Assembly (NCBI RefSeq): GCF_003670115.1
Contig: NZ_QQTY01000002.1
Span: 372,001 to 436,000 of the forward strand
Reading direction: 5' to 3'
Length of the DNA: 64,000 bases
Source of the DNA: Natronorubrum halophilum
GTDB taxonomy: Archaea; Halobacteriota; Halobacteria; Halobacteriales; Natrialbaceae
The position numbers and the translations under genes were made by a program. This document shows, piece after piece, positions 1 to 64,000 of the stretch. The first letter of the stretch is position 1. Each line of letters begins with the position of its first letter. The notes below the pieces were generated by a model. That model did no database searches. It saw nothing but the letters and a program-made list of their open reading frames with translations, and was not told the DNA's origin.

Positions 1-105
1 ACGCAGAAGAAGGTCGTACTCGCAGTGCTTGTTCTCGCGGGCACGGCACTCATCGTGCAGGGAATCTACGTTGCAATGGCGATGGCCGGGGTGGAGATCG
101 TATGA
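1..105 (+). CDS. sdhD: Succinate dehydrogenase membrane anchor subunit, C-terminal end (partial)
   Basis: The gene is cut by the left edge of the window; only the last 34 codons remain, in frame 1, ending with TGA at 103-105. They encode one hydrophobic helix and the tail MAMAGVEIV. The assignment as a cytochrome b/anchor subunit of succinate dehydrogenase (complex II) rests mainly on context: its stop overlaps the sdhB start by 4 bases (ATGA), which implies translational coupling in an sdhCDBA-type operon. Whether it is SdhC or SdhD cannot be seen here; the position next to sdhB favours SdhD. Confidence 0.75.
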   Translation, partial: TQKKVVLAVLVLAGTALIVQGIYVAMAMAGVEIV

Positions 106-974
106 GCACTCAACAACCCGAACAACCCGAGAGTCAGGAGGCACCGAAAGACCCCGAAATGCGGGGGGCCGAGTCGCCGGTCGACGAGAAAGAGAAAGAA
201 GGCGGCGATATCGATCAGACGACGGCCGACAAGTCCGAACTCGAGGGCGAGTCGGTCCTCATCAAGGTGTTTCGCTACGATCCCGAGGTCGCGGACAAAC
301 AGGAGCCGCGCTTCGACGACTTCCACGTGCCCTTCGAGCGGGGGATGACCGTCCTCGATGCGGTCATGTACGCCCGGGATACGTATGACTCCTCGCTGAC
401 CTTCCGACACTCCTGTCGGCAGGCCGTCTGTGGCTCCGACGCATTCTTCGTCAACGGCAAACAGCGACTGGGGTGTAAGACCCAGCTCGCGGATTTGGAG
501 CACCCGGTTCGGATCGAACCGCTGCCCCACCAGGAGGTCGTCAAGGACCTGGTCGTCGACATGGACCACTTCTACGACCAGATGCACACCGTCGAACCGT
601 ACCTCCAGCAGGACGACCTGCCGGAGGGCGAACTCGAGGAACAGCGCCAGTCCCGGGAGAACCGCGAGAAGGTCAAGATGTCCACGCGCTGTATCTGGTG
701 TGGCGCGTGCATGTCCTCGTGTAACATCGCGGCCGGCGACAACGAGTACCTCGGTCCGGCGGCGATCAACAAGGCCTACCGGTTCGCGATGGACGACCGC
801 GAGGACGAGGACGTCAAAGAGCACCGACTCCGCATTCTCGAGCAGGAACACGGTGTCTGGCGGTGTCAGACCCAGTTCTCCTGTACCGAGGTGTGTCCGA
901 AGGACATTCCGCTCACCGAGCACATTCAGGAGCTCAAGCGGGAAGCGGTGAAGAAAAACCTGAAGTTCTGGTAA
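102..974 (+). CDS. sdhB: Succinate dehydrogenase iron-sulfur subunit
   Basis: 290 aa. The electron-transfer subunit of complex II, passing electrons from SdhA flavin to the membrane anchor. An acidic N-terminal extension of about 50 residues precedes the 2Fe-2S ferredoxin domain, whose cysteines lie in HSCRQAVCGSD and RLGC at about residues 103-127. The C-terminal alpha-helical domain has CIWCGACMSSCN (about 197-208) and SCTEVCPKD (about 260-268), which supply the 4Fe-4S and 3Fe-4S ligands. The length is larger than bacterial SdhB because of the acidic extension, which is common in haloarchaea. The start overlaps the upstream stop, and sdhA begins one base after its stop codon. Confidence 0.97.
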   Translation: MSTQQPEQPESQEAPKDPEMRGAESPVDEKEKEGGDIDQTTADKSELEGESVLIKVFRYDPEVADKQEPRFDDFHVPFERGMTVLDAVMYARDTYDSSLTFRHSCRQAVCGSDAFFVNGKQRLGCKTQLADLEHPVRIEPLPHQEVVKDLVVDMDHFYDQMHTVEPYLQQDDLPEGELEEQRQSRENREKVKMSTRCIWCGACMSSCNIAAGDNEYLGPAAINKAYRFAMDDREDEDVKEHRLRILEQEHGVWRCQTQFSCTEVCPKDIPLTEHIQELKREAVKKNLKFW

Positions 975-975
975 T

Positions 976-2832
976 ATGTACGAACACGACGTTATCGTGG
1001 TCGGCGCCGGCGGCGCCGGTCTCCGTGCTGCGGTCGCAGCGGACGAGGCGGGTGCGGACGTCGCACTGGTCTCGAAACTCCACCCGGTTCGCAGCCACAC
1101 GGGTGCAGCGGAGGGTGGAATCAACGCCGCCCTCCGAGAGGGCGACGACTGGGAGCTTCACGCCTACGACACGATGAAGGGCTCGGACTATCTGGGCGAC
1201 GCCCCGGCGGTCGAGACCCTCGCACAGGACGCTCCCAAAGACACGATCACCCTCGAGCACTGGGGAATGCCCTTCTCGCGCGAGGAAGACGGCCGCGTCT
1301 CCCAGCGACCGTTCGGCGGGCTCTCGTTCCCCCGGACGACCTACGCCGGCGCGGAGACGGGTCACCACCTCCTGCACGTGATGTACGAGCAGGTCGTCAA
1401 ACGCGGCATTCAGGTGTACGACGAGTGGTACGTCATGGATCTCGCGACGACCGACGAAGACGACCCCAACGACCGCGAGTGTCACGGCGTCGTCGCCTAC
1501 GACGTTCAGTCGGGCGCTATTGAAGGGTTCAAAGCGAACGACGGCGTCGTCCTCGCGACCGGCGGCCCCGGACAGGCCTTCGACCACACCACCAACGCCG
1601 TCTCCTGTACCGGCGACGGCCACGCGATGGCCTATCGGGCGGGCGCGCCGCTCGAGGACATGGAGTTCATCCAGTTCCACCCGACGTCGCTCCCGTCGAC
1701 GGGAGTCCTCATTTCGGAGGGCGTCCGCGGTGAGGGTGGGATCCTCTACAACAACGACGGCGAGCGGTTCATGTTCGAACACGGGTACGCGAACAACTCC
1801 GGCGAACTCGCCTCCCGCGACGTCGTCGCCCGCGCCGAACTCACCGAGGTCAACGAGGGACGCGGCGTCGAGGACGAGTACGTCCACCTCGACATGCGCC
1901 ACCTCGGCGAAGAGCGCATTCTGGACCGCCTCGAGAACATCCTCCACCTCGCGGAGGACTTCGAGGGCGTCGACGGCCTCGTCGAACCGATGCCGGTCAA
2001 ACCCGGCCAGCACTACGCGATGGGCGGAATCGAGGTCGACGAGAACGGTCAGACGTGCATCAACGGCCTCTACGCGGCCGGCGAGTGCGCCTGCGTCTCC
2101 GTCCACGGCGGGAACCGACTCGGCGGAAACGCCCTGCCGGAACTGATCGTCTTCGGCAAGCGCGCCGGCCGCCACGCCGCCGGCGAGGATCTCGGCGAGC
2201 CCCAGATCCGAACCGGCTACGGCGACGACGTCGAGGACGAAACCGAGACCGAACTGCCGGTCCACCCCGGCATGGCCGGGCTCGACACCGCCGACGGCGT
2301 CGCCGCAGACGGCGGCGAGCGAACCGACGGCGGCGTCACGACCGACGCTGACGGACTCCTCGAGCAGAAAGTCGAGCGCACGCGCGAGCACGTCGACTAT
2401 CTGATGGAGAAAGACGACGGCGTCCAGCACGCCGAAATCCGACAGAAGCTCCAGAACGCGATGACGGATTACGTCAACGTCTTCCGCACCGAGGAGGGCG
2501 TCAAGAAGGCCCTGAGACTCATCCGCGAGTGCCGCGAGGAGTATCAGGACGTCTACGTCGACGACCCGTCGAAGACGTTCAACACCGACCTCCAACAGAC
2601 CATCGAGACGCGCAACCTGATCGACGTCGCCGAGACCATCGCGCTCGGCGCACTCGTGCGCAACGAGTTCCGCGGTGCCCACTGGCGACAGGAGAACCAG
2701 ATCCGCGACGACGAGAACTGGCTCAAACACACGCTCATCTCCTGGAACGACGGCGCACCGTCGATCTTCTACCGACCGGTCATCCTCGAGGGCCAGGACA
2801 AGACCTACGAGCCGAAAGTGCGCAGTTACTGA
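976..2832 (+). CDS. sdhA: Succinate dehydrogenase flavoprotein subunit
   Basis: 618 aa. Oxidises succinate to fumarate in the TCA cycle. The N-terminal FAD-binding motif is VVGAGGAGLRAA (about residues 6-17). RSHTGAAEGGINAAL (about 36-50) contains the His usually linked covalently to FAD. The active-site region FHPTSLPSTG followed by GVRGEGG, the QHYAMGGIEVDE capping segment and GGNRLGGNALPE are all present. An acidic Asp/Glu/Thr-rich insert lies around residues 415-465 before the C-terminal helical domain. ATG at 976 follows the sdhB stop directly, and this is the last gene of the operon. Confidence 0.97.
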   Translation: MYEHDVIVVGAGGAGLRAAVAADEAGADVALVSKLHPVRSHTGAAEGGINAALREGDDWELHAYDTMKGSDYLGDAPAVETLAQDAPKDTITLEHWGMPFSREEDGRVSQRPFGGLSFPRTTYAGAETGHHLLHVMYEQVVKRGIQVYDEWYVMDLATTDEDDPNDRECHGVVAYDVQSGAIEGFKANDGVVLATGGPGQAFDHTTNAVSCTGDGHAMAYRAGAPLEDMEFIQFHPTSLPSTGVLISEGVRGEGGILYNNDGERFMFEHGYANNSGELASRDVVARAELTEVNEGRGVEDEYVHLDMRHLGEERILDRLENILHLAEDFEGVDGLVEPMPVKPGQHYAMGGIEVDENGQTCINGLYAAGECACVSVHGGNRLGGNALPELIVFGKRAGRHAAGEDLGEPQIRTGYGDDVEDETETELPVHPGMAGLDTADGVAADGGERTDGGVTTDADGLLEQKVERTREHVDYLMEKDDGVQHAEIRQKLQNAMTDYVNVFRTEEGVKKALRLIRECREEYQDVYVDDPSKTFNTDLQQTIETRNLIDVAETIALGALVRNEFRGAHWRQENQIRDDENWLKHTLISWNDGAPSIFYRPVILEGQDKTYEPKVRSY

Positions 2833-2846
2833 CGAGCCACGCTCCG

Positions 2847-2852
2847 TTTTTT
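2847..2852 (+). terminator. T-tract after sdhA
   Basis: Six T residues directly after CTCCG, 15 bases past the sdhA stop. Archaeal RNA polymerase terminates at short U-tracts, so this may end the sdh transcript. No stable hairpin precedes it. Confidence 0.4.
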
Positions 2853-2912
2853 CGATCGGTTCGGTTCAGGATCACCAGAGCTAAGGCGTCTCCACCGCTA
2901 TCGTGGTCCGGT

Positions 2913-4217
2913 ATGTTATTGTCGGGGACGGTTGTCGCTGACGCCGAGACCGTGATTCAAGATGGTGCCGTCGTCGTCGAAGACGATCTGATCGTCGCCG
3001 TGGGGGACCGGCTGGACTGCCTCGAGCGGTACCCGGATCACGAACGCGAGTCGTACGACGTGCTCACGCCGGGTACCGTCGGTGCGCACGTCCACTCCGT
3101 CCAGAGCCTCGGCCGCGGCATCGCCGACGACACCGAACTCCTCGACTGGCTGTACGAGTACGTGCTGCCGATGGAAGCGTCCATGTCCCCGGACGCGATG
3201 CGGACGGCCGCCGAACTCGGCTACCTCGAGATGATCGAGAGCGGAACGACGACCTGCATCGACCACCTCTCGGTCGCCCACGCCGGGGAGGCCTTCGAGG
3301 CGGCCCGGGAACTCGGGATTCGCGGCCGACTCGGAAAGGTAATGATGGACAAGGACGCCCCGCCGGGGCTGCTCGAGGAGACCGACGAAGCCCTCGCCGA
3401 GAGCGAACGACTCATTCGCGAGTACCACGGCGTCGACGACGGCCGCATTCGCTACGCCGTGACGCCGCGGTTCGCCGTGAGCTGTACCGAAGCCTGTCTT
3501 CGCGGGACGCGGGACCTCGCGGACGCCTACGACGACGTGATGATCCACACGCACGCGAGCGAGAACCGCGGCGAGATCGCGGCCGTCGAGGACGAAACCG
3601 GTCGGCGGAACATCCACTGGCTCAACGAGGTCGGGCTGACCGGAGAGGACGTCGTGCTCGCACACTGCGTCTGGACCGACGAGTCCGAGCGCGAACTCCT
3701 CGCGGAAACCGGAACGAACGTGACCTACTGCCCGTCCTCGAACATGAAGCTGGCGAGCGGCGTGGCACCGGTGCTCGATTATCTGGACCGGGGCATCAAC
3801 GTCGCGCTGGGCAACGACGGGCCGCCGTGTAACAACACGCTCGATCCGTTCACGGAGATGCGACAGGCGAGCCTCCTCCAGAAAGTGGACCGACTCGAGC
3901 CGCAGGCGCTGCCGGCCCAAACGGTGTTCGAAATGGCGACGATCAACGGGGCGCAGGCCGCGGGATTCGACCGCGTCGGAAAACTTCGCGAGGGCTGGAA
4001 AGCCGATATCCTCGGCCTCGAGACGGACGTGACCCGCGGGACGCCGATTCACGACGTGCTCTCGCATCTGACGTTCGTCGCGCACGGCGACGACGTGCAG
4101 TTCACGATGGTCGACGGCGACGTGTTGATGCGCGACGGGGAGGTCCTCGTCGCGGACGCCGCAGCGATCAGGTCGAACGCGCGTGCGTTCGCCGCCGAAC
4201 TGGACGCCGCCACCTGA
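2913..4217 (+). CDS. Amidohydrolase family deaminase (MtaD/SsnA/guanine deaminase-like)
   Basis: 434 aa with the start at 2913; the open frame runs further upstream into sdhA, but MLLSGTVVADAETVIQDGAV is the usual N-terminus of this family. It has the metal-dependent TIM-barrel signature: HVHSVQSLGRG (metal-binding H-x-H), HTHASENRGE, a downstream AHC, and GNDGPPCNNTLDPF containing the late catalytic Asp. This places it among cytosolic deaminases or chlorohydrolases acting on purine-like or 5'-deoxynucleoside substrates (MtaD, SsnA, guanine deaminase). The exact substrate cannot be read from sequence. It stands alone between the sdh operon and a convergent small membrane gene. Confidence 0.85.
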   Translation: MLLSGTVVADAETVIQDGAVVVEDDLIVAVGDRLDCLERYPDHERESYDVLTPGTVGAHVHSVQSLGRGIADDTELLDWLYEYVLPMEASMSPDAMRTAAELGYLEMIESGTTTCIDHLSVAHAGEAFEAARELGIRGRLGKVMMDKDAPPGLLEETDEALAESERLIREYHGVDDGRIRYAVTPRFAVSCTEACLRGTRDLADAYDDVMIHTHASENRGEIAAVEDETGRRNIHWLNEVGLTGEDVVLAHCVWTDESERELLAETGTNVTYCPSSNMKLASGVAPVLDYLDRGINVALGNDGPPCNNTLDPFTEMRQASLLQKVDRLEPQALPAQTVFEMATINGAQAAGFDRVGKLREGWKADILGLETDVTRGTPIHDVLSHLTFVAHGDDVQFTMVDGDVLMRDGEVLVADAAAIRSNARAFAAELDAAT

Positions 4218-4263
4218 CGACGGGCGATTCGACGACCGACGAAAAGGAGCGAGCGACAGCCGT

Positions 4264-4458
4264 TTACAATCCGAGCGCGTCGAGCACGCCGATTCCGAGA
4301 TCGACAGCCTGTACGAGTTTGTATCCCAGATAGATGCCGATGATTCCCATCAGTCCCGGTAGCTCCGGCGGTGCCGGTATAGGGACGTCGAAGAGGCCGA
4401 AGAACGCACCGGTGAGCACGCCAGTCAACAACCCGAGTACGACGAGTTCCCAATTCAT
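4264..4458 (-). CDS. XapX-type small membrane protein
   Basis: 64 aa from ATG at 4458; a longer reading from 4521 would add 21 residues, but MNWELVVLGLLTGVLTG is the recognisable family start. It has two predicted membrane helices separated by a short loop containing PIPAPPELPG, which is the hallmark of the XapX domain family of unknown function. It is convergent with the amidohydrolase, with 46 bases between the stops. The role is unknown. Confidence 0.75.
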   Translation of the reverse strand: MNWELVVLGLLTGVLTGAFFGLFDVPIPAPPELPGLMGIIGIYLGYKLVQAVDLGIGVLDALGL

Positions 4459-4610
4459 ACCGATGAGCGGGTCGGTGACGACAAAAATACACTGACTCGC
4501 GGTCGGCCTACTCCGGGACACGTTCGATCGGGCGTGGGTCGCTCACGATCGAAGAATCGCAAGCAGCCGCCGGACTCGAGCGTCCGTTATCGACGATCGA
4601 CGACACTCAG

Positions 4611-4620
4611 TTTTAATATT
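4611..4620 (+). promoter_or_regulatory. TATA-like box for a leaderless transcript
   Basis: TTTTAATATT centred about 27 bases before the ATG at 4643. This spacing is what a leaderless haloarchaeal mRNA needs, and it supports choosing 4643 over the in-frame ATG at 4619, which would lie inside the box. Confidence 0.6.
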
Positions 4621-4642
4621 GTCGAAGGTCGGACTGTGTAGT

Positions 4643-4867
4643 ATGCAACTCGACGGTCACACAGATTTGATGGTATCGATCCCGGACGATATCGAGTCGG
4701 CACAGGCGAAGCTCGTCTACCTCTACCTTGCGGTCTGGGAAACTGCGACGGCCGACGACCTCTGTACGACGCTCGAGATCAACAAGGGAACCGCCCTCTC
4801 GATCACCGGCACGCTCCGGAAGCGTGGCCACCTCGAGCGGACGGATGGACGGTACGAACTCGCCTGA
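4643..4867 (+). CDS. Small winged helix-turn-helix transcriptional regulator (TrmB/MarR-like)
   Basis: 74 aa. MQLDGHTDLMVSIPDDIESAQAKLVYLYL leads into a helix-turn-helix: ATADDLCTTLEINKGTALSITGTLRKRGHLERTDGRYEL, which fits a single wHTH domain of TrmB/MarR type. It has no effector domain, so it is probably a DNA-binding or protein-interaction module like many short haloarchaeal regulators. The start is set by the TATA-like box at 4611-4620. The targets are unknown; it is a monocistronic gene. Confidence 0.75.
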   Translation: MQLDGHTDLMVSIPDDIESAQAKLVYLYLAVWETATADDLCTTLEINKGTALSITGTLRKRGHLERTDGRYELA

Positions 4868-5009
4868 CTGCCGTCTCGAGGTGGGGGGGGGTGGCGGAGT
4901 CTACCTGTTCCGAACGCGTTCCGAGCATCGCGGAAGGGCGGGCTGTTACACCACACTGGCCGCGAGAAATAGCGAGTCGAACCGCCTTCCGGCGCGTTTG
5001 ATCGGCGAC

Positions 5010-5825
5010 TTACAACTCGATTCGCTCGACTAACTGCTCGCGGTTCTCGTTCGTGTTGACCGCGACGATTCGGATCAGATCCTCGAGACCGGAGCCCTTG
5101 AGCTTTGCTTTGAGCAGGTTGTCGACCTGGTAGACGCCGGCGGCGTTGGTCATCTCGATTTCGACTAGTACGGGACTGCCGTCGCCCTCCTGAAGCGAAA
5201 CGCGGCTGATCGCTTGGCTCGAGAGGGTGTTGATGCCGCGGCCGCCGTGTTCGTAGGGGATCCGCGAGCGACCGCGCTCCATATCGAGGGCGTCGGCGAC
5301 GCGGATGACGCCCGCCTCGGTCGTCAGGGGGGTCTCGGACCGGTGATGGCAGAGGATCGCGTGGAGGACCTCCCCTTTCACTCGGACGGCGTCGGCGACG
5401 TCGTAAAACTCGGGCAGCACGCGATCCAGAATATCCGAGGCCAGCGGGATCGAGTAGTAAGCGTGCTCGTCTCGGTGGACGACGTGACCGACGTCGTGGA
5501 GCGTCGCCGCGAGCGCGATGATGACCGACTCGTCCGCCTCGGCCAGCCCTTGCTGGCGCGCGCCGTTGAAGTCGACGCTGCCGGCCTTGAGCAGATCGTA
5601 GAGACACAGCGCTCGGTTGCGAACGATCTCGATGTGTTTCGCGCCGTGATCGTTGTACTGCATCCGGTCGACCGCGTTGACGTTCTGGGCCTCGAGATAG
5701 GTCTGAATCTCCTCGTCCTCGAGCACGAACTCGAGGACGCGGTTCAGTTTCTCGTCGGGGAAGTGGTGGTCGGCGTCAGGACGGTAGACACGGCGTGCAG
5801 AATCGTCGCCAACGGAATCGCTCAT
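5010..5825 (-). CDS. HD-domain metal-dependent phosphohydrolase family protein
   Basis: 271 aa, soluble. The HD signature is visible: residues around 70 (NDHGAKHIEIV), ALAATLHDVGHVVHRDEH (about 109-126, with the H-D pair) and CHHRSETPLTTEAGVIRVADALDMERGR (about 163-190), which supply the metal ligands. Such proteins hydrolyse phosphate esters of nucleotides; the substrate here is not determinable. The C-terminal 80 residues form a mixed alpha/beta domain ending in NENREQLVERIEL. The gene is monocistronic. The 142 bases on its downstream side contain only a nine-G run (4883-4891). Confidence 0.85.
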   Translation of the reverse strand: MSDSVGDDSARRVYRPDADHHFPDEKLNRVLEFVLEDEEIQTYLEAQNVNAVDRMQYNDHGAKHIEIVRNRALCLYDLLKAGSVDFNGARQQGLAEADESVIIALAATLHDVGHVVHRDEHAYYSIPLASDILDRVLPEFYDVADAVRVKGEVLHAILCHHRSETPLTTEAGVIRVADALDMERGRSRIPYEHGGRGINTLSSQAISRVSLQEGDGSPVLVEIEMTNAAGVYQVDNLLKAKLKGSGLEDLIRIVAVNTNENREQLVERIEL

Positions 5826-5918
5826 ATGGGTCCATCGATTGCTGACTAAAAAAGCCCTGCGACGGTCGGCGTTCGATCGGATTCTCGCTCGAGGCTGATC
5901 GGATCGCGTGTGGTCCGT

Positions 5919-6398
5919 TCAGGCCGCGTCTTCGACGGCGACTTCGACCTCGTCGTAGTCGGGTTCGACGCCGGGATCGTCGCTGACCCACTTGTAGGTG
6001 ATCGTGCCGTCGGCGTCGACGACGAACACCGAGCGCTTGGCGACGCCGTAGACGCCCAGATCGGCGAAGTCCATCTCGACGTCGTAGTCGTCGATGATCT
6101 CCTTGTTGTAGTCGCTGATGAGTCCGAACTCGAGGTCGTTCTGGGCGCGGAACTCGTTCAGCGCGAACGGGGAGTCGCGGCTGACGCCGTAGACGCTGGC
6201 GTCGAGGTCGTTGAACGACGCGAGTCGGTCCTGGAACGCACACATCTCGGTCGTACAGACGCCGGTGAACGCGCCCGGGAAGAAGGCGAGGACGATCGGT
6301 GCCTCGTCTGCGAGACGATCCGAGAGGGTGAACGAGTCAACGTCGCCGGTTGCGAGCGGTGCGGTAAAGTCGGGTGCGGAATCTCCGGTTTCAGGCAT
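5919..6398 (-). CDS. Peroxiredoxin (Bcp/AhpC-TSA family)
   Basis: 159 aa. A thiol peroxidase that reduces H2O2 and organic peroxides. The thioredoxin-like fold motif FFPGAFTGVCTTEMCAFQD carries the peroxidatic Cys48; a second Cys at 53 gives the C-x4-C arrangement typical of Bcp-type atypical 2-Cys enzymes. The rest matches the family (VYGVSRDSPFALNEF, KRSVFVVDADGTITYKWV). It is cytosolic, with no signal peptide. The start at ATG 6398 opens onto a 320-base divergent region shared with tatA. Confidence 0.93.
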   Translation of the reverse strand: MPETGDSAPDFTAPLATGDVDSFTLSDRLADEAPIVLAFFPGAFTGVCTTEMCAFQDRLASFNDLDASVYGVSRDSPFALNEFRAQNDLEFGLISDYNKEIIDDYDVEMDFADLGVYGVAKRSVFVVDADGTITYKWVSDDPGVEPDYDEVEVAVEDAA

Positions 6399-6718
6399 CG
6401 GTGGCTACTTGACGGCAACCGGGAAAGTCAGTTTCGTTCGTGGAATCGAACGCGGGAGCGCGGTGACCGGACCAGTACCAGCGTGTGACGACGCGGTTCG
6501 TTCTCGAAAATACCCGCACAATCGCTCCGGTGTGCCGTTTCCGCGATACGCACGGCGGAGCCGGGTCGCTTCGATTCGTTTCGAAAAGAGGATAAGGTAC
6601 GACAATGTTCCACTTGTAATTAGCTCGATAGTCCGCTTCAAGCGGACTTTCGCCGAAACTTGTTCTACTAAGCGGTCCAAAAAGGTTATAATTGCCAGCG
6701 GATAAGCCACGTATAGAG
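6399..6718. other. Divergent intergenic region between peroxiredoxin and tatA
   Basis: 320 bases without a convincing gene. It holds the perfect palindrome at 6630-6648 and a TATA-like TTATAA at 6686-6691 for tatA. Open frames on both strands here have no family resemblance and atypical composition. Confidence 0.7.
6630..6648. promoter_or_regulatory. Perfect 19-bp palindrome upstream of tatA
   Basis: AGTCCGCTT and AAGCGGACT flank a single C. The site ends 71 bases before the tatA ATG and about 38 bases upstream of its TATA-like box. It could be an operator; a transcription terminator is less likely because no T-tract follows. A related half-site, AAGCGGTCC, occurs at 6670-6678. Confidence 0.5.
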
Positions 6719-7027
6719 ATGGTAGCCGAAATCGCACCGCTGTTCATCCCCGGCGCACCCGGGGGTCCGGAACTACTGATCATCCTTTTCATCGCCATTC
6801 TCCTGTTCGGGGCCAACAAGATCCCGAAGCTCGCACGGTCGACCGGCGAGGCCATGGGAGAATTCCAGAAGGGGCGTGAAAAGGTCGAAACGGAACTCGA
6901 CGAAATGCGCGAATCGGGATTCGAGGAGAACGACGAGTTCGACGAGGACGAAGACGACTTCGTCGACACGGAACCCGTCACCGAAGAGACGGAAACGGAC
7001 ACCGACACCGAGACGGAAACCAACTAA
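6719..7027 (+). CDS. tatA: Sec-independent protein translocase TatA
   Basis: 102 aa from ATG 6719, chosen because TTATAA at 6686-6691 gives leaderless spacing; an upstream in-frame start would add nine residues. After a short N-terminus, one membrane helix (about residues 15-33) runs into the conserved LFGANKIPKLARSTGEAMGEF amphipathic helix. The tail after about residue 60 is acidic with repeated Glu/Asp/Thr. TatA pores export folded proteins with twin-arginine signals, which is the main secretion route in haloarchaea. No tatC is visible in this window. Confidence 0.92.
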   Translation: MVAEIAPLFIPGAPGGPELLIILFIAILLFGANKIPKLARSTGEAMGEFQKGREKVETELDEMRESGFEENDEFDEDEDDFVDTEPVTEETETDTDTETETN

Positions 7028-7031
7028 CTCG

Positions 7032-7037
7032 TTTTTT
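7032..7037 (+). terminator. T-tract between tatA and the tRNA gene
   Basis: Six consecutive T five bases after the tatA stop and seven bases before tRNA-Arg. It probably ends tatA transcription. Confidence 0.35.
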
Positions 7038-7043
7038 CTCGAG

Positions 7044-7116
7044 GGGCGTGTGGCCTAGCGGAGAGGGCAGGAGGTTCCTAACCTTCTGATCGCGGGTTCG
7101 AATCCCGTCACGCCCG
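7044..7116 (+). tRNA. tRNA-Arg (anticodon CCT)
   Basis: A complete cloverleaf can be folded: acceptor GGGCGTG pairs with CACGCCC, the D-stem is GCCT/GGGC, the anticodon stem GGAGG/CCTTC encloses the loop TTCCTAA (anticodon CCT, reading AGG), and the T-arm is GCGGG-TTCGAAT-CCCGT. The discriminator is G; CCA is not encoded. No intron is present. A 23-bp copy of the 3' end lies 114 bases downstream. Confidence 0.96.
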
Positions 7117-7208
7117 TTATCGTGCTGAGCGGCAGCGAGGCCGATAACGGATTGAGCGGAATTCGAATCAGGGAGGTCGCGCGCAGCGAAGTGAGCACGT
7201 CCGACCGT

Positions 7209-7231
7209 GGTTCGAATCCCGTCACGCCCGT
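7209..7231 (+). repeat. Copy of the tRNA-Arg 3' end (possible att scar)
   Basis: These 23 bases are identical to 7095-7117, covering the T-loop, the 3' T-stem and the 3' acceptor strand of tRNA-Arg(CCT) plus one base. The 5' half of the tRNA is missing, so this is not a second gene. Such 3'-end duplications are left when tyrosine-recombinase elements integrate into tRNA genes. Only about 90 bases separate the copies, so any element has been lost or was never large. Confidence 0.75.
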
Positions 7232-7358
7232 CCGTCGGCGAACGTCAGTGAGCCGTACGGACGGCACTCCGGGAATCGACCGACTTTCTCGAGCCGGAGC
7301 CACGCCTCGCTCTCGAGGGGCGGCTGGTAGCGAACGGACGGAAAACGCGAGCGGCGAG

Positions 7359-8126
7359 TTACCGCGAGGTCCAGCCGCCGTCGACCGCCAGACAGGTCCC
7401 GGTCACGTAACTCGCGGCGTCGCTGGCGAGAAAGACGACCGGGCCGGCGATTTCGTCCGGGTCGGCGAACCGATCCAGCGGCGTACGATCGAGGATCGAC
7501 CGTCGAAGCCGTTCGTTCGCCTCGAGCGATTCGGTGAGCGCCGTCGAGACGTAGCCGGGGGCGACGGCGTTGACTCTGACCTCGGGTGCCCAGTCGAGCG
7601 CCATGCTCTTCGTGAGCCCGACGAGCCCGTGTTTCGACGCGACGTAGGGGTGTTGTCGGGGGAGCCCGACGAGGCCACCGACGCTCGCGACGTTGATAAC
7701 CGACCCCCCGCCGCTCTCGTGAAGGAGGTCCGCCGCTGCTCGCGTCACTTCGTACGCGCCGTTCAGATTGACGTCGAGGACGCGATCGAGGCTCTCGGCC
7801 GAGACGTCCTCCGGACGACCGAGCGCGTCATCGGGATTGAATCCGGCGTTGTTGACGACGATATCGACGCCGCCGAACGCGTCGTCGGCCCGGTCGATCG
7901 CGTCGGCGACCGCATCGGGATCGGTGACATCGGCGGAGACGGCCAGTGCATCCCCGCCATCTGCCTCGATTTCCTCGGTGACGGCCTCGATCTCGTCCGT
8001 CGAGCGCGCGGACGGGACGACCGCGGCACCGGCGTTCGCGAGGCCGACCGCGATCGCACGACCGATACCGCGTCCGCCGCCGGTGACGATCGCGACGTCC
8101 CCCTCGAGGCTGAATCCCTTACTCAT
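7359..8126 (-). CDS. SDR family NAD(P)-dependent oxidoreductase
   Basis: 255 aa, classical short-chain dehydrogenase. The Rossmann motif TGGGRGIG is at about residues 15-22, NNAG at 92-95, the catalytic Ser in INVASVGG (about 148), and Y161-x3-K165 in YVASKHG. The C-terminal LASDAASYVTGTCLAVDGGW is typical of the FabG/glucose-dehydrogenase subgroup. Substrate unknown; 3-oxoacyl reductase or sugar/alcohol dehydrogenase are possible. It is monocistronic, with no metabolic partner beside it. Confidence 0.9.
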   Translation of the reverse strand: MSKGFSLEGDVAIVTGGGRGIGRAIAVGLANAGAAVVPSARSTDEIEAVTEEIEADGGDALAVSADVTDPDAVADAIDRADDAFGGVDIVVNNAGFNPDDALGRPEDVSAESLDRVLDVNLNGAYEVTRAAADLLHESGGGSVINVASVGGLVGLPRQHPYVASKHGLVGLTKSMALDWAPEVRVNAVAPGYVSTALTESLEANERLRRSILDRTPLDRFADPDEIAGPVVFLASDAASYVTGTCLAVDGGWTSR

Positions 8127-8528
8127 CGGTTGGATACGTGGATCGCGGTCGATCGGTCGATGAGGGCGTCGTTGTAGTGGTCCTTGCCTCTCTTCTGCTT
8201 CCGGTGCGTTCGGATACAGTGCTGGCTCTCATCGATCGGCGATACCGGCGGTGTAAGCATATGTGTTCCTCTCGGCGATCGCCAGCCTCTCGAACGGACG
8301 ATCGTGTGCCCGGTCGATAATTATTGGAAAACGAACTGTGGGGCGATAGTATAAGTAGTATTATTCTGGAAGTAGCGACTGGGAAGAGGAGTGATGGTAG
8401 GGTGAACCAATTTTTGTCACAACAGGAGCACGTATTGACAGCACGGATACGCGGTGATCTGCGTAAGATTATCAGATGTGGTAATGAATGGCTGAATTTT
8501 TTGAAGGCTGAGAGTTTGGGTGGTGTCA
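8127..8528. other. AT-rich upstream region of the pilus operon
   Basis: 402 bases. The part after about 8310 is clearly richer in A/T than its surroundings and contains several TATA-like stretches (for example GTATAAG at 8348-8354 and ATAATTATT at 8319-8327). It probably carries the promoter and a leader for the pilB operon. A 71-codon open frame inside it has no coding character. Confidence 0.6.
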
Positions 8529-11500
8529 ATGGCTATTGACGAGGGCGACCAGTCGGATGCCGGGGAATTTTCCGAGGGGGAGGCGTCCGACCCGGCGTCG
8601 GCGGACAATCGATCTTACGGGTCGGATCCCGACTCGGACGCGCCGGGTCGCGTCGGCGAGTACACGTGGGAGGACTATCTGATGGAGTACGGGTACAGAG
8701 ACGAGGTTTCGGCGCTGTATCCCGACGATCCAGCGGGCGGCGGGGGCGACCAACTGGGGCTCGACACCGACGAATCGGTCCAGCACACGGTTCCGAGCGG
8801 GGACGACTGGAATCGCGTCGAGTTCGATCCCGAATCCGCACTCGGCTATCATCCGGACGATTTACCGTCGACGATTATCCCTCTCGCCGGCGACAACGCC
8901 GAAACGCTCCACGAACGCTTCCTCGAGTACGTCGATCCCGAGACGACCCCAGTCACCAAGGGCATCTGGTCCTGGGAACACTACAAGTGGGAGTACTACT
9001 ACGAGGACGACGGCTCCCGACCGCGTGACAGCAACGGCGAAATCGTTCGCCACGACGAGGAAGAAGCGCTCGGCTTCGATCCTGACACGCTCGAGCAGCG
9101 GCTCTTCGCCGGCGACGAGGCCGCGATGAAACTCGACGAACTCGTCGACGAGCGAACCGTCAACGTCGAGGAAGATATCGACGAAGACGAATTCTTCTCG
9201 ACGGCGGACGGCAACACCACCGTCTCGAACCGTTACGATCTCGAGAAGGCCGTCCCGATGGACAAGAAGACCCACTTTCGGGAGGTCGAACGCTACTGGG
9301 TCAACAAGCCCTACGCCTACGTCATCATCTTCCACTCCGAGAAGGAAAACGAAAAGAAGTACTACATGATCGAGCCGTACCTGAACGAGATCGAGATGGA
9401 GCTTCAGGAGTTCCTCTCGGGCAAACTCAGGACGGCGATCAAGTACTCCGAGGACGGGATCAAGGAGAAAGAGACAGAGGACGGCCGACGGATCGTCATC
9501 GAAGACGAAACGCGACGCCTGCTGAAACGCTACGACCTCTTCGAGAAACGGTCGGGAAGCGCACAGGAGAGCGTTCTCGAGACGCTGAAGGGTCTGCTCG
9601 ACGATGGGGACGACGAGACGGACGAGGAGTCAGGTCCCGCACCGCTCGAGGGGATCGCGGTTCGACCCGAGCCGGCGATTCTCGCGGACGATCCGGATAC
9701 GATGAGCGAGTATCAGGTCGAAAAACTGCTCTACCAACTCAAGCGAAACTTCATCGGCTACGAGCGGATCGACGGCATCAAACACGACATCAACGTCGAG
9801 GATATCTCCGTCGACGGCTACAACTCGCCGGTCTTCGTCTACCATTCGGAGTACGAACAGATCATCTCGAACATCTATCACGGCGAGGACGAACTCGACG
9901 ACTTCGTCGTCAAACTCGCCCAGCGCTCGGGGAAGGGGATCAGTAAACGGCTGCCACAGGTCGACGCGACCCTGCCCGACGGCTCGCGCGCCCAGTTGAC
10001 GCTGGGTCAGGAGGTGTCCGACCACGGGACCAACTACACCATCCGTCAGTTCAAGGACGTTCCGTTTACGCCGATCGACCTGATCAACTGGAACACCTTC
10101 TCGCTCGACGAGATGGCGTTTCTCTGGCTCTGTATCGAGAACCACAAGAGCCTGATCTTCGCCGGTGGGACCGCATCCGGGAAGACGACATCGCTGAACG
10201 CCGTCTCGCTGTTCATCCCCTCGAGTGCGAAGATCGTCTCCATCGAGGACACGCGCGAGGTCGAACTTCCACAGCGAAACTGGATCGCGAGCGTCACCCG
10301 TCCCTCGTTCTCCGACGACGAACAGGGTGACGTCGACGAGTTCGACCTGCTCGAGGCCGCACTGCGTCAGCGACCCGACTACATCGTGATGGGCGAAATC
10401 CGCGGTGAGGAGGGGCGAACGCTGTTTCAGGTCATGTCGACCGGGCACACGACCTACACGACGTTCCACGCCGACTCCGTCGATGAGGTCCTAAAGCGGT
10501 TCACGACGGACCCGATTAACGTCTCGAAGACGATGTTCACCGCGCTGGATCTGGTCTCGATCCAGACCCAGACTCGAGTGCAGGGACGGAAGGTCCGCCG
10601 GAACAAGTCGCTGACCGAGATCAACCACTACGAGGCCGAACACGACGAGATCAACGTTCAGGACGTCTACCAGTGGCAAGCGGAGACCGACGAGTACCTC
10701 AAGATGGGGGACTCGAACACCCTCGATGAGATCCAGTTCGATCGCGGTTGGAGCAACGAAAAGCTCGAGGAAGAACTGTTCAAACGCGAGATCATTCTCG
10801 CCTACCTCATCAAGAACGGGTTGAACACGTACGCGGAAGTCGCGGCGACCGCACAGGCCTTCATCAACGACCCGGATACGATCCTGACGCTCATCGCGAA
10901 CGGACAACTCGAGGACAGTCTCGAGGACCTCCGCGAGATGGAAAGCGTCCTGATCGACGTCGATCCCGAAAAGGAGGAACTCGTCCCGCGACCCGACGCG
11001 AGCAGCGAGACGTACAACCTCTCGATGGACATCTTAGAACGGGCCGAAGAGTCGCTGTTCGAGGAGTTCCGCGGCAAGGTACCGAGCGGACTCGCGAGCG
11101 CGCTCGGGGAGGTCGAGCAAGCGGAGGCGATCGATGTCGACCAGACCGATGCCGACGAGTTCGACTTCGCCGGCGAGGTCGACGAGACGATCGACGAAGG
11201 CGAGTGGGAACTCGGCGACGACTCGGACGGGTTCGACGGCGGTTCGGGCGAGGGTTCGAGCGAACCCGCGTGGCTCAGTGACGATACCGGCTTCGATATC
11301 GGCTCCACTGATAGGGCCGAAGCCGGTATTAGCGACGCGACGGCTGACGCACCAGCCGACGATACTGCCGCCAGCGTCGATTCCGCTGCTGGAATCGGCG
11401 GCGCCACCTCGAGTCCCGGCGAACAGGACAAACCCGCGGAGGAATTCGAGATGGTCGTCAAAGAGACGCCTGGTGAGGAGGCGACACCGCCTGCCACGAC

Positions 11501-12164
11501 GAGTAACGGGGCCGACTCGGCACGACCGACATCCCGGTCGGACGATAAGCGCGACCCCACGGTATCGCCATCGGACGACCCCGAGGGAGGTGGCCTGGGC
11601 GGTCTGTTCGACGACATGGGCGATACGATCGATGAACTCGACGCCGATGACGATACGGGCCGCGCAACGACGGACGCCCCGTCAGAAACCGCCGCGGACT
11701 CCGCCGGCTTCGAGTCGACGTTTCAGGGGGACGACCTCGCGTCGATCTTCGATCCCGAATCGGCCGACGAAGCGGTGGGTGACTTCAGCGATCAACTCGA
11801 ATCGAGCGACGAACGCGGTCCGGGAGAGGACTCGAGCAGTATCGACGGGACTGATTCGACGACCGCGGCCGAGTCGCCGCCGGCCGGTGCAGACACGGAC
11901 GCCGGCTTACAGCCCGGAACGGACGGCGACGTCGACACCGAATCGGAGTCGATCTTCGGCGCCGAGTCCGGTTCGATCTTCTCCGACGACGATGACGACG
12001 CGGCGGACGACGGCGGCTCGCTGTTCGGTGACGATCGGGACCGCACCGAGTCCGACGACTCGATTTTCAACGGAACCGACGACGCTGATGACGACGGCGG
12101 GACAGGTCCCGGCGAAAGCGACGATGACGGCCGACTGTTCGGCGATAACGAGGACGACGAATGA
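8529..12164 (+). CDS. Type IV pilus/secretion ATPase (PilB/TadA-type) with long acidic tail
   Basis: 1211 aa from ATG 8529; GTG codons at 8520 and 8523 are in frame, but GGGTGGTG just before the ATG can act as ribosome binding site. The ATPase powers assembly of pilin-like fibres from the cytoplasmic face. The first 470 residues are an acidic region with two W-E-x-Y/H repeats (YTWEDYLMEYGY, WSWEHYKWEYYY). The secretion-ATPase core holds Walker A GGTASGKTTSLN (about 545-556), the Asp box SIEDTREVELPQ, Walker B-type YIVMGEIRGEEG and the His-box TGHTTYTTFHAD. After about residue 870 comes a roughly 340-residue Asp/Ser/Glu tail with repeated SIF/SLF/LFG motifs. The stop overlaps the pilC start by 4 bases. 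Confidence 0.92.
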   Translation: MAIDEGDQSDAGEFSEGEASDPASADNRSYGSDPDSDAPGRVGEYTWEDYLMEYGYRDEVSALYPDDPAGGGGDQLGLDTDESVQHTVPSGDDWNRVEFDPESALGYHPDDLPSTIIPLAGDNAETLHERFLEYVDPETTPVTKGIWSWEHYKWEYYYEDDGSRPRDSNGEIVRHDEEEALGFDPDTLEQRLFAGDEAAMKLDELVDERTVNVEEDIDEDEFFSTADGNTTVSNRYDLEKAVPMDKKTHFREVERYWVNKPYAYVIIFHSEKENEKKYYMIEPYLNEIEMELQEFLSGKLRTAIKYSEDGIKEKETEDGRRIVIEDETRRLLKRYDLFEKRSGSAQESVLETLKGLLDDGDDETDEESGPAPLEGIAVRPEPAILADDPDTMSEYQVEKLLYQLKRNFIGYERIDGIKHDINVEDISVDGYNSPVFVYHSEYEQIISNIYHGEDELDDFVVKLAQRSGKGISKRLPQVDATLPDGSRAQLTLGQEVSDHGTNYTIRQFKDVPFTPIDLINWNTFSLDEMAFLWLCIENHKSLIFAGGTASGKTTSLNAVSLFIPSSAKIVSIEDTREVELPQRNWIASVTRPSFSDDEQGDVDEFDLLEAALRQRPDYIVMGEIRGEEGRTLFQVMSTGHTTYTTFHADSVDEVLKRFTTDPINVSKTMFTALDLVSIQTQTRVQGRKVRRNKSLTEINHYEAEHDEINVQDVYQWQAETDEYLKMGDSNTLDEIQFDRGWSNEKLEEELFKREIILAYLIKNGLNTYAEVAATAQAFINDPDTILTLIANGQLEDSLEDLREMESVLIDVDPEKEELVPRPDASSETYNLSMDILERAEESLFEEFRGKVPSGLASALGEVEQAEAIDVDQTDADEFDFAGEVDETIDEGEWELGDDSDGFDGGSGEGSSEPAWLSDDTGFDIGSTDRAEAGISDATADAPADDTAASVDSAAGIGGATSSPGEQDKPAEEFEMVVKETPGEEATPPATTSNGADSARPTSRSDDKRDPTVSPSDDPEGGGLGGLFDDMGDTIDELDADDDTGRATTDAPSETAADSAGFESTFQGDDLASIFDPESADEAVGDFSDQLESSDERGPGEDSSSIDGTDSTTAAESPPAGADTDAGLQPGTDGDVDTESESIFGAESGSIFSDDDDDAADDGGSLFGDDRDRTESDDSIFNGTDDADDDGGTGPGESDDDGRLFGDNEDDE

Positions 12165-14221
12165 GCTTACAAACCGACTCCAGCGGGGGCTCCAGCAACC
12201 TTTCGGGCGGCTCCGATCTGCTGGGTGAGACGTTCTATCCCCTGTACGAACGGTTGGTTAACGAGGACGGCGAGTTCGTCAGCGACGTCGAAACGAAACT
12301 CGCGCAGGCTCGAATGACCGATACGGTCGAACTCTACCTCTCTCGAGCGCTCGGGATCGGGTTTATCAGCGGGCTGGCGCTGTGGCTGATCGGGCTCTTG
12401 CTCGGCTACGGCCTGTTCGCGACCGGAGTCATTCAGGTCGAGGAACTGCTCGGGATCCCGATCAGTAGCCAGGCGGTTATCGACTTCCTCGAGGCGGCTC
12501 GAGTGCCGGCGCTCGTCTTCTTCACCGGGCTCGTCTTCGGTTCGATCGGCTTCGCACTCGGTTTCGGCTCGCTCGTGGCGATCCCCTATTCGCGTGCGTC
12601 CGCCCGTAAACGCGAGATCAACATGTTGTTGACCGACTCCGTCTCCTTCATGTACGCGCTGTCGGTCGGTGGACTGAACCAACTCGAGATCATCGAGGCG
12701 ATGGCCCAGGCCGACGACACGTACGGCGAGGTCGCTATGGAGTTTCAGAGCATCGTCAAGGAGACCGAGTACTTCGACGTCGACTACCGGACGGCGATCC
12801 GCACCCAGGCCCTCGAGACGCCGAGCGACGAACTCTCTCAGTTCCTGACGGATATGCTCTCGATCGTCAACAGCGGCGGTGACATGGAGAGTTTCCTCGA
12901 GGACAAAAAGGAAAAGCACATGCGAACGGCCAAACAGGAACAGGAACTCACCCTCGAGACGCTCGAGTTGTTCGGCGAGATGTACATGACGCTGTCGCTG
13001 TTCCCGTTGCTCTTGATCATCATTATGGTCGTCATGCAGATGATTCCGCAGGCGGACGTGACGGATAACATGCTGTACATGACCGTCTACGGGCTGATCC
13101 CGCTGATCGGGGTCGGCTTCCTGGTGCTGGTCTCGACGGTCAAACACGACGAGCCGGGCGATGGGTACCTCTCGATGGGCGGGGGCCGGCGCATCGAGAC
13201 GCAACAGGACAGAGGCTTGCTCAACCTCGGTCTCGTCGAGCAGTTCACGGGCGAGCACAGCGTCTTCGACCGCATCAAAAACCGCGAAGGGACGTACGAG
13301 ACGATGGAGGTGCTCCAGAAGCCACACGTTTTCTTCCGGGACAACCCGCTGTTAACGCTCGCGTTGACCGTTCCGGCGTCGCTCGTCATCATCGCCACGG
13401 CGATGGTGAACGGCTCGGCACCGACCTCGTGGGACCAACTCCTCGGCAACGCCGTCTGGGGAACGTTCGTCTACGTCTACGTTCCGCTGTACATCATCGC
13501 GATTCCGCTGGCGATCTTCCGGGAGTGGAACGTTCGTCACAGGAACAGCGTCGTCAGCCAACTGTCCGAAGACCTACGCAAACTCTCGAGTTCGAACGAC
13601 ACCGGCCTGACGCTGCTCGAGTCGCTCAAATCCGTCTCGGATACGACCAGCGGAAAACTGGCTCGGGAGTTCGAGATGATGCACACGAAAGTCAACTACG
13701 GAACGAGCCTGAAGGAAGCGCTCATCGAGTTCAACAACAAGTATCACATTCCCCGGCTCGCCCGAACGACGCGGCTGATTACGGAAGCCCAGGAGGCGTC
13801 GAACCAGATTTCGGACGTGCTTCGGACGGCCGCCCGTACCAGCGAGAATCACGACGATATCGAACGGGAACGGAAGTCCCGGACCCTGATGCAGGTCGTG
13901 ATCATCATCATGACGTTCATGACGGTGCTCGCGGTGATCGCGATCCTCAAAACGCAGTTCATCGATACGATGGCCGGACTCGGGGCCAGCACCGGCGGCG
14001 CTGAAACGGGCGGTGGCGGCGGAGAACTCGCAGAAGCCGATTTGAGCGACAACATCGACGTCGAGATGCTGTCCGTGTTGTTTTTCCACGCGGTGACGAT
14101 GCAGGCGATCATCTCCGGATTGATCTGTGGATACATCCGGGATGCGGACCTGCTGAGCGGGCTGAAATACGCCGTCGTACTGGCGACGGTTGCACTCGTC
14201 GGCTGGACGTTGGTGGCCTAA
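12161..14221 (+). CDS. Type II/IV secretion membrane protein (PilC/TadC, T2SF family)
   Basis: 686 aa. The membrane platform protein of archaeal pilus systems, partner of the preceding ATPase. Two T2SF domains are visible: the first around LMTDSVSFMYALSVGGLNQLEIIEAMAQ (about 160-190) and the second around LSEDLRKLSSSNDTGLTLLESLKSVS (about 465-490). Several membrane helices precede, separate and follow them, including a final pair at the C-terminus (about 630-685). A Gly/Glu-rich linker at about 610-630 lies between membrane segments. It starts within the stop of the ATPase gene (ATGA) and ends one base before the next gene's ATG, so all are translated as one unit. Confidence 0.93.
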   Translation: MSLQTDSSGGSSNLSGGSDLLGETFYPLYERLVNEDGEFVSDVETKLAQARMTDTVELYLSRALGIGFISGLALWLIGLLLGYGLFATGVIQVEELLGIPISSQAVIDFLEAARVPALVFFTGLVFGSIGFALGFGSLVAIPYSRASARKREINMLLTDSVSFMYALSVGGLNQLEIIEAMAQADDTYGEVAMEFQSIVKETEYFDVDYRTAIRTQALETPSDELSQFLTDMLSIVNSGGDMESFLEDKKEKHMRTAKQEQELTLETLELFGEMYMTLSLFPLLLIIIMVVMQMIPQADVTDNMLYMTVYGLIPLIGVGFLVLVSTVKHDEPGDGYLSMGGGRRIETQQDRGLLNLGLVEQFTGEHSVFDRIKNREGTYETMEVLQKPHVFFRDNPLLTLALTVPASLVIIATAMVNGSAPTSWDQLLGNAVWGTFVYVYVPLYIIAIPLAIFREWNVRHRNSVVSQLSEDLRKLSSSNDTGLTLLESLKSVSDTTSGKLAREFEMMHTKVNYGTSLKEALIEFNNKYHIPRLARTTRLITEAQEASNQISDVLRTAARTSENHDDIERERKSRTLMQVVIIIMTFMTVLAVIAILKTQFIDTMAGLGASTGGAETGGGGGELAEADLSDNIDVEMLSVLFFHAVTMQAIISGLICGYIRDADLLSGLKYAVVLATVALVGWTLVA

Positions 14222-14222
14222 G

Positions 14223-14738
14223 ATGGCTCGAGAGCAACACCGACACGGTCGTGGCCGACGTCGGCGGACGGTTTCGATCTCGCTGCGTGAGCGCGGCCAG
14301 ACCACCCACGATTTCGTCGTCGGAATCGGGGTGTTCATCCTGGCCGTCGCCTTCGTCTTCTCGTTCCTGCCGACGATCCTGACGCCGTTCGACTCGTCGG
14401 TCAGCGGCGGGCAGACGGCGCAGGCGGATCGGATCGCGGATCGGTTGGTACACAATCTCTCGACCGACCAGGGACCGAACACGTTCAACGAATCCGATTT
14501 CGGGTCGGTTGCGGACGATGACCTCGATGACCTCGTCGGACTCCGAACTGTCGGCGACCAGGTGAACGTGAGTATCGAACACCTCAACGAGAGCGGGCCG
14601 GTCGACGACGAGTTGACGGTCGGCGTGGAGTACAACAACCAGTCGGCGGCCAGTTCGGCACGAATCGTGACGTTCGAGGGCGACGGTCCTGACGGCGAGG
14701 AACGTTCGGCATACAGACTTGTTGTGAGGGTCTGGTGA
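14223..14738 (+). CDS. Pilin-like protein 1 of the pilus operon
   Basis: 171 aa from ATG 14223, one base after the pilC stop; an upstream in-frame ATG lies inside pilC. An Arg/His-rich basic N-terminus is followed by LRERG then QTTHDF (Asp30) and a hydrophobic helix VVGIGVFILAVAFVFSFLP. The RG/Q junction resembles a class III (prepilin peptidase) cleavage site, with Asp at the +5 place often held by Glu. The rest is a soluble acidic domain with N-x-S/T sequons. I recognise it as a haloarchaeal family of unknown function found with PilB/PilC (possibly the one called DUF7287). Confidence 0.8.
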   Translation: MAREQHRHGRGRRRRTVSISLRERGQTTHDFVVGIGVFILAVAFVFSFLPTILTPFDSSVSGGQTAQADRIADRLVHNLSTDQGPNTFNESDFGSVADDDLDDLVGLRTVGDQVNVSIEHLNESGPVDDELTVGVEYNNQSAASSARIVTFEGDGPDGEERSAYRLVVRVW

Positions 14739-15412
14739 CCATGTCTAGAATCAGCCCTAAATCCAGTACCGACCGCGGACAGGCCTACACGCTCGAGGGG
14801 TTCATCAGTGCGATGGTCGTCCTGATGGCGCTCCTGCTCGCGATGCAGTCCGTCGTTATCACGCCGACGACCGGTGGACTCGCGGACCGGACGGTCCAAT
14901 CGCAGATTCAACAGGAGACGCAGGACGCGCTGGTCGTCGCTGCGACGGCGGACGAGGACGACGGGGACCTTTCGAAGATGGTCCGATACTGGGACGATGA
15001 GGAGAACGAGTTCTACAATGCGAGCGAGGACGATTCGGTGCCGGGCTACTACAACGGATCGGCGTACACCGAACTCTACAACGAGTTCGTTCTCGGAGAG
15101 ATCCTCTCACATCGGCTGACGGACCGCGGACTGAGCTACAATATCGAGCTCGTCTATCAAAACGAGAGCGGTGAGTTCGACACCGAGAACAGTACGTACC
15201 TCGTCTATCAAGGCGAGTCGGAGGCGGTGACAGCGAGTTACACGGTTACGCTATTCGAGAACGACACGGTAACGGCTCCGGGAAGTGCTGGCGCGCTTCG
15301 GGATGTTCACGATCCAGATGATACTGACAGCTATCCGATCCCCCCAGGAACCAGTGAAGACGATGACTCCGTGGTGTACAATGTCGTGGAGGTGCGCGTC
15401 GCAGTATGGTAA
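14735..15412 (+). CDS. Pilin-like protein 2 of the pilus operon
   Basis: 225 aa using GTG 14735, which overlaps the previous stop (GTGA); ATG at 14741 would be two residues shorter and is equally possible. STDRG is followed by QAYTLEGF and the hydrophobic helix ISAMVVLMALLLAMQSVVI, again a prepilin-like arrangement with Glu at +6. The exported part is acidic and rich in Tyr, Asn-x-Ser/Thr sequons and Asp, as expected for an extracellular haloarchaeal domain. The family is of unknown function (possibly DUF7288). It is part of the same overlapping operon. Confidence 0.8.
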   Translation: MTMSRISPKSSTDRGQAYTLEGFISAMVVLMALLLAMQSVVITPTTGGLADRTVQSQIQQETQDALVVAATADEDDGDLSKMVRYWDDEENEFYNASEDDSVPGYYNGSAYTELYNEFVLGEILSHRLTDRGLSYNIELVYQNESGEFDTENSTYLVYQGESEAVTASYTVTLFENDTVTAPGSAGALRDVHDPDDTDSYPIPPGTSEDDDSVVYNVVEVRVAVW

Positions 15413-15894
15413 CTGATAGTATTCGAGATCGGAGGGAGCGCGACCGGTCACCCGAGAGCGATCGACGCGACAGAGGACAGGTTATCCTCGTCGGTGCGAT
15501 CGCGCTCGCGTTTATCATTCTCGGCGTCGTCGTCGTCTTTAACGGCGTCCTCTACACCGAGACACTGTCGTCCGGGTCGACGAGTCAGAGTGCAAGCGCT
15601 GCCGACGCAACTGAACTCGAGATCGAACAGGGCATCGGCTGTTTGCTCGTGCAACTCGAGGGAGGGAATGCAACCGAGGATCAGGTCGAAGAGAACGTTA
15701 GTGTGTTTACCGACCGGTATCGGAGGGCGCAAGCACAGTCGTCACCGACAGCCGTCAATATCAGTGACATTGACGTTAACGGTGATTTTGCCACTCCCAC
15801 CGAAATTCACAACGTAAACATCACGATAACTGTCGATTCCCACGATCTCAGTTACGAACAGGAGCGGACGATCGAAGCTACATGCCCACTATGA
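15406..15894 (+). CDS. Pilin-like protein 3 of the pilus operon
   Basis: 162 aa, ATG 15406, overlapping the previous gene by 7 bases. A charged N-terminus (RDRRERDRSPESDRRDRG) precedes QVILVGAIALAFIILGVVVVFNGVLY, a long hydrophobic helix. Unlike the first two there is no acidic residue near +5, so peptidase processing is less certain. The remainder is a compact acidic domain with NVS, NIS and NIT sequons and two Cys (GCLLVQLE and the C-terminal ATCPL) that could form a disulfide. Haloarchaeal family of unknown function (possibly DUF7261). Confidence 0.78.
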   Translation: MVTDSIRDRRERDRSPESDRRDRGQVILVGAIALAFIILGVVVVFNGVLYTETLSSGSTSQSASAADATELEIEQGIGCLLVQLEGGNATEDQVEENVSVFTDRYRRAQAQSSPTAVNISDIDVNGDFATPTEIHNVNITITVDSHDLSYEQERTIEATCPL

Positions 15895-16406
15895 TCGGAA
15901 ATCGACACGAAACGGACCGCGGGGTGTCGATCGCACTCACGCACGTCCTGACGATCGGAATCGCCACGATCCTCATCGCGATGTTGTTGATGAGCGGAAG
16001 CACGCTGTTGGAGTCGGAAACCGATAGATCGGCCCGGACCGCGCTCGAGACCGTCGGCGAGCGTCTGGCCGGAGAGATCGCGAACGTCGATCAGATCGGG
16101 AACGAGAGCGAGGACGCAATGATCAGTGCCGAGCATCCGCGAACGATCGCGAACTCCCAGTACACCGTCGAACTGTTGGACAGGGACGACGACGCCTGCA
16201 GCGAAGGCTCGCATCTGCTTGCCGATTCGGAAACCCCCTGTATACGGCTAACGGCACAGGAGATCGACGTGACGGTCTACGTGCCAGTTGCGATCGACGG
16301 GGGCGTCTCCGGAAGTGGGAATTCGGTAGCGGGTGGTACGATCGAGATCGCGTACGACAGTGCCGACGATGGAAACGAGATCGAAATTACGGAGGCCGAT
16401 CGATGA
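15891..16406 (+). CDS. Pilin-like protein 4 of the pilus operon
   Basis: 171 aa with ATG 15891, chosen because it overlaps the previous stop in the ATGA form used throughout this operon; an ATG at 15882 would add three residues. ETDRG is followed by VSIALTHVLTIGIATILIAMLLM, a hydrophobic helix starting right after the basic RG. Two Cys in DDDACSEGSHLLADSETPC may form a disulfide outside the cell. The C-terminus contains a Gly/Ser-rich segment and an acidic end. Family of unknown function (possibly DUF7266). Confidence 0.78.
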   Translation: MIGNRHETDRGVSIALTHVLTIGIATILIAMLLMSGSTLLESETDRSARTALETVGERLAGEIANVDQIGNESEDAMISAEHPRTIANSQYTVELLDRDDDACSEGSHLLADSETPCIRLTAQEIDVTVYVPVAIDGGVSGSGNSVAGGTIEIAYDSADDGNEIEITEADR

Positions 16407-17224
16407 TCGACCGACGAACCGGACCCGCGACGGTCTCGTGGGCTGACGACCGCGGGGTCTCCGAAGTGATCGCGTTCATTCTCGTTTTCGCGATGATACT
16501 CGGATCGGTTGGACTGCTGTACGTGACCGGATTCCAGGCGATGGGCGACTATCAGGAAACCGAGCAACTCGTCAACGCCGAGCGGGCGATGGACGCGCTC
16601 GCGGACAACTTCAACGACGTCCTGGGGCACAACGGCGTCAACCAGCGCTACGGCGAACTCTCGTTGCGAGACGGAACTGTCAGCACCGGGGCCGACGGAA
16701 CGAAGATTGACATCACTCTCGACGGCGAGGACGATCCGATCGGGACCGATGATGATCGCTTCTCCGGGTACGGTGACGGCGCGACGGTCGACCTAGGCGA
16801 GTTCACGTACACGTCGGACGGCGACAAAATCGCGTACGAAGGCGGTGGCCTCGTTCGAGCGGACGACTCCGAAGACTGGAGTCTGGTCCGCAAGCGGCCA
16901 CGGATAACGTGTGGCGAGAACGCCGCAACGATCTCCCTCGTCGCAATCTCGGCGGACGACCGATCGATACAGAGCAGTAGCGGACTCGGGTTTACGATGT
17001 CCGTCGAAAACCGCAGTAGTGCGGTGTACAGTGACAAGGACAACGTTTCCATCGAGATCGAAGACGCGGATACCGCCTACAACGACGCGTGGGAGTCGAT
17101 ACTCGAGACCGAGAGTAGCGATGGTGCGGACTGGGATTGGGACGGTGATGCCGGAACGTGCGACTTCGACGATGACTCCGGGCAGGTCGTCGTCACTATC
17201 GTCGAAGTCGACATCGAGTACTGA
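16403..17224 (+). CDS. Pilin-like protein 5 of the pilus operon
   Basis: 273 aa, ATG 16403 overlapping the previous stop by 4 bases. ADDRG is followed by VSEVIAFILVFAMILGSVGLLYVTGF, which closely resembles the haloarchaeal PilA-type N-terminus (RG-VSPVIG). The largest of the five pilin-like products, it has an extracellular region with a conserved-looking ALADNFNDVLGHNGVNQRYGEL segment and two Cys (TCGEN, GTCDF). It is the last gene of the operon; a convergent gene ends 10 bases beyond its stop. Possibly the DUF7289 family. Confidence 0.8.
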   Translation: MIDRRTGPATVSWADDRGVSEVIAFILVFAMILGSVGLLYVTGFQAMGDYQETEQLVNAERAMDALADNFNDVLGHNGVNQRYGELSLRDGTVSTGADGTKIDITLDGEDDPIGTDDDRFSGYGDGATVDLGEFTYTSDGDKIAYEGGGLVRADDSEDWSLVRKRPRITCGENAATISLVAISADDRSIQSSSGLGFTMSVENRSSAVYSDKDNVSIEIEDADTAYNDAWESILETESSDGADWDWDGDAGTCDFDDDSGQVVVTIVEVDIEY

Positions 17225-17234
17225 CCGCGACAGC

Positions 17235-18536
17235 TTATTCCGTCTCCCAGTCGCCGGTTAGCATCGCTCGTAACCCTGCTCGAGCGACCAGCGCTTCGAC
17301 TCGGGCGGCGCGATCGGTCGTCTCACCGCCGGTCTCGAGATACAGCCCGTTCGAGAGCGGCTGTGGCGCGGTCATCGGCGTTCCGTCGGCGTGTGTCGGC
17401 GAGTCGTTCAGCACGGCCCGCGATCCGTCTGCGTCGTTGGGGCTCCACGGAACGGTCACGCCCGAGAGACCCTGACCGAAGAGGTACTCCGCGGTCTGGA
17501 AGAGCGCCTGGTCGGCGTTCGAGTGGCCGATCGCACCGATCGAGCCGCGGTCGTTGAAAAAGCGGACGACGTACTCGTCGTCGTCCTCCGACTCGGCGGT
17601 CGGGGCGCTTCGCTCGTCTACATCGCCGTCTTCCGGCGTGGGCTCCGGTGCATCGCCACCCCTGTCGGTTTCGGTACGGGACTCGTTTTCGGCGGCGGGG
17701 CTCGAGTCCGTCTCGGAGGACCGTGCTGTCGCGGTCGATTCGGAGGCGGCCGACTCGCTCGGCTCGTCGGGGTCCGTGTATCCGACGTCCGGCGATTCCG
17801 ACCACGGCTCGACGTGGTCTCCCTCCTCGCCCGAAACGTCGGTTTCGGAAAACTGTATCGAGACGTCCGACGCCTCCCCGTCCTCGAGTTCGGCGACCGG
17901 TTGGCCGCGCCCATCGTCGGCGAACGACGCGACGAGTTGCTCGAGAAACCGGCTGGCTGCGGCCTCGAACTCCGCCTCGTAGGCCGCTCCCTGTTCGGTC
18001 GCGTCCACGAGCGTCGCGACGATCGAATCGAGGAGTGACGCCCGATCGACGGCGAGTTGGCGAGCGACGAACGCACGGGAGTGGCGCTCGAGGTGGCGGG
18101 CGACGGCTTCGCGAGAGTAGTGGGCGATGGCCGATTCGTGGTCCGGAAGCGACGGGAGCCGACAGGCGAGGCGCTCGGCGTCGGTGGTGCCGGCGAGCAG
18201 GAGGTAGTCTCGACCGTTGGTGTAGATCGCTCGATCGATTCCCGTCCACGCCATCGTCTCGAGCAGCGCTACGGCGCGGGATTTGTCCAGCGACTCGTCG
18301 AAGGGATCGACGGCGACGAACAGGGCGGGAATCCCATCGACCGAGCAGACGTACTCGAGTTTCGTTCCGTCGATCGTCGTATCGGACACGCACGAGTCGG
18401 CGTGGCGGTCCCAGCCCAGCGTCTCGAGGAAGGGATCGACCAGCCAGGCACGCGTTTCCCGACCCGTCGTGGGCGGTGCGGAGTCGGCGACAACCCGAGA
18501 CCGGGTCACGAACGCGTCGAGGTCGAGTGCACTCAT
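17235..18536 (-). CDS. Protein with type I restriction R-subunit N-terminal-like domain
   Basis: 433 aa from ATG 18536 (MSALDLDAF); a longer reading to 18587 is less natural. Residues about 20-190 resemble the HSDR_N / predicted restriction endonuclease fold: LVDPFLETLGWD, TKLEYVCSVDGIPALFVAVDP, LDKSRAVALLETMAWTGIDRAIYTNGRDYLLLAG. The usual PD-(D/E)xK catalytic residues are not clear: the expected E-x-K strand reads as FVAVDPF, so nuclease activity is doubtful. Residues 210-320 are acidic low complexity, and a C-terminal domain (about 320-430) is unrecognised. It lies 93 bases downstream of cheR on the same strand, but no role in chemotaxis is known. Confidence 0.65.
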   Translation of the reverse strand: MSALDLDAFVTRSRVVADSAPPTTGRETRAWLVDPFLETLGWDRHADSCVSDTTIDGTKLEYVCSVDGIPALFVAVDPFDESLDKSRAVALLETMAWTGIDRAIYTNGRDYLLLAGTTDAERLACRLPSLPDHESAIAHYSREAVARHLERHSRAFVARQLAVDRASLLDSIVATLVDATEQGAAYEAEFEAAASRFLEQLVASFADDGRGQPVAELEDGEASDVSIQFSETDVSGEEGDHVEPWSESPDVGYTDPDEPSESAASESTATARSSETDSSPAAENESRTETDRGGDAPEPTPEDGDVDERSAPTAESEDDDEYVVRFFNDRGSIGAIGHSNADQALFQTAEYLFGQGLSGVTVPWSPNDADGSRAVLNDSPTHADGTPMTAPQPLSNGLYLETGGETTDRAARVEALVARAGLRAMLTGDWETE

Positions 18537-18629
18537 CTCACGGTGGTGTTCGGTGTACCGGTATGTAAGCGTCCGTGTATCTCTCACTCGGCGGAACGAT
18601 CTCCGGGTGGCCGTCCTGAAGCGCGACGG

Positions 18630-19478
18630 TCAGGAGTTCGATCCCGACTGTTCTCGAGTGAGACTGTTCGTTTCCTTCGCTTCTCGGCGGTAGATTCGGA
18701 GGTGGGTGTCACGAACGGTAAATGCGGACTTGAGCGCCGGTGGAATCGTCTCGGCCTTGCCGATAACGAGGTAGCCGCGCTGCCGGAGTGAGCGTGCGAT
18801 CGTGCGTAACATCGGCTGTTTGTACTCGTTGTCGATGTAGATGAACAGGTTCCGACAGATGACCAGATCGAACCCCGTCTTGGGCTCGTCGTTGATGAGG
18901 TCGTGGCGTTCGAACGCGACGGATCGCACGATCTGCCGTTTGATCCGGTAGGTCCTGCCGTCTCGCTCGACGTACGCGGTGTAGTCGTCGAGAAACTCGA
19001 GTTGGTCGGTCAGATCGACGGTTCGAGGTTCCTCGTAGACGCCCCCTCGAGCCGTCTCGAGCGCCGGTTCGCTGATGTCGGTACCGTGGATCTGGACGGC
19101 GGACTCGTCGATATCGGGGTCGTCGTGGGCGAGCATCGCCACCGAGTACGGCTCGCGGCCGTCCGCACACGCGGCGCTCCAGACGCGGACGGTCTCGTTG
19201 GTTGCTGTGAGCGATCGGAGGACCTCACGGATTCCCGTCCAGACCTCGGGGTTGCGAAAGAAGCCGGTGACGTTGATGCTCATCGCCTCGAGGAGCGCCG
19301 TCTGCTCGTCGGCGTCGGCCCGCAGGTAGTCGAAATACGCCGCGTACGTCTCGTTTTGCGTTCGGCGCATGCGCGAAGAGATGCGCCGGTCGAGATAGCT
19401 GTCGTTGTAGTGGCTCGTCGCGAACGCCAGTTCGTCCTCGACGAACGCGAGGAGTTCGTCAAAACTGCCGTCGGTCAC
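18630..19478 (-). CDS. cheR: Chemotaxis protein-glutamate O-methyltransferase CheR
   Basis: 282 aa. Methylates glutamates on chemoreceptors with S-adenosylmethionine. The N-terminal helical domain (DRRISSRMRRTQNETYAAYFDYL) recognises substrate; the SAM-binding motif is WSAACADGREPYSVAML (about 99-115), followed by IHGTDIS and the DLVICRNLFIYI strand typical of CheR. ATG at 19478 overlaps the cheD stop by 4 bases. It is the last gene of the main che operon. Confidence 0.95.
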   Translation of the reverse strand: MTDGSFDELLAFVEDELAFATSHYNDSYLDRRISSRMRRTQNETYAAYFDYLRADADEQTALLEAMSINVTGFFRNPEVWTGIREVLRSLTATNETVRVWSAACADGREPYSVAMLAHDDPDIDESAVQIHGTDISEPALETARGGVYEEPRTVDLTDQLEFLDDYTAYVERDGRTYRIKRQIVRSVAFERHDLINDEPKTGFDLVICRNLFIYIDNEYKQPMLRTIARSLRQRGYLVIGKAETIPPALKSAFTVRDTHLRIYRREAKETNSLTREQSGSNS

Positions 19479-19996
19479 AGCTCCGTCACTCCGTTTTCAG
19501 CGCTTCTGGCGGCCGTTTTGACCACGAGGGTTCCCGACTCCGGCGTAAACTCGACGGTTCGACCGTACTCACCGCCGACGTCTTCGGCGACGAGCGGTAC
19601 GCCGAGTTTCTCGAGTTCCGCTTTGGCCGCGGCGATGTTTCGCTGGCCGACCCCCTCGTCGAAGCTTTCGAACTCGAACATGTCGCTGCCGCCGGCGACT
19701 TTCGCTTCGACGGTGGTGTAGTTGGCCCCCTGTTCGACCATCCGTCGGAGGAGCGCTCGGATCGCGGTGTCGGCGTACTTTCCGGGTTTGCGGTCGCTGT
19801 TTTCGGCCGCGTCCCCGTCCGGGAGCATAATATGCGCGAGTCCTCCGATATCGCTTTTCGGATCGTACAGCGCGATCGCGAGACACGATCCCAGCCCGTA
19901 GGATTTGAGCGTGTCGTCGCCCTCGCTGACGACCAGTTCGGAGATGCCGACCTGGACCGGCGTCGGTGCGCCCGGTTCGCTTCCGTACGTCTTCAT
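19475..19996 (-). CDS. cheD: Chemoreceptor glutamine deamidase CheD
   Basis: 173 aa. Deamidates glutamines on transducers and, with CheC, participates in adaptation. Catalytic Cys38 in GLGSCLAIALYD and His55 in GGLAHIMLPD are present, and the family region NYTTVEAKVAGGSDMF follows. It overlaps both cheR and the upstream tandem cheC gene by 4 bases. Confidence 0.95.
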   Translation of the reverse strand: MKTYGSEPGAPTPVQVGISELVVSEGDDTLKSYGLGSCLAIALYDPKSDIGGLAHIMLPDGDAAENSDRKPGKYADTAIRALLRRMVEQGANYTTVEAKVAGGSDMFEFESFDEGVGQRNIAAAKAELEKLGVPLVAEDVGGEYGRTVEFTPESGTLVVKTAARSAENGVTEL

Positions 19997-21255
19997 GTGC
20001 TATCGAGTTCCTGAAACTCGGCCGTCGTCGGCGTCTCCTCGATCCGGTCGACGTCGAGGTTGTTCAGCGCACGCTCGAGATCGTCTTCGTCGGGAATCGC
20101 GTACACTTCGCAGTCGAACTCCCGACCGTCGGCCACGACGATGGTGTCGAAGACGAACGCGAAGTCCTGATTCTCGCCGAGTTGAATAATGACGGGATCG
20201 ACGGCTGCGGCACCGATGTCGTGGATGAACTCCGGCGTCGAGTGATCGATCGTCGTGTCGAGTACGTTCGCCCAGCCGTCGAGGAAGCCACTCGCCATGA
20301 TGTTGCCCAGTTCCGTGATGGCGCTCGTCCCCATCTCGCCGAAGCCGTCTTCGTCGACCTCCATGGGAACCATCGCGTCGACGATTTCGTGGGCCGACTC
20401 CTCGTCGAACAGGAAGAGGAGATAGCCGCTTGGCATCCCGTCGAACTCGAAGGCGACGCCGACGAGCGTCTCGTCTGCGACCTGTTCGGGGATCGCCTCG
20501 AGCGAGACGAAGTTCAGGCGTCGAATCTCGATGCTGGTGTCGATTCCGGTCAGCGTGGTCGCCGTTTTGGCGACCTCCTCTGCGCCGCGTTCGGCCATCC
20601 GGTCGAAGCCGTCGAGTTTGTCGTACTCGATACCGCCGCTGGTTCGGAGCTGGCCGAGCAGCGACGACATCGACTCCCGCTTCGGGAAGAGGTAGTGACT
20701 GAACCCAACTTCGGTACCGACGGTTTCGATCTGACTCTGGAAGAGCAGTGCCAGGTCGTCGCCGTCGGGTGCCTCGTCAATGTCGTCGAAAAAGGACTCG
20801 GCGGACTCCCCTTCGACGAACTCGGGCGTCGAAACGTCGATCGCGGTCTCGAGGACATCGGCCCAGCCGTCGATGAACCCGCTGTTCATGATGTGACCGA
20901 CTTCGGTCGCGGCGCTCTGGGTCATTTCGGTGAACTCGCCTCCGGTAACGTCGATGCAGACGTCGTCGGAGTCCGACTCCGCGAGCAGCGTTTCGACGAC
21001 CCGGAGCGCGTTCTCGCGATCGAAGACGACCATCGAGTAGCCCTCGATAGCACCGGTTAGTTTGACCCTGACGGCGACTTTCTCCGCCGAATCCTCGAAG
21101 TCGCGCCGGATTTCGCGGCCCCGCATGAAGTTGAGTTTCGTCACGCCGACCTGGGTCTCGACGCCGGTCATGTGGGTGAGGCGACCGGCAGCCAGCCCCG
21201 CTCCTTCCCGGGCCATTCGGTAGAACGTTCCGAGTGCGTTGACGTCGAGTTTCAT
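19993..21255 (-). CDS. cheC: CheC-type protein with two CheC domains
   Basis: 420 aa, about twice the length of a single CheC, made of two homologous halves. The N-terminal half carries SAATEVGHIMNSGFIDGWADVL and the C-terminal half SAITELGNIMASGFLDGWANVL. CheC phosphatases use a Glu and an Asn in E-x2-N; the second half keeps both, while the first half has His in place of Asn, so probably only one half is active on CheY-P. CheC also binds CheD. It overlaps its neighbours by 4 bases on each side in the operon. Confidence 0.92.
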   Translation of the reverse strand: MKLDVNALGTFYRMAREGAGLAAGRLTHMTGVETQVGVTKLNFMRGREIRRDFEDSAEKVAVRVKLTGAIEGYSMVVFDRENALRVVETLLAESDSDDVCIDVTGGEFTEMTQSAATEVGHIMNSGFIDGWADVLETAIDVSTPEFVEGESAESFFDDIDEAPDGDDLALLFQSQIETVGTEVGFSHYLFPKRESMSSLLGQLRTSGGIEYDKLDGFDRMAERGAEEVAKTATTLTGIDTSIEIRRLNFVSLEAIPEQVADETLVGVAFEFDGMPSGYLLFLFDEESAHEIVDAMVPMEVDEDGFGEMGTSAITELGNIMASGFLDGWANVLDTTIDHSTPEFIHDIGAAAVDPVIIQLGENQDFAFVFDTIVVADGREFDCEVYAIPDEDDLERALNNLDVDRIEETPTTAEFQELDST

Positions 21256-21857
21256 GCGGTCTGAACTTCGATTCCGTTGACCATCTCGACGAACTCTTCG
21301 AGGTCGGGAAACGCGTAAATTTCGGCCTCGATCTGATAGCTCGGAACGGTCAGATCCGAATCGAAGAACAGCGCAAGATCGTCGCCGCCGAGACCGGCCG
21401 TTCGAGTGACGACTTCCCCCGTCTGTGCGTAGACGAGCTGTGGGGCCGCGATGTCGATCGCACGCCCGAGCACGTCGGCCCAGCCGTCGATGAAGCCACT
21501 CGCCATCATGTTCCCCATCTCTTCGACGGCACTTCTGGCCATCTTGCCCGAGACGTCCGACATGTCGTCGACGACATCGCGAAGCATGATCGCCGTGATC
21601 TTCTTCGCGCTCGCCTCGGGAAAGAGGATGAGGATGTGTCCGTGTGGTGGATCGAGTAGCCGGACGCGAACGCCGACGCGTTTGCCGCTGTCGAGCTGTG
21701 ACTCGATGTCGTCGACGTCGATGAAGTTCGTCTTCGTCACCTCCATCTGTGCGTTTTCGCCCGTCAGTTTACTCATGTTGTCGGCGACGCCGTTCGTTCC
21801 GACCTTTGCCATTTCGTTGATGAAACTCAGCTTTCGAATGTCAACCTGTAGCGTCAT
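21252..21857 (-). CDS. cheC: CheY-P phosphatase CheC
   Basis: 201 aa, single-domain CheC. The motif SAVEEMGNMMASGFIDGWADVL holds the Glu and Asn expected for phosphatase activity. The N-terminus (LQVDIRKLSFINEMAKVGTNGVADNMSKLTG) is family-like. It sits 34 bases after cheA and overlaps the tandem CheC gene by 4 bases. Two CheC genes in a row are common in haloarchaeal che clusters. Confidence 0.94.
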   Translation of the reverse strand: MTLQVDIRKLSFINEMAKVGTNGVADNMSKLTGENAQMEVTKTNFIDVDDIESQLDSGKRVGVRVRLLDPPHGHILILFPEASAKKITAIMLRDVVDDMSDVSGKMARSAVEEMGNMMASGFIDGWADVLGRAIDIAAPQLVYAQTGEVVTRTAGLGGDDLALFFDSDLTVPSYQIEAEIYAFPDLEEFVEMVNGIEVQTA

Positions 21858-21891
21858 AGATTTCTCCGTGGGTGTGGGTGTTCGTTCATTA

Positions 21892-24800
21892 TCATAATGT
21901 CGTCACGTCAAGGATGTTGACTACTTCCCCCCGTCCCCGTACCGTTGCGCCGCTCAGCCCGGGAATGTCGCTCATGAAGCCTTCGAAGGGCTTGACGACG
22001 ACCTCCTGTTGGCCGTGAACGTGACCGCAGTGTAACGCGACCGGCCGAACCTCGCCGCGGATTCTGACGACCATCCCGTCGTCGGTAGCGCCCGCTCGAG
22101 GCGTCTCGAGGGCGTCGTCGAGTTCGATGACGGGATACTCGTCGTTGGCGTCGGCGAGCACTCGTTCGCCGTCGACCGTCTCCAGCCTGTCGGCCGGTCC
22201 GATATCCAGTACGGTCTTGGTTGGAACGCCGAACTCCTCGCCGCCGCTCTCGATGAAGAGAATGTCGTCGATGGCAACCGACACCGGGAGCGTCATCGTG
22301 ACGGTCGTTCCCTCGCCGGCCTCGCTGTCGATGGAGACCGTCCCCTCGAGGTCCTCGATCGTTCGCTTGACGACGTCCATCCCGACGCCGCGACCGCTGA
22401 CGTCGGTCACCTCCTCGGTCGTCGAGAGACCGGGGTGGAAGATGAGGTCGTAGGCCTTGTCGTCCGATAAGTCGGCCGCTTCGTCCTCGGTGAGGACGTC
22501 GGACTCGAGCGCCTCGGATCGAAGTCGGTCGGGATCGAGTCCGCTACCGTCGTCGGCGACGGTGATCGTCACCCGATCGCGCGATCGATCCGCGTGGACT
22601 TCGATGGCTCCGTCGCAGGGCTTTTCAGCAGCCTCGCGCTCTTCGGGCGGCTCGATACCGTGATCGACGGCGTTGCGGACCAGGTGGATCAGCGGGTCGC
22701 CGATCCGGTCGAGGATGCTCCGGTCGAGTTCGACGTCCTCGCCGGTCACCTCGAAGGTTACGTCCTTGTCTTGGTCCCGCGAGATGTCGCGGACGACGCG
22801 AGGAAGTCGATTCGTCACCGTCCGCAACGGCACGAGCCGAACGTCCATCACCGTCTCCTGGAGGTCCGTCGTCAGCTCGGACAGATCGTCCAGTTCCGCC
22901 TCGAGCGCGGAGCGGTCCTCGCCTTCGGTGACCGCGTGACGGAGGCGAACGCGACTCGTGACCAGCCCTTCCATGAGCGTGAGCAGCGAGTCGATCTGGT
23001 CGACGTCGACTCTGACCGACTGGATTTCGTCAGTCTGTTCGTCGGCGTCGGGCCGGTCGCTCGGCTCCGGAATCGTGAGTTCCGGAACGTCGAACGTCGG
23101 TTCGTCGATTCGGCGAATAACGTCGGCGTCGTCGTCGGTATTCGTCTCGACTGCGTCGTCACCGAACGACTCCGAGGACGCGCTCGTACTCGAGGACGCC
23201 GGTGAGTCCGTATCGAAGCCGTCGCCGGTGGCGAAGTCGTCGTCGAATGCGTTGTCGAGGTCTACGTCGTCGAACGCGTCTTCGAAGCCGTCGATCTCGG
23301 CCGCGGTGTCGCTAACCCCGTCGTCATCGGGCTCCGTGAACTCGGTGACGTCATCGAACTCGTCGATATCGAACGATTCGTCGGCCGAATCGTCGGTAAA
23401 CGACGCCTCGATCGAGTCGTCATCGAACGAGGCCGTCGGATCGAACTCCGCTTCGAGTGCCGTTCCGAACTCGTCCTCGGACCCGATCTCGGCGGCTCCG
23501 CCGTCCGCGGAATCATCGGTTCCGTCGTCGAATGGGCTCTCGAACGCCCCGTCCTCGGTGCGGTCGTCAGCTTCGTCAGTGCCGGTGTCGATTTCGCTCC
23601 CGCCCGCTTCGACGGTTCCAGGTTCGCCACTGGCGTCGTCGGTACCCTCGAGTCCGTCACCACTGTCGTCGACGGCTTCGGATTCGACGTCCCGCGGGGC
23701 CGGCATCGAGTCGTCGTTGGTAACCGCCGTGCTCCCGTCCGCTGCATCCGGTTCGAGCGCCCCATCCTCGGTGTCCGCTGACGACTCGAGGGGGTCGTTC
23801 TCGGCAGCGTCTGCGGTTTCGGTCGGTGTAGCCGATTCGGCTGCCGTCTCTCCCGACGATTGCTCCGTTTCGGCAGTCGATTCGGCATCGTCCGTCGACT
23901 GCTCGTCGATCGCCGCTTCATCCGACTCGAGGCCGGATTCCGCGTCCAACTCGGTGCCGGCTACCGATTCGTCTCCGGGCGGTGTTTCCGACCCCGGCGT
24001 CGGCGACTCGTCGACCGGCTCGTCGGAATCGTCCGATCCGGCGTCCGGTTCTCCCCCGAGAGCGTCCGTCTCGGATTCGTCCGTCGGCACTTCCTCGGCC
24101 TCGCGGGCCGGTGTCTCCGCCGGCGGCTCCGATTCGGGCTCGCCGTCCGTATCGACGACGGTGTCGTCGACGACTGCCTCGGATGGCTCCCCGTCGTCGA
24201 AGAACGAGTCGTCGTGGACATCGATGTCGTCACCGATGAGGTCGTCCATGTCGACTTCGTCGTCGTTATCGAACTCGTCGAACTCGAGTTCGTCGAGTTC
24301 GTCCTGGAGTTCGTCGAAACCGACCATCTCGACTTCGTCTTTGAGTTCGTTGAAGACGGCGTTCGCGTCGTCGACGTCGTCCTCGGCGGCTGCCGGTTCC
24401 GAGGCCGCATCTGCCGGCTCGGCGTCGGCACCGACGTCGTCGACGGGCGAGTCGGTCGCCGATTCGTCCGCTTCCTCGAGCGCCGCGTCTTCCGCTTCCA
24501 GCAGGTCGTCGAACGAGCCGGCATCGCCCATGTTATCGAACATCTCGAGTTCGTCGTCTTCGACGTCCTCGACCATCTCGTCCAGGTTGTCGAACTCCTC
24601 GAACTCGTCGAGCAGTTCGTCGACCTCGAGATCCTGAGCCTCGTCCGACGAGATGTTCTCGCCGGGCTCCGCGGTGTCGGACTCAGTGGACGGCTCCACG
24701 TCGACTTCGGCCGACGCGTCGACGAGGCTGTCGAATCGATCGGTGACGTTGACGAGTTCGAAGTCGGCCACCTCTTCGACTGGCTCGAGTCCGGCGGAGA

Positions 24801-25455
24801 TGGCGGCTTCACCGACCGCGCTGCCGAAGACGGCGTCGAAGTGACCGTCGTACTCGTCGGCTTCGATATCGGAACGCGGCGGCTCGGTCCCGATCAGATC
24901 GAACGCATCGACCAGGGCATCGACGACGAGCGCGCCCTTGCTGTCCCCGCCGTCCTCGCTGGCTGCGATGGATAGCCGGACCAGATAGGCGTCGTGCTCG
25001 TCGTCCGCCGGCGGCTCGAATCGCTCGAGAACGGTGTCGATCGCCGCCGCGGTGGGCGGCGTAATCGAATCCGATTCGGTCCGGGTCTCGAGGTGCTCGC
25101 GAAGGGCCGTGATCGTCGCCGACGGATCGGTTTCGATCTCGCCTTCGGCGTCGACCTCCTCGATCATCGTCTCGAGTTCGTCGACGCCATCGAAGATCAC
25201 GTCCATCAGTTCGGGCGTCACCTCGAGGTCATCCGTGCGGACGGCATCGAGGAGGTCCTCGATCGCGTGTGCGAGGTCGCTCGCCGGCTCGAGTCCCATG
25301 GCACCACAGTTGCTCTTGAGCGTGTGTGCGACGCGGAAGATACTCTCCATCGCCTCGTCGTTCGTCGGCTCGCGCTCTAAGGTGAGCAACGCGTTGTTCA
25401 GCTCCGTAATTCGTTCCTCGCTCTCCTGTACGAAGTCGCTCAAATAATCAGTCAT
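21892..25455 (-). CDS. cheA: Chemotaxis histidine kinase CheA
   Basis: 1187 aa from ATG 25455 (MTDYLSDFVQES); the frame stays open 36 codons upstream but that part lies in cheB. Receives signals from transducers via CheW and phosphorylates CheY and CheB. The Hpt domain is N-terminal with the phosphorylated His44 in RVAHTLKSNCGAMG. A second acidic domain region (about 170-280) is followed by an Asp/Glu/Ser linker of about 500 residues. Then come the dimerisation segment, the ATPase (LIHLVRNAVDHGIEPPEE, VADDGSGLDP, SGRGVGMDVVKRT) and a C-terminal CheW-like domain. The start overlaps the cheB stop by 8 bases. Confidence 0.95.
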   Translation of the reverse strand: MTDYLSDFVQESEERITELNNALLTLEREPTNDEAMESIFRVAHTLKSNCGAMGLEPASDLAHAIEDLLDAVRTDDLEVTPELMDVIFDGVDELETMIEEVDAEGEIETDPSATITALREHLETRTESDSITPPTAAAIDTVLERFEPPADDEHDAYLVRLSIAASEDGGDSKGALVVDALVDAFDLIGTEPPRSDIEADEYDGHFDAVFGSAVGEAAISAGLEPVEEVADFELVNVTDRFDSLVDASAEVDVEPSTESDTAEPGENISSDEAQDLEVDELLDEFEEFDNLDEMVEDVEDDELEMFDNMGDAGSFDDLLEAEDAALEEADESATDSPVDDVGADAEPADAASEPAAAEDDVDDANAVFNELKDEVEMVGFDELQDELDELEFDEFDNDDEVDMDDLIGDDIDVHDDSFFDDGEPSEAVVDDTVVDTDGEPESEPPAETPAREAEEVPTDESETDALGGEPDAGSDDSDEPVDESPTPGSETPPGDESVAGTELDAESGLESDEAAIDEQSTDDAESTAETEQSSGETAAESATPTETADAAENDPLESSADTEDGALEPDAADGSTAVTNDDSMPAPRDVESEAVDDSGDGLEGTDDASGEPGTVEAGGSEIDTGTDEADDRTEDGAFESPFDDGTDDSADGGAAEIGSEDEFGTALEAEFDPTASFDDDSIEASFTDDSADESFDIDEFDDVTEFTEPDDDGVSDTAAEIDGFEDAFDDVDLDNAFDDDFATGDGFDTDSPASSSTSASSESFGDDAVETNTDDDADVIRRIDEPTFDVPELTIPEPSDRPDADEQTDEIQSVRVDVDQIDSLLTLMEGLVTSRVRLRHAVTEGEDRSALEAELDDLSELTTDLQETVMDVRLVPLRTVTNRLPRVVRDISRDQDKDVTFEVTGEDVELDRSILDRIGDPLIHLVRNAVDHGIEPPEEREAAEKPCDGAIEVHADRSRDRVTITVADDGSGLDPDRLRSEALESDVLTEDEAADLSDDKAYDLIFHPGLSTTEEVTDVSGRGVGMDVVKRTIEDLEGTVSIDSEAGEGTTVTMTLPVSVAIDDILFIESGGEEFGVPTKTVLDIGPADRLETVDGERVLADANDEYPVIELDDALETPRAGATDDGMVVRIRGEVRPVALHCGHVHGQQEVVVKPFEGFMSDIPGLSGATVRGRGEVVNILDVTTL

Positions 25456-26713
25456 CGGTCTCACCGTCCGTGTCGAACGCATCGACGATCGTCTCGACCA
25501 GCTTCGGGGCCGGCGCGATGTCGTCGACACAGCCCGTTTCAATCGCCTGACGGGGGATGCCAAAGACCGGACTCGTCGCTTCGTCCTGTGCGATGGTGTG
25601 CCCGCTTGCGGCCTTGATCGCCTCGATTCCGGCCGCGCCGTCGCGTCCCATTCCGGTCAGGACGACGCCACAGAGCGGGTCGCCGACGTGCCGGGCGGCC
25701 GTCCGCATCGTGACGTCGATCGCCGGTCGAACGCCGTGAATCCGGTCGCCGTCGTCGAGACGGAGCCGGAGCCGCCCGCCGATGTTGCTTACCACCTCGA
25801 GGTGGGAACCACCCGGCGCGACCGCTGCCTCGCCTGGACGGATCGCGTCGCCGTCCGCCGCTTCGCTGACGTCGTACTGGCTGTGTGCATCGAGCCGGTC
25901 CGCAAAGCGCTCGGTAAAGCCCGATGGCATGTGCTGGACGACGAGTACCTTGGCATCGAGGTCGGCCGGCAGGTGCTCGAACACCCGCTCGACGATCTTC
26001 GGCCCGCCGGTCGAGGCACCGAGGACGACGGTCGGATTATCCGCGTAACCTCCGAGATCGACCGGTTGCTCGTCGCCGACAGTTCCGCTCGGACGTTCAC
26101 TCTCGACTTCGGTCCGACTCTCGAGCGACGGACCACCCGGCTGCACCGTCGTCGATCCGGCACTCGTCTCAGTGTCACCTCGAGCCCCGCGTCCGGCTCC
26201 GACGACGGCTCGGTCGGTCGGTTTTCGCCTGGATTGAGATCTGTCCAACGATCCCGTCCTCGCCGATTCCGATCGCGCCGCGTACGCGGACGCAGTGGCG
26301 CGTGCGAGCGCGGCCGACGAAACGTTCGCGTTCGCGAGTTCGGCGACCTTCTCGACGACGTCGTCGATGAGATGGGTGACGGTCCGCGAATCCGAGCCGT
26401 CGGGCTTGTGGAGGAAGTCGACGGCCCCACGCTCGAGCGCGTCGAGGGTCGCTTCCGTACCCCGGTCGGTATGAACGCTGAGCATGAGGATTAGCGTCGG
26501 ATTCCTCGTCATAATGCGCTCGACGGCGTCGATACCCCCCACTTCGGGCATTTCGACGTCCATCGTGATGATGTCGGGGTCGGACGCCACCGCAGTTTCG
26601 ATGGCGTCCGAGCCGTTCGTTGCCGTCTCGACGTCGTAGCCGGCCTCGGTGAGCGCGTTGCCGATGACTGTCCGCATAAACCTCGAGTCGTCGACAACGA
26701 GTACTCTCGTCAT
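25448..26713 (-). CDS. cheB: Chemotaxis protein-glutamate methylesterase CheB
   Basis: 421 aa. Removes methyl groups from receptors when phosphorylated by CheA. The receiver domain has D8/D9, phosphoacceptor D52 (IITMDVEMPEVGG) and the Lys in FLHKPDG. A variable, low-complexity linker (about 150-220) leads to the methylesterase domain with the catalytic Ser in LGASTGGPK, His in VQHMPSGFT and Asp in GMGRDGAAG. It overlaps cheY by 4 bases and cheA by 8. Confidence 0.96.
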   Translation of the reverse strand: MTRVLVVDDSRFMRTVIGNALTEAGYDVETATNGSDAIETAVASDPDIITMDVEMPEVGGIDAVERIMTRNPTLILMLSVHTDRGTEATLDALERGAVDFLHKPDGSDSRTVTHLIDDVVEKVAELANANVSSAALARATASAYAARSESARTGSLDRSQSRRKPTDRAVVGAGRGARGDTETSAGSTTVQPGGPSLESRTEVESERPSGTVGDEQPVDLGGYADNPTVVLGASTGGPKIVERVFEHLPADLDAKVLVVQHMPSGFTERFADRLDAHSQYDVSEAADGDAIRPGEAAVAPGGSHLEVVSNIGGRLRLRLDDGDRIHGVRPAIDVTMRTAARHVGDPLCGVVLTGMGRDGAAGIEAIKAASGHTIAQDEATSPVFGIPRQAIETGCVDDIAPAPKLVETIVDAFDTDGETDD

Positions 26714-27072
26714 GCCGCAACGACGTCTGAGAGGGCCTTTCTGACGCTGGGCTCTTCGAACGGTTTCGTCACGTAGCCGTCAGCGCCAGCTTTCACGGCG
26801 AGTTTCATTTTTTCACGTTGCCCGACACTCGTACACATGATGACCCGCGCGTCCGGGTCGATCTTCTTGATCGCCGCGGTCGCCTTGATCCCGTTGCACT
26901 TGGGCATCACGATGTCCATCATGACGATATCGGGGTCGTGTTCTTTGTACAGTTTGACTGCTTCGGCGCCGTTGGACGCCTCTCCGAGAATGCGATAATC
27001 CTGTTCCAAAATTTGGCCCAGTAAGTTACGCATAAAATGAGAGTCGTCCACGATAAGCACCCCTGTCGACAT
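26710..27072 (-). CDS. cheY: Chemotaxis response regulator CheY
   Basis: 120 aa, a lone receiver domain. D9/D10, the phosphoacceptor D53 in IVMMDIVMPKCNG, the Thr/Ser of MCTSVGQ and K103 of VTKPFEEP are in place. CheY-P acts on the archaellum motor via CheF-type adaptors in archaea; neither cheF nor arl genes are in this window. It is the first gene of the overlapping che operon, preceded by an AT-rich region with an inverted repeat. Confidence 0.96.
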   Translation of the reverse strand: MSTGVLIVDDSHFMRNLLGQILEQDYRILGEASNGAEAVKLYKEHDPDIVMMDIVMPKCNGIKATAAIKKIDPDARVIMCTSVGQREKMKLAVKAGADGYVTKPFEEPSVRKALSDVVAA

Positions 27073-27128
27073 TCAGTAGTACACCAACCGCTGATAGAAA
27101 TACAACTACCATAAATGCTGTCTCTCGA

Positions 27129-27144
27129 TTATCATTCGTGATAA
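27129..27144. promoter_or_regulatory. Inverted repeat upstream of cheY
   Basis: TTATCA and TGATAA flank the tetraloop-like TTCG. It lies 57-72 bases before the cheY start in an AT-rich stretch between cheY and the following cheW gene. It could be an operator of the che operon or an RNA hairpin behind cheW; too short to decide. Confidence 0.35.
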
Positions 27145-27211
27145 ACGCTGAATACGGGGGACAGACGCCTCTCAAAGCGGACATTGCGATCGTCCATCTG
27201 CGGTGTTCTCG

Positions 27212-27997
27212 CTATTCTTGCGGTTCTCGCTGTCCAGATGCTAACAAGAACGTCTCGACGTCAACCACTGGAGTCACCTCGACGACGATCTCCCGAGTCG
27301 AGTCCGCCTCGTCGTCGTTCGACTCCGCTTCCGTCGCGTCGACTTCGAAGGGAGTCCCGACGGCGTCGCCGGGAGCGCCCCGCTGTGAGGATGCCATCAT
27401 CGTGGCACCGTCGGCTTCGGTCCCGGCTCCGAAAACGGCAGTTGATCCCGACTGGTTCGTAGCGACGGCCGCACCGGCATCGGTGTCGGACTCACGCTCT
27501 CGCTCGATTAGCGCGACGACGAGCGGGTGTTCGAGCGCGTCGCCGGAGAGGTCCCGATCTTCGACGGTCGCTTCGTCGAGAACGTCGCTTTCGGGAACCG
27601 TCTTGACACCGATCACGCCGTCGACCCGAATCGCCGCGGACTGCTGGTCGCTCGAGCGATCGAGCACGAGAAGGCGCTCTCGACGGTCCCGATCCACGGG
27701 TTCGTTGCTCGGGAAGTGGACGGTGGGATCGATCACTGCAGTGACCTCTCCGCGCAGATCGACCATCCCGTCGATAGCTGCTGGGGTTCGCGGGACCCGC
27801 GTTAACTCCTCGGGGACTTCGGCGAGCGTGTCGACAGTCTCGACCGGAACGGCGAGTCGGTGGGTAGCCACCTCGAAGAAGACGAACCGCTTGCGTTCCT
27901 CCTCGTTTTCGTTCGTTCCGTCTGCGTCCCGACGTGTCCGGTTGTCAGCACCGCCGATGTCGATTCCGAGAAGTTTTTCGGAAAGATCCGGGCCCAT
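27212..27997 (-). CDS. cheW: CheW-domain chemotaxis adaptor
   Basis: 261 aa. The region about 35-140 is a CheW fold: FVFFEVATHRLAVPVETVDTL, VPRTPAAIDGMVDLRGEVTAVIDP, RLLVLD and AIRVDGVIGVKTVPES. CheW bridges chemoreceptors and CheA. About 85 further residues are acidic, low-complexity and interrupt or extend the second half (REREDTDAGAAVATNQ...), so it is longer than a canonical CheW. It is read in the same direction as cheY, 139 bases upstream of it, and probably has its own promoter. Confidence 0.88.
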   Translation of the reverse strand: MGPDLSEKLLGIDIGGADNRTRRDADGTNENEEERKRFVFFEVATHRLAVPVETVDTLAEVPEELTRVPRTPAAIDGMVDLRGEVTAVIDPTVHFPSNEPVDRDRRERLLVLDRSSDQQSAAIRVDGVIGVKTVPESDVLDEATVEDRDLSGDALEHPLVVALIERERESDTDAGAAVATNQSGSTAVFGAGTEADGATMMASSQRGAPGDAVGTPFEVDATEAESNDDEADSTREIVVEVTPVVDVETFLLASGQREPQE

Positions 27998-28157
27998 GTT
28001 CCTATTCGTGTCTCAAGTTCCACCATTAAAACATTGACTCCCGCGAGCGACCCCGTTCCTCGAGAACTGAGCGCCTTTTTACACGTTCTGGAACCGATCG
28101 CCGTCGGATCCCCGCCTCCGAAATCGTTATTCGATCCCAATTGAATTACGCACCAGA

Positions 28158-28622
28158 ATGGCATCGGGCGTAGACCGCGACGACGATGACGCCGCCGACC
28201 GTGCGACCGTTCTCACGTTCACACTGGGCGGGAAACGCTACTGTGTCGGCGCAGCGTCCGTTGCATCCGTCGTTGGCGTGACGGCCGATCGATCCGTTGC
28301 AACGGCCGACGACCCGTGGAACGCGGGCTCGGTCTCGGTTGCCGGTGAGCGCGTTCGCGTCGTCGACCTCCCGCGGGCATTTACCGCCGCCGCCCGAACG
28401 ACGACCCGAATCGACGAGCCGAAACTGCTCATATTCACCGCCACTGACGCCGACGGTTCCTACTACGGGTGGCTCGTCGACGACGTCGACGCCGCGCGAA
28501 CGATCCGTCCGGATCGCCTCGAGCCGACTCGGACGGGGACGCACCTGCCTCACGTCAGGGGTTACCTCGAGATCGGCGACGACGACGTCATCTGGCTGGA
28601 CGAGCGGGCGATTCACGGCTAA
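28158..28622 (+). CDS. Second CheW-like protein
   Basis: 154 aa, divergent from the longer cheW gene. TVLTFTLGGKRYCVGAASVASVVGV, WNAGSVSVAGERVRVVDLPRAF, KLLIFTATDADGSYYGWLVDDVDA and LPHVRGYLEIGDDDVIWLDERAI follow the CheW beta-barrel order. It has a Cys in the first strand. A TATA-like GTTATTC at 28126-28132 stands at leaderless spacing from ATG 28158. Probably an alternative receptor-kinase coupling protein, but degenerate relative to canonical CheW. Confidence 0.8.
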   Translation: MASGVDRDDDDAADRATVLTFTLGGKRYCVGAASVASVVGVTADRSVATADDPWNAGSVSVAGERVRVVDLPRAFTAAARTTTRIDEPKLLIFTATDADGSYYGWLVDDVDAARTIRPDRLEPTRTGTHLPHVRGYLEIGDDDVIWLDERAIHG

Positions 28623-28687
28623 GCCGTCTCCGCAACGGAACGGCGGTCTCGATTCGACCGGGAACGGCCGTCGACTGCAGCCTAAAA

Positions 28688-29458
28688 TTACCCCATACCC
28701 GGCGGTCCGTTGTCGGAATCGTCGTCCATCTCGACATCTAATCCCATCTCCTCGCGCCGCTCCCGGAGTTGCTTGATCTGACGGTAGTAGTAGACAGCGC
28801 CGGCACCGCCGAGCAGGGCGACGGTTCCGACTAACCCCACGAACAGCGGGATATCGCGAGTGAGATAGTACCGCAGTGAGATGGTGCTGTCTACTTCCTC
28901 CCACGTCAGGCGTTCCTGGTTATCGACGATCTCCCGCTCGTAGCCGTTCGGGCTCGCGTCACCGAACAGGAAGTTCGACGTCCGGTGGCCCTCGGGGATC
29001 GTCACCTCGTACGAGCCCTCGACGTAGGCCGGCAGGCTAAACGTATTGCGCCCGGCATCGCCCGAAAACGCGATCGTTCCGTTCTCGTTCGGAACGCGGA
29101 CCTCGGTACTCGTATCGCTCTGATCGATGTTCAGCTCCGAGCCCGTCAGTTCGGTCCCGTTGGGGTACCAGTAGCGGACGCTGTGGATGTCGAGGGCCTC
29201 ATCACTGTAGAGGTTCGACCGGTACAACGACAGTTCGTCCTGCTCTTCCAGGTTGTAGACCGCACGGAACTCGCCATCGCTGATCAGACTGCCGCTGTCG
29301 ATATCGATGGCGACGTCGGCGTCGCTGTCCCGCAGATCGCCGTACTCCTGTTCGCGGTCGAGTTCCTCGTCGGAGATGCCGCCGAAGAACGTCGAGCAGC
29401 CGGCTACCCCGACGAGCAACCCGACCGCGACCACCGCGAGAACGAGCCGACGATTCAT
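28688..29458 (-). CDS. Membrane-anchored lipoprotein (DUF5803-like)
   Basis: 256 aa from ATG 29458; a TTG four codons upstream is the only longer alternative. The signal peptide MNRRLVLAVVAVGLLVGVAG ends in a lipobox with Cys21. A beta-rich extracellular domain follows, and a C-terminal membrane helix (PLFVGLVGTVALLGGAGAVYYYRQI, about 205-229) precedes a charged tail, so it is anchored at both ends. I recognise it as a haloarchaeal family of unknown function, probably DUF5803. It is read right after the DUF2110-like gene and TFE as a likely operon. Confidence 0.8.
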   Translation of the reverse strand: MNRRLVLAVVAVGLLVGVAGCSTFFGGISDEELDREQEYGDLRDSDADVAIDIDSGSLISDGEFRAVYNLEEQDELSLYRSNLYSDEALDIHSVRYWYPNGTELTGSELNIDQSDTSTEVRVPNENGTIAFSGDAGRNTFSLPAYVEGSYEVTIPEGHRTSNFLFGDASPNGYEREIVDNQERLTWEEVDSTISLRYYLTRDIPLFVGLVGTVALLGGAGAVYYYRQIKQLRERREEMGLDVEMDDDSDNGPPGMG

Positions 29459-29459
29459 G

Positions 29460-30140
29460 TTACGGAACAACGCAGCGAAGCTCCGCCGGGAGGTACTCGC
29501 CGACGCTCGCGAGCAATCCCGGCGGGTCGGTATCTTCGGTACAGATCACGCTCTGCTCGAGCAGCCCGATTCGCTCGACGGTGACGTAGTCCTGCGCGTG
29601 ACCGGCACGGTTGAGCGTCGCCCGAACTTCCGCGCGGGTGGCGCTGTTGACGTTGAGTCGGCCGTCGCCGCGGGTCCAGTCGTAGAGTCGGTCCTGTTCT
29701 TCCTCGGCGAGGCGCGATGGGTCCCCGTCGCCGCCGTAGACGAACCGCAACGGCATGTGCTGGACCAGCCCGTATCGCTCGCGGATCTGGATCGCCGATC
29801 CCTGGCCGAGTCCGAGTTCGTCGGTCGAAATCCGGACGCCCTTGTCCTGTCCCGCGTCGAGGACGATCCCGTCTTCGTCCCAGGACTCGAGCGTGCCGAC
29901 GTACGTTTCGCCGGACTCGAGGTCGGGGACGATCTCGCCGAACTCCTCGCGGAGGACGTTTCGTGCGACGGTGGCGTCTTCACCCTCGATCGTTACGGAC
30001 GGAAAGTCGTCGTGGCGGACGCCGAGTTCGAACTCGACGTCGAGTTCGCCGAGTTCGTTATCGATGAGCGATCGGAGCGAATCCAGCGACCGTTCGCGGG
30101 CGTCGCCCTCGACGTACAGTTTGGTTGCGAGTACGACCAT
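29460..30140 (-). CDS. DUF2110-like conserved archaeal protein
   Basis: 226 aa, soluble. It begins MVVLATKLYVEGDARERSLDSL and contains GETYVGTLESWDEDGIVLDAG, a small beta-barrel-like segment, and a C-terminal part with NVNSATRAEVRATLNRAGHAQDYVTVERIGL. This matches the archaeal DUF2110 family, which is usually found directly after the TFE gene. The start codon shares one base with the TFE stop (TGATG). Its constant link to TFE suggests a role in transcription or RNA metabolism, but the function is unknown. Confidence 0.85.
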   Translation of the reverse strand: MVVLATKLYVEGDARERSLDSLRSLIDNELGELDVEFELGVRHDDFPSVTIEGEDATVARNVLREEFGEIVPDLESGETYVGTLESWDEDGIVLDAGQDKGVRISTDELGLGQGSAIQIRERYGLVQHMPLRFVYGGDGDPSRLAEEEQDRLYDWTRGDGRLNVNSATRAEVRATLNRAGHAQDYVTVERIGLLEQSVICTEDTDPPGLLASVGEYLPAELRCVVP

Positions 30141-30664
30141 CAGGCGTCCACGTCGATGTTGAGTTCGTCCTCGAGGGAGTCGAGGCGGTCGTCCATCGCG
30201 TTAACGAGTCGGTCGTTGTCCATCGATTCGAGGGGCGAGCCACACTCGGGACACTCGAAGCCGAAGTCCATCGCTTCGCCGAACTCGAAGCGGATGGAAC
30301 AGATCTCACAGAGGTAGAACTCGTGGTTGCGCTCGTACTCCCGACGATCCGCTAAGGCCTCGTGAAGCCGGTACATCTCCTCCTCTAAGTTCTCGGGGAT
30401 GTTGTCGTACTCGAAGGTCCAGAGGTAGGTGAGCCACCCCGAGTCCTCGTCGCGCAGCCGCCGATAGGTGGCGAGGTCGTTTTCGTACAGGATAAACAGC
30501 GCGCGCCGCACGTCGTTCAACTCGAGGTCCAGTTCCTCCGAGAGCTCCTCGTCGGTCACTTCCCCGTCCGGCGGCGCTGCCGCGACGGGCATCCCCTTGG
30601 GACCGACCAGCTCGTGTAAGTACTTCTGGATAACCGGATCCTCGAGCAGGTCCTCAAAAGCCAT
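30140..30664 (-). CDS. tfe: Transcription factor E (TFE, TFIIE-alpha homologue)
   Basis: 174 aa from ATG 30664; an upstream in-frame start would add nine residues without family match. TFE stabilises open promoter complexes of archaeal RNA polymerase with TBP and TFB. The N-terminal extended winged helix (VIQKYLHELVG ... ALFILYENDLATYRRLRDEDSGWLTYLWTF) is followed by a zinc ribbon with CEICSIRFEFGEAMDFGFECPECGS (four Cys) and an acidic C-terminus. First gene of a run TFE / DUF2110 / lipoprotein. Confidence 0.96.
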   Translation of the reverse strand: MAFEDLLEDPVIQKYLHELVGPKGMPVAAAPPDGEVTDEELSEELDLELNDVRRALFILYENDLATYRRLRDEDSGWLTYLWTFEYDNIPENLEEEMYRLHEALADRREYERNHEFYLCEICSIRFEFGEAMDFGFECPECGSPLESMDNDRLVNAMDDRLDSLEDELNIDVDA

Positions 30665-30792
30665 TACCGTACCGTAACCGCGTGTGTCCATTAAGTCTTG
30701 TCAACTTCCGCGCGCGCTGCGGTGGGGATTTCCCGGCGAAAACCCTGCAGAGAGAGTAACATTCACGGTTCTCGACGGTCGTTCTCGGGACG

Positions 30793-31785
30793 ATGAACAC
30801 CGACACCGGTGGCTGCCGCCGGGGCGACCGCGTCTTTTCGACGGTCCATCGCCTCGAGTTCGACGTGCCGTGGCCTCCGAAACACGTCGCGGCGTACGTG
30901 ATCGACGGTCCAGAACCGATTCTGGTCGACGCGGGGACGCCGACCGACGCGGGCGAGGAAGCGCTCGAGGACGGCCTCGAACGGGAGGGGTACGCGCTCG
31001 CTGACATCGAACACGTGCTGGTAACGCACGCCCACAGCGACCACCTGGGGCAAGTCCCGACGCTTCGTGCGGCCGGTGCGACGGTTCACGCGCCGGCGGC
31101 CGCACTCGAGCGACTCGAGCGAGATCCGGACGCGGTCCGCTCGACCGTCCGCGAAACGGCCGTCTCGACGGGCTATTCCGGCGGAGACCTCGAAGAGATC
31201 GTCGACGGCGAACTCGAGTCGTTCCGGCGGCATCGAGGATTGCTCGGTACCGAGGCCACCCGACCGATCGCGCCGGAAACCGCGTTTTCGGTCGGCGACC
31301 GGGAGTTCACGCCGGTCGAGACGCCGGGCCACGAAATCGACCATCTGAGCTTCGAGACGGAACTCGAGGGGACGACGGTGCTGTTCTCCGGTGACGCGCT
31401 CATCGAACCCTTCCGTGCCGGCGCGTTCCACGTCGGGATCGATCGGGGCGCCTACGACGGCGTCGATCGCTACTACGACGCGATGGACCGATTGTTCGAG
31501 ACGACGGCGACGCACGGCTTCCCCGGCCACGGACCCGCGTTCGAGAACCCCCACCGGGTCGTCGAACTCACCCGCAACCGACTCGATACCCTGCTCGGGG
31601 AGACCGAGGCGGCGCTCGCGGCGATCGAACCCGCGACGCCGCTCGCCGTGGCGAAAGAGCGGGCCGGAAGCGTTCGCTACATCGCGCCCGTACTGGACAC
31701 GCTGGGTGCACTCGGGACGCTCGAAAATCGGGGGTCGGTAGCCCACGATACCGAAGACGGCGCGCGATACTATCGGACGACGTGA
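30793..31785 (+). CDS. MBL-fold metallo-hydrolase
   Basis: 330 aa. The metallo-beta-lactamase motif VTHAHSDHLGQ (about 77-87) supplies the H-x-H-x-D-H metal ligands; later ligands lie in VETPGHEIDHLSF, LFSGDALI and HGFPGHGP. The final 60 residues form a helical C-terminal domain (LDTLGALGTLENRGSVAHDTEDG) that looks like the winged-helix tail of LACTB2-type hydrolases. Likely hydrolyses thioesters, esters or phosphoesters; substrate unknown. Divergent from tfe with 128 bases between. Confidence 0.9.
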   Translation: MNTDTGGCRRGDRVFSTVHRLEFDVPWPPKHVAAYVIDGPEPILVDAGTPTDAGEEALEDGLEREGYALADIEHVLVTHAHSDHLGQVPTLRAAGATVHAPAAALERLERDPDAVRSTVRETAVSTGYSGGDLEEIVDGELESFRRHRGLLGTEATRPIAPETAFSVGDREFTPVETPGHEIDHLSFETELEGTTVLFSGDALIEPFRAGAFHVGIDRGAYDGVDRYYDAMDRLFETTATHGFPGHGPAFENPHRVVELTRNRLDTLLGETEAALAAIEPATPLAVAKERAGSVRYIAPVLDTLGALGTLENRGSVAHDTEDGARYYRTT

Positions 31786-31826
31786 ACCGATCGCGCACCG
31801 GGACCGCCTGGCGGCCCTGTATCCGC

Positions 31827-32042
31827 CTATTCTGCGGCGTCTTTGCCGCGGAGTGCCTGCCAGCCGACCGTGAGAAGAACGACGACAAGCGCCATCGCGA
31901 GGCCGTAGAACAGCCCCATCGCGACCGCAGCCAGGACCTGGTGACCGGTTATGAGCAACACGAACACGTTGGCGACGACGAGCGCGAGGCCGAGCATGTA
32001 GTACTCGATCGGCGTCCGGGGCAACGTCAGATCTGAACCCAT
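31827..32042 (-). CDS. Small two-helix membrane protein
   Basis: 71 aa. Two hydrophobic helices (MLGLALVVANVFVLLITG and VLAAVAMGLFYGLAMALVVVLLTVGW) with a short loop and a charged C-terminus. No family recognised beyond small haloarchaeal membrane proteins. It is 50 bases downstream of the gap after the acyl-CoA ligase and read in the same direction, so it may be its last operon partner. Confidence 0.65.
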   Translation of the reverse strand: MGSDLTLPRTPIEYYMLGLALVVANVFVLLITGHQVLAAVAMGLFYGLAMALVVVLLTVGWQALRGKDAAE

Positions 32043-32092
32043 ACGCCAACTGCGTCCGCAACGGCTGAAAAACTAGCCGGTCTCGTCGCCGG

Positions 32093-33679
32093 CTACGACC
32101 CGCCTTCGCCTCGCTCCTCGAGTTTGTACTTCTGGATCTTCCCGCTGGTCGTCCGCGGCAGTTCGTCGATGATCTCGACCTCGCGCGGGTGTTTGTAGCC
32201 GGCGACGCGCTCGAGGCAGTACGCTTTGATCCCCTCGCCGGTGATGTCCTCATCGGCCTCGGCTCCGCCCGCGGGGACGACGAACGCTTTGGGAACCTCG
32301 TTGCGCCGCTCGTCCGGGATTCCGATCACCGCGGCGTCGGCGACGGCTTCGTGTTCCAGCAGCAGGTTCTCGAGTTCGCTCGGATAGACGTTGTAGCCGG
32401 CGGTGTTGATCATGTGCTTTTTCCGGTCGACGATCTCGTAGTAGTTGGTCCCGTCGCGACGGGCGATGTCGCCGGTTCGGAAGTAGCCGAGGTCGGTAAA
32501 CGCCCGCTCGGTCGCGCCGGGCATCTCGTGGTAGCCCGTCATGACCTGTGGCCCGCGCACGAGGAGTTCCCCCTCCTCGCCCGGCGGCACCTCCTCGCCG
32601 CCGTCGTCGACGATCTTGCAGTCGGTCATCCGCAGCGGCTGACCGATCGTCCCGTGTCGCAGGCCGAACGACGATCCGGTCTGCGTGTGGGTCGCGCCGT
32701 GCGTTTCCGTGAGTCCGTACCCCTCGGAGATATCGACGCCGGCGGTCTCCTCGAAGCGCTCCTGAACGGCCGCCGAGAGCTTCGCGCCGCCCTCGGAGGT
32801 CGACTCGAGGCTCGTCACGTCGTACTCGCCGAACGCGTCGCTGTCGACCATGTCGGCGTACATCGTCGTCACGCCGACGAAGTGGGTGATCTCTTCGTCC
32901 TCGATGAGCCGTAGACACTCCCGGGCGTCCCACTCGAGGGCGCTCCGGAAGTAGCAGCTTCCGCCGCCGACGAGGGGCTGCAAGGCGGTGTGGGTGAAGC
33001 CGGTGATGTGGTACAGCGGCAGCCAGATGAGGCTCCGAACGTCCTCTGGATCGATGTCGACGTTCGAGGTCGACAGCGTCCAGTTCAGTTGCGCTCGAGT
33101 GTTTCGGTGGGTGAGCCGGACGCCCTTCGGATCGCCGGTCGTCCCAGAGGTGTAGGGGAGCAAGGCGACGTCGTCGTCCGCGCGCTCGACTACCGTCTCC
33201 GCCCCACGAACGTCCTCGAAGAAGTGATCGTCAGGATCGCGGTCCATGTGCTCGCTCGAGACCGTGATGACCTCGACCGCTCGATCGGCGTCCTCGACGG
33301 CCTGATCGACGACCGTCCGGAGCGCCGGATGGGTGACGATCGCCTTCGCCTCCGTGTTCTCGAGTTGATAGGCGACCTCGCGGCGCTTGTACTGGGGGTT
33401 GACCGGCGAGATAACGACGCCGGCCCTGAACGCGCCCAGCGAGGCGACGAGAAACTCCGGACAGTTCGGCAAGAAGAGCAGCAGTCGATCGTCCGGCTCG
33501 AGTCCGAGATCGTGGAGGCCGCCGGCGAACGACGCCGTCCGCTCCCGGAGTTCGGCGTGAGTCGTGCGCTCGCCGTGGTGTTCCATCGCCTGCTCGTCCC
33601 CGTGGAGCGACGCCGTCTCGTCGAATAGCTTTACAACGTTGCCCTTCAGGGCTGATGAGCCAACATCTGTAAGATCCAT
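32093..33679 (-). CDS. Acyl-CoA ligase (AMP-binding, long/medium-chain)
   Basis: 528 aa. Activates a carboxylic acid with ATP and CoA via an acyl-adenylate. AMP-binding motif LPYTSGTTGDPKGVRLTHRN, the GYGLTETHG strand, YFRTGDIARRDG and the C-terminal PRTTSGKIQKYKL (catalytic Lys) are all present. It starts with MDLTDVGSSALKGNVVKLFD. Substrate range (fatty or aromatic acid) is not evident. The gene stands apart from the acetate cluster. Confidence 0.93.
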   Translation of the reverse strand: MDLTDVGSSALKGNVVKLFDETASLHGDEQAMEHHGERTTHAELRERTASFAGGLHDLGLEPDDRLLLFLPNCPEFLVASLGAFRAGVVISPVNPQYKRREVAYQLENTEAKAIVTHPALRTVVDQAVEDADRAVEVITVSSEHMDRDPDDHFFEDVRGAETVVERADDDVALLPYTSGTTGDPKGVRLTHRNTRAQLNWTLSTSNVDIDPEDVRSLIWLPLYHITGFTHTALQPLVGGGSCYFRSALEWDARECLRLIEDEEITHFVGVTTMYADMVDSDAFGEYDVTSLESTSEGGAKLSAAVQERFEETAGVDISEGYGLTETHGATHTQTGSSFGLRHGTIGQPLRMTDCKIVDDGGEEVPPGEEGELLVRGPQVMTGYHEMPGATERAFTDLGYFRTGDIARRDGTNYYEIVDRKKHMINTAGYNVYPSELENLLLEHEAVADAAVIGIPDERRNEVPKAFVVPAGGAEADEDITGEGIKAYCLERVAGYKHPREVEIIDELPRTTSGKIQKYKLEERGEGGS

Positions 33680-33780
33680 GGTGAATGATACCGAGACTCA
33701 CCTATAAAATTTCGCGTTCGCGACGGCTTTCGCTCGGGTAGGAACGTTCGATTACGCCGTAGGGTCGTTCGCTCAAGCGA

Positions 33781-33796
33781 CCGATATTTTTATCGG
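33781..33796. promoter_or_regulatory. Inverted repeat overlapping a TATA-like box
   Basis: CCGATA and TATCGG flank TTTT, centred about 31 bases before the ATG at 33820. The T-rich core with TATC can serve as the TATA element, so a protein bound here would compete with TBP. The same half-sites occur at 41264-41276. Confidence 0.45.
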
Positions 33797-33819
33797 CGGA
33801 CGTCTTGAACGGGTGACAA

Positions 33820-34482
33820 ATGGCTCGAGGAATCGCGTCCCTGCTCCGCGACCGGTTCGAGACGAGCGACGTCGTCGGAGCGCTGGCGCTCGTCGCCGTC
33901 CTCGGCGTCCTCGGCGTCGGTGCGGACGCGATCGGCGTCTTGCTCGTGGTCGTTCTCGTATCACCGCTCGCGGAACCCGCCCTCGACAGACTCGACATCC
34001 ATCCCGGTCTCGCCGGGGTCGCGTTCGGCGGGTTCGCCGTCGCCGCGGGCGTCGTGCAGTTACGGGGCGGCAACGGCCCGGTCGGGAGCGGGTTCCTCGC
34101 GGTCGGCGCGTGGATCTGCCTCGACGGCGTCGACCGGTGGCGACGCGGAGACGCCGCTTCCGGCAGAACCGACGACGATGACGACGTCTCGAAACGGGAG
34201 GTGTTTCTCATCGGCGAGCACAACCGCTGGCTGCTCGAGGAACTCCGTGAGGCCGACCGGCCGCTCACCGCCGAGGAGATCCAGTCGCGAACGGGACTCA
34301 CCGAGGACGACTTCGAGCGCCTTCTTAAGTACCACGGCGAGCCTGGACCGATCGAGCGAGCCGGAAACGGCTACACCATCAACGAGGACGAGATGGGCGG
34401 CGTCGCGTTCGTCCGAAACCTCGTTCGCACGGTCGGCGGTCGGCTACTCCGTCCGTTCCGCCTGTTTCGGCCGTCCGGTTGA
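33820..34482 (+). CDS. Membrane protein with C-terminal winged-helix domain
   Basis: 220 aa. Residues about 18-115 hold three to four hydrophobic helices (VVGALALVAVLGVLGVG, IGVLLVVVLVSPLAE, GVAFGGFAVAAGVVQL, FLAVGAWICLDG). After an acidic linker comes a helix-turn-helix-like domain: REVFLIGEHNRWLLEELREADRPLTAEEIQSRTGLTEDDFERLLKYHGEPGPIERAGNGYTI. A membrane-bound DNA-binding or sensing role is an inference. Its promoter contains an inverted repeat over the TATA region. Confidence 0.75.
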   Translation: MARGIASLLRDRFETSDVVGALALVAVLGVLGVGADAIGVLLVVVLVSPLAEPALDRLDIHPGLAGVAFGGFAVAAGVVQLRGGNGPVGSGFLAVGAWICLDGVDRWRRGDAASGRTDDDDDVSKREVFLIGEHNRWLLEELREADRPLTAEEIQSRTGLTEDDFERLLKYHGEPGPIERAGNGYTINEDEMGGVAFVRNLVRTVGGRLLRPFRLFRPSG

Positions 34483-34490
34483 TTCCGGCT

Positions 34491-35039
34491 TCACTCCTCG
34501 TCCGTCGACTCGACGCGCTTGCCGGTTTCCATCGGGATCACTTCTCGATCGGCGTCCGTCCACTCGGACTCGAGTTCGCGCCCTTCGAACAACCGGTCGA
34601 GAAAGACAGCGAGGCCGGCGACTTCCGAGTGGGGCTGGTTGGTAACGCCGACATTCCAGTCGGCCTCCTCGTAGACGTCGAAGGGGACTTTTTCGGCCCC
34701 GACGACGATCAGCAGCGACTCGCCGTCGTCTCGGCGGGCCGCTCGAATGTCGCTTTCGACGTCCTGGACGCGCTCGCCGTACATCGTGAGGTGGACGACG
34801 CGTCCGCCCCAGTTGCGGATGATTCCCTGCGGCGAGTCCGTGAGTTCGACCGCGAAGGGGCCGCCGAACCGGTCGGTGATGTCCGCGACGGTCTCGAGCG
34901 ACTGGCCGGCGTTGTCGGGAAAGAGCACGCGGTCTGCGCCCAGCGCCCGCGCGGTCAGACCGACGTGGGTCGTCATCCGCTCGTCCCGGCCGGGGCGGTG
35001 GCCGAGCCGAAGGACGGCGACTTCGGGTTCGTCGTGCAT
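34491..35039 (-). CDS. tRNA (cytidine(56)-2'-O)-methyltransferase Trm56
   Basis: 182 aa from ATG 35039 (MHDEPEVAVLRLGHRPGRDERMTTH), which is the archaeal Trm56 N-terminus; four more codons upstream are possible. A SPOUT methyltransferase that 2'-O-methylates C56 in the tRNA T-loop, found only in archaea. The knot region LLIVVGAEKVPFDVYEEADWNVGVTNQPHSEVAGLAVFLDRLF is typical. Convergent with the membrane/wHTH gene, 8 bases between stops. Confidence 0.92.
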   Translation of the reverse strand: MHDEPEVAVLRLGHRPGRDERMTTHVGLTARALGADRVLFPDNAGQSLETVADITDRFGGPFAVELTDSPQGIIRNWGGRVVHLTMYGERVQDVESDIRAARRDDGESLLIVVGAEKVPFDVYEEADWNVGVTNQPHSEVAGLAVFLDRLFEGRELESEWTDADREVIPMETGKRVESTDEE

Positions 35040-35209
35040 GCTCGAGTCCACTCTCGGCCGAGGTTAGGCGGTTTCGTTTTCCGTCCGTCGGTGGCCGACC
35101 GCCCGCAGCATCGCTCGTTTCGGATCGGCGCTCACGTGTCGGCCGACGGTGTTTGACCGCCATCAGCGCCCGATAACTGTTATTTAGCGTAATCACGTGC
35201 TCTCATCGT

Positions 35210-35683
35210 ATGGAGAAAATCAACGAATCGAGCCTCGAGTGGAACGAATACGACCACGGGGAGACGGCGTTCCGTCGCAAGGAACTCGCGAGCGCCGTCG
35301 ACGCCGACGACCTCGGCTGTAGCCTCTACGAACTCCCGGCGGGGATGCGGTCGTGGCCCTACCACTATCACACGGCCAACGAGGAGGCGCTGTACGTGCT
35401 GTCGGGCGAGGGCCTCCTGCGGGCCGAGAGCGGCGAGGAGCCGCTGACGGCCGGCGACTTCGTGACCCTCCCGGCGAACGAGAACGGCGGTCATCGAATC
35501 GTCAACGACGGCGAGGGGGCGCTCCGATACCTGATGATCTCGACGATGAACGAGCCTGATATCACCGTCTACCCCGAGATGGGGAAATTCGGCCTCTTCG
35601 TCGGCTCGCCGCCGGGTGGCCGCGACGAACGATCCCTCGAGGGGTACTACCGACTCGACGACGACGTGGACTACTGGGAGTAA
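35210..35683 (+). CDS. Cupin-domain protein
   Basis: 157 aa, single cupin barrel: MRSWPYHYHTANEEALYVLSGEGLLR (motif 1, with H-x-H and Glu) and GDFVTLPANENGGHRIVNDG (motif 2, His). The final part GLFVGSPPGGRDERSLEGYYRLDDDVDYWE matches a widespread family of cupins of unknown function. TTATTTA at 35179-35185 gives leaderless spacing to ATG 35210. Metal binding likely; reaction unknown. Confidence 0.88.
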   Translation: MEKINESSLEWNEYDHGETAFRRKELASAVDADDLGCSLYELPAGMRSWPYHYHTANEEALYVLSGEGLLRAESGEEPLTAGDFVTLPANENGGHRIVNDGEGALRYLMISTMNEPDITVYPEMGKFGLFVGSPPGGRDERSLEGYYRLDDDVDYWE

Positions 35684-35858
35684 ATGGAGCGCGGAGGTAA
35701 CTAGCGAACGGAAACGACGCGCCGGCGTCGATCGACGCGACGAACTTGTTTTGCAGCGCCCGTGATCATCGCGCGCGTCGGTTCGAATCGTCCCGACGCT
35801 CGCGTCGGTTCGAGACCCGATGCGTGGCTATTAGTTGGCACGATACCAACGAGCCCGT

Positions 35859-36086
35859 ATGGGAAACGAACCGAGCGAGGAGGGGCAGTCGGTGTTTCCG
35901 GAGGGGTTCATTGTTCCGATAACCGGTCTCCTGGCGCTTATATTCGCCGTAATGGCCGGCATGAGCGTTCGATCCGGGCTATCTGGATCGCTGGTAGACC
36001 TGACGTTGCCGATCATTTTCGGCGGAGCGAGCCTCCTGTGCTTTCGCCTGAGACAGCGGGCGCTCGCGGCCAGAGAAAACGATTGA
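35859..36086 (+). CDS. Small two-helix membrane protein
   Basis: 75 aa from ATG 35859 (MGNEPSEEGQ). An acidic N-terminus, a hydrophobic helix (FIVPITGLLALIFAVMAGMSV), a second one (LVDLTLPIIFGGASLLCF) and a basic end. Unknown family. Monocistronic, convergent with the next gene. Confidence 0.6.
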   Translation: MGNEPSEEGQSVFPEGFIVPITGLLALIFAVMAGMSVRSGLSGSLVDLTLPIIFGGASLLCFRLRQRALAAREND

Positions 36087-36143
36087 AACGCGAAAAAAGC
36101 GATCGGCGATCTGCAGTCGGTGTGTCTTCCGGGCGCGGATCCG

Positions 36144-36371
36144 TCACTCCCCGTGTTCCTGCTTGGCCAACTCGAGCGAGAAGAAAAAGCCGAAGTACGC
36201 GGGAATTCCCGCGGCCAGGAACATGTAGAAGACCCACGTGGGCGCGCTCGCGAAGACGAAATCGAAGAGGAAGCTCACGAGCGCGACCCAGACGACAGCG
36301 AACAGCAGGTCGTGGAGCATGCCGGTCCCGTTGTCCGTGACGTGTTCGCGCAACCGATCAGTGAAACTCAT
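36144..36371 (-). CDS. Small conserved membrane protein
   Basis: 75 aa: MSFTDRLREHVTDNGTGMLHDL leads into two hydrophobic helices (FAVVWVALVSFLFDFVF and WVFYMFLAAGIPAYFGFFFSL) and the short tail ELAKQEHGE. It looks like a haloarchaeal membrane family without known function. It is 88 bases downstream of the UspA gene on the same strand. Confidence 0.65.
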   Translation of the reverse strand: MSFTDRLREHVTDNGTGMLHDLLFAVVWVALVSFLFDFVFASAPTWVFYMFLAAGIPAYFGFFFSLELAKQEHGE

Positions 36372-36459
36372 CGTGTCGATCTCCCCGTAAGCGCGGATGG
36401 TGGTCGCATCATGTCGAAAGAATCGGATCGGTGGAACGTTACTCTTGTGCGTCGCCGTC

Positions 36460-36921
36460 TCAGTCGTCGTCCACGTAGTCGACGACCAGTACGGGAACGT
36501 GCGTCGAGCGGAGCAGGCGCTCGGTGACGCTGCCGAGCAGTGCCCGCCGGACGCCCGAGCGACCGTGACTCCCCATGACGATGAGGTCGATGTCGTTGTC
36601 CTCGGCGTAGTCGGCGATCATCTTGTGTGGCTGTCCACCGGCGTGGCGCTCGTAGGCGGTCAGGCCGGCAGCCTCGGCCGCCTCGGTGACGTAGCCGGTC
36701 GCCTCCTCGGCGTCCTCGCGCAGTTCCGTCATCCCCTGGAACTGGCCCTGTCGGATCCGGTCGACCTGTTCGGTACCCAGCCCGTACGCGATCGCGTCGG
36801 TGTCGGCGACGAATATCGCGTGGACCTCGGCGTCGTACTTCTCGGCGAGATCGATCGCCTGTTCGACCGCCACTTTCGCTACGTTACTCCCGTCCGTCGG
36901 AACGAGTATGCGCTCGTACAT
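36460..36921 (-). CDS. Universal stress protein (UspA family)
   Basis: 153 aa. Begins MYERILVPTDGSNVAKVAVEQA and ends with GSHGRSGVRRALLGSVTERLLRSTHVPVLVV, which keeps the ATP-binding G-x2-G-x9-G(S/T) motif. It follows the symporter gene by 2 bases, so it is probably co-transcribed with acetate uptake. UspA genes next to transporters are common in haloarchaea; the protein may adjust transporter activity, which is inference. Confidence 0.93.
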   Translation of the reverse strand: MYERILVPTDGSNVAKVAVEQAIDLAEKYDAEVHAIFVADTDAIAYGLGTEQVDRIRQGQFQGMTELREDAEEATGYVTEAAEAAGLTAYERHAGGQPHKMIADYAEDNDIDLIVMGSHGRSGVRRALLGSVTERLLRSTHVPVLVVDYVDDD

Positions 36922-36923
36922 TG

Positions 36924-38663
36924 TCAGTCGTCCGCAGGTGCGTTTCCGCTTCTGTTCTTTTCGGCGACGATGTCCGCCGCGGTCTTGTCACTCGGCATCG
37001 GATCGGGGCTGTGACACTGCCGGACCATCTGTTTGGTCTCGAGCGGCGGATCGTCGGTCACGAGCGAGACGGCGATGGTGACCGCGAACACGATCGGCAC
37101 GCCGATGAGCGCCGAGCCGATAGCTGGCATCCACGTCGAGATGACCTCGATGCCGAAGCCACCGTCGAGGAGGCCGAAGTTACCCTCGTTGAACATGGGG
37201 ATGAACCAGACGATGATGCCGGTCGTCATGCCGGCAAGCGCGCCCTGACGGTTCGTCTTCTCCCACCAGAGGCCGAGGAAGAACATCGGGAACAACACGA
37301 TGGCCGCAAGCGAGAACGCGAACCCGACAAGCGCTGCGATCGGCTGTTGGGGGTTCAGCGCGAAGATGATCGTGAGCACACCGATCAGGATGATGCTCAG
37401 GCGACCGACGAGCACCTGCTGGCGCTGGGTCGCGTCTTCGTTGATGATGTTCGCGTAGATGTCGTGCGAGATCGCCGACGAGGCGGCGATGAACAGACCG
37501 GCCGTCGTCGCGACCGCTGCGGCGATACCGCCCGCTGCGACGAAGCCGACGAACCATGCCGGTAGTTCCGCGAGCTGTGCGGCCAACACGACGAGGACGT
37601 CGCCGGCGGCGCCGGTCATGCCGGGATCGCCGTACACGGCACCGATCTCCTCACCGTACAGCGCGGTTCCGATCGCCGCGAAGGCGGGGGCGCTCAGGTA
37701 CAGGAGACAGATGAAGAACAGCCCCCAGGTGCACGACCAGCGGGCCACTCGCTCGTTTTGAACCGTGTAGAACCGGACCAGCACGTGGGGCAGTCCACAC
37801 GTCCCGAAGACGAGGCTGAAACAGGTCGCGATCCACAGGTAGTAGCTCCCGCCCGCGAACGGCTCCGAGAACTCGGACGACAGGCTGTCTATCATCATCC
37901 CGTACTCGAGTTGAGGGAGCACCGTCGTGTACCCCGACGCCCAGCCGGTGACGAGCAGTCCGAGCAGGAACGCACTGATGAGGATGACGTACTGCAGGAC
38001 CATGTTCTTAGTCGCGCCGAGCATCCCCGACAGCGACAGGTACGCGATGGTGATGACCATAAAGATCACCATCATCGTCTGGTACCCGGTTAGCAGGCCG
38101 CCGGTGACCGCCGACCAGTCTCCGAGGATGTACATGCCGACGAGACCCATCCCGCGGGCCTGTCCGAGCGCGTAGACGAACCCGATCAGGAACGTGGTAA
38201 CCGCTGCAAGCGAGCGTGCGGTGTCGGAGTTGAATCGGTCTCCGACGAAGTCCGGCGCGGTGTACTTACCGAACCGCCGCATCTGAGCGGCCATGAAGAT
38301 CAGGAGGATGAAGTATCCCGTCGTCCAGCCGATGACGTACGCCAGGCCGTAGACCCCCGAAACTGCGACGGTGGCCGCCACCCCGAGGTACGTCGCGGCT
38401 GACATCCAGTTGGCCCCGATCGCCATCCCGTTCTCGAGATTACCGATCGAGCGGCCGGCGACCCACATGTCGTCCGTGTCGGCGACCTTGAACATGAAGC
38501 CGGCCACGATGAACATCAACATCATTCCGATAACGATGATCGACGGAACGAGCTTGAACGAGATGTCGAGCCCCTCCGGGAGCAACTCCTCGTCCGCCTG
38601 CAGCGGGGCCATCTCCAGCGCATCGATCGAGAATTCCGCCAGCATCGGAACGCTGTCGATCAT
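36924..38663 (-). CDS. Sodium:solute symporter large subunit (acetate permease-like, SSS family)
   Basis: 579 aa with about 13 membrane helices. SSS-family features: WVAGRSIGNLENGMAIGANWMSAATYLG near the first helices, RRFGKYTAPDFVGDRFNSDTARSLAAV, and the helix GGIAAAVATTAGLFIAASSAISHDIYANI. It overlaps the DUF4212 gene by 4 bases; this two-subunit type (large SSS plus DUF4212) is known for the VC_2705/ActP-like group. With acetyl-CoA synthetases on both sides, Na+-driven uptake of acetate or a related short acid is likely. Confidence 0.92.
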   Translation of the reverse strand: MIDSVPMLAEFSIDALEMAPLQADEELLPEGLDISFKLVPSIIVIGMMLMFIVAGFMFKVADTDDMWVAGRSIGNLENGMAIGANWMSAATYLGVAATVAVSGVYGLAYVIGWTTGYFILLIFMAAQMRRFGKYTAPDFVGDRFNSDTARSLAAVTTFLIGFVYALGQARGMGLVGMYILGDWSAVTGGLLTGYQTMMVIFMVITIAYLSLSGMLGATKNMVLQYVILISAFLLGLLVTGWASGYTTVLPQLEYGMMIDSLSSEFSEPFAGGSYYLWIATCFSLVFGTCGLPHVLVRFYTVQNERVARWSCTWGLFFICLLYLSAPAFAAIGTALYGEEIGAVYGDPGMTGAAGDVLVVLAAQLAELPAWFVGFVAAGGIAAAVATTAGLFIAASSAISHDIYANIINEDATQRQQVLVGRLSIILIGVLTIIFALNPQQPIAALVGFAFSLAAIVLFPMFFLGLWWEKTNRQGALAGMTTGIIVWFIPMFNEGNFGLLDGGFGIEVISTWMPAIGSALIGVPIVFAVTIAVSLVTDDPPLETKQMVRQCHSPDPMPSDKTAADIVAEKNRSGNAPADD

Positions 38664-39112
38664 TCGTCGGCACCTCCGTCAGTCGCGGTCGCGTCGTCCG
38701 GAACGGTTTCGGTCGTTTCCGTTTCGACGACGCCCTGTTCGATACCGTACTTCTCGTCGATCTGATCGCGCTTGCGCGCGTACCAGACCGAAAGCAGCAA
38801 CGCCGATCCCGGGCCGACGATTGCGAGTAAGAAGTAGTGCAACGGGAAGCCGATCAGCGGCATCTGGGTTGTCATCACGTCGGGTGCGATACGCGTCGCC
38901 GTGATCGGTGCGAACGTCGTGATGGCCCAAATGGCGAAGCCGATCCAGATGATCCGCAAGTGATCCCGCATGAACGGGGTCGCCGGTTTTAACAGGTTGA
39001 TCTCGACGTCCATATAGTCGATCTGTTGTTCTCGTTCAACGTCACTCATCCCACCGTCGGTCGCTATCTCGTGGTTGTCGTCTCTCATATTGTGGTTGTC
39101 TTTCTCTGGCAT
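38660..39112 (-). CDS. DUF4212 symporter small subunit
   Basis: 150 aa. Two membrane helices (IIWIGFAIWAITTFAPITATRI, about 55-75, and GFPLHYFLLAIVGPGSALLLSVWYARKRD, about 87-113) and acidic ends. INLLKPATPFMRDHLR before the first helix is the family signature. The start is uncertain: ATG codons at 39112, 39088 and 39049 are all possible; 39112 is the longest. It is the partner of the overlapping SSS gene. Confidence 0.88.
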   Translation of the reverse strand: MPEKDNHNMRDDNHEIATDGGMSDVEREQQIDYMDVEINLLKPATPFMRDHLRIIWIGFAIWAITTFAPITATRIAPDVMTTQMPLIGFPLHYFLLAIVGPGSALLLSVWYARKRDQIDEKYGIEQGVVETETTETVPDDATATDGGADE

Positions 39113-39172
39113 GGTTTCGTGTGCCGTTTTTCGATCCAGTGTCTGCGTCCCTTTCGAAAAGAACGGACCGTC

Positions 39173-41149
39173 TCAGTCCGTTTCGACCTGTTCTGCGATT
39201 TCGTCAACGACCTCCGGATTCCGCAACGTGGAGGTGTTGCCGAGTTCGTCGCCGCTCGCGATGTTCTCGAGTAAGCGGCGCATGATTTTGCCCGAGCGCG
39301 TTTTCGGTAGTTCCGGCGTGAAGATTACCTCTTCCGGCTTCGCGATCGGGCCGATCGAATCGAGGATCCCCTGAACGACGCGCTCCTCGAGGTCGACACC
39401 GGTCTCGTAGCCGTCTTCGGGGATGGCGTAGACGTAGACCGCCTCGCCTTTGACCTCGTGGTCGCCGCCGACGACGGCGGCTTCGGCGATCCCTTCGACG
39501 CCGACGACGGCCGACTCGATCTCCATCGTCCCGAGTCGGTGACCGGAGACGTTGATGACGTCGTCGACGCGGCCGAGGACGGTGATAAAGCCGTCTTCGT
39601 CGATCTTCGCACCGTCTTCGGGGAAGTAGACCCACTCGTCGTTTTCCTCGTCGGAGTACTCCGCCCAGTACTCCCCGATGAATCGCTCGTCGTTGTTGTA
39701 CAACGTCCGGAGCATCCCGGGCCACGGGTTGTTGATCGTGACGTAACCGGCTTCGCCGGCCGAGATCTCGTTCCCCTCCGCATCGACGATGCGGGCGTCG
39801 ATTCCCGGCAGCGGCGGTCCTGCGGAGCCTGGTTTCATCTTGCTGATCCCCGGCAGCGTCGTGATCATCATGCCGCCGGTTTCGGTCTGCCACCAGGTGT
39901 CGACGATGGGGCAGTTCTCGCCGCCGATGTGCTTGTAGTACCACTTCCACGCGCGCGGGTTGATCGGTTCGCCGACCGTCCCGAGCAATCGCAGCGACGA
40001 CAGATCGTGCTCGGCGGGGTACTGCTCGCCCCATTTCATGAACGCCCGGATAGCCGTCGGCGCGGTGTAGAAGATGTCGACGTCGTTCTTCTCGACGAGT
40101 TCCCACATCCGGTCCTTCTCGGGGTAATCCGGGGTGCCCTCGTACATCATCGTCGTGGTCCCGAGCGCGAGGGGACCGTAGACGATGTATGAGTGGCCCG
40201 TGATCCAGCCGATGTCGGCCGCACACCAGTAGTTGTCCTCGGGTTTGACGTCGAGGACGGCGTGGCTCGTCCACGCGCTGTAGGCCAGATAGCCACCCGT
40301 CGTGTGTTTGACCCCCTTCGGCTTGCCGGTCGTTCCCGAGGTGTACATCAGGAACAGCATGTCCTCGGCGTCCCTCGAGACCGGCTCCACGCTCGCGCCC
40401 TCCTGTTCGGCGACGAGGTCGTCGTAGTCGTGCTGGTTGTCGACGAGGTCGTGTTCCAGGTCGTCGCCAAGACGGTCGACGACCACGACGTCGGAGACCT
40501 CGTGCTCGACCGACCCGAGGCCCTCGTTGGCCTTCGAGATGTGGTCGAGGGCGTCACCGCGGCGGTAGTAGCCGTCGCAGGTGACCAGGTACTCGCTCTC
40601 GCCGGCGTTCATCCGGGTCGCGAGCGCGTCCGCGGAGAACCCAGCGAAGACGACGGCGTGTGGGGCCCCGATTCGGGCACACGCGAGCATCGCGATCGGG
40701 AGCTCCGGGATCATCGGCAGGTAGAGGGTGACGACGTCGTCCTCCTCGACGCCGAGTTCGCGGAGCGTCGCGGCGAACTCCTCGACTTCGCGCTGGAGTT
40801 CGGCGTAGGTATAACTGCGCGTTTCACCGAGTTCTCCCTCCCACTCGATCGCCGTTTCGTCGGCGCGGTCGCCCTCGACGTGACGGTCGATGCAGTTGTA
40901 CGACGCGTTCAGCTTCCCGTTCGTGAACCACTCGTAAAACGGGGCGTTGTCGTCCTCGAGGACGGTATCGTACTCCTCGTCCCACGACAACAGATCGGCG
41001 GCCCGCTCCCAGCAGCCCGGCCAGTCTTCCTCGAACTCCTCGTAGATTCCCGGATCCGAGACGTTCGCCTGCTCGACGAACGATTCGGGCGGGTCGAACG
41101 TTTCTTGCTCCTCGAGACGGGCCTCGAGGTTGGCATCCTCCTGTGACAT
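39173..41149 (-). CDS. acs: Acetyl-CoA synthetase (acetate-CoA ligase), copy 1
   Basis: 658 aa from ATG 41149 (MSQEDANLEARLEEQETFDP). Converts acetate, ATP and CoA to acetyl-CoA. Motifs: MYTSGTTGKPKGVKHTTGGY, the acetate-pocket WWQTETGG, YFPEDGAKIDEDG, and PKTRSGKIMRRLL with Lys621, the residue that is acetylated in bacterial Acs. The N-terminal ACAS domain is complete. It is upstream of the symporter pair on the same strand with 60 bases between, so it probably leads the operon acs / DUF4212 / SSS / uspA. Two palindromes lie 104-127 bases before the start. Confidence 0.96.
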   Translation of the reverse strand: MSQEDANLEARLEEQETFDPPESFVEQANVSDPGIYEEFEEDWPGCWERAADLLSWDEEYDTVLEDDNAPFYEWFTNGKLNASYNCIDRHVEGDRADETAIEWEGELGETRSYTYAELQREVEEFAATLRELGVEEDDVVTLYLPMIPELPIAMLACARIGAPHAVVFAGFSADALATRMNAGESEYLVTCDGYYRRGDALDHISKANEGLGSVEHEVSDVVVVDRLGDDLEHDLVDNQHDYDDLVAEQEGASVEPVSRDAEDMLFLMYTSGTTGKPKGVKHTTGGYLAYSAWTSHAVLDVKPEDNYWCAADIGWITGHSYIVYGPLALGTTTMMYEGTPDYPEKDRMWELVEKNDVDIFYTAPTAIRAFMKWGEQYPAEHDLSSLRLLGTVGEPINPRAWKWYYKHIGGENCPIVDTWWQTETGGMMITTLPGISKMKPGSAGPPLPGIDARIVDAEGNEISAGEAGYVTINNPWPGMLRTLYNNDERFIGEYWAEYSDEENDEWVYFPEDGAKIDEDGFITVLGRVDDVINVSGHRLGTMEIESAVVGVEGIAEAAVVGGDHEVKGEAVYVYAIPEDGYETGVDLEERVVQGILDSIGPIAKPEEVIFTPELPKTRSGKIMRRLLENIASGDELGNTSTLRNPEVVDEIAEQVETD

Positions 41150-41474
41150 GATACACCACCCCAAAATACAACAAGCATAGTAAAGACGCCATCTAGGTGT
41201 GCAAAATCGGGCCTCAGGCGGGGGGAATAACTAGGGTATATTGACTGTATTAGGATGAATCATCCGATAATATCGGTGTCAAACGCCCGTTTCACGGTCG
41301 CGCGACACGGCGGACCGAAGCGAGCGTCGCCGACTCCGCCCGGACGCATGCACTTGCAAGGGGGATCCTCTAGAGACTTAGTATCGTGTTGCGTGTCAGG
41401 AGCGTCACTCGCGATTATCGATAGCGAGTCGTCGGCAGTCGATCGACCGCTGCGGGCGAACCCGCGGTGACCGG
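41150..41474. other. Intergenic region upstream of acs copy 1
   Basis: 325 bases without a gene. It contains a TATA-like stretch on the minus strand at about 41177-41185 at leaderless spacing from acs, the double palindrome at 41253-41276, and at 41361-41375 a 15-mer identical to a common cloning-vector polylinker segment. Confidence 0.7.
41253..41276. promoter_or_regulatory. Two overlapping palindromes upstream of acs
   Basis: GGATGA-A-TCATCC (41253-41265) and CCGATA-A-TATCGG (41264-41276) are both perfect with a single central A and share two bases. They lie in an AT-rich stretch about 70-95 bases upstream of the expected acs TATA box, a position suited to an activator. The regulator encoded upstream (41475-43712) is a candidate binder. 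Confidence 0.55.
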
Positions 41475-43712
41475 TTAGTCGCTCTCGGATGGGCCGGCAT
41501 CCGCCTCGGCCGGATCGTCGAAGAACGTCTGTAAGAGTTCGTGTTGGCCCTTTCGAAGGTGATTGTGCAGGGTCGGCGAGGAGACGCCCATCGCATCGGC
41601 GATCTCCTCGGCCGTACTCTCGCGGGGCCAGTCGTAGTAGCCGCCGAAGTACGCGGCCCGAAGCGATGCTTCCTGGCGGTCGGTGAGCCGATCCTCGAGT
41701 CCCTCTCGGAACTCGCGGGACGTCTGGACGGTCCGTTCGACCTCGCGTTTTCCGATCAGTTCGGAAGCGGGGAACGTACTGCGAAGGCCGGCGACGATCG
41801 TCCGCAGGTCGGCGTCTGCTGCACACTCCGCGGTGAGGATCGTCTTTCCTCCGTCAGTGACGGCGTCGAGGACGGTGACCCCGTACTCGGTGAGCGTCAA
41901 CGCCGGAGACGAGCCCTCGATAACGAACTCGACGCGCCAGCCGTCTTCGCGGGTTTCGACCAATCGACAGTCCTCGACGCCGGGGTCGTCCGCGGCGAGA
42001 TCGAAGACGGCCGCCGGCGAGGCCCCCTCGAGACGAAGGTAGTACAGCTGTGTCGACTCCGAGATCGGGACGAGCGAGTCGAGTTCGAACCGACAGCCGA
42101 GTTGCCGGGAAGCGGCGACGAAAAACGAGTCGTCGTCGCGGCAGGCGAGTTCGAGTTCGACGACGCGATCCGAGAGGAGGAGGTTCCGCCGTCGGACCGC
42201 GGCGATCGCGTAGCCGACCAGCCGCCCGATCGTCTCGAGCCACCGGCGCTCGTCCGTATCGAACGCCCCCGACCTGTCGGTCGCGACCGAAAGCGTTCCG
42301 TAGACCGTATCGCCGTAGGAGAGGGGGACGCGTGCGACGGCTCCGTCGCCGGTCTCTCCGTCGGTGCGCTCGTCCTCGTTTGCGGTTTCGAGTGGAACGT
42401 CGGTCGCCACCGAGACCGTCTCGCCGTCGTCGTCGATCGCCGCCGGTTCCTCTTCGCGCCACCGATCTGGAACCAATCGGTCGACGCCGTCGGGTTGGAT
42501 CCCGCTCGAGGCGCGCCACTCCGTGTGCCGGTCCGAGACGGTCGCTCGGTCGATCCAGGCGCAGTCGTACACCCGGCCGTCCGTCAGCGCGGTACAGGTC
42601 GTCGCTTCGATATCCTCGTGACTGGTCGATTCGAACAGCGACTGCGTGACCGCTCGGTGGGCCCGAGCGACCGCGTAGCGCGCCTCGAGTTCCTGACAGC
42701 GGGACCGAACCGACTCGAGTTCCTCGTGGGAGGCCGAGACGTCCCGGACGAAGACGGCAAAGCCCCGATGCCGTCCGCGGTCGTCCCGCAGGGGCGAGAT
42801 GACTTCCGTCGCCCGGAACCGCGAGCCGTCCTTGTGGACGCGCCAGCCGTCGTCCTCGTGTCCGGACTCCTCGAGGGCCGTCGACAGCGCTCGTTCGGGG
42901 TCTCCGTCGTCGACCGCCGCGTCTGGATAAAAGGTAGAGACGTGCGTGCCGACGATCTCGCCGGCTCGGTAGCCAAACAGCGACGCGGCGCTTCGGTTCC
43001 AGCGCTCGACGTAGCCGTCCGCGTCGAGTCGGAGCAGTGCGTAGCGCTCGCTCGCGGCGAGCAGCAAGCGGATGACGCTGTCGTCGCTCACCACGGCCCC
43101 GGATCGGGGCTCCGGTTGGCCGTGATCGACTCCCGACGGCCGTTCGATGGCACCGAAGGCGTCGACGATCTCCGCGTCCGTCGGCTCGGCCAGGTAGGCC
43201 TCGAGCGCCTCGAAACTCTGCCAGCCGCCGACGGTCTTGACCACTCGAGGGTTGATCGCGTGATCGACGAGCGCACTCTGGAGAAAGTACTGTCGCAGGT
43301 CGCTCGTCGACACGTCGGCGAGTGCCGGCTGGTCGGCCAGTTCGCTGGCGCGGTCGGCGACATCCGAAACCAGCATCTGGAGGCGACGCGCCGTGACGGG
43401 AAAGATCCGATCGTCGGGCGACAACCCGTTGCTACGCGCGTACCGCCGTAGCTCCCGTTCGACCCGAGTCGGTAGGTACGCCGTTCGTCCCGATCCGTCG
43501 TCGACGGCCGGCACGCGGATCAGGTATCGCGGCGGATCGATCCTGACCTGTTCGACGTGGTCGATCCTGAGTTCGGCGAGTTCCGTCGGTCGGAGGCCGA
43601 CGTCACCGCAGAGTTGAACGACGAGCGCCTCGCGATACGTTTCGGCGGCGTCGAGGAGCGACTCGTAGTGCTCGCGTGAGCGCACCGTCGAGTCGACCGC
43701 CTCGAGACTCAT
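41475..43712 (-). CDS. Bacterio-opsin-activator-type regulator with integrase-like N-terminus, PAS and GAF
   Basis: 745 aa. Domain order: residues about 10-185 resemble a tyrosine recombinase catalytic domain (LCGDVGLRPTELAELRIDHVE; TSDLRQYFLQSALVDH; VGGWQSFEALEAYL). Its first Arg, second-box Arg, Trp and Tyr are kept, but the His of H-x-x-R is Ser, so catalysis is doubtful. About 205-330 is a PAS domain (LLRLDADGYVERWNRSAASLFGYRAGEIVG). About 345-520 is GAF-like. The C-terminal part ends with an HTH_10 helix-turn-helix (LTDRQEASLRAAYFGGYYDWPRES, EEIADAMGVSSPTLHNHL). It lies between two acs genes on the same strand and is a likely sensor-regulator of them. Confidence 0.9.
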   Translation of the reverse strand: MSLEAVDSTVRSREHYESLLDAAETYREALVVQLCGDVGLRPTELAELRIDHVEQVRIDPPRYLIRVPAVDDGSGRTAYLPTRVERELRRYARSNGLSPDDRIFPVTARRLQMLVSDVADRASELADQPALADVSTSDLRQYFLQSALVDHAINPRVVKTVGGWQSFEALEAYLAEPTDAEIVDAFGAIERPSGVDHGQPEPRSGAVVSDDSVIRLLLAASERYALLRLDADGYVERWNRSAASLFGYRAGEIVGTHVSTFYPDAAVDDGDPERALSTALEESGHEDDGWRVHKDGSRFRATEVISPLRDDRGRHRGFAVFVRDVSASHEELESVRSRCQELEARYAVARAHRAVTQSLFESTSHEDIEATTCTALTDGRVYDCAWIDRATVSDRHTEWRASSGIQPDGVDRLVPDRWREEEPAAIDDDGETVSVATDVPLETANEDERTDGETGDGAVARVPLSYGDTVYGTLSVATDRSGAFDTDERRWLETIGRLVGYAIAAVRRRNLLLSDRVVELELACRDDDSFFVAASRQLGCRFELDSLVPISESTQLYYLRLEGASPAAVFDLAADDPGVEDCRLVETREDGWRVEFVIEGSSPALTLTEYGVTVLDAVTDGGKTILTAECAADADLRTIVAGLRSTFPASELIGKREVERTVQTSREFREGLEDRLTDRQEASLRAAYFGGYYDWPRESTAEEIADAMGVSSPTLHNHLRKGQHELLQTFFDDPAEADAGPSESD

Positions 43713-43852
43713 GGTTCGCTCTTTCTAACGACGCGAATATAATTCTATCGACGGCTACGCACGGTAACGCCGGAACGCGGGAGACCGTGGGCACGATCGC
43801 TCTCGATTCCGTTTCGCATTTCTTGAAACTCCGAAATCGATGGTACTACTGG

Positions 43853-45829
<1,977 letters not shown>

Positions 45830-46163
45830 ATCTCGTTTGAATCGATGGCAGTCAGATGAATAAACGTTCCTCCGTATGATGATTACAAGATGACAAGTAG
45901 TGATACAAACTCGCAACGGAACTGAAGGAACTGTCGATGGCGACGCCGCCGATGATTCCCGAAGCCGGTGCCGGTCCAGAACCGGTCGGATGGCTGAACG
46001 GACGATCGTCGCCGTCGTCGTCGCTCGAGAATCGGATCGTCGACGGGACCGCGTCATCCGCGGACGTCAGCCGGAAAATCTGTTCGTCGCGTCGGCCTCA
46101 ACCGGTCGCCGCTGGCGACCCCTCCCCGCTCTCGTCAGTGGGCGGTGAGCGCACCGAGTTCGA
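45830..46163. other. Intergenic region upstream of acs copy 2
   Basis: 334 bases. The first 80 are AT-rich and hold the probable acs promoter, with the direct repeat GATGA (45883-45887 and 45894-45898). The remainder is GC-rich with open frames on both strands that resemble no family; it may be decayed coding sequence, but nothing identifiable is left. Confidence 0.5.
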
Positions 46164-46658
46164 TCACTCGATCGTCGAGTCGATGTCCGAGATATCCTCG
46201 GGGGCCGCCGCTTCTCCGGGCTCGCGAACGACGTACACGTCGTAGCGATGGTCGTTAGCGACCGGACTGCCGACGCTCGACTGCGGTGCGATCACCGAGC
46301 CGGCGTTCTCCGAGCCGATGAACACGACCGACGCCTCGAGTTCACCCGCGATGCGTCTGATCTCGCGAACGACGTTCGTCGTCGAGGTCGCGGTCGGTTC
46401 GTCGGAGCTGACGCGTCTGGTTCGGAAGGTCGCCTCCGGCGCGACCGTCTCGGCTCGTTGCTGTATTCCCGCTTCGATCGCGTCGGCGTCGAACGGTTCT
46501 CCCCGTGTGATCCAGCCCCGATCCCTCGCGTACTCGGCGTCGTCAGGAATCACCGTCAGCACGACGACCTCTTCGTCGAGCAGGTCGCCGAACGTCGAGG
46601 CCTTCTCGAGCGCTTTCCGTGCCAACCTCGAGCCGTCGAAGGGGACGAGTAGCGTCAT
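46164..46658 (-). CDS. UspA-family protein with degenerate nucleotide motif
   Basis: 164 aa. MTLLVPFDGSRLARKALEKAS and the alpha/beta layout (VVVLTVIPDD, VVREIRRIAGELEASVVFIGS) fit the Usp fold. The C-terminal segment GSENAGSVIAPQSSVGSPVANDHRYDVYVV lacks the G-x2-G-x9-G arrangement, so ATP binding is doubtful. An acidic tail follows. It is 90 bases after the next UspA gene on the same strand. Confidence 0.85.
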   Translation of the reverse strand: MTLLVPFDGSRLARKALEKASTFGDLLDEEVVVLTVIPDDAEYARDRGWITRGEPFDADAIEAGIQQRAETVAPEATFRTRRVSSDEPTATSTTNVVREIRRIAGELEASVVFIGSENAGSVIAPQSSVGSPVANDHRYDVYVVREPGEAAAPEDISDIDSTIE

Positions 46659-46748
46659 ACCAGTATCTCACACGACAGTCGAAGTAAATGTTCGGCCTCC
46701 GGCGGCCGATAGCACTGTCGCGTCCAGCCGACGGTATCGCGTCCGATC

Positions 46749-47180
46749 TCACCGGTCGTTCCCGGCGATCAGAACCGGTCGGGTCGCGGATCTGACGATC
46801 CGATCGATCGTGCTCCCGAGGATCGCCCCCTGAAACGACGACCGTCCGCGAGCGCCGATCACGATCGCGTCCACATCAGTCTCGGCCGCGTACGCGAGAA
46901 TCTCTTCGGCGGGGACGCCCGACCGAACCGCCGTCTCGAACGTCACCCCGGCGTCGTCGGCTGCATCCTCGACCGCTCCGAGCGTCGTCTCCGCTCGCTC
47001 TCGTTGCCGTCGTGTTACCTCCTCGGGATCGACGATCGCGTTGTCGTACTCGGTTCGGCTCTCGAGGACGGCGATCCCGTAGAGCGTCGCGTCGAACCGT
47101 CGGGCGAGTTCAATCGCGTGGGCGGTGGCCTCAGTCGCCGCCTCGCTCCCGTCCGTCGCGACGAGAATCGACTCGTACAT
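46749..47180 (-). CDS. Universal stress protein (UspA family)
   Basis: 143 aa from ATG 47180 (MYESILVATDGSEAATEATAHAIEL); the frame extends upstream without match. GARGRSSFQGAILGSTIDRIVRSATRPVLIAG retains the nucleotide-binding motif. Between CorA and the degenerate UspA, all on the minus strand. Confidence 0.93.
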   Translation of the reverse strand: MYESILVATDGSEAATEATAHAIELARRFDATLYGIAVLESRTEYDNAIVDPEEVTRRQRERAETTLGAVEDAADDAGVTFETAVRSGVPAEEILAYAAETDVDAIVIGARGRSSFQGAILGSTIDRIVRSATRPVLIAGNDR

Positions 47181-47292
47181 GCGCGTTAGTAGCTGACGAC
47201 GGCACAAAGTCCTACGCCTCACGAGTCCCGGCGAAAGCCGTGGTGAGAAACCGTTGGGATCGTCGAACAACTCCCCTCCGATACCCGTCCGG

Positions 47293-48294
47293 TCAGAGCC
47301 ACCCTTCGCGCCAAAAATAGCCGAGCAAGAGCGCGGCCACGGCGGCCATTCCGAGCATCGTCGCCGGGTATCCGAACGTCCAGCCGAGTTCGGGCATGTT
47401 GTACGGGCTTCCATCGAAGTTCATCCCGTAGACGCCCACGACGAACGTCAGCGGGAGGACGATCGTTGCGACCACAGTCAGTTTCTTCATCACCTCGTTC
47501 GTCGACATGGCGAGCGTGTTGAGGTAGACGTCCCGCGATCCGGTCGCGAGATCCCGATAGGTCTCCGTGAGTTCGACCAGTTCGACGATTTCTTCGTACG
47601 CGTCTCGGTAGTACTTCCGCGTTTTTTCGTGCACGTGACCGACGTCACCGAGCGCCAGTATCGCGATCGCCTCTCGAGTCGGCCAGAGCAACCGTCGAAA
47701 GGCGAGCAGATCGTATCGAACGTCGTTGATCTCGTGGAGCGTCGCTTCCGAGGGGTCGTCGATCACCGCCGCTTCGATGCGCTCGAGCCGCCTTTCGATG
47801 TCGTCGATGACGTCGAAGTACTCCTCGACGAGTTCCGTGACGATACGGTACGCGAGAAAGTCGACTCCGCGTTCGTGGACGGAAGCGTGACCGTGGTCGC
47901 GGGCGACTGACGTGCGGACGGTCTCGACGGCGTCGACGGGGTCGGCCGCGTACGTCACCAGCCAGTTCGAACCGAAAAACAGCCCGAGGGTCGTTCCCCG
48001 CAGATCGTCAGTCGGGTCGCTCGTAGCGACCCCGGATTCGATACTGTTCACGCGAACGAGCGTGTAGTCGTCGAACTCCTCGACTTTGGTTCGGCCGCCG
48101 ACCGCGACGTCGTCGACCGAGAGCGAGTGGATGTCGAAGGCGTCAGCGAGTTGGTGAAGATCGCTCGCGGTGCCATCGGTCGCGTCGATCCACGTGAGAT
48201 CGCTCGAGTCGCGGAGCGTCGTCAGGTCCGCGCTGCGTTCTACGGTCGTCGTTCGGACCGTCCCGTCTCGCCGTCCGACCACCACGTCCATCAT
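47293..48294 (-). CDS. corA: CorA-family magnesium/cobalt transporter
   Basis: 333 aa starting at the first of two consecutive ATG codons (48294). A large N-terminal cytoplasmic domain (VDDVAVGGRTKVEEFDDYTLVRVNS ... FDVIDDIERRLERIEAAVI) leads through the long stalk helix to two C-terminal membrane helices. The signature GMN is in VYGMNFDGSPYNMPELGW between them. It forms a pentameric divalent-cation channel. Its ATGATG start overlaps the stop of a 51-codon membrane gene, so the two are translationally coupled. Confidence 0.94.
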   Translation of the reverse strand: MMDVVVGRRDGTVRTTTVERSADLTTLRDSSDLTWIDATDGTASDLHQLADAFDIHSLSVDDVAVGGRTKVEEFDDYTLVRVNSIESGVATSDPTDDLRGTTLGLFFGSNWLVTYAADPVDAVETVRTSVARDHGHASVHERGVDFLAYRIVTELVEEYFDVIDDIERRLERIEAAVIDDPSEATLHEINDVRYDLLAFRRLLWPTREAIAILALGDVGHVHEKTRKYYRDAYEEIVELVELTETYRDLATGSRDVYLNTLAMSTNEVMKKLTVVATIVLPLTFVVGVYGMNFDGSPYNMPELGWTFGYPATMLGMAAVAALLLGYFWREGWL

Positions 48295-48446
48295 TCGACA
48301 CGCACCCCGATCGCGAGCAGGGTCACGCCGATCATGAGTACGGTAATCGAGAACGATCGACCCGGATACGCGACTTCGGTTCCGAGACCGTATCCGACCA
48401 GCCCGAGACACGTAGCCGCGAGGCCGACCGCGAACCGTCGATTCAT
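48291..48446 (-). CDS. 51-aa two-helix membrane protein coupled to corA
   Basis: ATG 48446, TGA 48291-48293, which overlaps the corA ATG by 4 bases. Sequence begins MNRRFAVGLAATCLGLVGYGLG and continues with TEVAYPGRSFSITVL and MIGVTLLAIGVRVE: two hydrophobic helices joined by a short loop with a Pro-Gly-Arg turn. The overlap, codon usage and two clean membrane segments support a real gene too short for standard length cut-offs. It might modulate or help insert CorA; that is inference. Confidence 0.7.
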   Translation of the reverse strand: MNRRFAVGLAATCLGLVGYGLGTEVAYPGRSFSITVLMIGVTLLAIGVRVE

Positions 48447-48619
48447 ACGGATCCCACACCGTTCCGAGAAAAAAGCGTTCAGGGTGGTACGCCGGCGTCG
48501 AGGGTCGCTTGAGGTGGACGATCGAAACGTGCTTCGAAGTGATCACGCAGCCGTCGTGCGACCGGGCTGACAACGACCTTCAACGGCTACTATATGCGTC
48601 GCGGTCCGTAGGGACGGGT

Positions 48620-48835
48620 ATGACGGAGGACGTTCCGGTAACTCGGCGTGACCTGCTCATCCTCGCGGGTGTCTCGATCGGCGGTGGGACCATCATCGCG
48701 TCGTTGCTACTGTCTCCAGCGCTCTCCCCACAGTTTATCAACGCCATTTTCGTCGGGACGATGACGCTGGCGTTCTTCCTGTTTATTCCGGTGATGGGTA
48801 CGCGACTGTTCATCGACGACTGGAGGGAGGAGTAA
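48620..48835 (+). CDS. Small two-helix membrane protein
   Basis: 71 aa from ATG 48620 (MTEDVPVTRRDLLILAG); TATATG at 48590-48595 gives leaderless spacing and excludes the longer reading from 48509. Two hydrophobic helices (LLILAGVSIGGGTIIASLLL and FINAIFVGTMTLAFFLFIPVM) and the tail FIDDWREE. TRRDLLILAG resembles a Tat motif (RRxxL) but no cleavage site follows. Unknown function. Confidence 0.65.
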   Translation: MTEDVPVTRRDLLILAGVSIGGGTIIASLLLSPALSPQFINAIFVGTMTLAFFLFIPVMGTRLFIDDWREE

Positions 48836-48891
48836 CGTCGATTTCGCCCTGCTCCGATAGTCGAAACCGATAGCGGACGGCGTTTCTCACG

Positions 48892-49371
48892 TCACTCATC
48901 GGCGGCCGATTCTCGAGCGCCGACGACGGCGACGACGTTCCGAACGTAGCGCATGCTCGTCGCGATCGACATGATGCCGTCCATCAGCGCCTGCTGACTG
49001 GCTCCGTCCGGATAGATCCGGTACTCGACTTGCACCGTCTCCGCACGCCGAAGCTGACAGGACTCTCCGTCCGGATCGAGAAACGTGTAGAAACCCGGCG
49101 TCGCCGCCAGCATCGGCCCGACGTACTCGAGGAGTTCGCCGCGCCGCTGATCGTCTCGAAGCAAATCCTTCGTCCGCTCGGTATCGAACCCGCTCCGACC
49201 GACGATTCGAACGGGGCCGAACTCGTCTTCTTTGATCACGTGGACCGGAAGCTGTGAGAGTTCGACCTGCACGTTGAACTCGGTGTCCTCGTCGGAATGG
49301 GTCGTCACGCGACGGATCGCCGTCTCGTCCAGCCAGTGGCGGACCTGCGTCTCGCTAATGTGTCTTGTCAT
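48892..49371 (-). CDS. DUF2299/chaperone-like protein at the end of the acidic cluster
   Basis: 159 aa, soluble. MTRHISETQVRHWLDETAIRRVTTHSDEDTEFNVQVEL, followed by VHVIKEDEFGPVRIVGRSGFD and an alpha/beta layout ending VRNVVAVVGA. It weakly resembles archaeal DUF2299 proteins and type III secretion chaperone-like folds, but this is not secure. Unlike its upstream neighbours it is not low complexity, so it may be the chaperone or regulator of the cluster. It starts 4 bases after the stop of the upstream gene. Confidence 0.65.
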   Translation of the reverse strand: MTRHISETQVRHWLDETAIRRVTTHSDEDTEFNVQVELSQLPVHVIKEDEFGPVRIVGRSGFDTERTKDLLRDDQRRGELLEYVGPMLAATPGFYTFLDPDGESCQLRRAETVQVEYRIYPDGASQQALMDGIMSIATSMRYVRNVVAVVGARESAADE

Positions 49372-49375
49372 CTGA

Positions 49376-50281
49376 TCAGTGTTTGTCGGGCATCGTCGAA
49401 TACCGCGCAGTGCCTTTCATATCCGCGCGTTCCGAGGGTGGTGGTGCCATCGTCGAGTAGTGGGTCACGCCGGCAGTTGCGGTGCCGCGGTCCCGATCAC
49501 CGCCGAGTCCGCCCCCGATCAATCCGTCGTCTTCCTCCTCGTCAGCTTCCGCGTCGGCCGGTTCCACATCGCCGCCCTCGTCGGGTTCATCCGTCGTCCC
49601 GTCATCGCTTCCGACGGCACCGGCACTCGCCTCCTCGAGTCGCTGCTGGAGCCCCTCGAGATCGTCACCGACCCCCTCGAACGAGGACTCCGCCGCCGAC
49701 CGTAGCTTGTCGCCGAGGTCGGCCGTCTCGCCCGCCGTGTCAGCGTCGGAGTCGCCCTCGGCCGTCTCTTCGCCGTCGTCGCTCTCGATGACGTCGCCGA
49801 GTCCGGTGGCCTCACTGACTGTTTCGGCGGCCGACGCGACCGCCTCTCGAGCGCCGCCGTCGCCGTCGCTTCCGGACTCGTCCGCCTTAGAACCGTTCGA
49901 CTCAGCGCCGTCGGCGACCGACTCCCGTAACCGGCCGGTCGCGTCCTCGAGAGCGCGTTCGTCGTCCCGTTCGGCGAGTTTCGAGAGCTTCAACAGTCGC
50001 TGGAGGTCCTCGACTTGCTCCGGATCGCCCCGAGAAATCGCCGCCGGAATCGAGTCCGGTTCGGTGCCGTCCGGCAACGTATCTAGGCCGAGCGCCTCGA
50101 GCAGTTCGTCCGGCTCCGCGTCCTCGAGCAATTCGCTCGCCCGTCGAGCGGTCTCGATGAGGTCCGTCCGGGCCGACTCGGTGTCTGCGTCGTCCGATTC
50201 GGTCGTGGCGGCGAGCGACCTACTGGATGCGTCGGCGTCACCGAGTACCTCGCGTATCTGTTCGTGTAGTTTCTGGCTCAT
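49376..50281 (-). CDS. Acidic low-complexity protein with C-terminal YSTM pair
   Basis: 301 aa, no signal peptide. Residues 1-120 are helical (MSQKLHEQIREVLGDADASSRSL; LIETARRASELLEDAEPDELLEALGLDTLP; VEDLQRLLKLSKLAERDDERALE). The middle (about 120-265) is Asp/Glu/Ser/Gly-rich and probably disordered. The end departs in composition and holds THYSTMAPPP (273-282) and ARYSTMPDKH (292-301), a repeated motif 19 residues apart that looks like a recognition or targeting peptide. Family not recognised. Fourth gene of the five-gene run. Confidence 0.7.
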   Translation of the reverse strand: MSQKLHEQIREVLGDADASSRSLAATTESDDADTESARTDLIETARRASELLEDAEPDELLEALGLDTLPDGTEPDSIPAAISRGDPEQVEDLQRLLKLSKLAERDDERALEDATGRLRESVADGAESNGSKADESGSDGDGGAREAVASAAETVSEATGLGDVIESDDGEETAEGDSDADTAGETADLGDKLRSAAESSFEGVGDDLEGLQQRLEEASAGAVGSDDGTTDEPDEGGDVEPADAEADEEEDDGLIGGGLGGDRDRGTATAGVTHYSTMAPPPSERADMKGTARYSTMPDKH

Positions 50282-50361
50282 TTGTGATCCCCGTTGTCAC
50301 CGCGGTAGCGTCCTCGAACCCCGATTCTCGAGTGTTACCCCGGGATGGCGATCCGATTCGG

Positions 50362-51105
50362 TTACTCCGCTTCCGCTTCCGCCTCCGATTCCTCGTCCGC
50401 CACCGTCTCGATGATCTCTTCGGTCATCTCTTCCCGGCTGAGATTCGCCTTCACGCCGACGTCCTTGGCGACCGACTGCAGATCCTGGTAGGACATCACG
50501 CCGAGGAAATCCTCGAGGGTATCCGCTCGGAGGTCCTCGATGTCCGCAGCCGACGGCTCGGTCTCCTCGTCCGATTCGTTCTCGTCCGTATCCTCGGCCT
50601 CGGACTCCGTCTCGTCGCCGTCGGCGTCATCGGCGTCCTCCTCGTCGCTCGCTTCGTCTTCGGCTTCACGTTCCGCGTCGTCCGAATCTCCCTCGTCTTC
50701 GGCATCTGACTCCTCCGCGTCGCCCTCGTCTTCATCGCCCTCGAGAAGCCCCTCGAGGCTGCTTCCTTCGGTAACGTTCTGGGCCAGCGACTGGACTGAC
50801 TCCTTGGCTTCGTTGTCCTCGACCGTTTGCCTGACGGCGTCGCGGATCGCCGTCGCGAGATCCGACCGTATCTCCGTGCGGTCTTTCCCCGCCTCGATCC
50901 CGTCCGAGATCGTCTCGTGGATCGCACGACCGATCGCGGCACCCAGTTCGCGACCGACCTGTTCGCCGAACTCGCGGCCGACCGCGGCACCGACTTCGCC
51001 GCCGTCGATGCTGTCCTCGATGCTTCCGTCGCCGAGCATATCGGCCACGTCGATCTGATCGCTCACCTCCTGGGATACCAGCTCTTTCAGCCCGGACTCA
51101 CTCAT
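50362..51105 (-). CDS. Acidic glycine-zipper protein with SAP/Rho-N-like C-terminus
   Basis: 247 aa from ATG 51105, chosen over a GTG at 51114 because GAGGTGA at 51111-51117 is well spaced for it. IDVADMLGDGSIEDSIDGGE (18-37) leads into a helix with Gly at 35, 39, 43, 47, 51, 55 and 59, an exact i+4 series. A helical stretch to about 110 is followed by a Glu/Asp/Ala/Ser region. Residues about 196-235 (TLEDFLGVMSYQDLQSVAKDVGV, REEMTEEIIETV) look like a SAP or Rho N-terminal helix-extended-loop-helix domain, which binds nucleic acid in other proteins. Paralogous to the neighbouring product upstream. Confidence 0.72.
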   Translation of the reverse strand: MSESGLKELVSQEVSDQIDVADMLGDGSIEDSIDGGEVGAAVGREFGEQVGRELGAAIGRAIHETISDGIEAGKDRTEIRSDLATAIRDAVRQTVEDNEAKESVQSLAQNVTEGSSLEGLLEGDEDEGDAEESDAEDEGDSDDAEREAEDEASDEEDADDADGDETESEAEDTDENESDEETEPSAADIEDLRADTLEDFLGVMSYQDLQSVAKDVGVKANLSREEMTEEIIETVADEESEAEAEAE

Positions 51106-51165
51106 CGCGCTCACCTCGAGGCGGAATTGGCGACCCGTCGTCGGAGGTCGGACTTTGCGACATGG

Positions 51166-51624
51166 TTATTCCTCCGCGTCTTCGTCTTCTCTCTCGTCGT
51201 CTCCGTTCTCGGACTCCGCCTCGTCCGATTCCTCCTCCGCGTCGTCGCCTGTCTCGTCTTCGTCCTCGCTCTCGGCTTCGTCGGCGTCTTCTTCGGTTTC
51301 CTCGTCGGCATCGGACTCTTCCGACTCCTCGTCCGCCGCTTCATCTGCATCGCCTCCTTCGTCCGCAGAGTCCTCGGCCTTTTCCTCCTCGTCGGTCCCG
51401 AACAGTTCGTCGACGACCATATCGCCCACCGTCCGCCCGATGGACTCGCCGACCTTCCGTCCGACGAGCGCGCCGATCTGGCCGCCGAGCACTTCCCCGA
51501 GCGGTTGGTCTCCGTCGATCTCGTCTTCCCACTGGGTTCCCTCGATCAGGTCGTCGACGTCGATGTTCTCGGTGATCTTTTCGTAATCGATGCGCTGCGT
51601 GACTGATTGGGATTCTTCACTCAT
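51166..51624 (-). CDS. Acidic glycine-zipper protein, short paralogue
   Basis: 152 aa. IDYEKITENIDVDDLIEGTQ and WEDEIDGDQPLGE precede a helix with Gly at 43, 47, 51, 55, 59, 63 and 67, every fourth residue. The order and motif IDV-x-D-[LM]-[IL] ... ED-x-IDG match the following gene's product, so they are paralogues. The C-terminal half (from about 77) is almost entirely Glu, Asp, Ala and Ser. GGAGG at 51636-51640, inside the end of the upstream gene, serves as ribosome binding site. No signal peptide and no long hydrophobic helix. Confidence 0.72.
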   Translation of the reverse strand: MSEESQSVTQRIDYEKITENIDVDDLIEGTQWEDEIDGDQPLGEVLGGQIGALVGRKVGESIGRTVGDMVVDELFGTDEEEKAEDSADEGGDADEAADEESEESDADEETEEDADEAESEDEDETGDDAEEESDEAESENGDDEREDEDAEE

Positions 51625-51626
51625 GC

Positions 51627-52637
51627 TTAGGCTGCCTCCTGGGATGTCGCGTCCGACTGCTCGCTCGATCCGTCCTGCTCTCCGTCCGGTTCTAACTGCT
51701 CGATCAACTGTTTGATCACCTGACTGACGACCGCCGCTACGAGATCTTCGATCGGGAAGCCCGGAATGAGCCCTAGCAGCTTCTCTTTCAGCCAGCTACC
51801 GGCGGCGGAGATCCGGCCGGGGGACTCATCGGCCGCTTCGTCGTCCGCGTCTTCCGTCTCGGACTCGTCGTCCGCCCCCTCCTCGGCCTCCGCTTCGTCA
51901 CCCTCGTCGGGAGCTTCTTCGCTCTCTCCACCGCCGATACCCAGAAGCTTGCTGAGCAGTTCCTTCGGCTTGCTCACCAGACCGCTGAGGAGTTCTTTCG
52001 GTTTCTCGAGCAGTCCGCCGAGCATCTCTTTTGCCTTCCCCGGAAGGCTCTTGAGCACCTCCAGTGGCTTCTTCAGCAGTGACGTTACCTTGTCCAGCAC
52101 GGCGCTGGGGCCATCCAGCAGCCCCGTCACCGCGGACAACAGGTTCCCGAGCAGGTTGTTTTCGCCCGGACGGGCCGAGACGTCGAGCGTAACCGGGTTC
52201 AGGTTCACCTCGAGGCCGAGCACGTCGAGGAACAGCCCGTCGAGATCGAGGTGGAGGACGCCGGACGCGTCGTCGCCCTCGTACACGTCTTCGGCGTCGT
52301 CGGCGTGACCCTCTTCGCGGTCGTCTTCGGCGAGATCACCGGTGTCGTCTCGTCCCTCCTCCCCATCCTCAGCGTCGTCCTCGACATCCGCTTCTTCAGC
52401 CTCCTCTCCCTCGTTCTCGGATTCTTCCGCGTCGTCTCCGGACGCTTCGTCAGCTTCGGATGCCGATTCCTCGTCCTCGTCGCTTTCCTCGGACAGCTCC
52501 GCCTGACCGCCGTCAGTCAGCACCCTGCGGTCCGTTCGATCCGCTTGCTCGCCGTCGTGACGATGGCTCGAGGAGTCTCCGATTGCTACGGAATCAGAAC
52601 ATTCCTCGGAGCCATCATCTCCTAGTCCCGTTGTCAT
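51627..52637 (-). CDS. Acidic protein with LLGLEVNL-type domain and amphipathic KPxELL repeats
   Basis: 336 aa, first gene of the five-gene run. Residues 1-125 are extremely acidic. Residues about 128-175 (LHLDLDGLFLDVLGLEVNL, then NPVTLDVSARPGENNLLGNL and LSAVTGLLDG) match a hydrophobic domain of unknown function that I know from hypothetical proteins of bacteria and haloarchaea. Residues 180-233 are amphipathic repeats: LLKKPLEVLKSL, LLEKPKELLSGL, LVSKPKELLSKLLG. A second acidic stretch precedes a C-terminal amphipathic helix (SWLKEKLLGLIPGFPIEDLV ... VIKQLIEQL). No signal peptide, which suggests a cytoplasmic or membrane-surface protein. Confidence 0.72.
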   Translation of the reverse strand: MTTGLGDDGSEECSDSVAIGDSSSHRHDGEQADRTDRRVLTDGGQAELSEESDEDEESASEADEASGDDAEESENEGEEAEEADVEDDAEDGEEGRDDTGDLAEDDREEGHADDAEDVYEGDDASGVLHLDLDGLFLDVLGLEVNLNPVTLDVSARPGENNLLGNLLSAVTGLLDGPSAVLDKVTSLLKKPLEVLKSLPGKAKEMLGGLLEKPKELLSGLVSKPKELLSKLLGIGGGESEEAPDEGDEAEAEEGADDESETEDADDEAADESPGRISAAGSWLKEKLLGLIPGFPIEDLVAAVVSQVIKQLIEQLEPDGEQDGSSEQSDATSQEAA

Positions 52638-52780
52638 TATACGCGAAAAACGACGAGAGTTAGCGTTGTGGTAATTGCCCTTGCGTGTGCGACTATCGCG
52701 GGACCGGACACTCGAGACCGAACGACGCCGCGGACGACGGAGCAGAGAAGCCGCTCGAACCGAGCCGACTGCGGAGTTCG

Positions 52781-54079
52781 TTACTCGAGCGAGGCGACGT
52801 GCAGGGCGTACTCGCCGCGCGTCCGGCCGTCGTCGTGGTACGCTACGGGTTCTTCGATCGCAGCGAGTGAACCACGGTCGACAGCGCCGCCGGTCGCGAT
52901 TCCCTCGGTGCGTTCGGTTCCGATCGGGCCGGACTCGAGGTCAAACCGCCGAACGGCGTGCGTCTCGGGGTCGCGAACGCGGAAGTTCTGGGCGCAGGGC
53001 GTCGCGATCGTATCGCCGGCGGCGGCGAGTCCGTGAACGAAGCCCCGAACCTCGTCATCCCAGAGCAGTTCACCGTCGGCATCGATATCGAAAGCCGCGA
53101 TCCGATGTTCGTTCGGGTGCCGTCCCTCGGTCTCGCGACCCTCGACGGCGTACGTGTTGCCGGTGACGAACGCGACCCGCCCGTCGTTCGCGTAGGCGTG
53201 GTTCGGGTAGGCGTACAGCGTCTCGCCGCCGATATCCGTCTCGACGGCGAGGTCGACGCGCCACCGCTCGGCACCGCCGGGACCGAGCAGGTAGCCGCGT
53301 TTGTCGCCGTGACTCGAGACCGCGATCGAGTCGCCGTCGAACGAGACGTCGCCGACGCGTCGGTCGCCTTCGGTACCGGGATCCCAGGTCCACTCGAGGT
53401 CGCCGCTCTCGGCCTCGAGAACGACCAGTCCGGTGTCGTGGTCGCCCGTACAGCGGTTGTAACCGACCGCGAGGCGCTCGCCCTCGTCGTCCGACTCGAT
53501 CGCGATCGGCGACGCGTCGGTCTCGTACGTCCAGCGAAGCGAGCCGTCGGGATCGAAGGCGTAGACGGTGCTGTGCCACCGGCGGATCTCGCCGTCGCGC
53601 TCGTACCGTCTCGCTGCGGCGTACAGCGTCTCACCGTCGGTATCGGTCTCGAGTCCGACGACGTACGGACGGTAGAAGATGGTCTCTTTGACCGCCGCGC
53701 CGAGATCCGCGACCGTGTCGTAGCGCCAGCGCTGTTCGCCGGTTTCGCCATCGTAGGCCGCGATGGTTCCTGTCTCGCCGCGGCCGGCGACGACGACCGT
53801 CGCCGCGACTCCGTCGTTCTCACCGTCGCCATCGCCACTATCGAGCGTCTCGATTCCGACCGCGTGATCCGGATGATCGACCGTCCAGCGGGACTCGAGC
53901 GAGTCGATACTGCGAGCGGTCACCGTTCCGTCCCACTCGCCCGTGACGACGAGGTCGTCGGCGACGTGGACCGCAGAGCGGGTCCACATGTGTCGGCTGC
54001 GAGCCGCCTCGATATCGCCGAGCGGGGCGGATCGAAACTCGAGTTCGCGCTCGCGGTCGGGTTCAGCAGTTCCAGCCAT
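52781..54079 (-). CDS. PQQ-like beta-propeller repeat protein
   Basis: 432 aa without signal peptide, so cytoplasmic. Repeated propeller blades with the W-motif: TVTARSIDSLESRWTVD, IAAYDGETGEQRWRYD, VYAFDPDGSLRWTYE, LVVLEAESGDLEWTWD and IAAFDIDADGELLWDD. Such proteins are scaffolds or bind PQQ-like cofactors; function unknown here. It follows the DUF3209 gene by 2 bases at the end of the cobalamin operon, and 143 bases separate it from the acidic cluster. Context hints at a role in cobalt or cobalamin handling. Confidence 0.85.
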   Translation of the reverse strand: MAGTAEPDRERELEFRSAPLGDIEAARSRHMWTRSAVHVADDLVVTGEWDGTVTARSIDSLESRWTVDHPDHAVGIETLDSGDGDGENDGVAATVVVAGRGETGTIAAYDGETGEQRWRYDTVADLGAAVKETIFYRPYVVGLETDTDGETLYAAARRYERDGEIRRWHSTVYAFDPDGSLRWTYETDASPIAIESDDEGERLAVGYNRCTGDHDTGLVVLEAESGDLEWTWDPGTEGDRRVGDVSFDGDSIAVSSHGDKRGYLLGPGGAERWRVDLAVETDIGGETLYAYPNHAYANDGRVAFVTGNTYAVEGRETEGRHPNEHRIAAFDIDADGELLWDDEVRGFVHGLAAAGDTIATPCAQNFRVRDPETHAVRRFDLESGPIGTERTEGIATGGAVDRGSLAAIEEPVAYHDDGRTRGEYALHVASLE

Positions 54080-54081
54080 GC

Positions 54082-54453
54082 TTACTCTTCAACGGGGAAC
54101 GTTTCGTGGAGCAGGTCGTGGGACTCGCCCAGTCCGTCGACGATGCTCTCGCCCTGTGCGGTCAGTCGCTGTACCGTCCGCTCGGCGTTGCGAACCTCGA
54201 GCAGCCGTCCCTTGGTGTAGTTGTACTCCGGGTCATCGCCGTCCATCGCGGCGACCGTCTCCTCTAAGTCGACCAGCGCAGCGTCGAGGTGGCGTTCGAT
54301 CGCCGCGAGACTCTCGGCCTCGACGAGGGCTTCGATCGGGCCTTCGAGGTGGCCCTCGAGTTCCTTCTCCGCGTGGTCGCGGGCGTGTTGGTCCCCGACG
54401 CCGAGGACGTTCATCAATCCGAGTCGTAGCGCTTCGATTTCGTGGCAGCTCAT
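54082..54453 (-). CDS. DUF3209 family protein of the cobalamin operon
   Basis: 123 aa, all-helical, starting MSCHEIEALRLGLMNVLGVGDQHARDHAEKEL. It matches DUF3209, a family repeatedly found in haloarchaeal cobalamin clusters. The conserved Cys3-His4 and further His residues (QHARDH, SHDLLH) could bind metal, but that is inference. It lies between cbiX (45 bases) and the beta-propeller gene (2 bases). Confidence 0.82.
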   Translation of the reverse strand: MSCHEIEALRLGLMNVLGVGDQHARDHAEKELEGHLEGPIEALVEAESLAAIERHLDAALVDLEETVAAMDGDDPEYNYTKGRLLEVRNAERTVQRLTAQGESIVDGLGESHDLLHETFPVEE

Positions 54454-54498
54454 GTGTGGTTCTGTAATCGCAGTTCGCGTTTCTAGGCTGTTCGTCCC

Positions 54499-55740
54499 TC
54501 AGAGCGTCTGATCGACGAGATCGCTCACGATTCGATTCCGATCTAGGTGATCGGCGACGATCCGCTCTGCGTCTCCGTCCGCGACGCCGCCGTACCAGAT
54601 CCCGTCGGGGTAGACGGCGACCATCGGGCCGTCGCCGCAGCGGCCGAGGCACGACGACCGCGTGATTCGGGCGTCGCAGTGGTCCGAATCGCGGGCCTCC
54701 TGGCGAAGCCGCTCGAGCACCGCGGGCGACCCCATCTCGGCGCAGGTTCGATTCGTACACACCGCGACGTGCTTTGCGGGCGCGTCGTGCGTGTGCGGTT
54801 CGTCGTCGACGTCCTCGCGATCAGCGTGGGTCTCCCGATGGGCCAGCGCCCGAAGCATCGCCCGCGCGCCGCCGACGTCCTCCTCGTAGCCTTCGAGGTC
54901 GACCTTGTACTTACAGGTGTCACAGGACATCTCCACGCTGTCGGTGCGGGCCTCCTGCCAGCGGTCGGCGAAGACGTCGAGCAGCCGCGAGTCCGTGCCG
55001 AGGGGACCGCCCGCCAGCGCGTCGACGTACGGGTACTTGTCGTCGAACTCCGCCGTCCAATCGCGCACGCGCTGGGTGAGCACGCCGTCGCCGAGCATGT
55101 ACGGGAGGACGATCACGGCGTCGGGGCGGTGCTTCGAGAGCCCGTGGAGGTGCTCCTCGAGCGTCGGCTCCGTCACGCCGATGAACGAGGCTTCTACGCG
55201 GTCGAACTCCCGACCCTCGTAGAGCAGTCGGGCCAGTTTGTGCACGTCGCCGTTGGCGTCCGGATCGCTCGAGCCGCGGCCGCAGAGCACGACGGCGACG
55301 TCGTCCGCCGTGCGGTCGACACCCAGTTCCTGCTCGACAGCGGCCGCCCGGTCGTCCAGCAGGTCGATGATCGCCGGATGAATTCCCAGGTGCGCACCGT
55401 TGTTGATCTCGATATCCTGGGTCGCGCGAGCCTGCTCGAGCGCCAGCGGCACGTCGTTTTTGACGTGACTCGCGGCGAACAGCGAGCAGTGGACGACCGT
55501 CACCTGCGACGTCAGGGTCGCGAGTTCTGCGAGGGCCGCATCGATCGACGGCTCCGCGAGTTCGAGAAACGCGGCATCGACCGGAATTCGCAGCCGCGAC
55601 TCGAGGGTGGCGGCCAGTTCCCGCACCTGTTCGTTCGACTTCTCTCGCCGGGAGCCGTGACCCACCAGCAGGACGGCCTCGTCGTCGAAGGCAGCGTGGG
55701 GTGCGGACGCGGGCTCGTCGGTGTTATCGGGTGTGCTCAT
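54499..55740 (-). CDS. cbiX: Sirohydrochlorin cobaltochelatase CbiX with C-terminal iron-sulfur domain
   Basis: 413 aa. Residues about 22-265 form a two-lobed CbiX/CbiK-type chelatase: LLVGHGSRREKSNEQV (catalytic His) and VVLPYMLGDGVLTQRVRDW in the second half; it inserts Co2+ into sirohydrochlorin. MSCDTCKYKVDLEGYEEDVGG follows, as in DR2241-type chelatases with an iron-sulfur stabilising domain. The C-terminal 80 residues look like a thioredoxin-like 2Fe-2S ferredoxin: AVCTNRTCAEMGSP and SSCLGRCGDGPMVAVYPDG (four Cys). His-rich DEPHTHDAPAKH lies between and could store cobalt. Confidence 0.92.
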   Translation of the reverse strand: MSTPDNTDEPASAPHAAFDDEAVLLVGHGSRREKSNEQVRELAATLESRLRIPVDAAFLELAEPSIDAALAELATLTSQVTVVHCSLFAASHVKNDVPLALEQARATQDIEINNGAHLGIHPAIIDLLDDRAAAVEQELGVDRTADDVAVVLCGRGSSDPDANGDVHKLARLLYEGREFDRVEASFIGVTEPTLEEHLHGLSKHRPDAVIVLPYMLGDGVLTQRVRDWTAEFDDKYPYVDALAGGPLGTDSRLLDVFADRWQEARTDSVEMSCDTCKYKVDLEGYEEDVGGARAMLRALAHRETHADREDVDDEPHTHDAPAKHVAVCTNRTCAEMGSPAVLERLRQEARDSDHCDARITRSSCLGRCGDGPMVAVYPDGIWYGGVADGDAERIVADHLDRNRIVSDLVDQTL

Positions 55741-55795
55741 TGTCGGGTACCGGATCGAACGCTGTTCGGTAGCTGTTCGTCAGGAACGCTCTCGT

Positions 55796-56545
55796 CTACT
55801 CGTCGTACGCCTCGGCCTGCTCGAGACTCTTCTCGAGCTTTCGGCGGCGACTGGGCGCGAAGAGGCCGGTTTCCTCGCAGCTCTCGTAGAGCCACGCTCC
55901 GAAGTCGGGTGCAGCGGCATCGTCGACGCCGAACCAGTAGCCCCCGGAGGACGTTTCGCCGAGGTCGCCTGTCGACGCGTCCACCGGACAGTCGGCGATC
56001 AGTTCCCGTATCAACTCGAGTAACTCCCGCTCCTCGTGGACGAAGGAGACGCCGACGGTACCGCTCGAGGACTTGAAGCAGATGGTCCCACAGCCCTCGA
56101 ACAGTCCGCGCAGGAGTTCGCGATCGTCGCGTGCGAAGGCCCCGAACCGGTAGTTACCGCGGCCGTCGACGGGGAGACCGAGCGCGCCGTTGCGGCCGAG
56201 CGGACCCGCACCGCCGCTTTCGGCGTCAGCGCCTTCGCTACCGCCGATCGACAGCGTGTACTCGTCTTCCGTTCGCGTGATGATCGACAGCGTGTACTCG
56301 TCTTCCGTTCGCGTGATGGTTGTGTCGTGTGCGTAGTCTCGAGTAGTCGTCTCGTGCTCTACGCTGCCGCCCGCGATCGCGGCGAGTACCCGTGCGGATT
56401 CCTCGTCGTTGGTGACGACCTCGATCCCGTCGTCAGAAACGTCGCCGCTGCCGGCGACGTGGCCCCAGAGGTACGCCGTCGCGGGGTGACCGGCGAGCGG
56501 ATCAGCGGGAACCGCGATCTCGGCGGCGTTCCGGGTCTCGCTCAT
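55796..56545 (-). CDS. Cobalamin-operon protein with LAGLIDADG-like domain
   Basis: 249 aa. The second half reads GNYRFGAFARDDRELLRGLFEGCGTICF, then VGVSFVHEERELLELIRELI, GGYWFGVDDAAAPDFGAWLY and FAPSRRRKLEKSL. This order resembles a LAGLIDADG homing-endonuclease fold, but the catalytic acid before the last Gly is Cys, so it should not cut DNA. The first half (VAGSGDVSDDGIEVVTNDEESARVLAAIAGG) may be a second, weaker copy. An exact 36-bp tandem duplication repeats ITRTEDEYTLSI. The start overlaps the ferredoxin stop by 4 bases. Its role in cobalamin synthesis is unknown. Confidence 0.75.
   Translation of the reverse strand: MSETRNAAEIAVPADPLAGHPATAYLWGHVAGSGDVSDDGIEVVTNDEESARVLAAIAGGSVEHETTTRDYAHDTTITRTEDEYTLSIITRTEDEYTLSIGGSEGADAESGGAGPLGRNGALGLPVDGRGNYRFGAFARDDRELLRGLFEGCGTICFKSSSGTVGVSFVHEERELLELIRELIADCPVDASTGDLGETSSGGYWFGVDDAAAPDFGAWLYESCEETGLFAPSRRRKLEKSLEQAEAYDE
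56246..56317. repeat. 36-bp perfect tandem duplication inside a cobalamin-operon gene
   Basis: Two identical 36-base units (56246-56281 and 56282-56317) abut each other and keep the reading frame, duplicating the 12 residues ITRTEDEYTLSI. Perfect identity points to a recent slippage event or an assembly artefact. Confidence 0.9.
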
Positions 56546-56808
56546 TTGCCCACCTCCTCGACGACGATCGCGTCCGTCGGACAGGCCGCCGCGGCCTGTT
56601 TCGCTTCGTCGATGCGGTCGTCGTCGAACGTCGCGACGACCCGCTCGTCGGTGTCGGTGACCTCGCCCTCGCAGTCGTAGACGGGATCCGCACCCGGATC
56701 GATCGTCGCGAGGGCGTCCTCGCCCTCGACGAACCGCGGGTCGCGGGTCAGACAGGCGAAGATGCCGTCGCAGGCGTCCTTTTCGATCGTGACTTCGTAT
56801 CGTGACAT
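56542..56808 (-). CDS. Ferredoxin, 3Fe-4S type
   Basis: 88 aa. Cys13 and Cys19 are separated by five residues (ACDGIFACLTRDPRF) and Cys76 is followed by Pro (AAACPTDAIVV). This C-x5-C ... C-P pattern matches single 3Fe-4S ferredoxins rather than the C-x2-C-x2-C pattern of 4Fe-4S ones. Cys46 (YDCEG) lies outside the usual motif. Probably supplies electrons to a step of the cobalamin pathway, given its place between cbiH and the LAGLIDADG-like gene. Confidence 0.88.
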   Translation of the reverse strand: MSRYEVTIEKDACDGIFACLTRDPRFVEGEDALATIDPGADPVYDCEGEVTDTDERVVATFDDDRIDEAKQAAAACPTDAIVVEEVGK

Positions 56809-56830
56809 TGGTGTGTTTCAGCCTCGTCGC

Positions 56831-57880
56831 TCAGTAATCGTACTTCGTCTCGTAGCCGCGGGGCGTGACCATCCGGTCGTCCCAGACGTACGTCTCCTCG
56901 TTGCCGACGACGATCGTCGTCGTCATGTCGATGATCTCGCTTTCGCCGAGGTCCTCGAGTTCGCCGAGTTCGGTGATCATCACTCGCTCGTCCTCCCGAC
57001 CCGCGCCGTGGACGATACCGACGGGCGTCCCCTCGTCGCGGTGGGTCAGGAGGATCTCACAGCACTTCTGGAAGTTCTCCCGCCGTTTGCGGCTCCAGGG
57101 GTTGTAGATCGTGATCGTGAAGGACTCCTTGGCGACGGCGTGGAGCCGCGACTCGATCTCGGGCATCGGGACCAGGTGGTCCGACAGCGACACCGAGACG
57201 GTGTCGTTTACGAGCGGAGCACCGAGGCGGGCACCGCAGGACTGTGCGGCGGGCACCCCCGGCACCACGTCGAAGTCGACCATCGTCGCCGTCGCGCCCT
57301 TGGATTCGAGGATCTCGAGCGCCAGTCCGGCGAGCGCGTAGACGTTGGGGTCGCCGCTGCCGACGATCGCCACGTCGTTGCCCGCGAGCGTGCGGTCGAT
57401 GGCCTCCTCCGTCCGGGAGACTTCGCCACACATCGGCGTGTCGTAGAGTTCGTCGGCCTGCTCGGTGATCTCGTCCGGAATGAGGTCGATGTACGTCGTG
57501 TAGCCGACGATGTGTTCGGCCTCGAGCAGCGCCGTCTTCGCTCGCTCGGTCATCCCCTCGGCGTGGCCGGGACCGAGACCGACGGCGGTTAGCTGGCCGG
57601 GGTCGGCGTCGAAGTCGTCGATCGTCGCGCCGACTTCCTGCTCGTTGCTCGAGTCGTCGTCCGAACTCGAGGCCCCGCACTTCGATCCGGAGGACGAGGA
57701 ACTGGAGTCGGAACTCGAGGCGCCGCATTTCGAGGCGCTCGAGTCGTCGCCCGCCTCGCTCGAGGAGGCCCCGCATTTCGAGCCCGAACTCGAGGATTCG
57801 GTTTCGGCCTCGCTCACACTCGAGGCGCCGCATTTGGAAGTCGATTCGTCGTCAGCGTCTGCGTCAGTGTCCGTACTCAT
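56831..57880 (-). CDS. cbiH: Precorrin-3B/cobalt-factor III C17-methyltransferase with Cys-repeat tail
   Basis: 349 aa. The methyltransferase domain starts near residue 90: LTAVGLGPGHAEGMTERAKTAL, then VGYTTYIDLIP, VAIVGSGDPNVYALAGLALE, DFDVVPGVPAAQSCGARLGAPL and ITIYNPWSRKRRENFQ, all typical of CbiH/CobJ (SAM-dependent ring contraction at C17). The first 75 residues are unlike any CbiH I know: SKCGASS occurs four times with Cys at 17, 36, 52 and 68, separated by Ser/Asp/Glu. The tail may bind metal. A second paralogue lies just upstream. Confidence 0.93.
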   Translation of the reverse strand: MSTDTDADADDESTSKCGASSVSEAETESSSSGSKCGASSSEAGDDSSASKCGASSSDSSSSSSGSKCGASSSDDDSSNEQEVGATIDDFDADPGQLTAVGLGPGHAEGMTERAKTALLEAEHIVGYTTYIDLIPDEITEQADELYDTPMCGEVSRTEEAIDRTLAGNDVAIVGSGDPNVYALAGLALEILESKGATATMVDFDVVPGVPAAQSCGARLGAPLVNDTVSVSLSDHLVPMPEIESRLHAVAKESFTITIYNPWSRKRRENFQKCCEILLTHRDEGTPVGIVHGAGREDERVMITELGELEDLGESEIIDMTTTIVVGNEETYVWDDRMVTPRGYETKYDY

Positions 57881-57901
57881 TGGTGTATAGCGTCTGGTAT
57901 C

Positions 57902-58774
57902 TCAGAAGTCGTCGACGTCACGCCCGCCCCGCGGGGTGACGAGGTACGTTCGGTCGTCGTTGCTCCAGGTCTCCGTCTCGTGGTTGCCGATGATCAGCGA
58001 GGTCCCCATCCCGGAGACCTTGTCGTCGTGGTCGGCGGCCTCCCCCAGGCTGGTGACGAACTGGCTCTCGCCGTTTCGGCCGGCGTCCTGACGACCGGCA
58101 TCGTTGACGATAGCCACGAGGGCGTCGTCGGTTCGCTCCTCGCGAACGATTTCGACGGCCCGCTCGTAGTTGCGCCAGCAGTTGTAGAGGACGATCACGA
58201 AGCCCGAGATGGCGGCGGCGCGCAGTTTCTCCTCGATCTCGTCCCAGCCGCGCCACTTGTCCGACAGCGAGATCGTACAGAAATCGTTGCACAGCGGTGC
58301 GCCGACGTTGGCGGATCCGCCCAGCGCCGCTGTCAGACCGGGAACGATCTCGATAGGGACGTCCGTCGCGTCGTCCGCTTTCGCCATCGTGAAGACGAGG
58401 TCGGACTTGCCGTACACGGAGGGGTCGCCGCCGGAGACGTGCGCGACGTCCTTCCCCTCCCGAACGTGGTCGAACGCCGCGCGGGCGAGTTCGATCTGGC
58501 GGCCCATCGTCGAGCGGATGATCTCCTGTTCGAAACCGTCGTCTCGGACCGCGATACCGTCCTCGGCCGTCTCCTCCTTGGGCGGCAGGGTGCCGTCGTC
58601 GCGCAGGAACTCCTGGTAGAGACTCGAGGCGATGACGACTTCGGAGGACTCGACGACCTCCTTGGCCCGCTTGGTCATGTGATCCGGCAGGCCGGGGCCG
58701 ATGCCGACGACGTAGAGCGTGCCGTGGTCGTCGGGGGTGCCGCCGGTATGGGCGACCGAATCGTCGGCGCTCAT
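57902..58774 (-). CDS. cbiH: Precorrin-3B/cobalt-factor III C17-methyltransferase, second paralogue
   Basis: 290 aa from ATG 58774 (MSADDSVAHTGG); the frame is open 100 codons further into cbiG but without match. LYVVGIGPGLPDHMTKRAKEV, VAHVSGGDPSVYGKSDLVF, IVPGLTAALGGSANVGAPLCNDF, FVIVLYNCWRNYERAV and LIIGNHETETWSNDDR follow the CbiH/CobJ order. It overlaps the cbiG stop by 4 bases. Two CbiH-type genes in tandem are known from haloarchaeal cobalamin operons; division of labour is not understood. Confidence 0.92.
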   Translation of the reverse strand: MSADDSVAHTGGTPDDHGTLYVVGIGPGLPDHMTKRAKEVVESSEVVIASSLYQEFLRDDGTLPPKEETAEDGIAVRDDGFEQEIIRSTMGRQIELARAAFDHVREGKDVAHVSGGDPSVYGKSDLVFTMAKADDATDVPIEIVPGLTAALGGSANVGAPLCNDFCTISLSDKWRGWDEIEEKLRAAAISGFVIVLYNCWRNYERAVEIVREERTDDALVAIVNDAGRQDAGRNGESQFVTSLGEAADHDDKVSGMGTSLIIGNHETETWSNDDRTYLVTPRGGRDVDDF

Positions 58775-59769
58775 CTGCCGATCGCCACCGTAACCTCGTT
58801 TTCGTAGCCGATCTTCTCGAGGACGAGTTCCTGCTCGGCACCGCCTGCAATCGCACTCGCCTCCGACACACCGGGCCAGCCGATCAGCTCCTTCGATTTC
58901 GAGGGCGTCGGCCCCTCGTGTTCGAGCAGCGTCTCCTTGTCGAAGGCGACCAGCCCGAGGTCGAGTTCGGTGACGGCCTCGAGCAGCCCTTCCTCGTCCT
59001 CTTTCCGGGTCGCGGTGCCGACGAACTCGATGTCCGAGAAGTCGTAGTCGGTCTCTTCGAGGGCTTGCTCCCACGCGGCGACGAACGATTCCTTGCTCGC
59101 GCCGGAGACGCTGCCGGTGCCGATGACGATCCCGTTATTTTTGTTCCGCTTCAGGACCGTCACGTCGTCGCCGACGAGCACCGCACGCGGGCCGTCCAGA
59201 CGGGCGACGGGTCCCAAATTGTCGTCGAGGACGGCGAGGTTCGTCTTCACCGTCGAATCGCCGTTGACGACGTGGGTGTCCATCGCCTTCGCGCGGGACT
59301 CGACGCCCTGCTTGCCGGCGGCCTCGCTCGCGGTCGTCATGGCTGGAACGGCACCCATCGTCGCCAGGTCCTGTGCGACCTGGTTCGCGCCGTGGTGGCC
59401 GCCCGTGATCGGGATGGCCCACGTGAGTTCCTCGTCGACCACGCAGATCGCGGGATCGTCCCACTTGTCGTCGAGCAGGTGGGCCGTCTTGCGCATCGCG
59501 ATCCCGCTCGCCATCAGCCCGATAAAGCAGTCGTACTCGCCCCAGTGCTCGTCGAAGACCGTGCCGTGGTACTCGATGATGTCGATCAGTTCGTAGCGGT
59601 CCTCGAGTTCGTCCTCGATCTCCTCAGCGGTCTCCATCTTCCGCCCGAAGGAGATGATCGCGATCTCCTCGGCGACTTCGCCGTCCGAATCCGCCGTCGA
59701 ACAGTGGCTGCCGCCGGAGTCCGTGCTCGAGTCGTCTGTGTCGTCCGTGTTTTCCGTTCCTGAACTCAT
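58771..59769 (-). CDS. cbiG: Cobalt-precorrin-5A hydrolase CbiG
   Basis: 332 aa. Opens the delta-lactone of cobalt-precorrin 5A, releasing acetaldehyde. After an acidic N-terminus, IAIISFGRK begins the domain; the central region CFIGLMASGIAMRKTAHLLDDKWDDPAICVVDE and TGGHHGANQVAQDLATMGAVPAMTTASEAAG are classic CbiG. The C-terminal CbiG_C domain has VIGTGSVSGASKES, FVGTATRKEDEEGLLEA and SEASAIAGG. The downstream cbiH overlaps its stop. Confidence 0.95.
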   Translation of the reverse strand: MSSGTENTDDTDDSSTDSGGSHCSTADSDGEVAEEIAIISFGRKMETAEEIEDELEDRYELIDIIEYHGTVFDEHWGEYDCFIGLMASGIAMRKTAHLLDDKWDDPAICVVDEELTWAIPITGGHHGANQVAQDLATMGAVPAMTTASEAAGKQGVESRAKAMDTHVVNGDSTVKTNLAVLDDNLGPVARLDGPRAVLVGDDVTVLKRNKNNGIVIGTGSVSGASKESFVAAWEQALEETDYDFSDIEFVGTATRKEDEEGLLEAVTELDLGLVAFDKETLLEHEGPTPSKSKELIGWPGVSEASAIAGGAEQELVLEKIGYENEVTVAIGR

Positions 59770-59829
59770 TGTGAAACCTCCATCGTAGCAAAACCGTCCG
59801 TTCCACGCGCTACAGACCCGTCCGGACCA

Positions 59830-59960
59830 CCGCGCGGGTGGGACTGAAAGGGGCTGGCTCGCTCGGCGAGCGAGGCGGTGTAAGCACTGGAGCGACCAAC
59901 GGGAGCGAAGCGCACAGCGAGCCGCAGCCGTCGAGCGAGCCAGGGGCTTTCGGCGTGTTC
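59830..59960. repeat. Haloarchaeal dispersed intergenic repeat between cbiF and cbiG
   Basis: The 213-base gap contains CGCGGGTGGGACTGAAAGG followed by a hairpin, CTCGCTC-GGC-GAGCGAG (59858-59874), and a GGGAGCGAAGCGCACAGCGAG segment. I know this kind of sequence as a frequent non-coding element in haloarchaeal intergenic regions. It probably does not encode protein. It splits the otherwise overlapping operon and could act as an RNA processing site. Confidence 0.55.
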
Positions 59961-59982
59961 GCGGTAGTGAACCCGACTTGTT

Positions 59983-60906
59983 TCAGTCATCGCTCGCCTC
60001 CGTCTCTGCCGAACTCCCCGAAGAGCCCCGATTCGCCCAGTCGCCGTAGAGGAACGAGCGCTCGTAGCCGGCACCCGTGACCGCATCACCGATAACGACC
60101 ATCGCTGATGCCCGGTAGCCGGCCTCCTCGACCTTCTCTGCAATATCGCCGACCGTGCCAACGATCACGTCCTCGTCCGGCCAGGAGGCGTGGTAGATCA
60201 CGCCGACCGGGGTCTCGGGTTCGTGGCCGTCCTCGAGCAACCGATCCATCGTCTCCCGAACCGCGTGGGTCCCGAGGTAGATACAGCTCGTCACGTCGCC
60301 CATCCCCACGAACTCGGAGATGTGGTCTTCATCCTCGGTCAGGGTCTTGCCCTGGGGCCGAGTGAAGGCGACGTGATTCGAGACCTCGTTGAGCGTCAGT
60401 TGGGTCCGCAGCGTCGCGCTGGCCGCAAACGCCGAGGTGACGCCCGGGACGAAGTGGGTCGGGACGCCCTCGTGTTCGAGGGCGTCCATCTGCTCGAGCG
60501 CGGCCCCGTAGATGGCGGGGTCGCCGCTGTGGAGTCGAACGACGTTCTCGCCGTCCTCGTAGGCATCGCGCATCAGCGGAATCAGTTCCTCGAGATCCTT
60601 CCCGACGGAGTTTACGAGCGTCGCGTGATCGCAATACTCCTCGAGCAGTTCGCTGTTAACCAGCGAGCCCGCGTGGACCACCAGGTCCGATTCCTCGAGC
60701 AGTTCCTTGCCCGCGACGGTCAGCAGCCGCGGGTTGCCGGGACCAGCGCCGACGAAGGGAATTCCCTCCTGTTCGTCGCCGGCGTTGTGCTCGAAGATTC
60801 GGTCGTCCAGTTCCTCGCGGCGGCGCTCGCCCTGGGCGTCGATCGCCTCCTGGGGGTCGCCTCCGTCAGGTACAACAGTCGTCTCCGTCTCGTCTGTCTC
60901 CGTCAT
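59983..60906 (-). CDS. cbiF: Cobalt-precorrin-4 C11-methyltransferase CbiF
   Basis: 307 aa. IPFVGAGPGNPRLLTVAGKELLEESDLVVHAGSLVN is the typical N-terminus of the CbiF/CobM domain after a 50-residue acidic extension; VRLHSGDPAIYGAALEQM, FVPGVTSAFAASATLRTQLTL, TSCIYLGTHAV and VIYHASWPDEDVIVGTVGDIAEKV follow. Methylates C11 using SAM. Two bases separate its start from the cbiL stop. A 213-base gap with a dispersed repeat follows before cbiG. Confidence 0.95.
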   Translation of the reverse strand: MTETDETETTVVPDGGDPQEAIDAQGERRREELDDRIFEHNAGDEQEGIPFVGAGPGNPRLLTVAGKELLEESDLVVHAGSLVNSELLEEYCDHATLVNSVGKDLEELIPLMRDAYEDGENVVRLHSGDPAIYGAALEQMDALEHEGVPTHFVPGVTSAFAASATLRTQLTLNEVSNHVAFTRPQGKTLTEDEDHISEFVGMGDVTSCIYLGTHAVRETMDRLLEDGHEPETPVGVIYHASWPDEDVIVGTVGDIAEKVEEAGYRASAMVVIGDAVTGAGYERSFLYGDWANRGSSGSSAETEASDD

Positions 60907-60908
60907 GA

Positions 60909-61736
60909 TCAGTGGCCTCCGCAGTCGCCGTGGGCACAGCCCTCGGCGATCTCTTCGATACCGAACTCCCCGCCGTCCGCAACCGGTTCGCCGCCCGTCG
61001 ACGATCCGTCCTCGCTCGCATCATCGTCGCTCGAGGCGTCGGCGTCGGCTTCTCGCTCGAACGCCGCCGTCGCCTGCTCGACCTCGAGGTCCGCCTTCTC
61101 GGCGTACGCCAGCGTGTAGTAGTCGCGCTCCTCGATCTCTTCGGGGTCGTCGGTGACGAGGGTCTCGCCCTGTTCCATGAACAGCCGGCGACCGTAGGTC
61201 ACGTCGTAGCCCGCCTCGACGAGCCCTTCGTGGGTTGCGGGCGCGTCGGTGACCTTGAACAGAATCATCCGATCCGGGGCGGTCGGGCTGTGGCCGTTCG
61301 CGGCTTCGCGAAGCGAGAGACCCGCGCCGGCTTCGATCTCGACGCCCATCGCGGTCGCGAAGGCCGTGACGGCGCTGACGCCGGGAACGATCTCGAGTTC
61401 GACGTCCGAGTGAAAGGCGTCGATCGTCCGACGCAGGTGCCCGAACGTCGAGTAGACGTTCGGATCGCCCAGCGTGACGAAGGCGACGTCGCCCTCGAGT
61501 GCATTCGGCGCGATCTCCGCCGCGGCGTCCTTCCACGCCGCTCGCAGCTTCTCCTCGTCTTTCGTCATCGGGAAATCCAGATCCCCGATCTTCGACTCGT
61601 CGACGTGCTCTAGGGCGACCGATCGCGAGAGTCGGCCCGGCGAGTAGACGACGTCGCAGTCCTCGAGCACTTCCTTCCCGCGAACGGTCACGAGGTCGGC
61701 CTCGCCGGGACCGAGTCCGACGCCGTAGAGCGTCAT
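60909..61736 (-). CDS. cbiL: Cobalt-factor II C20-methyltransferase CbiL
   Basis: 275 aa. TLYGVGLGPGEADLVTVRGKEVLEDCDVVYSPGRLS, FVTLGDPNVYSTFGHLRRTI and EIVPGVSAVTAFATAMGVEIEAGAG are CbiL/CobI motifs. The C-terminus ends in HGDCGGH after an acidic linker, so it has a small His/Cys tail that could bind cobalt. ATG at 61736 overlaps the cbiT stop by 4 bases. Confidence 0.95.
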   Translation of the reverse strand: MTLYGVGLGPGEADLVTVRGKEVLEDCDVVYSPGRLSRSVALEHVDESKIGDLDFPMTKDEEKLRAAWKDAAAEIAPNALEGDVAFVTLGDPNVYSTFGHLRRTIDAFHSDVELEIVPGVSAVTAFATAMGVEIEAGAGLSLREAANGHSPTAPDRMILFKVTDAPATHEGLVEAGYDVTYGRRLFMEQGETLVTDDPEEIEERDYYTLAYAEKADLEVEQATAAFEREADADASSDDDASEDGSSTGGEPVADGGEFGIEEIAEGCAHGDCGGH

Positions 61737-62329
61737 CGTGACCCTCTCGTTTTCGAATCGTCCGCGGCCGCAGCCTCGTCGGGCGTCGCGCTTCCGACCA
61801 GCATGTAGACCGGGTTATCCGAGTGAAAGCTCGTCGCGCCGGCGAGTTCGTAGCCGTGGCTCACCTGGAACTGGACGACCTCCTCCAAGATATCGCGCTC
61901 GCGGAAGGCCTCCGTCGCTTTCCCCGCGACCTCGAGTCGCGAGACGTTCATGATCACGCGGTCGATTTCGGTTGCGACGGCGTGATCGAGGACGGCCTCG
62001 AAGTTCCGACTTCCGCCCAGGAAGAGCGCGTCGGCGTCGTCGGGCAGCCCGTCCGGCGCTTCCGCGTTTCGAAGCTCGATATCGGCCGTTATCGATCCCT
62101 CGTTCGCGGCGAGGTTCTTCTCTGTCGTCTCGAGCCGTTCCGGTTTCCGCTCGAGTGCGGTCACCCGTCCGGCCCGCTGTGCGGCTTCGATCGTGATCGC
62201 TCCCGTGCAGGAACCGACCTCCGCGAAGTGGTCGTCCGCCTCGAGTGCGAGCTTCGAATGGACGACGGCGCGGACCTCCGATTTGGTCGGCCCGGCTTTC
62301 GCATCGTGTGGAAGCGCGATGGGTGGCAT
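61733..62329 (-). CDS. cbiT: Cobalt-precorrin-7 (C15)-methyltransferase/decarboxylase CbiT
   Basis: 198 aa from ATG 62329 (MPPIALPHDAKAGPTKSEVRA); a GTG one codon earlier is possible. PTKSEVRAVVHSKLALEADDHFAEVGSCTGAITIEAAQRAG is the SAM-binding region of CbiT; DALFLGGSRNFEAVLDHAV and GYELAGATSFHSDNPVYMLVG follow. It is the first cbi gene of the operon; a TTTTA-type box lies on the minus strand at 62354-62359 and three imperfect palindromes lie upstream of it. Confidence 0.94.
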   Translation of the reverse strand: MPPIALPHDAKAGPTKSEVRAVVHSKLALEADDHFAEVGSCTGAITIEAAQRAGRVTALERKPERLETTEKNLAANEGSITADIELRNAEAPDGLPDDADALFLGGSRNFEAVLDHAVATEIDRVIMNVSRLEVAGKATEAFRERDILEEVVQFQVSHGYELAGATSFHSDNPVYMLVGSATPDEAAAADDSKTRGSR

Positions 62330-62359
62330 CACCCTGTGGAACAGGGGCCGTCCCTAAAA

Positions 62360-62405
62360 CAATTATGATTGTGATAGACCAAATACGATTGCCCAAATGC
62401 GTTTG
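62360..62405. promoter_or_regulatory. Three related 12-bp imperfect palindromes upstream of cbiT
   Basis: CAATTATGATTG (62360-62371), CAAATACGATTG (62380-62391) and CAAATGCGTTTG (62394-62405) share the form CAA-n6-TTG, each close to self-complementary. They begin directly upstream of the expected BRE/TATA region of cbiT. A cluster of like sites suggests a regulator of cobalamin synthesis; no cobalamin-riboswitch-like structure was seen. Confidence 0.5.
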
Positions 62406-62528
62406 TGGTAACGAAATTGAATTTGTTAATCGACCGGTGACTGTCGGCCCGATAGAAACGTGACACGCGAACCATCCCGACAACGCGCGCGCCGGTCGAT
62501 CGCTCGAGCCGCCGCGATCGCGCCGTCG

Positions 62529-63311
62529 CTACCACTCCATGCCGCCGTTGATCCCGATGACCTGCCCGGTCATGTACTCCGCGTAGTCGCTCGTGAGAAA
62601 TCGGATCATGCCGACGATGTCTTCGGTCCGGGCGAAGCGATTCAGCGGGATATCATCGCGGATCTTCTCTTGCACACGGTCCGGAACCTTCTCGAGCATA
62701 TCCGTTTGCGTAAAGCCGGGGGCGACGCAGTTGGCCGTCGAGCCGTGACTGGCCAGTTCCAGCGCCAGCGTTCGGGTGAACGCGAACAGCCCGCCTTTCG
62801 ACGTCGCGTAGTTCGCCTGTCCGTAGTTCCCCTGCTGGCCAACGACGCTCGAGATGTTGATCAGCCGGCCGTTGTCGGACCGCTTGATGTCCTCGTAAAA
62901 CGCCTTCGTGCAGTTGAACGTCCCGTTCAGGTTTACGTCGATCACCGTTCGCCAGTCCTCGTAGGTCATGTTCTCGAACGTTCGATCGATGGTGATTCCG
63001 GCGTTATTGACGAGGACGTCGATCTCGCCGAGTTCGTCGCGGATTTCCTCGGCCATCGCCTCGATCTGTGCCGGCTCGGAGATATCCGCCTGCACCGGAA
63101 CGGCTGTCTCGCCGTTCGCTTCGATCGTTTCGGCGACCTCGAGCGCTCGTTCTTCGGCCGAGCGGTAGTTCACCGCCACGTCGGCCCCGCAGCGGGCGAG
63201 TTCGAACGCGATGTCGCGACCGATACCGCGCGAAGAGCCCGTGACGAGGCAGGTTCGATCGGCCAGTGGTCGTTGCTCCAGTGGGTCGAGCCGCTGGACT
63301 GATTCGGACAT
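62529..63311 (-). CDS. 3-ketoacyl/acetoacetyl-CoA reductase (SDR, PhaB-like)
   Basis: 260 aa. VTGSSRGIGRDIAFEL is the cofactor loop, NNAG (in VLVNNAGITIDRTF) and the catalytic Ser in INISSVVGQQ, Tyr and Lys in YATSKGG follow. The family of FabG/PhaB includes VNLNGTFNCTKAFYEDI and the ending GQVIGINGGMEW, which resembles haloarchaeal PhaB that makes 3-hydroxybutyryl-CoA for polyhydroxyalkanoate. FabG-like activity on other acyl-CoAs is possible. It has its own upstream AT-rich region and lies between cobB and the cbi genes without overlap. Confidence 0.85.
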   Translation of the reverse strand: MSESVQRLDPLEQRPLADRTCLVTGSSRGIGRDIAFELARCGADVAVNYRSAEERALEVAETIEANGETAVPVQADISEPAQIEAMAEEIRDELGEIDVLVNNAGITIDRTFENMTYEDWRTVIDVNLNGTFNCTKAFYEDIKRSDNGRLINISSVVGQQGNYGQANYATSKGGLFAFTRTLALELASHGSTANCVAPGFTQTDMLEKVPDRVQEKIRDDIPLNRFARTEDIVGMIRFLTSDYAEYMTGQVIGINGGMEW

Positions 63312-63396
63312 ACGATCGGGAGTACACCGGCACAGGTGTTAACTATTTGACTTCATATCAACGTCGGAGAAGGGCTTCGAAAGCGGCGCGTCGAAC

Positions 63397-64000
63397 TCAC
63401 TCGAGACGCTCGAGGAACCGATCGAACGCCCCGCTTTCGGCGTGAACGTGGACGTACGTGCCCAGCGACTCGTACTCCGTCAGGCCGTCGTGGTCGCCGT
63501 CGATGCCGTCGCCGCGGACCGTCTCGAACGCGAACCGAGCGTCGCCGTCGACCTCGGCGCTCGAGTAGTGGAACTCGTGTCCGCGAACCGTCTCGCCGGC
63601 GTTCGCGGTGAGGGTCCCGTCGAGGGCCTCGAGTTCGACGTGATCCAGCGCCTGATAGCGGTCGTGCATGGTCACGTCCGCTGGCAGAATCCCGGCCATC
63701 TCGTGACGGTCGCCCTCCGCTGTCGTCAGCGACCGGCTCATCGCCATCAGGCCGCCGCACTCCCCGAGAACGGGCAGCCCATCGCTCGCCCGCCGACCGA
63801 GTTCCGCGAGCGTTCCAGCCGACTCGAGTTCCGCGGCGTGAAGTTCGGGGTAGCCACCGGGGAGGTAGACGCCGTCGCAGTCGGGGATCGGATCACCCGC
63901 GACCGGCGAGAACGTGACCAGTTCGGCGCGCTCGCGGAACCGCTCGAGCGTCGCCGGATACCGGAAGCAGAAGGCCGCGTCGTCGGCCACGGCGATCGTC
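63397..64000 (-). CDS. cobB: Cobyrinate a,c-diamide synthase CobB/CbiA, C-terminal part (cut by window)
   Basis: Only the last 201 residues are in the window; the frame continues past 64000, where the reading is IAVADDAAFCFRYP. This is the class I glutamine amidotransferase (GATase_3) domain: VYLPGGYPELHAAEL, the catalytic Cys in VLGECGGLMAMSR, MAGILPADVTMHDRYQALDHVEL and the His/Glu region GHEFHYSSAEV and YESLGTYVHVHAES. It amidates cobyrinic acid at a and c side chains with ATP and glutamine. The N-terminal ATP-binding domain lies outside the window. Confidence 0.94.
   Translation of the reverse strand, partial: TIAVADDAAFCFRYPATLERFRERAELVTFSPVAGDPIPDCDGVYLPGGYPELHAAELESAGTLAELGRRASDGLPVLGECGGLMAMSRSLTTAEGDRHEMAGILPADVTMHDRYQALDHVELEALDGTLTANAGETVRGHEFHYSSAEVDGDARFAFETVRGDGIDGDHDGLTEYESLGTYVHVHAESGAFDRFLERLE

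Follow-up and report, generated by a model that had tools for sequence, protein, structure and literature searches.

We found that a five-gene cluster at positions 48892-52637 of the window, a 64,000-nucleotide stretch of the Natronorubrum halophilum genome, is probably an accessory gas-vesicle operon unlinked from the gas-vesicle (gvp) genes themselves, in which the first three genes (g1-g3) would supply a coat or cap, the fourth (g4) a GvpI-like protein, and the fifth (g5) a chaperone. This explanation follows from the co-inheritance of g1 with gvp genes in all 130 genomes that carry g1, from the presence of relatives of the cluster inside gvp clusters of other families, and from the paralogy of g4 with GvpI. 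That the cluster is linked to the gas-vesicle system in some way is almost certain. In the best reading, g1-g4 make up an accessory module that does not depend on GvpC and to which g5 is added as an optional chaperone; the most likely role of the module is surface coating or size control of the vesicle shell.

The five open reading frames are co-directional on the minus strand, and their spacings from g1 to g5 (2, 60, 80 and 4 bases) agree with the original prediction for this DNA. The acidic character that it assigned to the products is also borne out: Asp and Glu together make up 30, 45, 35, 28 and 18 percent of g1 to g5, respectively, and the pI of g1-g4 is 4.05. No signal peptide was evident by inspection in any of the five products. 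When g5 was used as the query, the order g1-g2-g3-g4-g5 was found in 12 other Natrialbaceae loci, most of them with the same flanking genes as well, including those of Natronorubrum halalkaliphilum, N. texcoconense, Haloterrigena salina, Natrinema zhouii, N. ejinorense, N. versiforme, Natronococcus pandeyae and Halopiger djelfimassiliensis. The cluster is under purifying selection (dN/dS of its genes, 0.12-0.47). Searches of Pfam and NCBIfam with the products gave no family above the cut-off, g1, g2, g3 and g5 did not match the gvp families of these databases, and a description of g1-g3 was not found among open-licence PubMed Central papers. Upstream of g1, a block that is strongly conserved across Natrialbaceae genera (AGTCGCACACGCAAGGGCAATTACCACAACGC, 52663-52694, minus strand) is probably the promoter region of the operon. 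A degenerate pattern common to the upstream regions of g1 and gvpA, which was built from these two sites, occurs genome-wide only at them. When 367 background upstream regions served as the reference in an unbiased alignment test, a promoter element common to g1 and gvpA was not significant, and the claim of a shared promoter was therefore dropped.

The distribution of the cluster was analyzed in one sample of the class Halobacteria (391 genomes), in which g1 was searched for with a profile of its LLGL domain (see below) and the GvpA family with PF00741. The g1 gene was detected in 130 genomes (88 Natrialbaceae and 42 from other families) and PF00741 in 162, which include all 130 of the g1-positive genomes; none of the 229 gvp-negative genomes had g1. 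The association is strong (Fisher p 2e-73), with the reservation that the test counts genomes, which share descent and are not independent events. All ten gvp-negative Natrialbaceae likewise have no g1, and chance is disfavoured because g1 and gvp are jointly absent in four genera. A broader g1 model applied to the 32 gvp-positive genomes without g1 gave nothing credible. A point against the gas-vesicle explanation is that several species of this group have been reported as Vac-negative (PMC4390858).

In distant families, g1 often has gvpA, O, F, G, H, I, J, K, L and M as neighbours. These were recognised from their similarity to Halobacterium pNRC100 and to the vac-cluster proteins of the host, which had been checked with Pfam. 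In several families other than Natrialbaceae, relatives of g1-g3 are part of the gvp cluster or adjoin it, and in the public gvp cluster of Halocatena salina they are annotated as 'hypothetical'. Two arrangements were observed: in the accessory operon of several families, g1-g2 stand between gvpH and gvpI (L081, L083, L096, L098 and L116), and in other clusters, g1 and g3 stand in the gvpA-gvpO operon, at the usual place of gvpC/gvpN (L072-L074, L076 and L195). The module is unlinked from gvp in those Natrialbaceae loci that were studied in detail, with exceptions such as L095. Between gvpO and g1 of two other families (L074:8779-9117 and L072:8339-8692), a small protein is encoded that has two CxxC pairs like those of zinc ribbons and is not among the described Gvp proteins; in the vac cluster of Haladaptatus halobius (L115:5778-6584), gvpO is present a second time, along with a gene resembling g2.

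These results bear on two alternatives to a gas-vesicle role. The module could be a hitch-hiker, inherited with one vac lineage without any specific gas-vesicle job, and the strong phylogenetic structure of the data, in which most Natrialbaceae have the module, is in line with this. However, the module is unlinked from gvp in the detailed Natrialbaceae loci, apart from exceptions such as L095, and yet is absent from gvp-negative genomes, and the dN/dS values given above also argue against passive inheritance, which we regard as very improbable. The other alternative is that the genes form a cytoplasmic particle or granule system of their own, with no relation to gas vesicles. This agrees with the unlinked position of the module in the genome of the window and with the lack of Pfam or NCBIfam families above the cut-off for g1-g3. 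It is largely refuted by the 130/130 co-occurrence with gvp, the location in gvp clusters elsewhere and the homology of g4 to GvpI, and is hardly credible. The original prediction had presented the cluster as a candidate undescribed intracellular assembly system; a conserved, non-enzymatic multi-gene unit that would serve a cytoplasmic assembly, with gas-vesicle-like logic, was indeed found, but the same three observations contradict the idea of a separate system standing on its own.

According to reviews, haloarchaea have 14 gvp genes, gvpACNO and gvpDEFGHIJKLM. The module resembles this vac set in that it occurs in the same genomes, and often in the same cluster, and in the homology between g4 and GvpI; it differs in that g1-g3 and g5 are outside the 14 described genes and in that it is unlinked from gvpA in the window. 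The vac cluster of the host (genome G000, 4.67 Mb) is on another contig than g1-g5 (G000:C5, ~8.1-15 kb, locus L092), and has gvpO, gvpN and gvpA on one strand and gvpF, G, H, I, J, K, L and M on the opposite strand; gvpC and gvpD/E are missing from it. The host gvpN directly follows gvpA with nothing between them, and g1, being on the other contig, does not occupy a position between these genes. The host genome contains four PF00741 genes, and a second, solitary gvpA without gvp neighbours was observed at L093:10014-10301 (G000:C5, ~391 kb). The host gvpO (L092:8155-8691) has an N-terminal cysteine/histidine-rich DUF5763 domain (PF19067, E 6e-18).

GvpC is the usual strengthening protein of the gas-vesicle wall. 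When GvpC was called from PF05465 repeats at E<1e-8, it was found in 14 of the 391 genomes, all of them gvp-positive and all without g1; in other words, the repeats occur in 0/130 g1-positive and 14/32 other gvp-positive genomes (p 9e-12), and the exclusion also holds outside Natrialbaceae (p 3e-7). Three weak single-repeat matches (G150, G175 and G250) were left out of this count; G250 is the sole g1-positive genome among them, and its repeat (E 7e-4) is elsewhere in the genome from g1. No PF05465 match was obtained in the host genome. Within one genus (g53), a GvpC-type (L193) and a g1-type (L195) vac cluster occur in different species. Both g1 and a recognised GvpC are missing from about 17 gvp-positive genomes, several of which retain a long GvpI; the module is thus not strictly required. 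One genome counted in neither class, G014 of Natrialbaceae, encodes between gvpA and gvpN a 416-residue protein with GvpC-like repeats that PF05465 missed (L184:9684-10934). GvpN (TIGR02640, E<=1e-20) was detected in 14/14 GvpC genomes and in 15 of the 54 g1-positive genomes tested. The other 39 gave no GvpN at this threshold; a 2024 review describes GvpN in all gas-vesicle clusters. Because the host genome holds both GvpN and g1, the module is not simply a replacement of GvpN. The exclusion could also reflect two vac lineages, one with gvpC, D and E and a short basic GvpI and the other without them and with a long acidic GvpI, rather than substitution. That g1-g4 substitute for GvpC in a coat role is suggested by the exclusion, and we give it slightly less than even weight.

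The g1 protein (336 aa; 51627-52637, minus strand) has an acidic disordered N-terminus, an LLGL domain, 11-residue amphipathic repeats and a C-terminal amphipathic helix. The LLGL domain (VLHLDLDGLFLDVLGLEVNL...LLGNLLSAVTGLLDG; 52110-52259, minus strand), expected from the original prediction as an LLGLEVNL-type hydrophobic domain, is conserved and serves as the family marker (alignments A1/A2 and the genome search), with the near-invariant pattern L-x-G-L...L-L-G-L-E-V...L-D-V-S-A...G-N-L-L-x-x-V-x-G-L-L-D. The amphipathic KPxELL repeats (51942-52079, minus strand), likewise anticipated, are spaced by exactly 11 residues, and their amphipathicity at 98.5 degrees per residue was equalled in 3/2000 shuffles. 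Runs of them are confined to most Natrialbaceae orthologues, where the copy number varies, and distant g1 proteins have no such repeats; the C-terminal helix (FPIEDLVAAVVSQVIKQLIEQLE; 51690-51758, minus strand) is retained in the distant relatives. Similarly to GvpC, g1 is acidic and has, in most Natrialbaceae orthologues, a variable number of amphipathic helical repeats, and it occupies genomes without GvpC. However, g1 has no PF05465 repeat or sequence similarity to GvpC, has the LLGL domain, and lacks the repeats in its distant members; its repeat is 11 residues long, in contrast to 32-39 in Halobacterium and 33 in cyanobacteria. In cyanobacterial GvpC, the 33-residue repeats form amphipathic helices that cover the GvpA shell (PMC10185304), and their length is three times that of the g1 repeat, which is an analogy and not homology. 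Structure prediction of g1 was poor (pLDDT 59), and the model was not used for a fold search because of this low confidence. The LLGL domain was rejected as a homologue of GvpA/J/M (hhalign probability 0.1). No g1 was found outside haloarchaea in a sample of the phylum. Searches of plasmid, phage and viral collections were likewise without a match, a result that is uninformative because the low-complexity filter probably masks the g1 sequence; the searches did not pick up a plasmid copy in L116.

The g2 protein (152 aa; 51166-51624, minus strand) consists of a glycine-zipper segment and an acidic tail. In g3 (50362-51105, minus strand; ATG at the 51105 end, with a GTG also at 51114), a g2-related glycine-zipper N-terminus is followed by an acidic linker and a conserved C-terminal domain. 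The profile of the g2 N-terminus also matches g3, which supports the proposed paralogy of the two. The C-terminal domain of g3 (DLRADTLEDFLGVMSYQDLQSVAKDVGVKANLSREEM...; 50410-50556, minus strand) shows ~85 percent identity among close relatives. Its conservation upholds part of the earlier description of a SAP/Rho-N-like end; the label itself is weak, since the match to Pfam SAP_new25 (E 0.05) is below the cut-off. The resemblance of this domain to the C-terminus of the GvpC-like protein of G014 was suggestive by eye and not significant.

As judged from profile comparison, g4 (301 aa; 49376-50281, minus strand) is a GvpI paralogue whose N-terminal part is long and acidic. Its tail (THYSTMAPPPSERADMKGTARYSTMPDKH; 49379-49465, minus strand), in which the original prediction had seen a YSTM pair, is conserved and, from comparison with Halobacterium GvpI, corresponds to the twin-motif signature of GvpI. 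Halobacterium GvpI has the motifs NPAAHSTMPP...NSHSTVPKTPKYS...RLYGQRL, the host gvpI and its relatives carry NPTAxSTxP...RHSTVP...RIYGRRF, and the counterpart in g4 is THYSTMAPPPSERADMKGTARYSTMP; a twin ST[MV]P tail is thus common to all three. By hhalign, g4 matched the proteins at the gvpI position with 99.4 percent probability (E 1e-21), and these matched Halobacterium GvpI with 97.8 percent (E 1e-12). In contrast to Halobacterium salinarum GvpI (pI 10.04), g4 (pI 4.05) has no basic N-terminal region and lacks the terminal YGRRF element, and as an additional copy it stands outside the vac cluster; the own gvpI of the host (P0007) is of the long acidic kind. The gvpH-gvpJ slot of the host belongs to P0007, and for this reason we regard g4 as a paralogue and not as GvpI itself. 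Where the module is embedded in a vac cluster, there is a single GvpI-type gene, and where it is apart from or beside the cluster, g4 is an extra copy.

An alternative explanation is that g1-g4 form an assembly or length-control module, acting early together with GvpF/H/I/L, with g4 as a second GvpI, and leaving the mature shell. GvpI limits the length of vesicles and has GvpH, F and L as binding partners (PMC7688916), and such a role would also suit the position of g1-g2 between gvpH and gvpI in several families and the chaperone-like g5. However, other clusters place g1 and g3 in the gvpA-gvpO operon at the usual gvpC/gvpN site, and the exclusion of GvpC suggests a structural role; we consider early assembly a less probable, but still sizeable, alternative to the coat or cap.

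The g5 protein (159 aa; 48892-49371, minus strand) was predicted from its sequence to be a compact chaperone-like protein, and its AlphaFold2 model, which is confident (pLDDT 88), has a CesT-like chaperone fold. Foldseek retrieved 3cxj, an uncharacterised Methanothermobacter protein (TM 0.73, E 3e-8), and CesT-type secretion chaperones (TM ~0.5; Tir-CesT complex, E 1e-3). The likeness to class I type III secretion chaperones (CesT and Spa15) and 3cxj is in the fold, whereas the identity is ~18 percent or less, and a secretion system is not implied. Over its full length, g5 matched DUF2299 with 19.4 bits (E 9.5e-4), below the Pfam gathering score of 22.8 bits, and is at most a distant relative of this family. 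Of the 391 genomes, 54, all gvp-positive, have a close orthologue of g5 (match above 200 bits), whether linked to g1 or not, and many g1-positive genomes have no g5; g5 is an optional partner of the module. In Natrinema altunense, g5 (L041:10001-10353) is broken by a deletion and stops, and g1-g4 are intact.

The composition of the module would also fit condensates and self-association, and acidic low-complexity and glycine-zipper proteins might cluster or tether finished vesicles by analogy with GvpU/GvpT of Bacillus megaterium; such clustering has been reported in Bacillota, and no counterpart is described in other groups (PMC10903477). However, Bacillus belongs to a different phylum, homology to GvpU/T was not found, and vesicle clustering leaves the exclusion of GvpC unexplained, so that we think it quite unlikely. 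In the favoured coat-or-cap explanation, g1, with its acidic tail, amphipathic helices and hydrophobic LLGL domain, would associate with the glycine-zipper proteins g2 and g3 on the cytoplasmic side of the GvpA shell. They would coat or cap the shell and take over the strengthening and shaping role of GvpC, g4 would limit vesicle length through its twin STM tail as GvpI does, and g5, where present, might hold these disordered proteins in solution until assembly. Deletion phenotypes illustrate the two roles: vesicles are weak and irregular without GvpC and extremely long without GvpI (PMC7688916). A bolder reading, which we think unlikely, is that most haloarchaeal vac regions build a second kind of GvpA shell, completed by g1-g4 in the absence of GvpC and, in many cases, of a recognisable GvpN, with independently evolved coating and sizing; the particles would then possibly not be classical flotation vesicles.

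A set of components missing from the described gvp list may thus sit elsewhere in the genome, and g1-g4 may give a means other than GvpC of engineering gas vesicles for use as acoustic reporters. Reviews note that Natrialbaceae have vac regions without gvpC and gvpDE and assign them no function; the module makes it testable whether these regions function when g1-g4 are provided.
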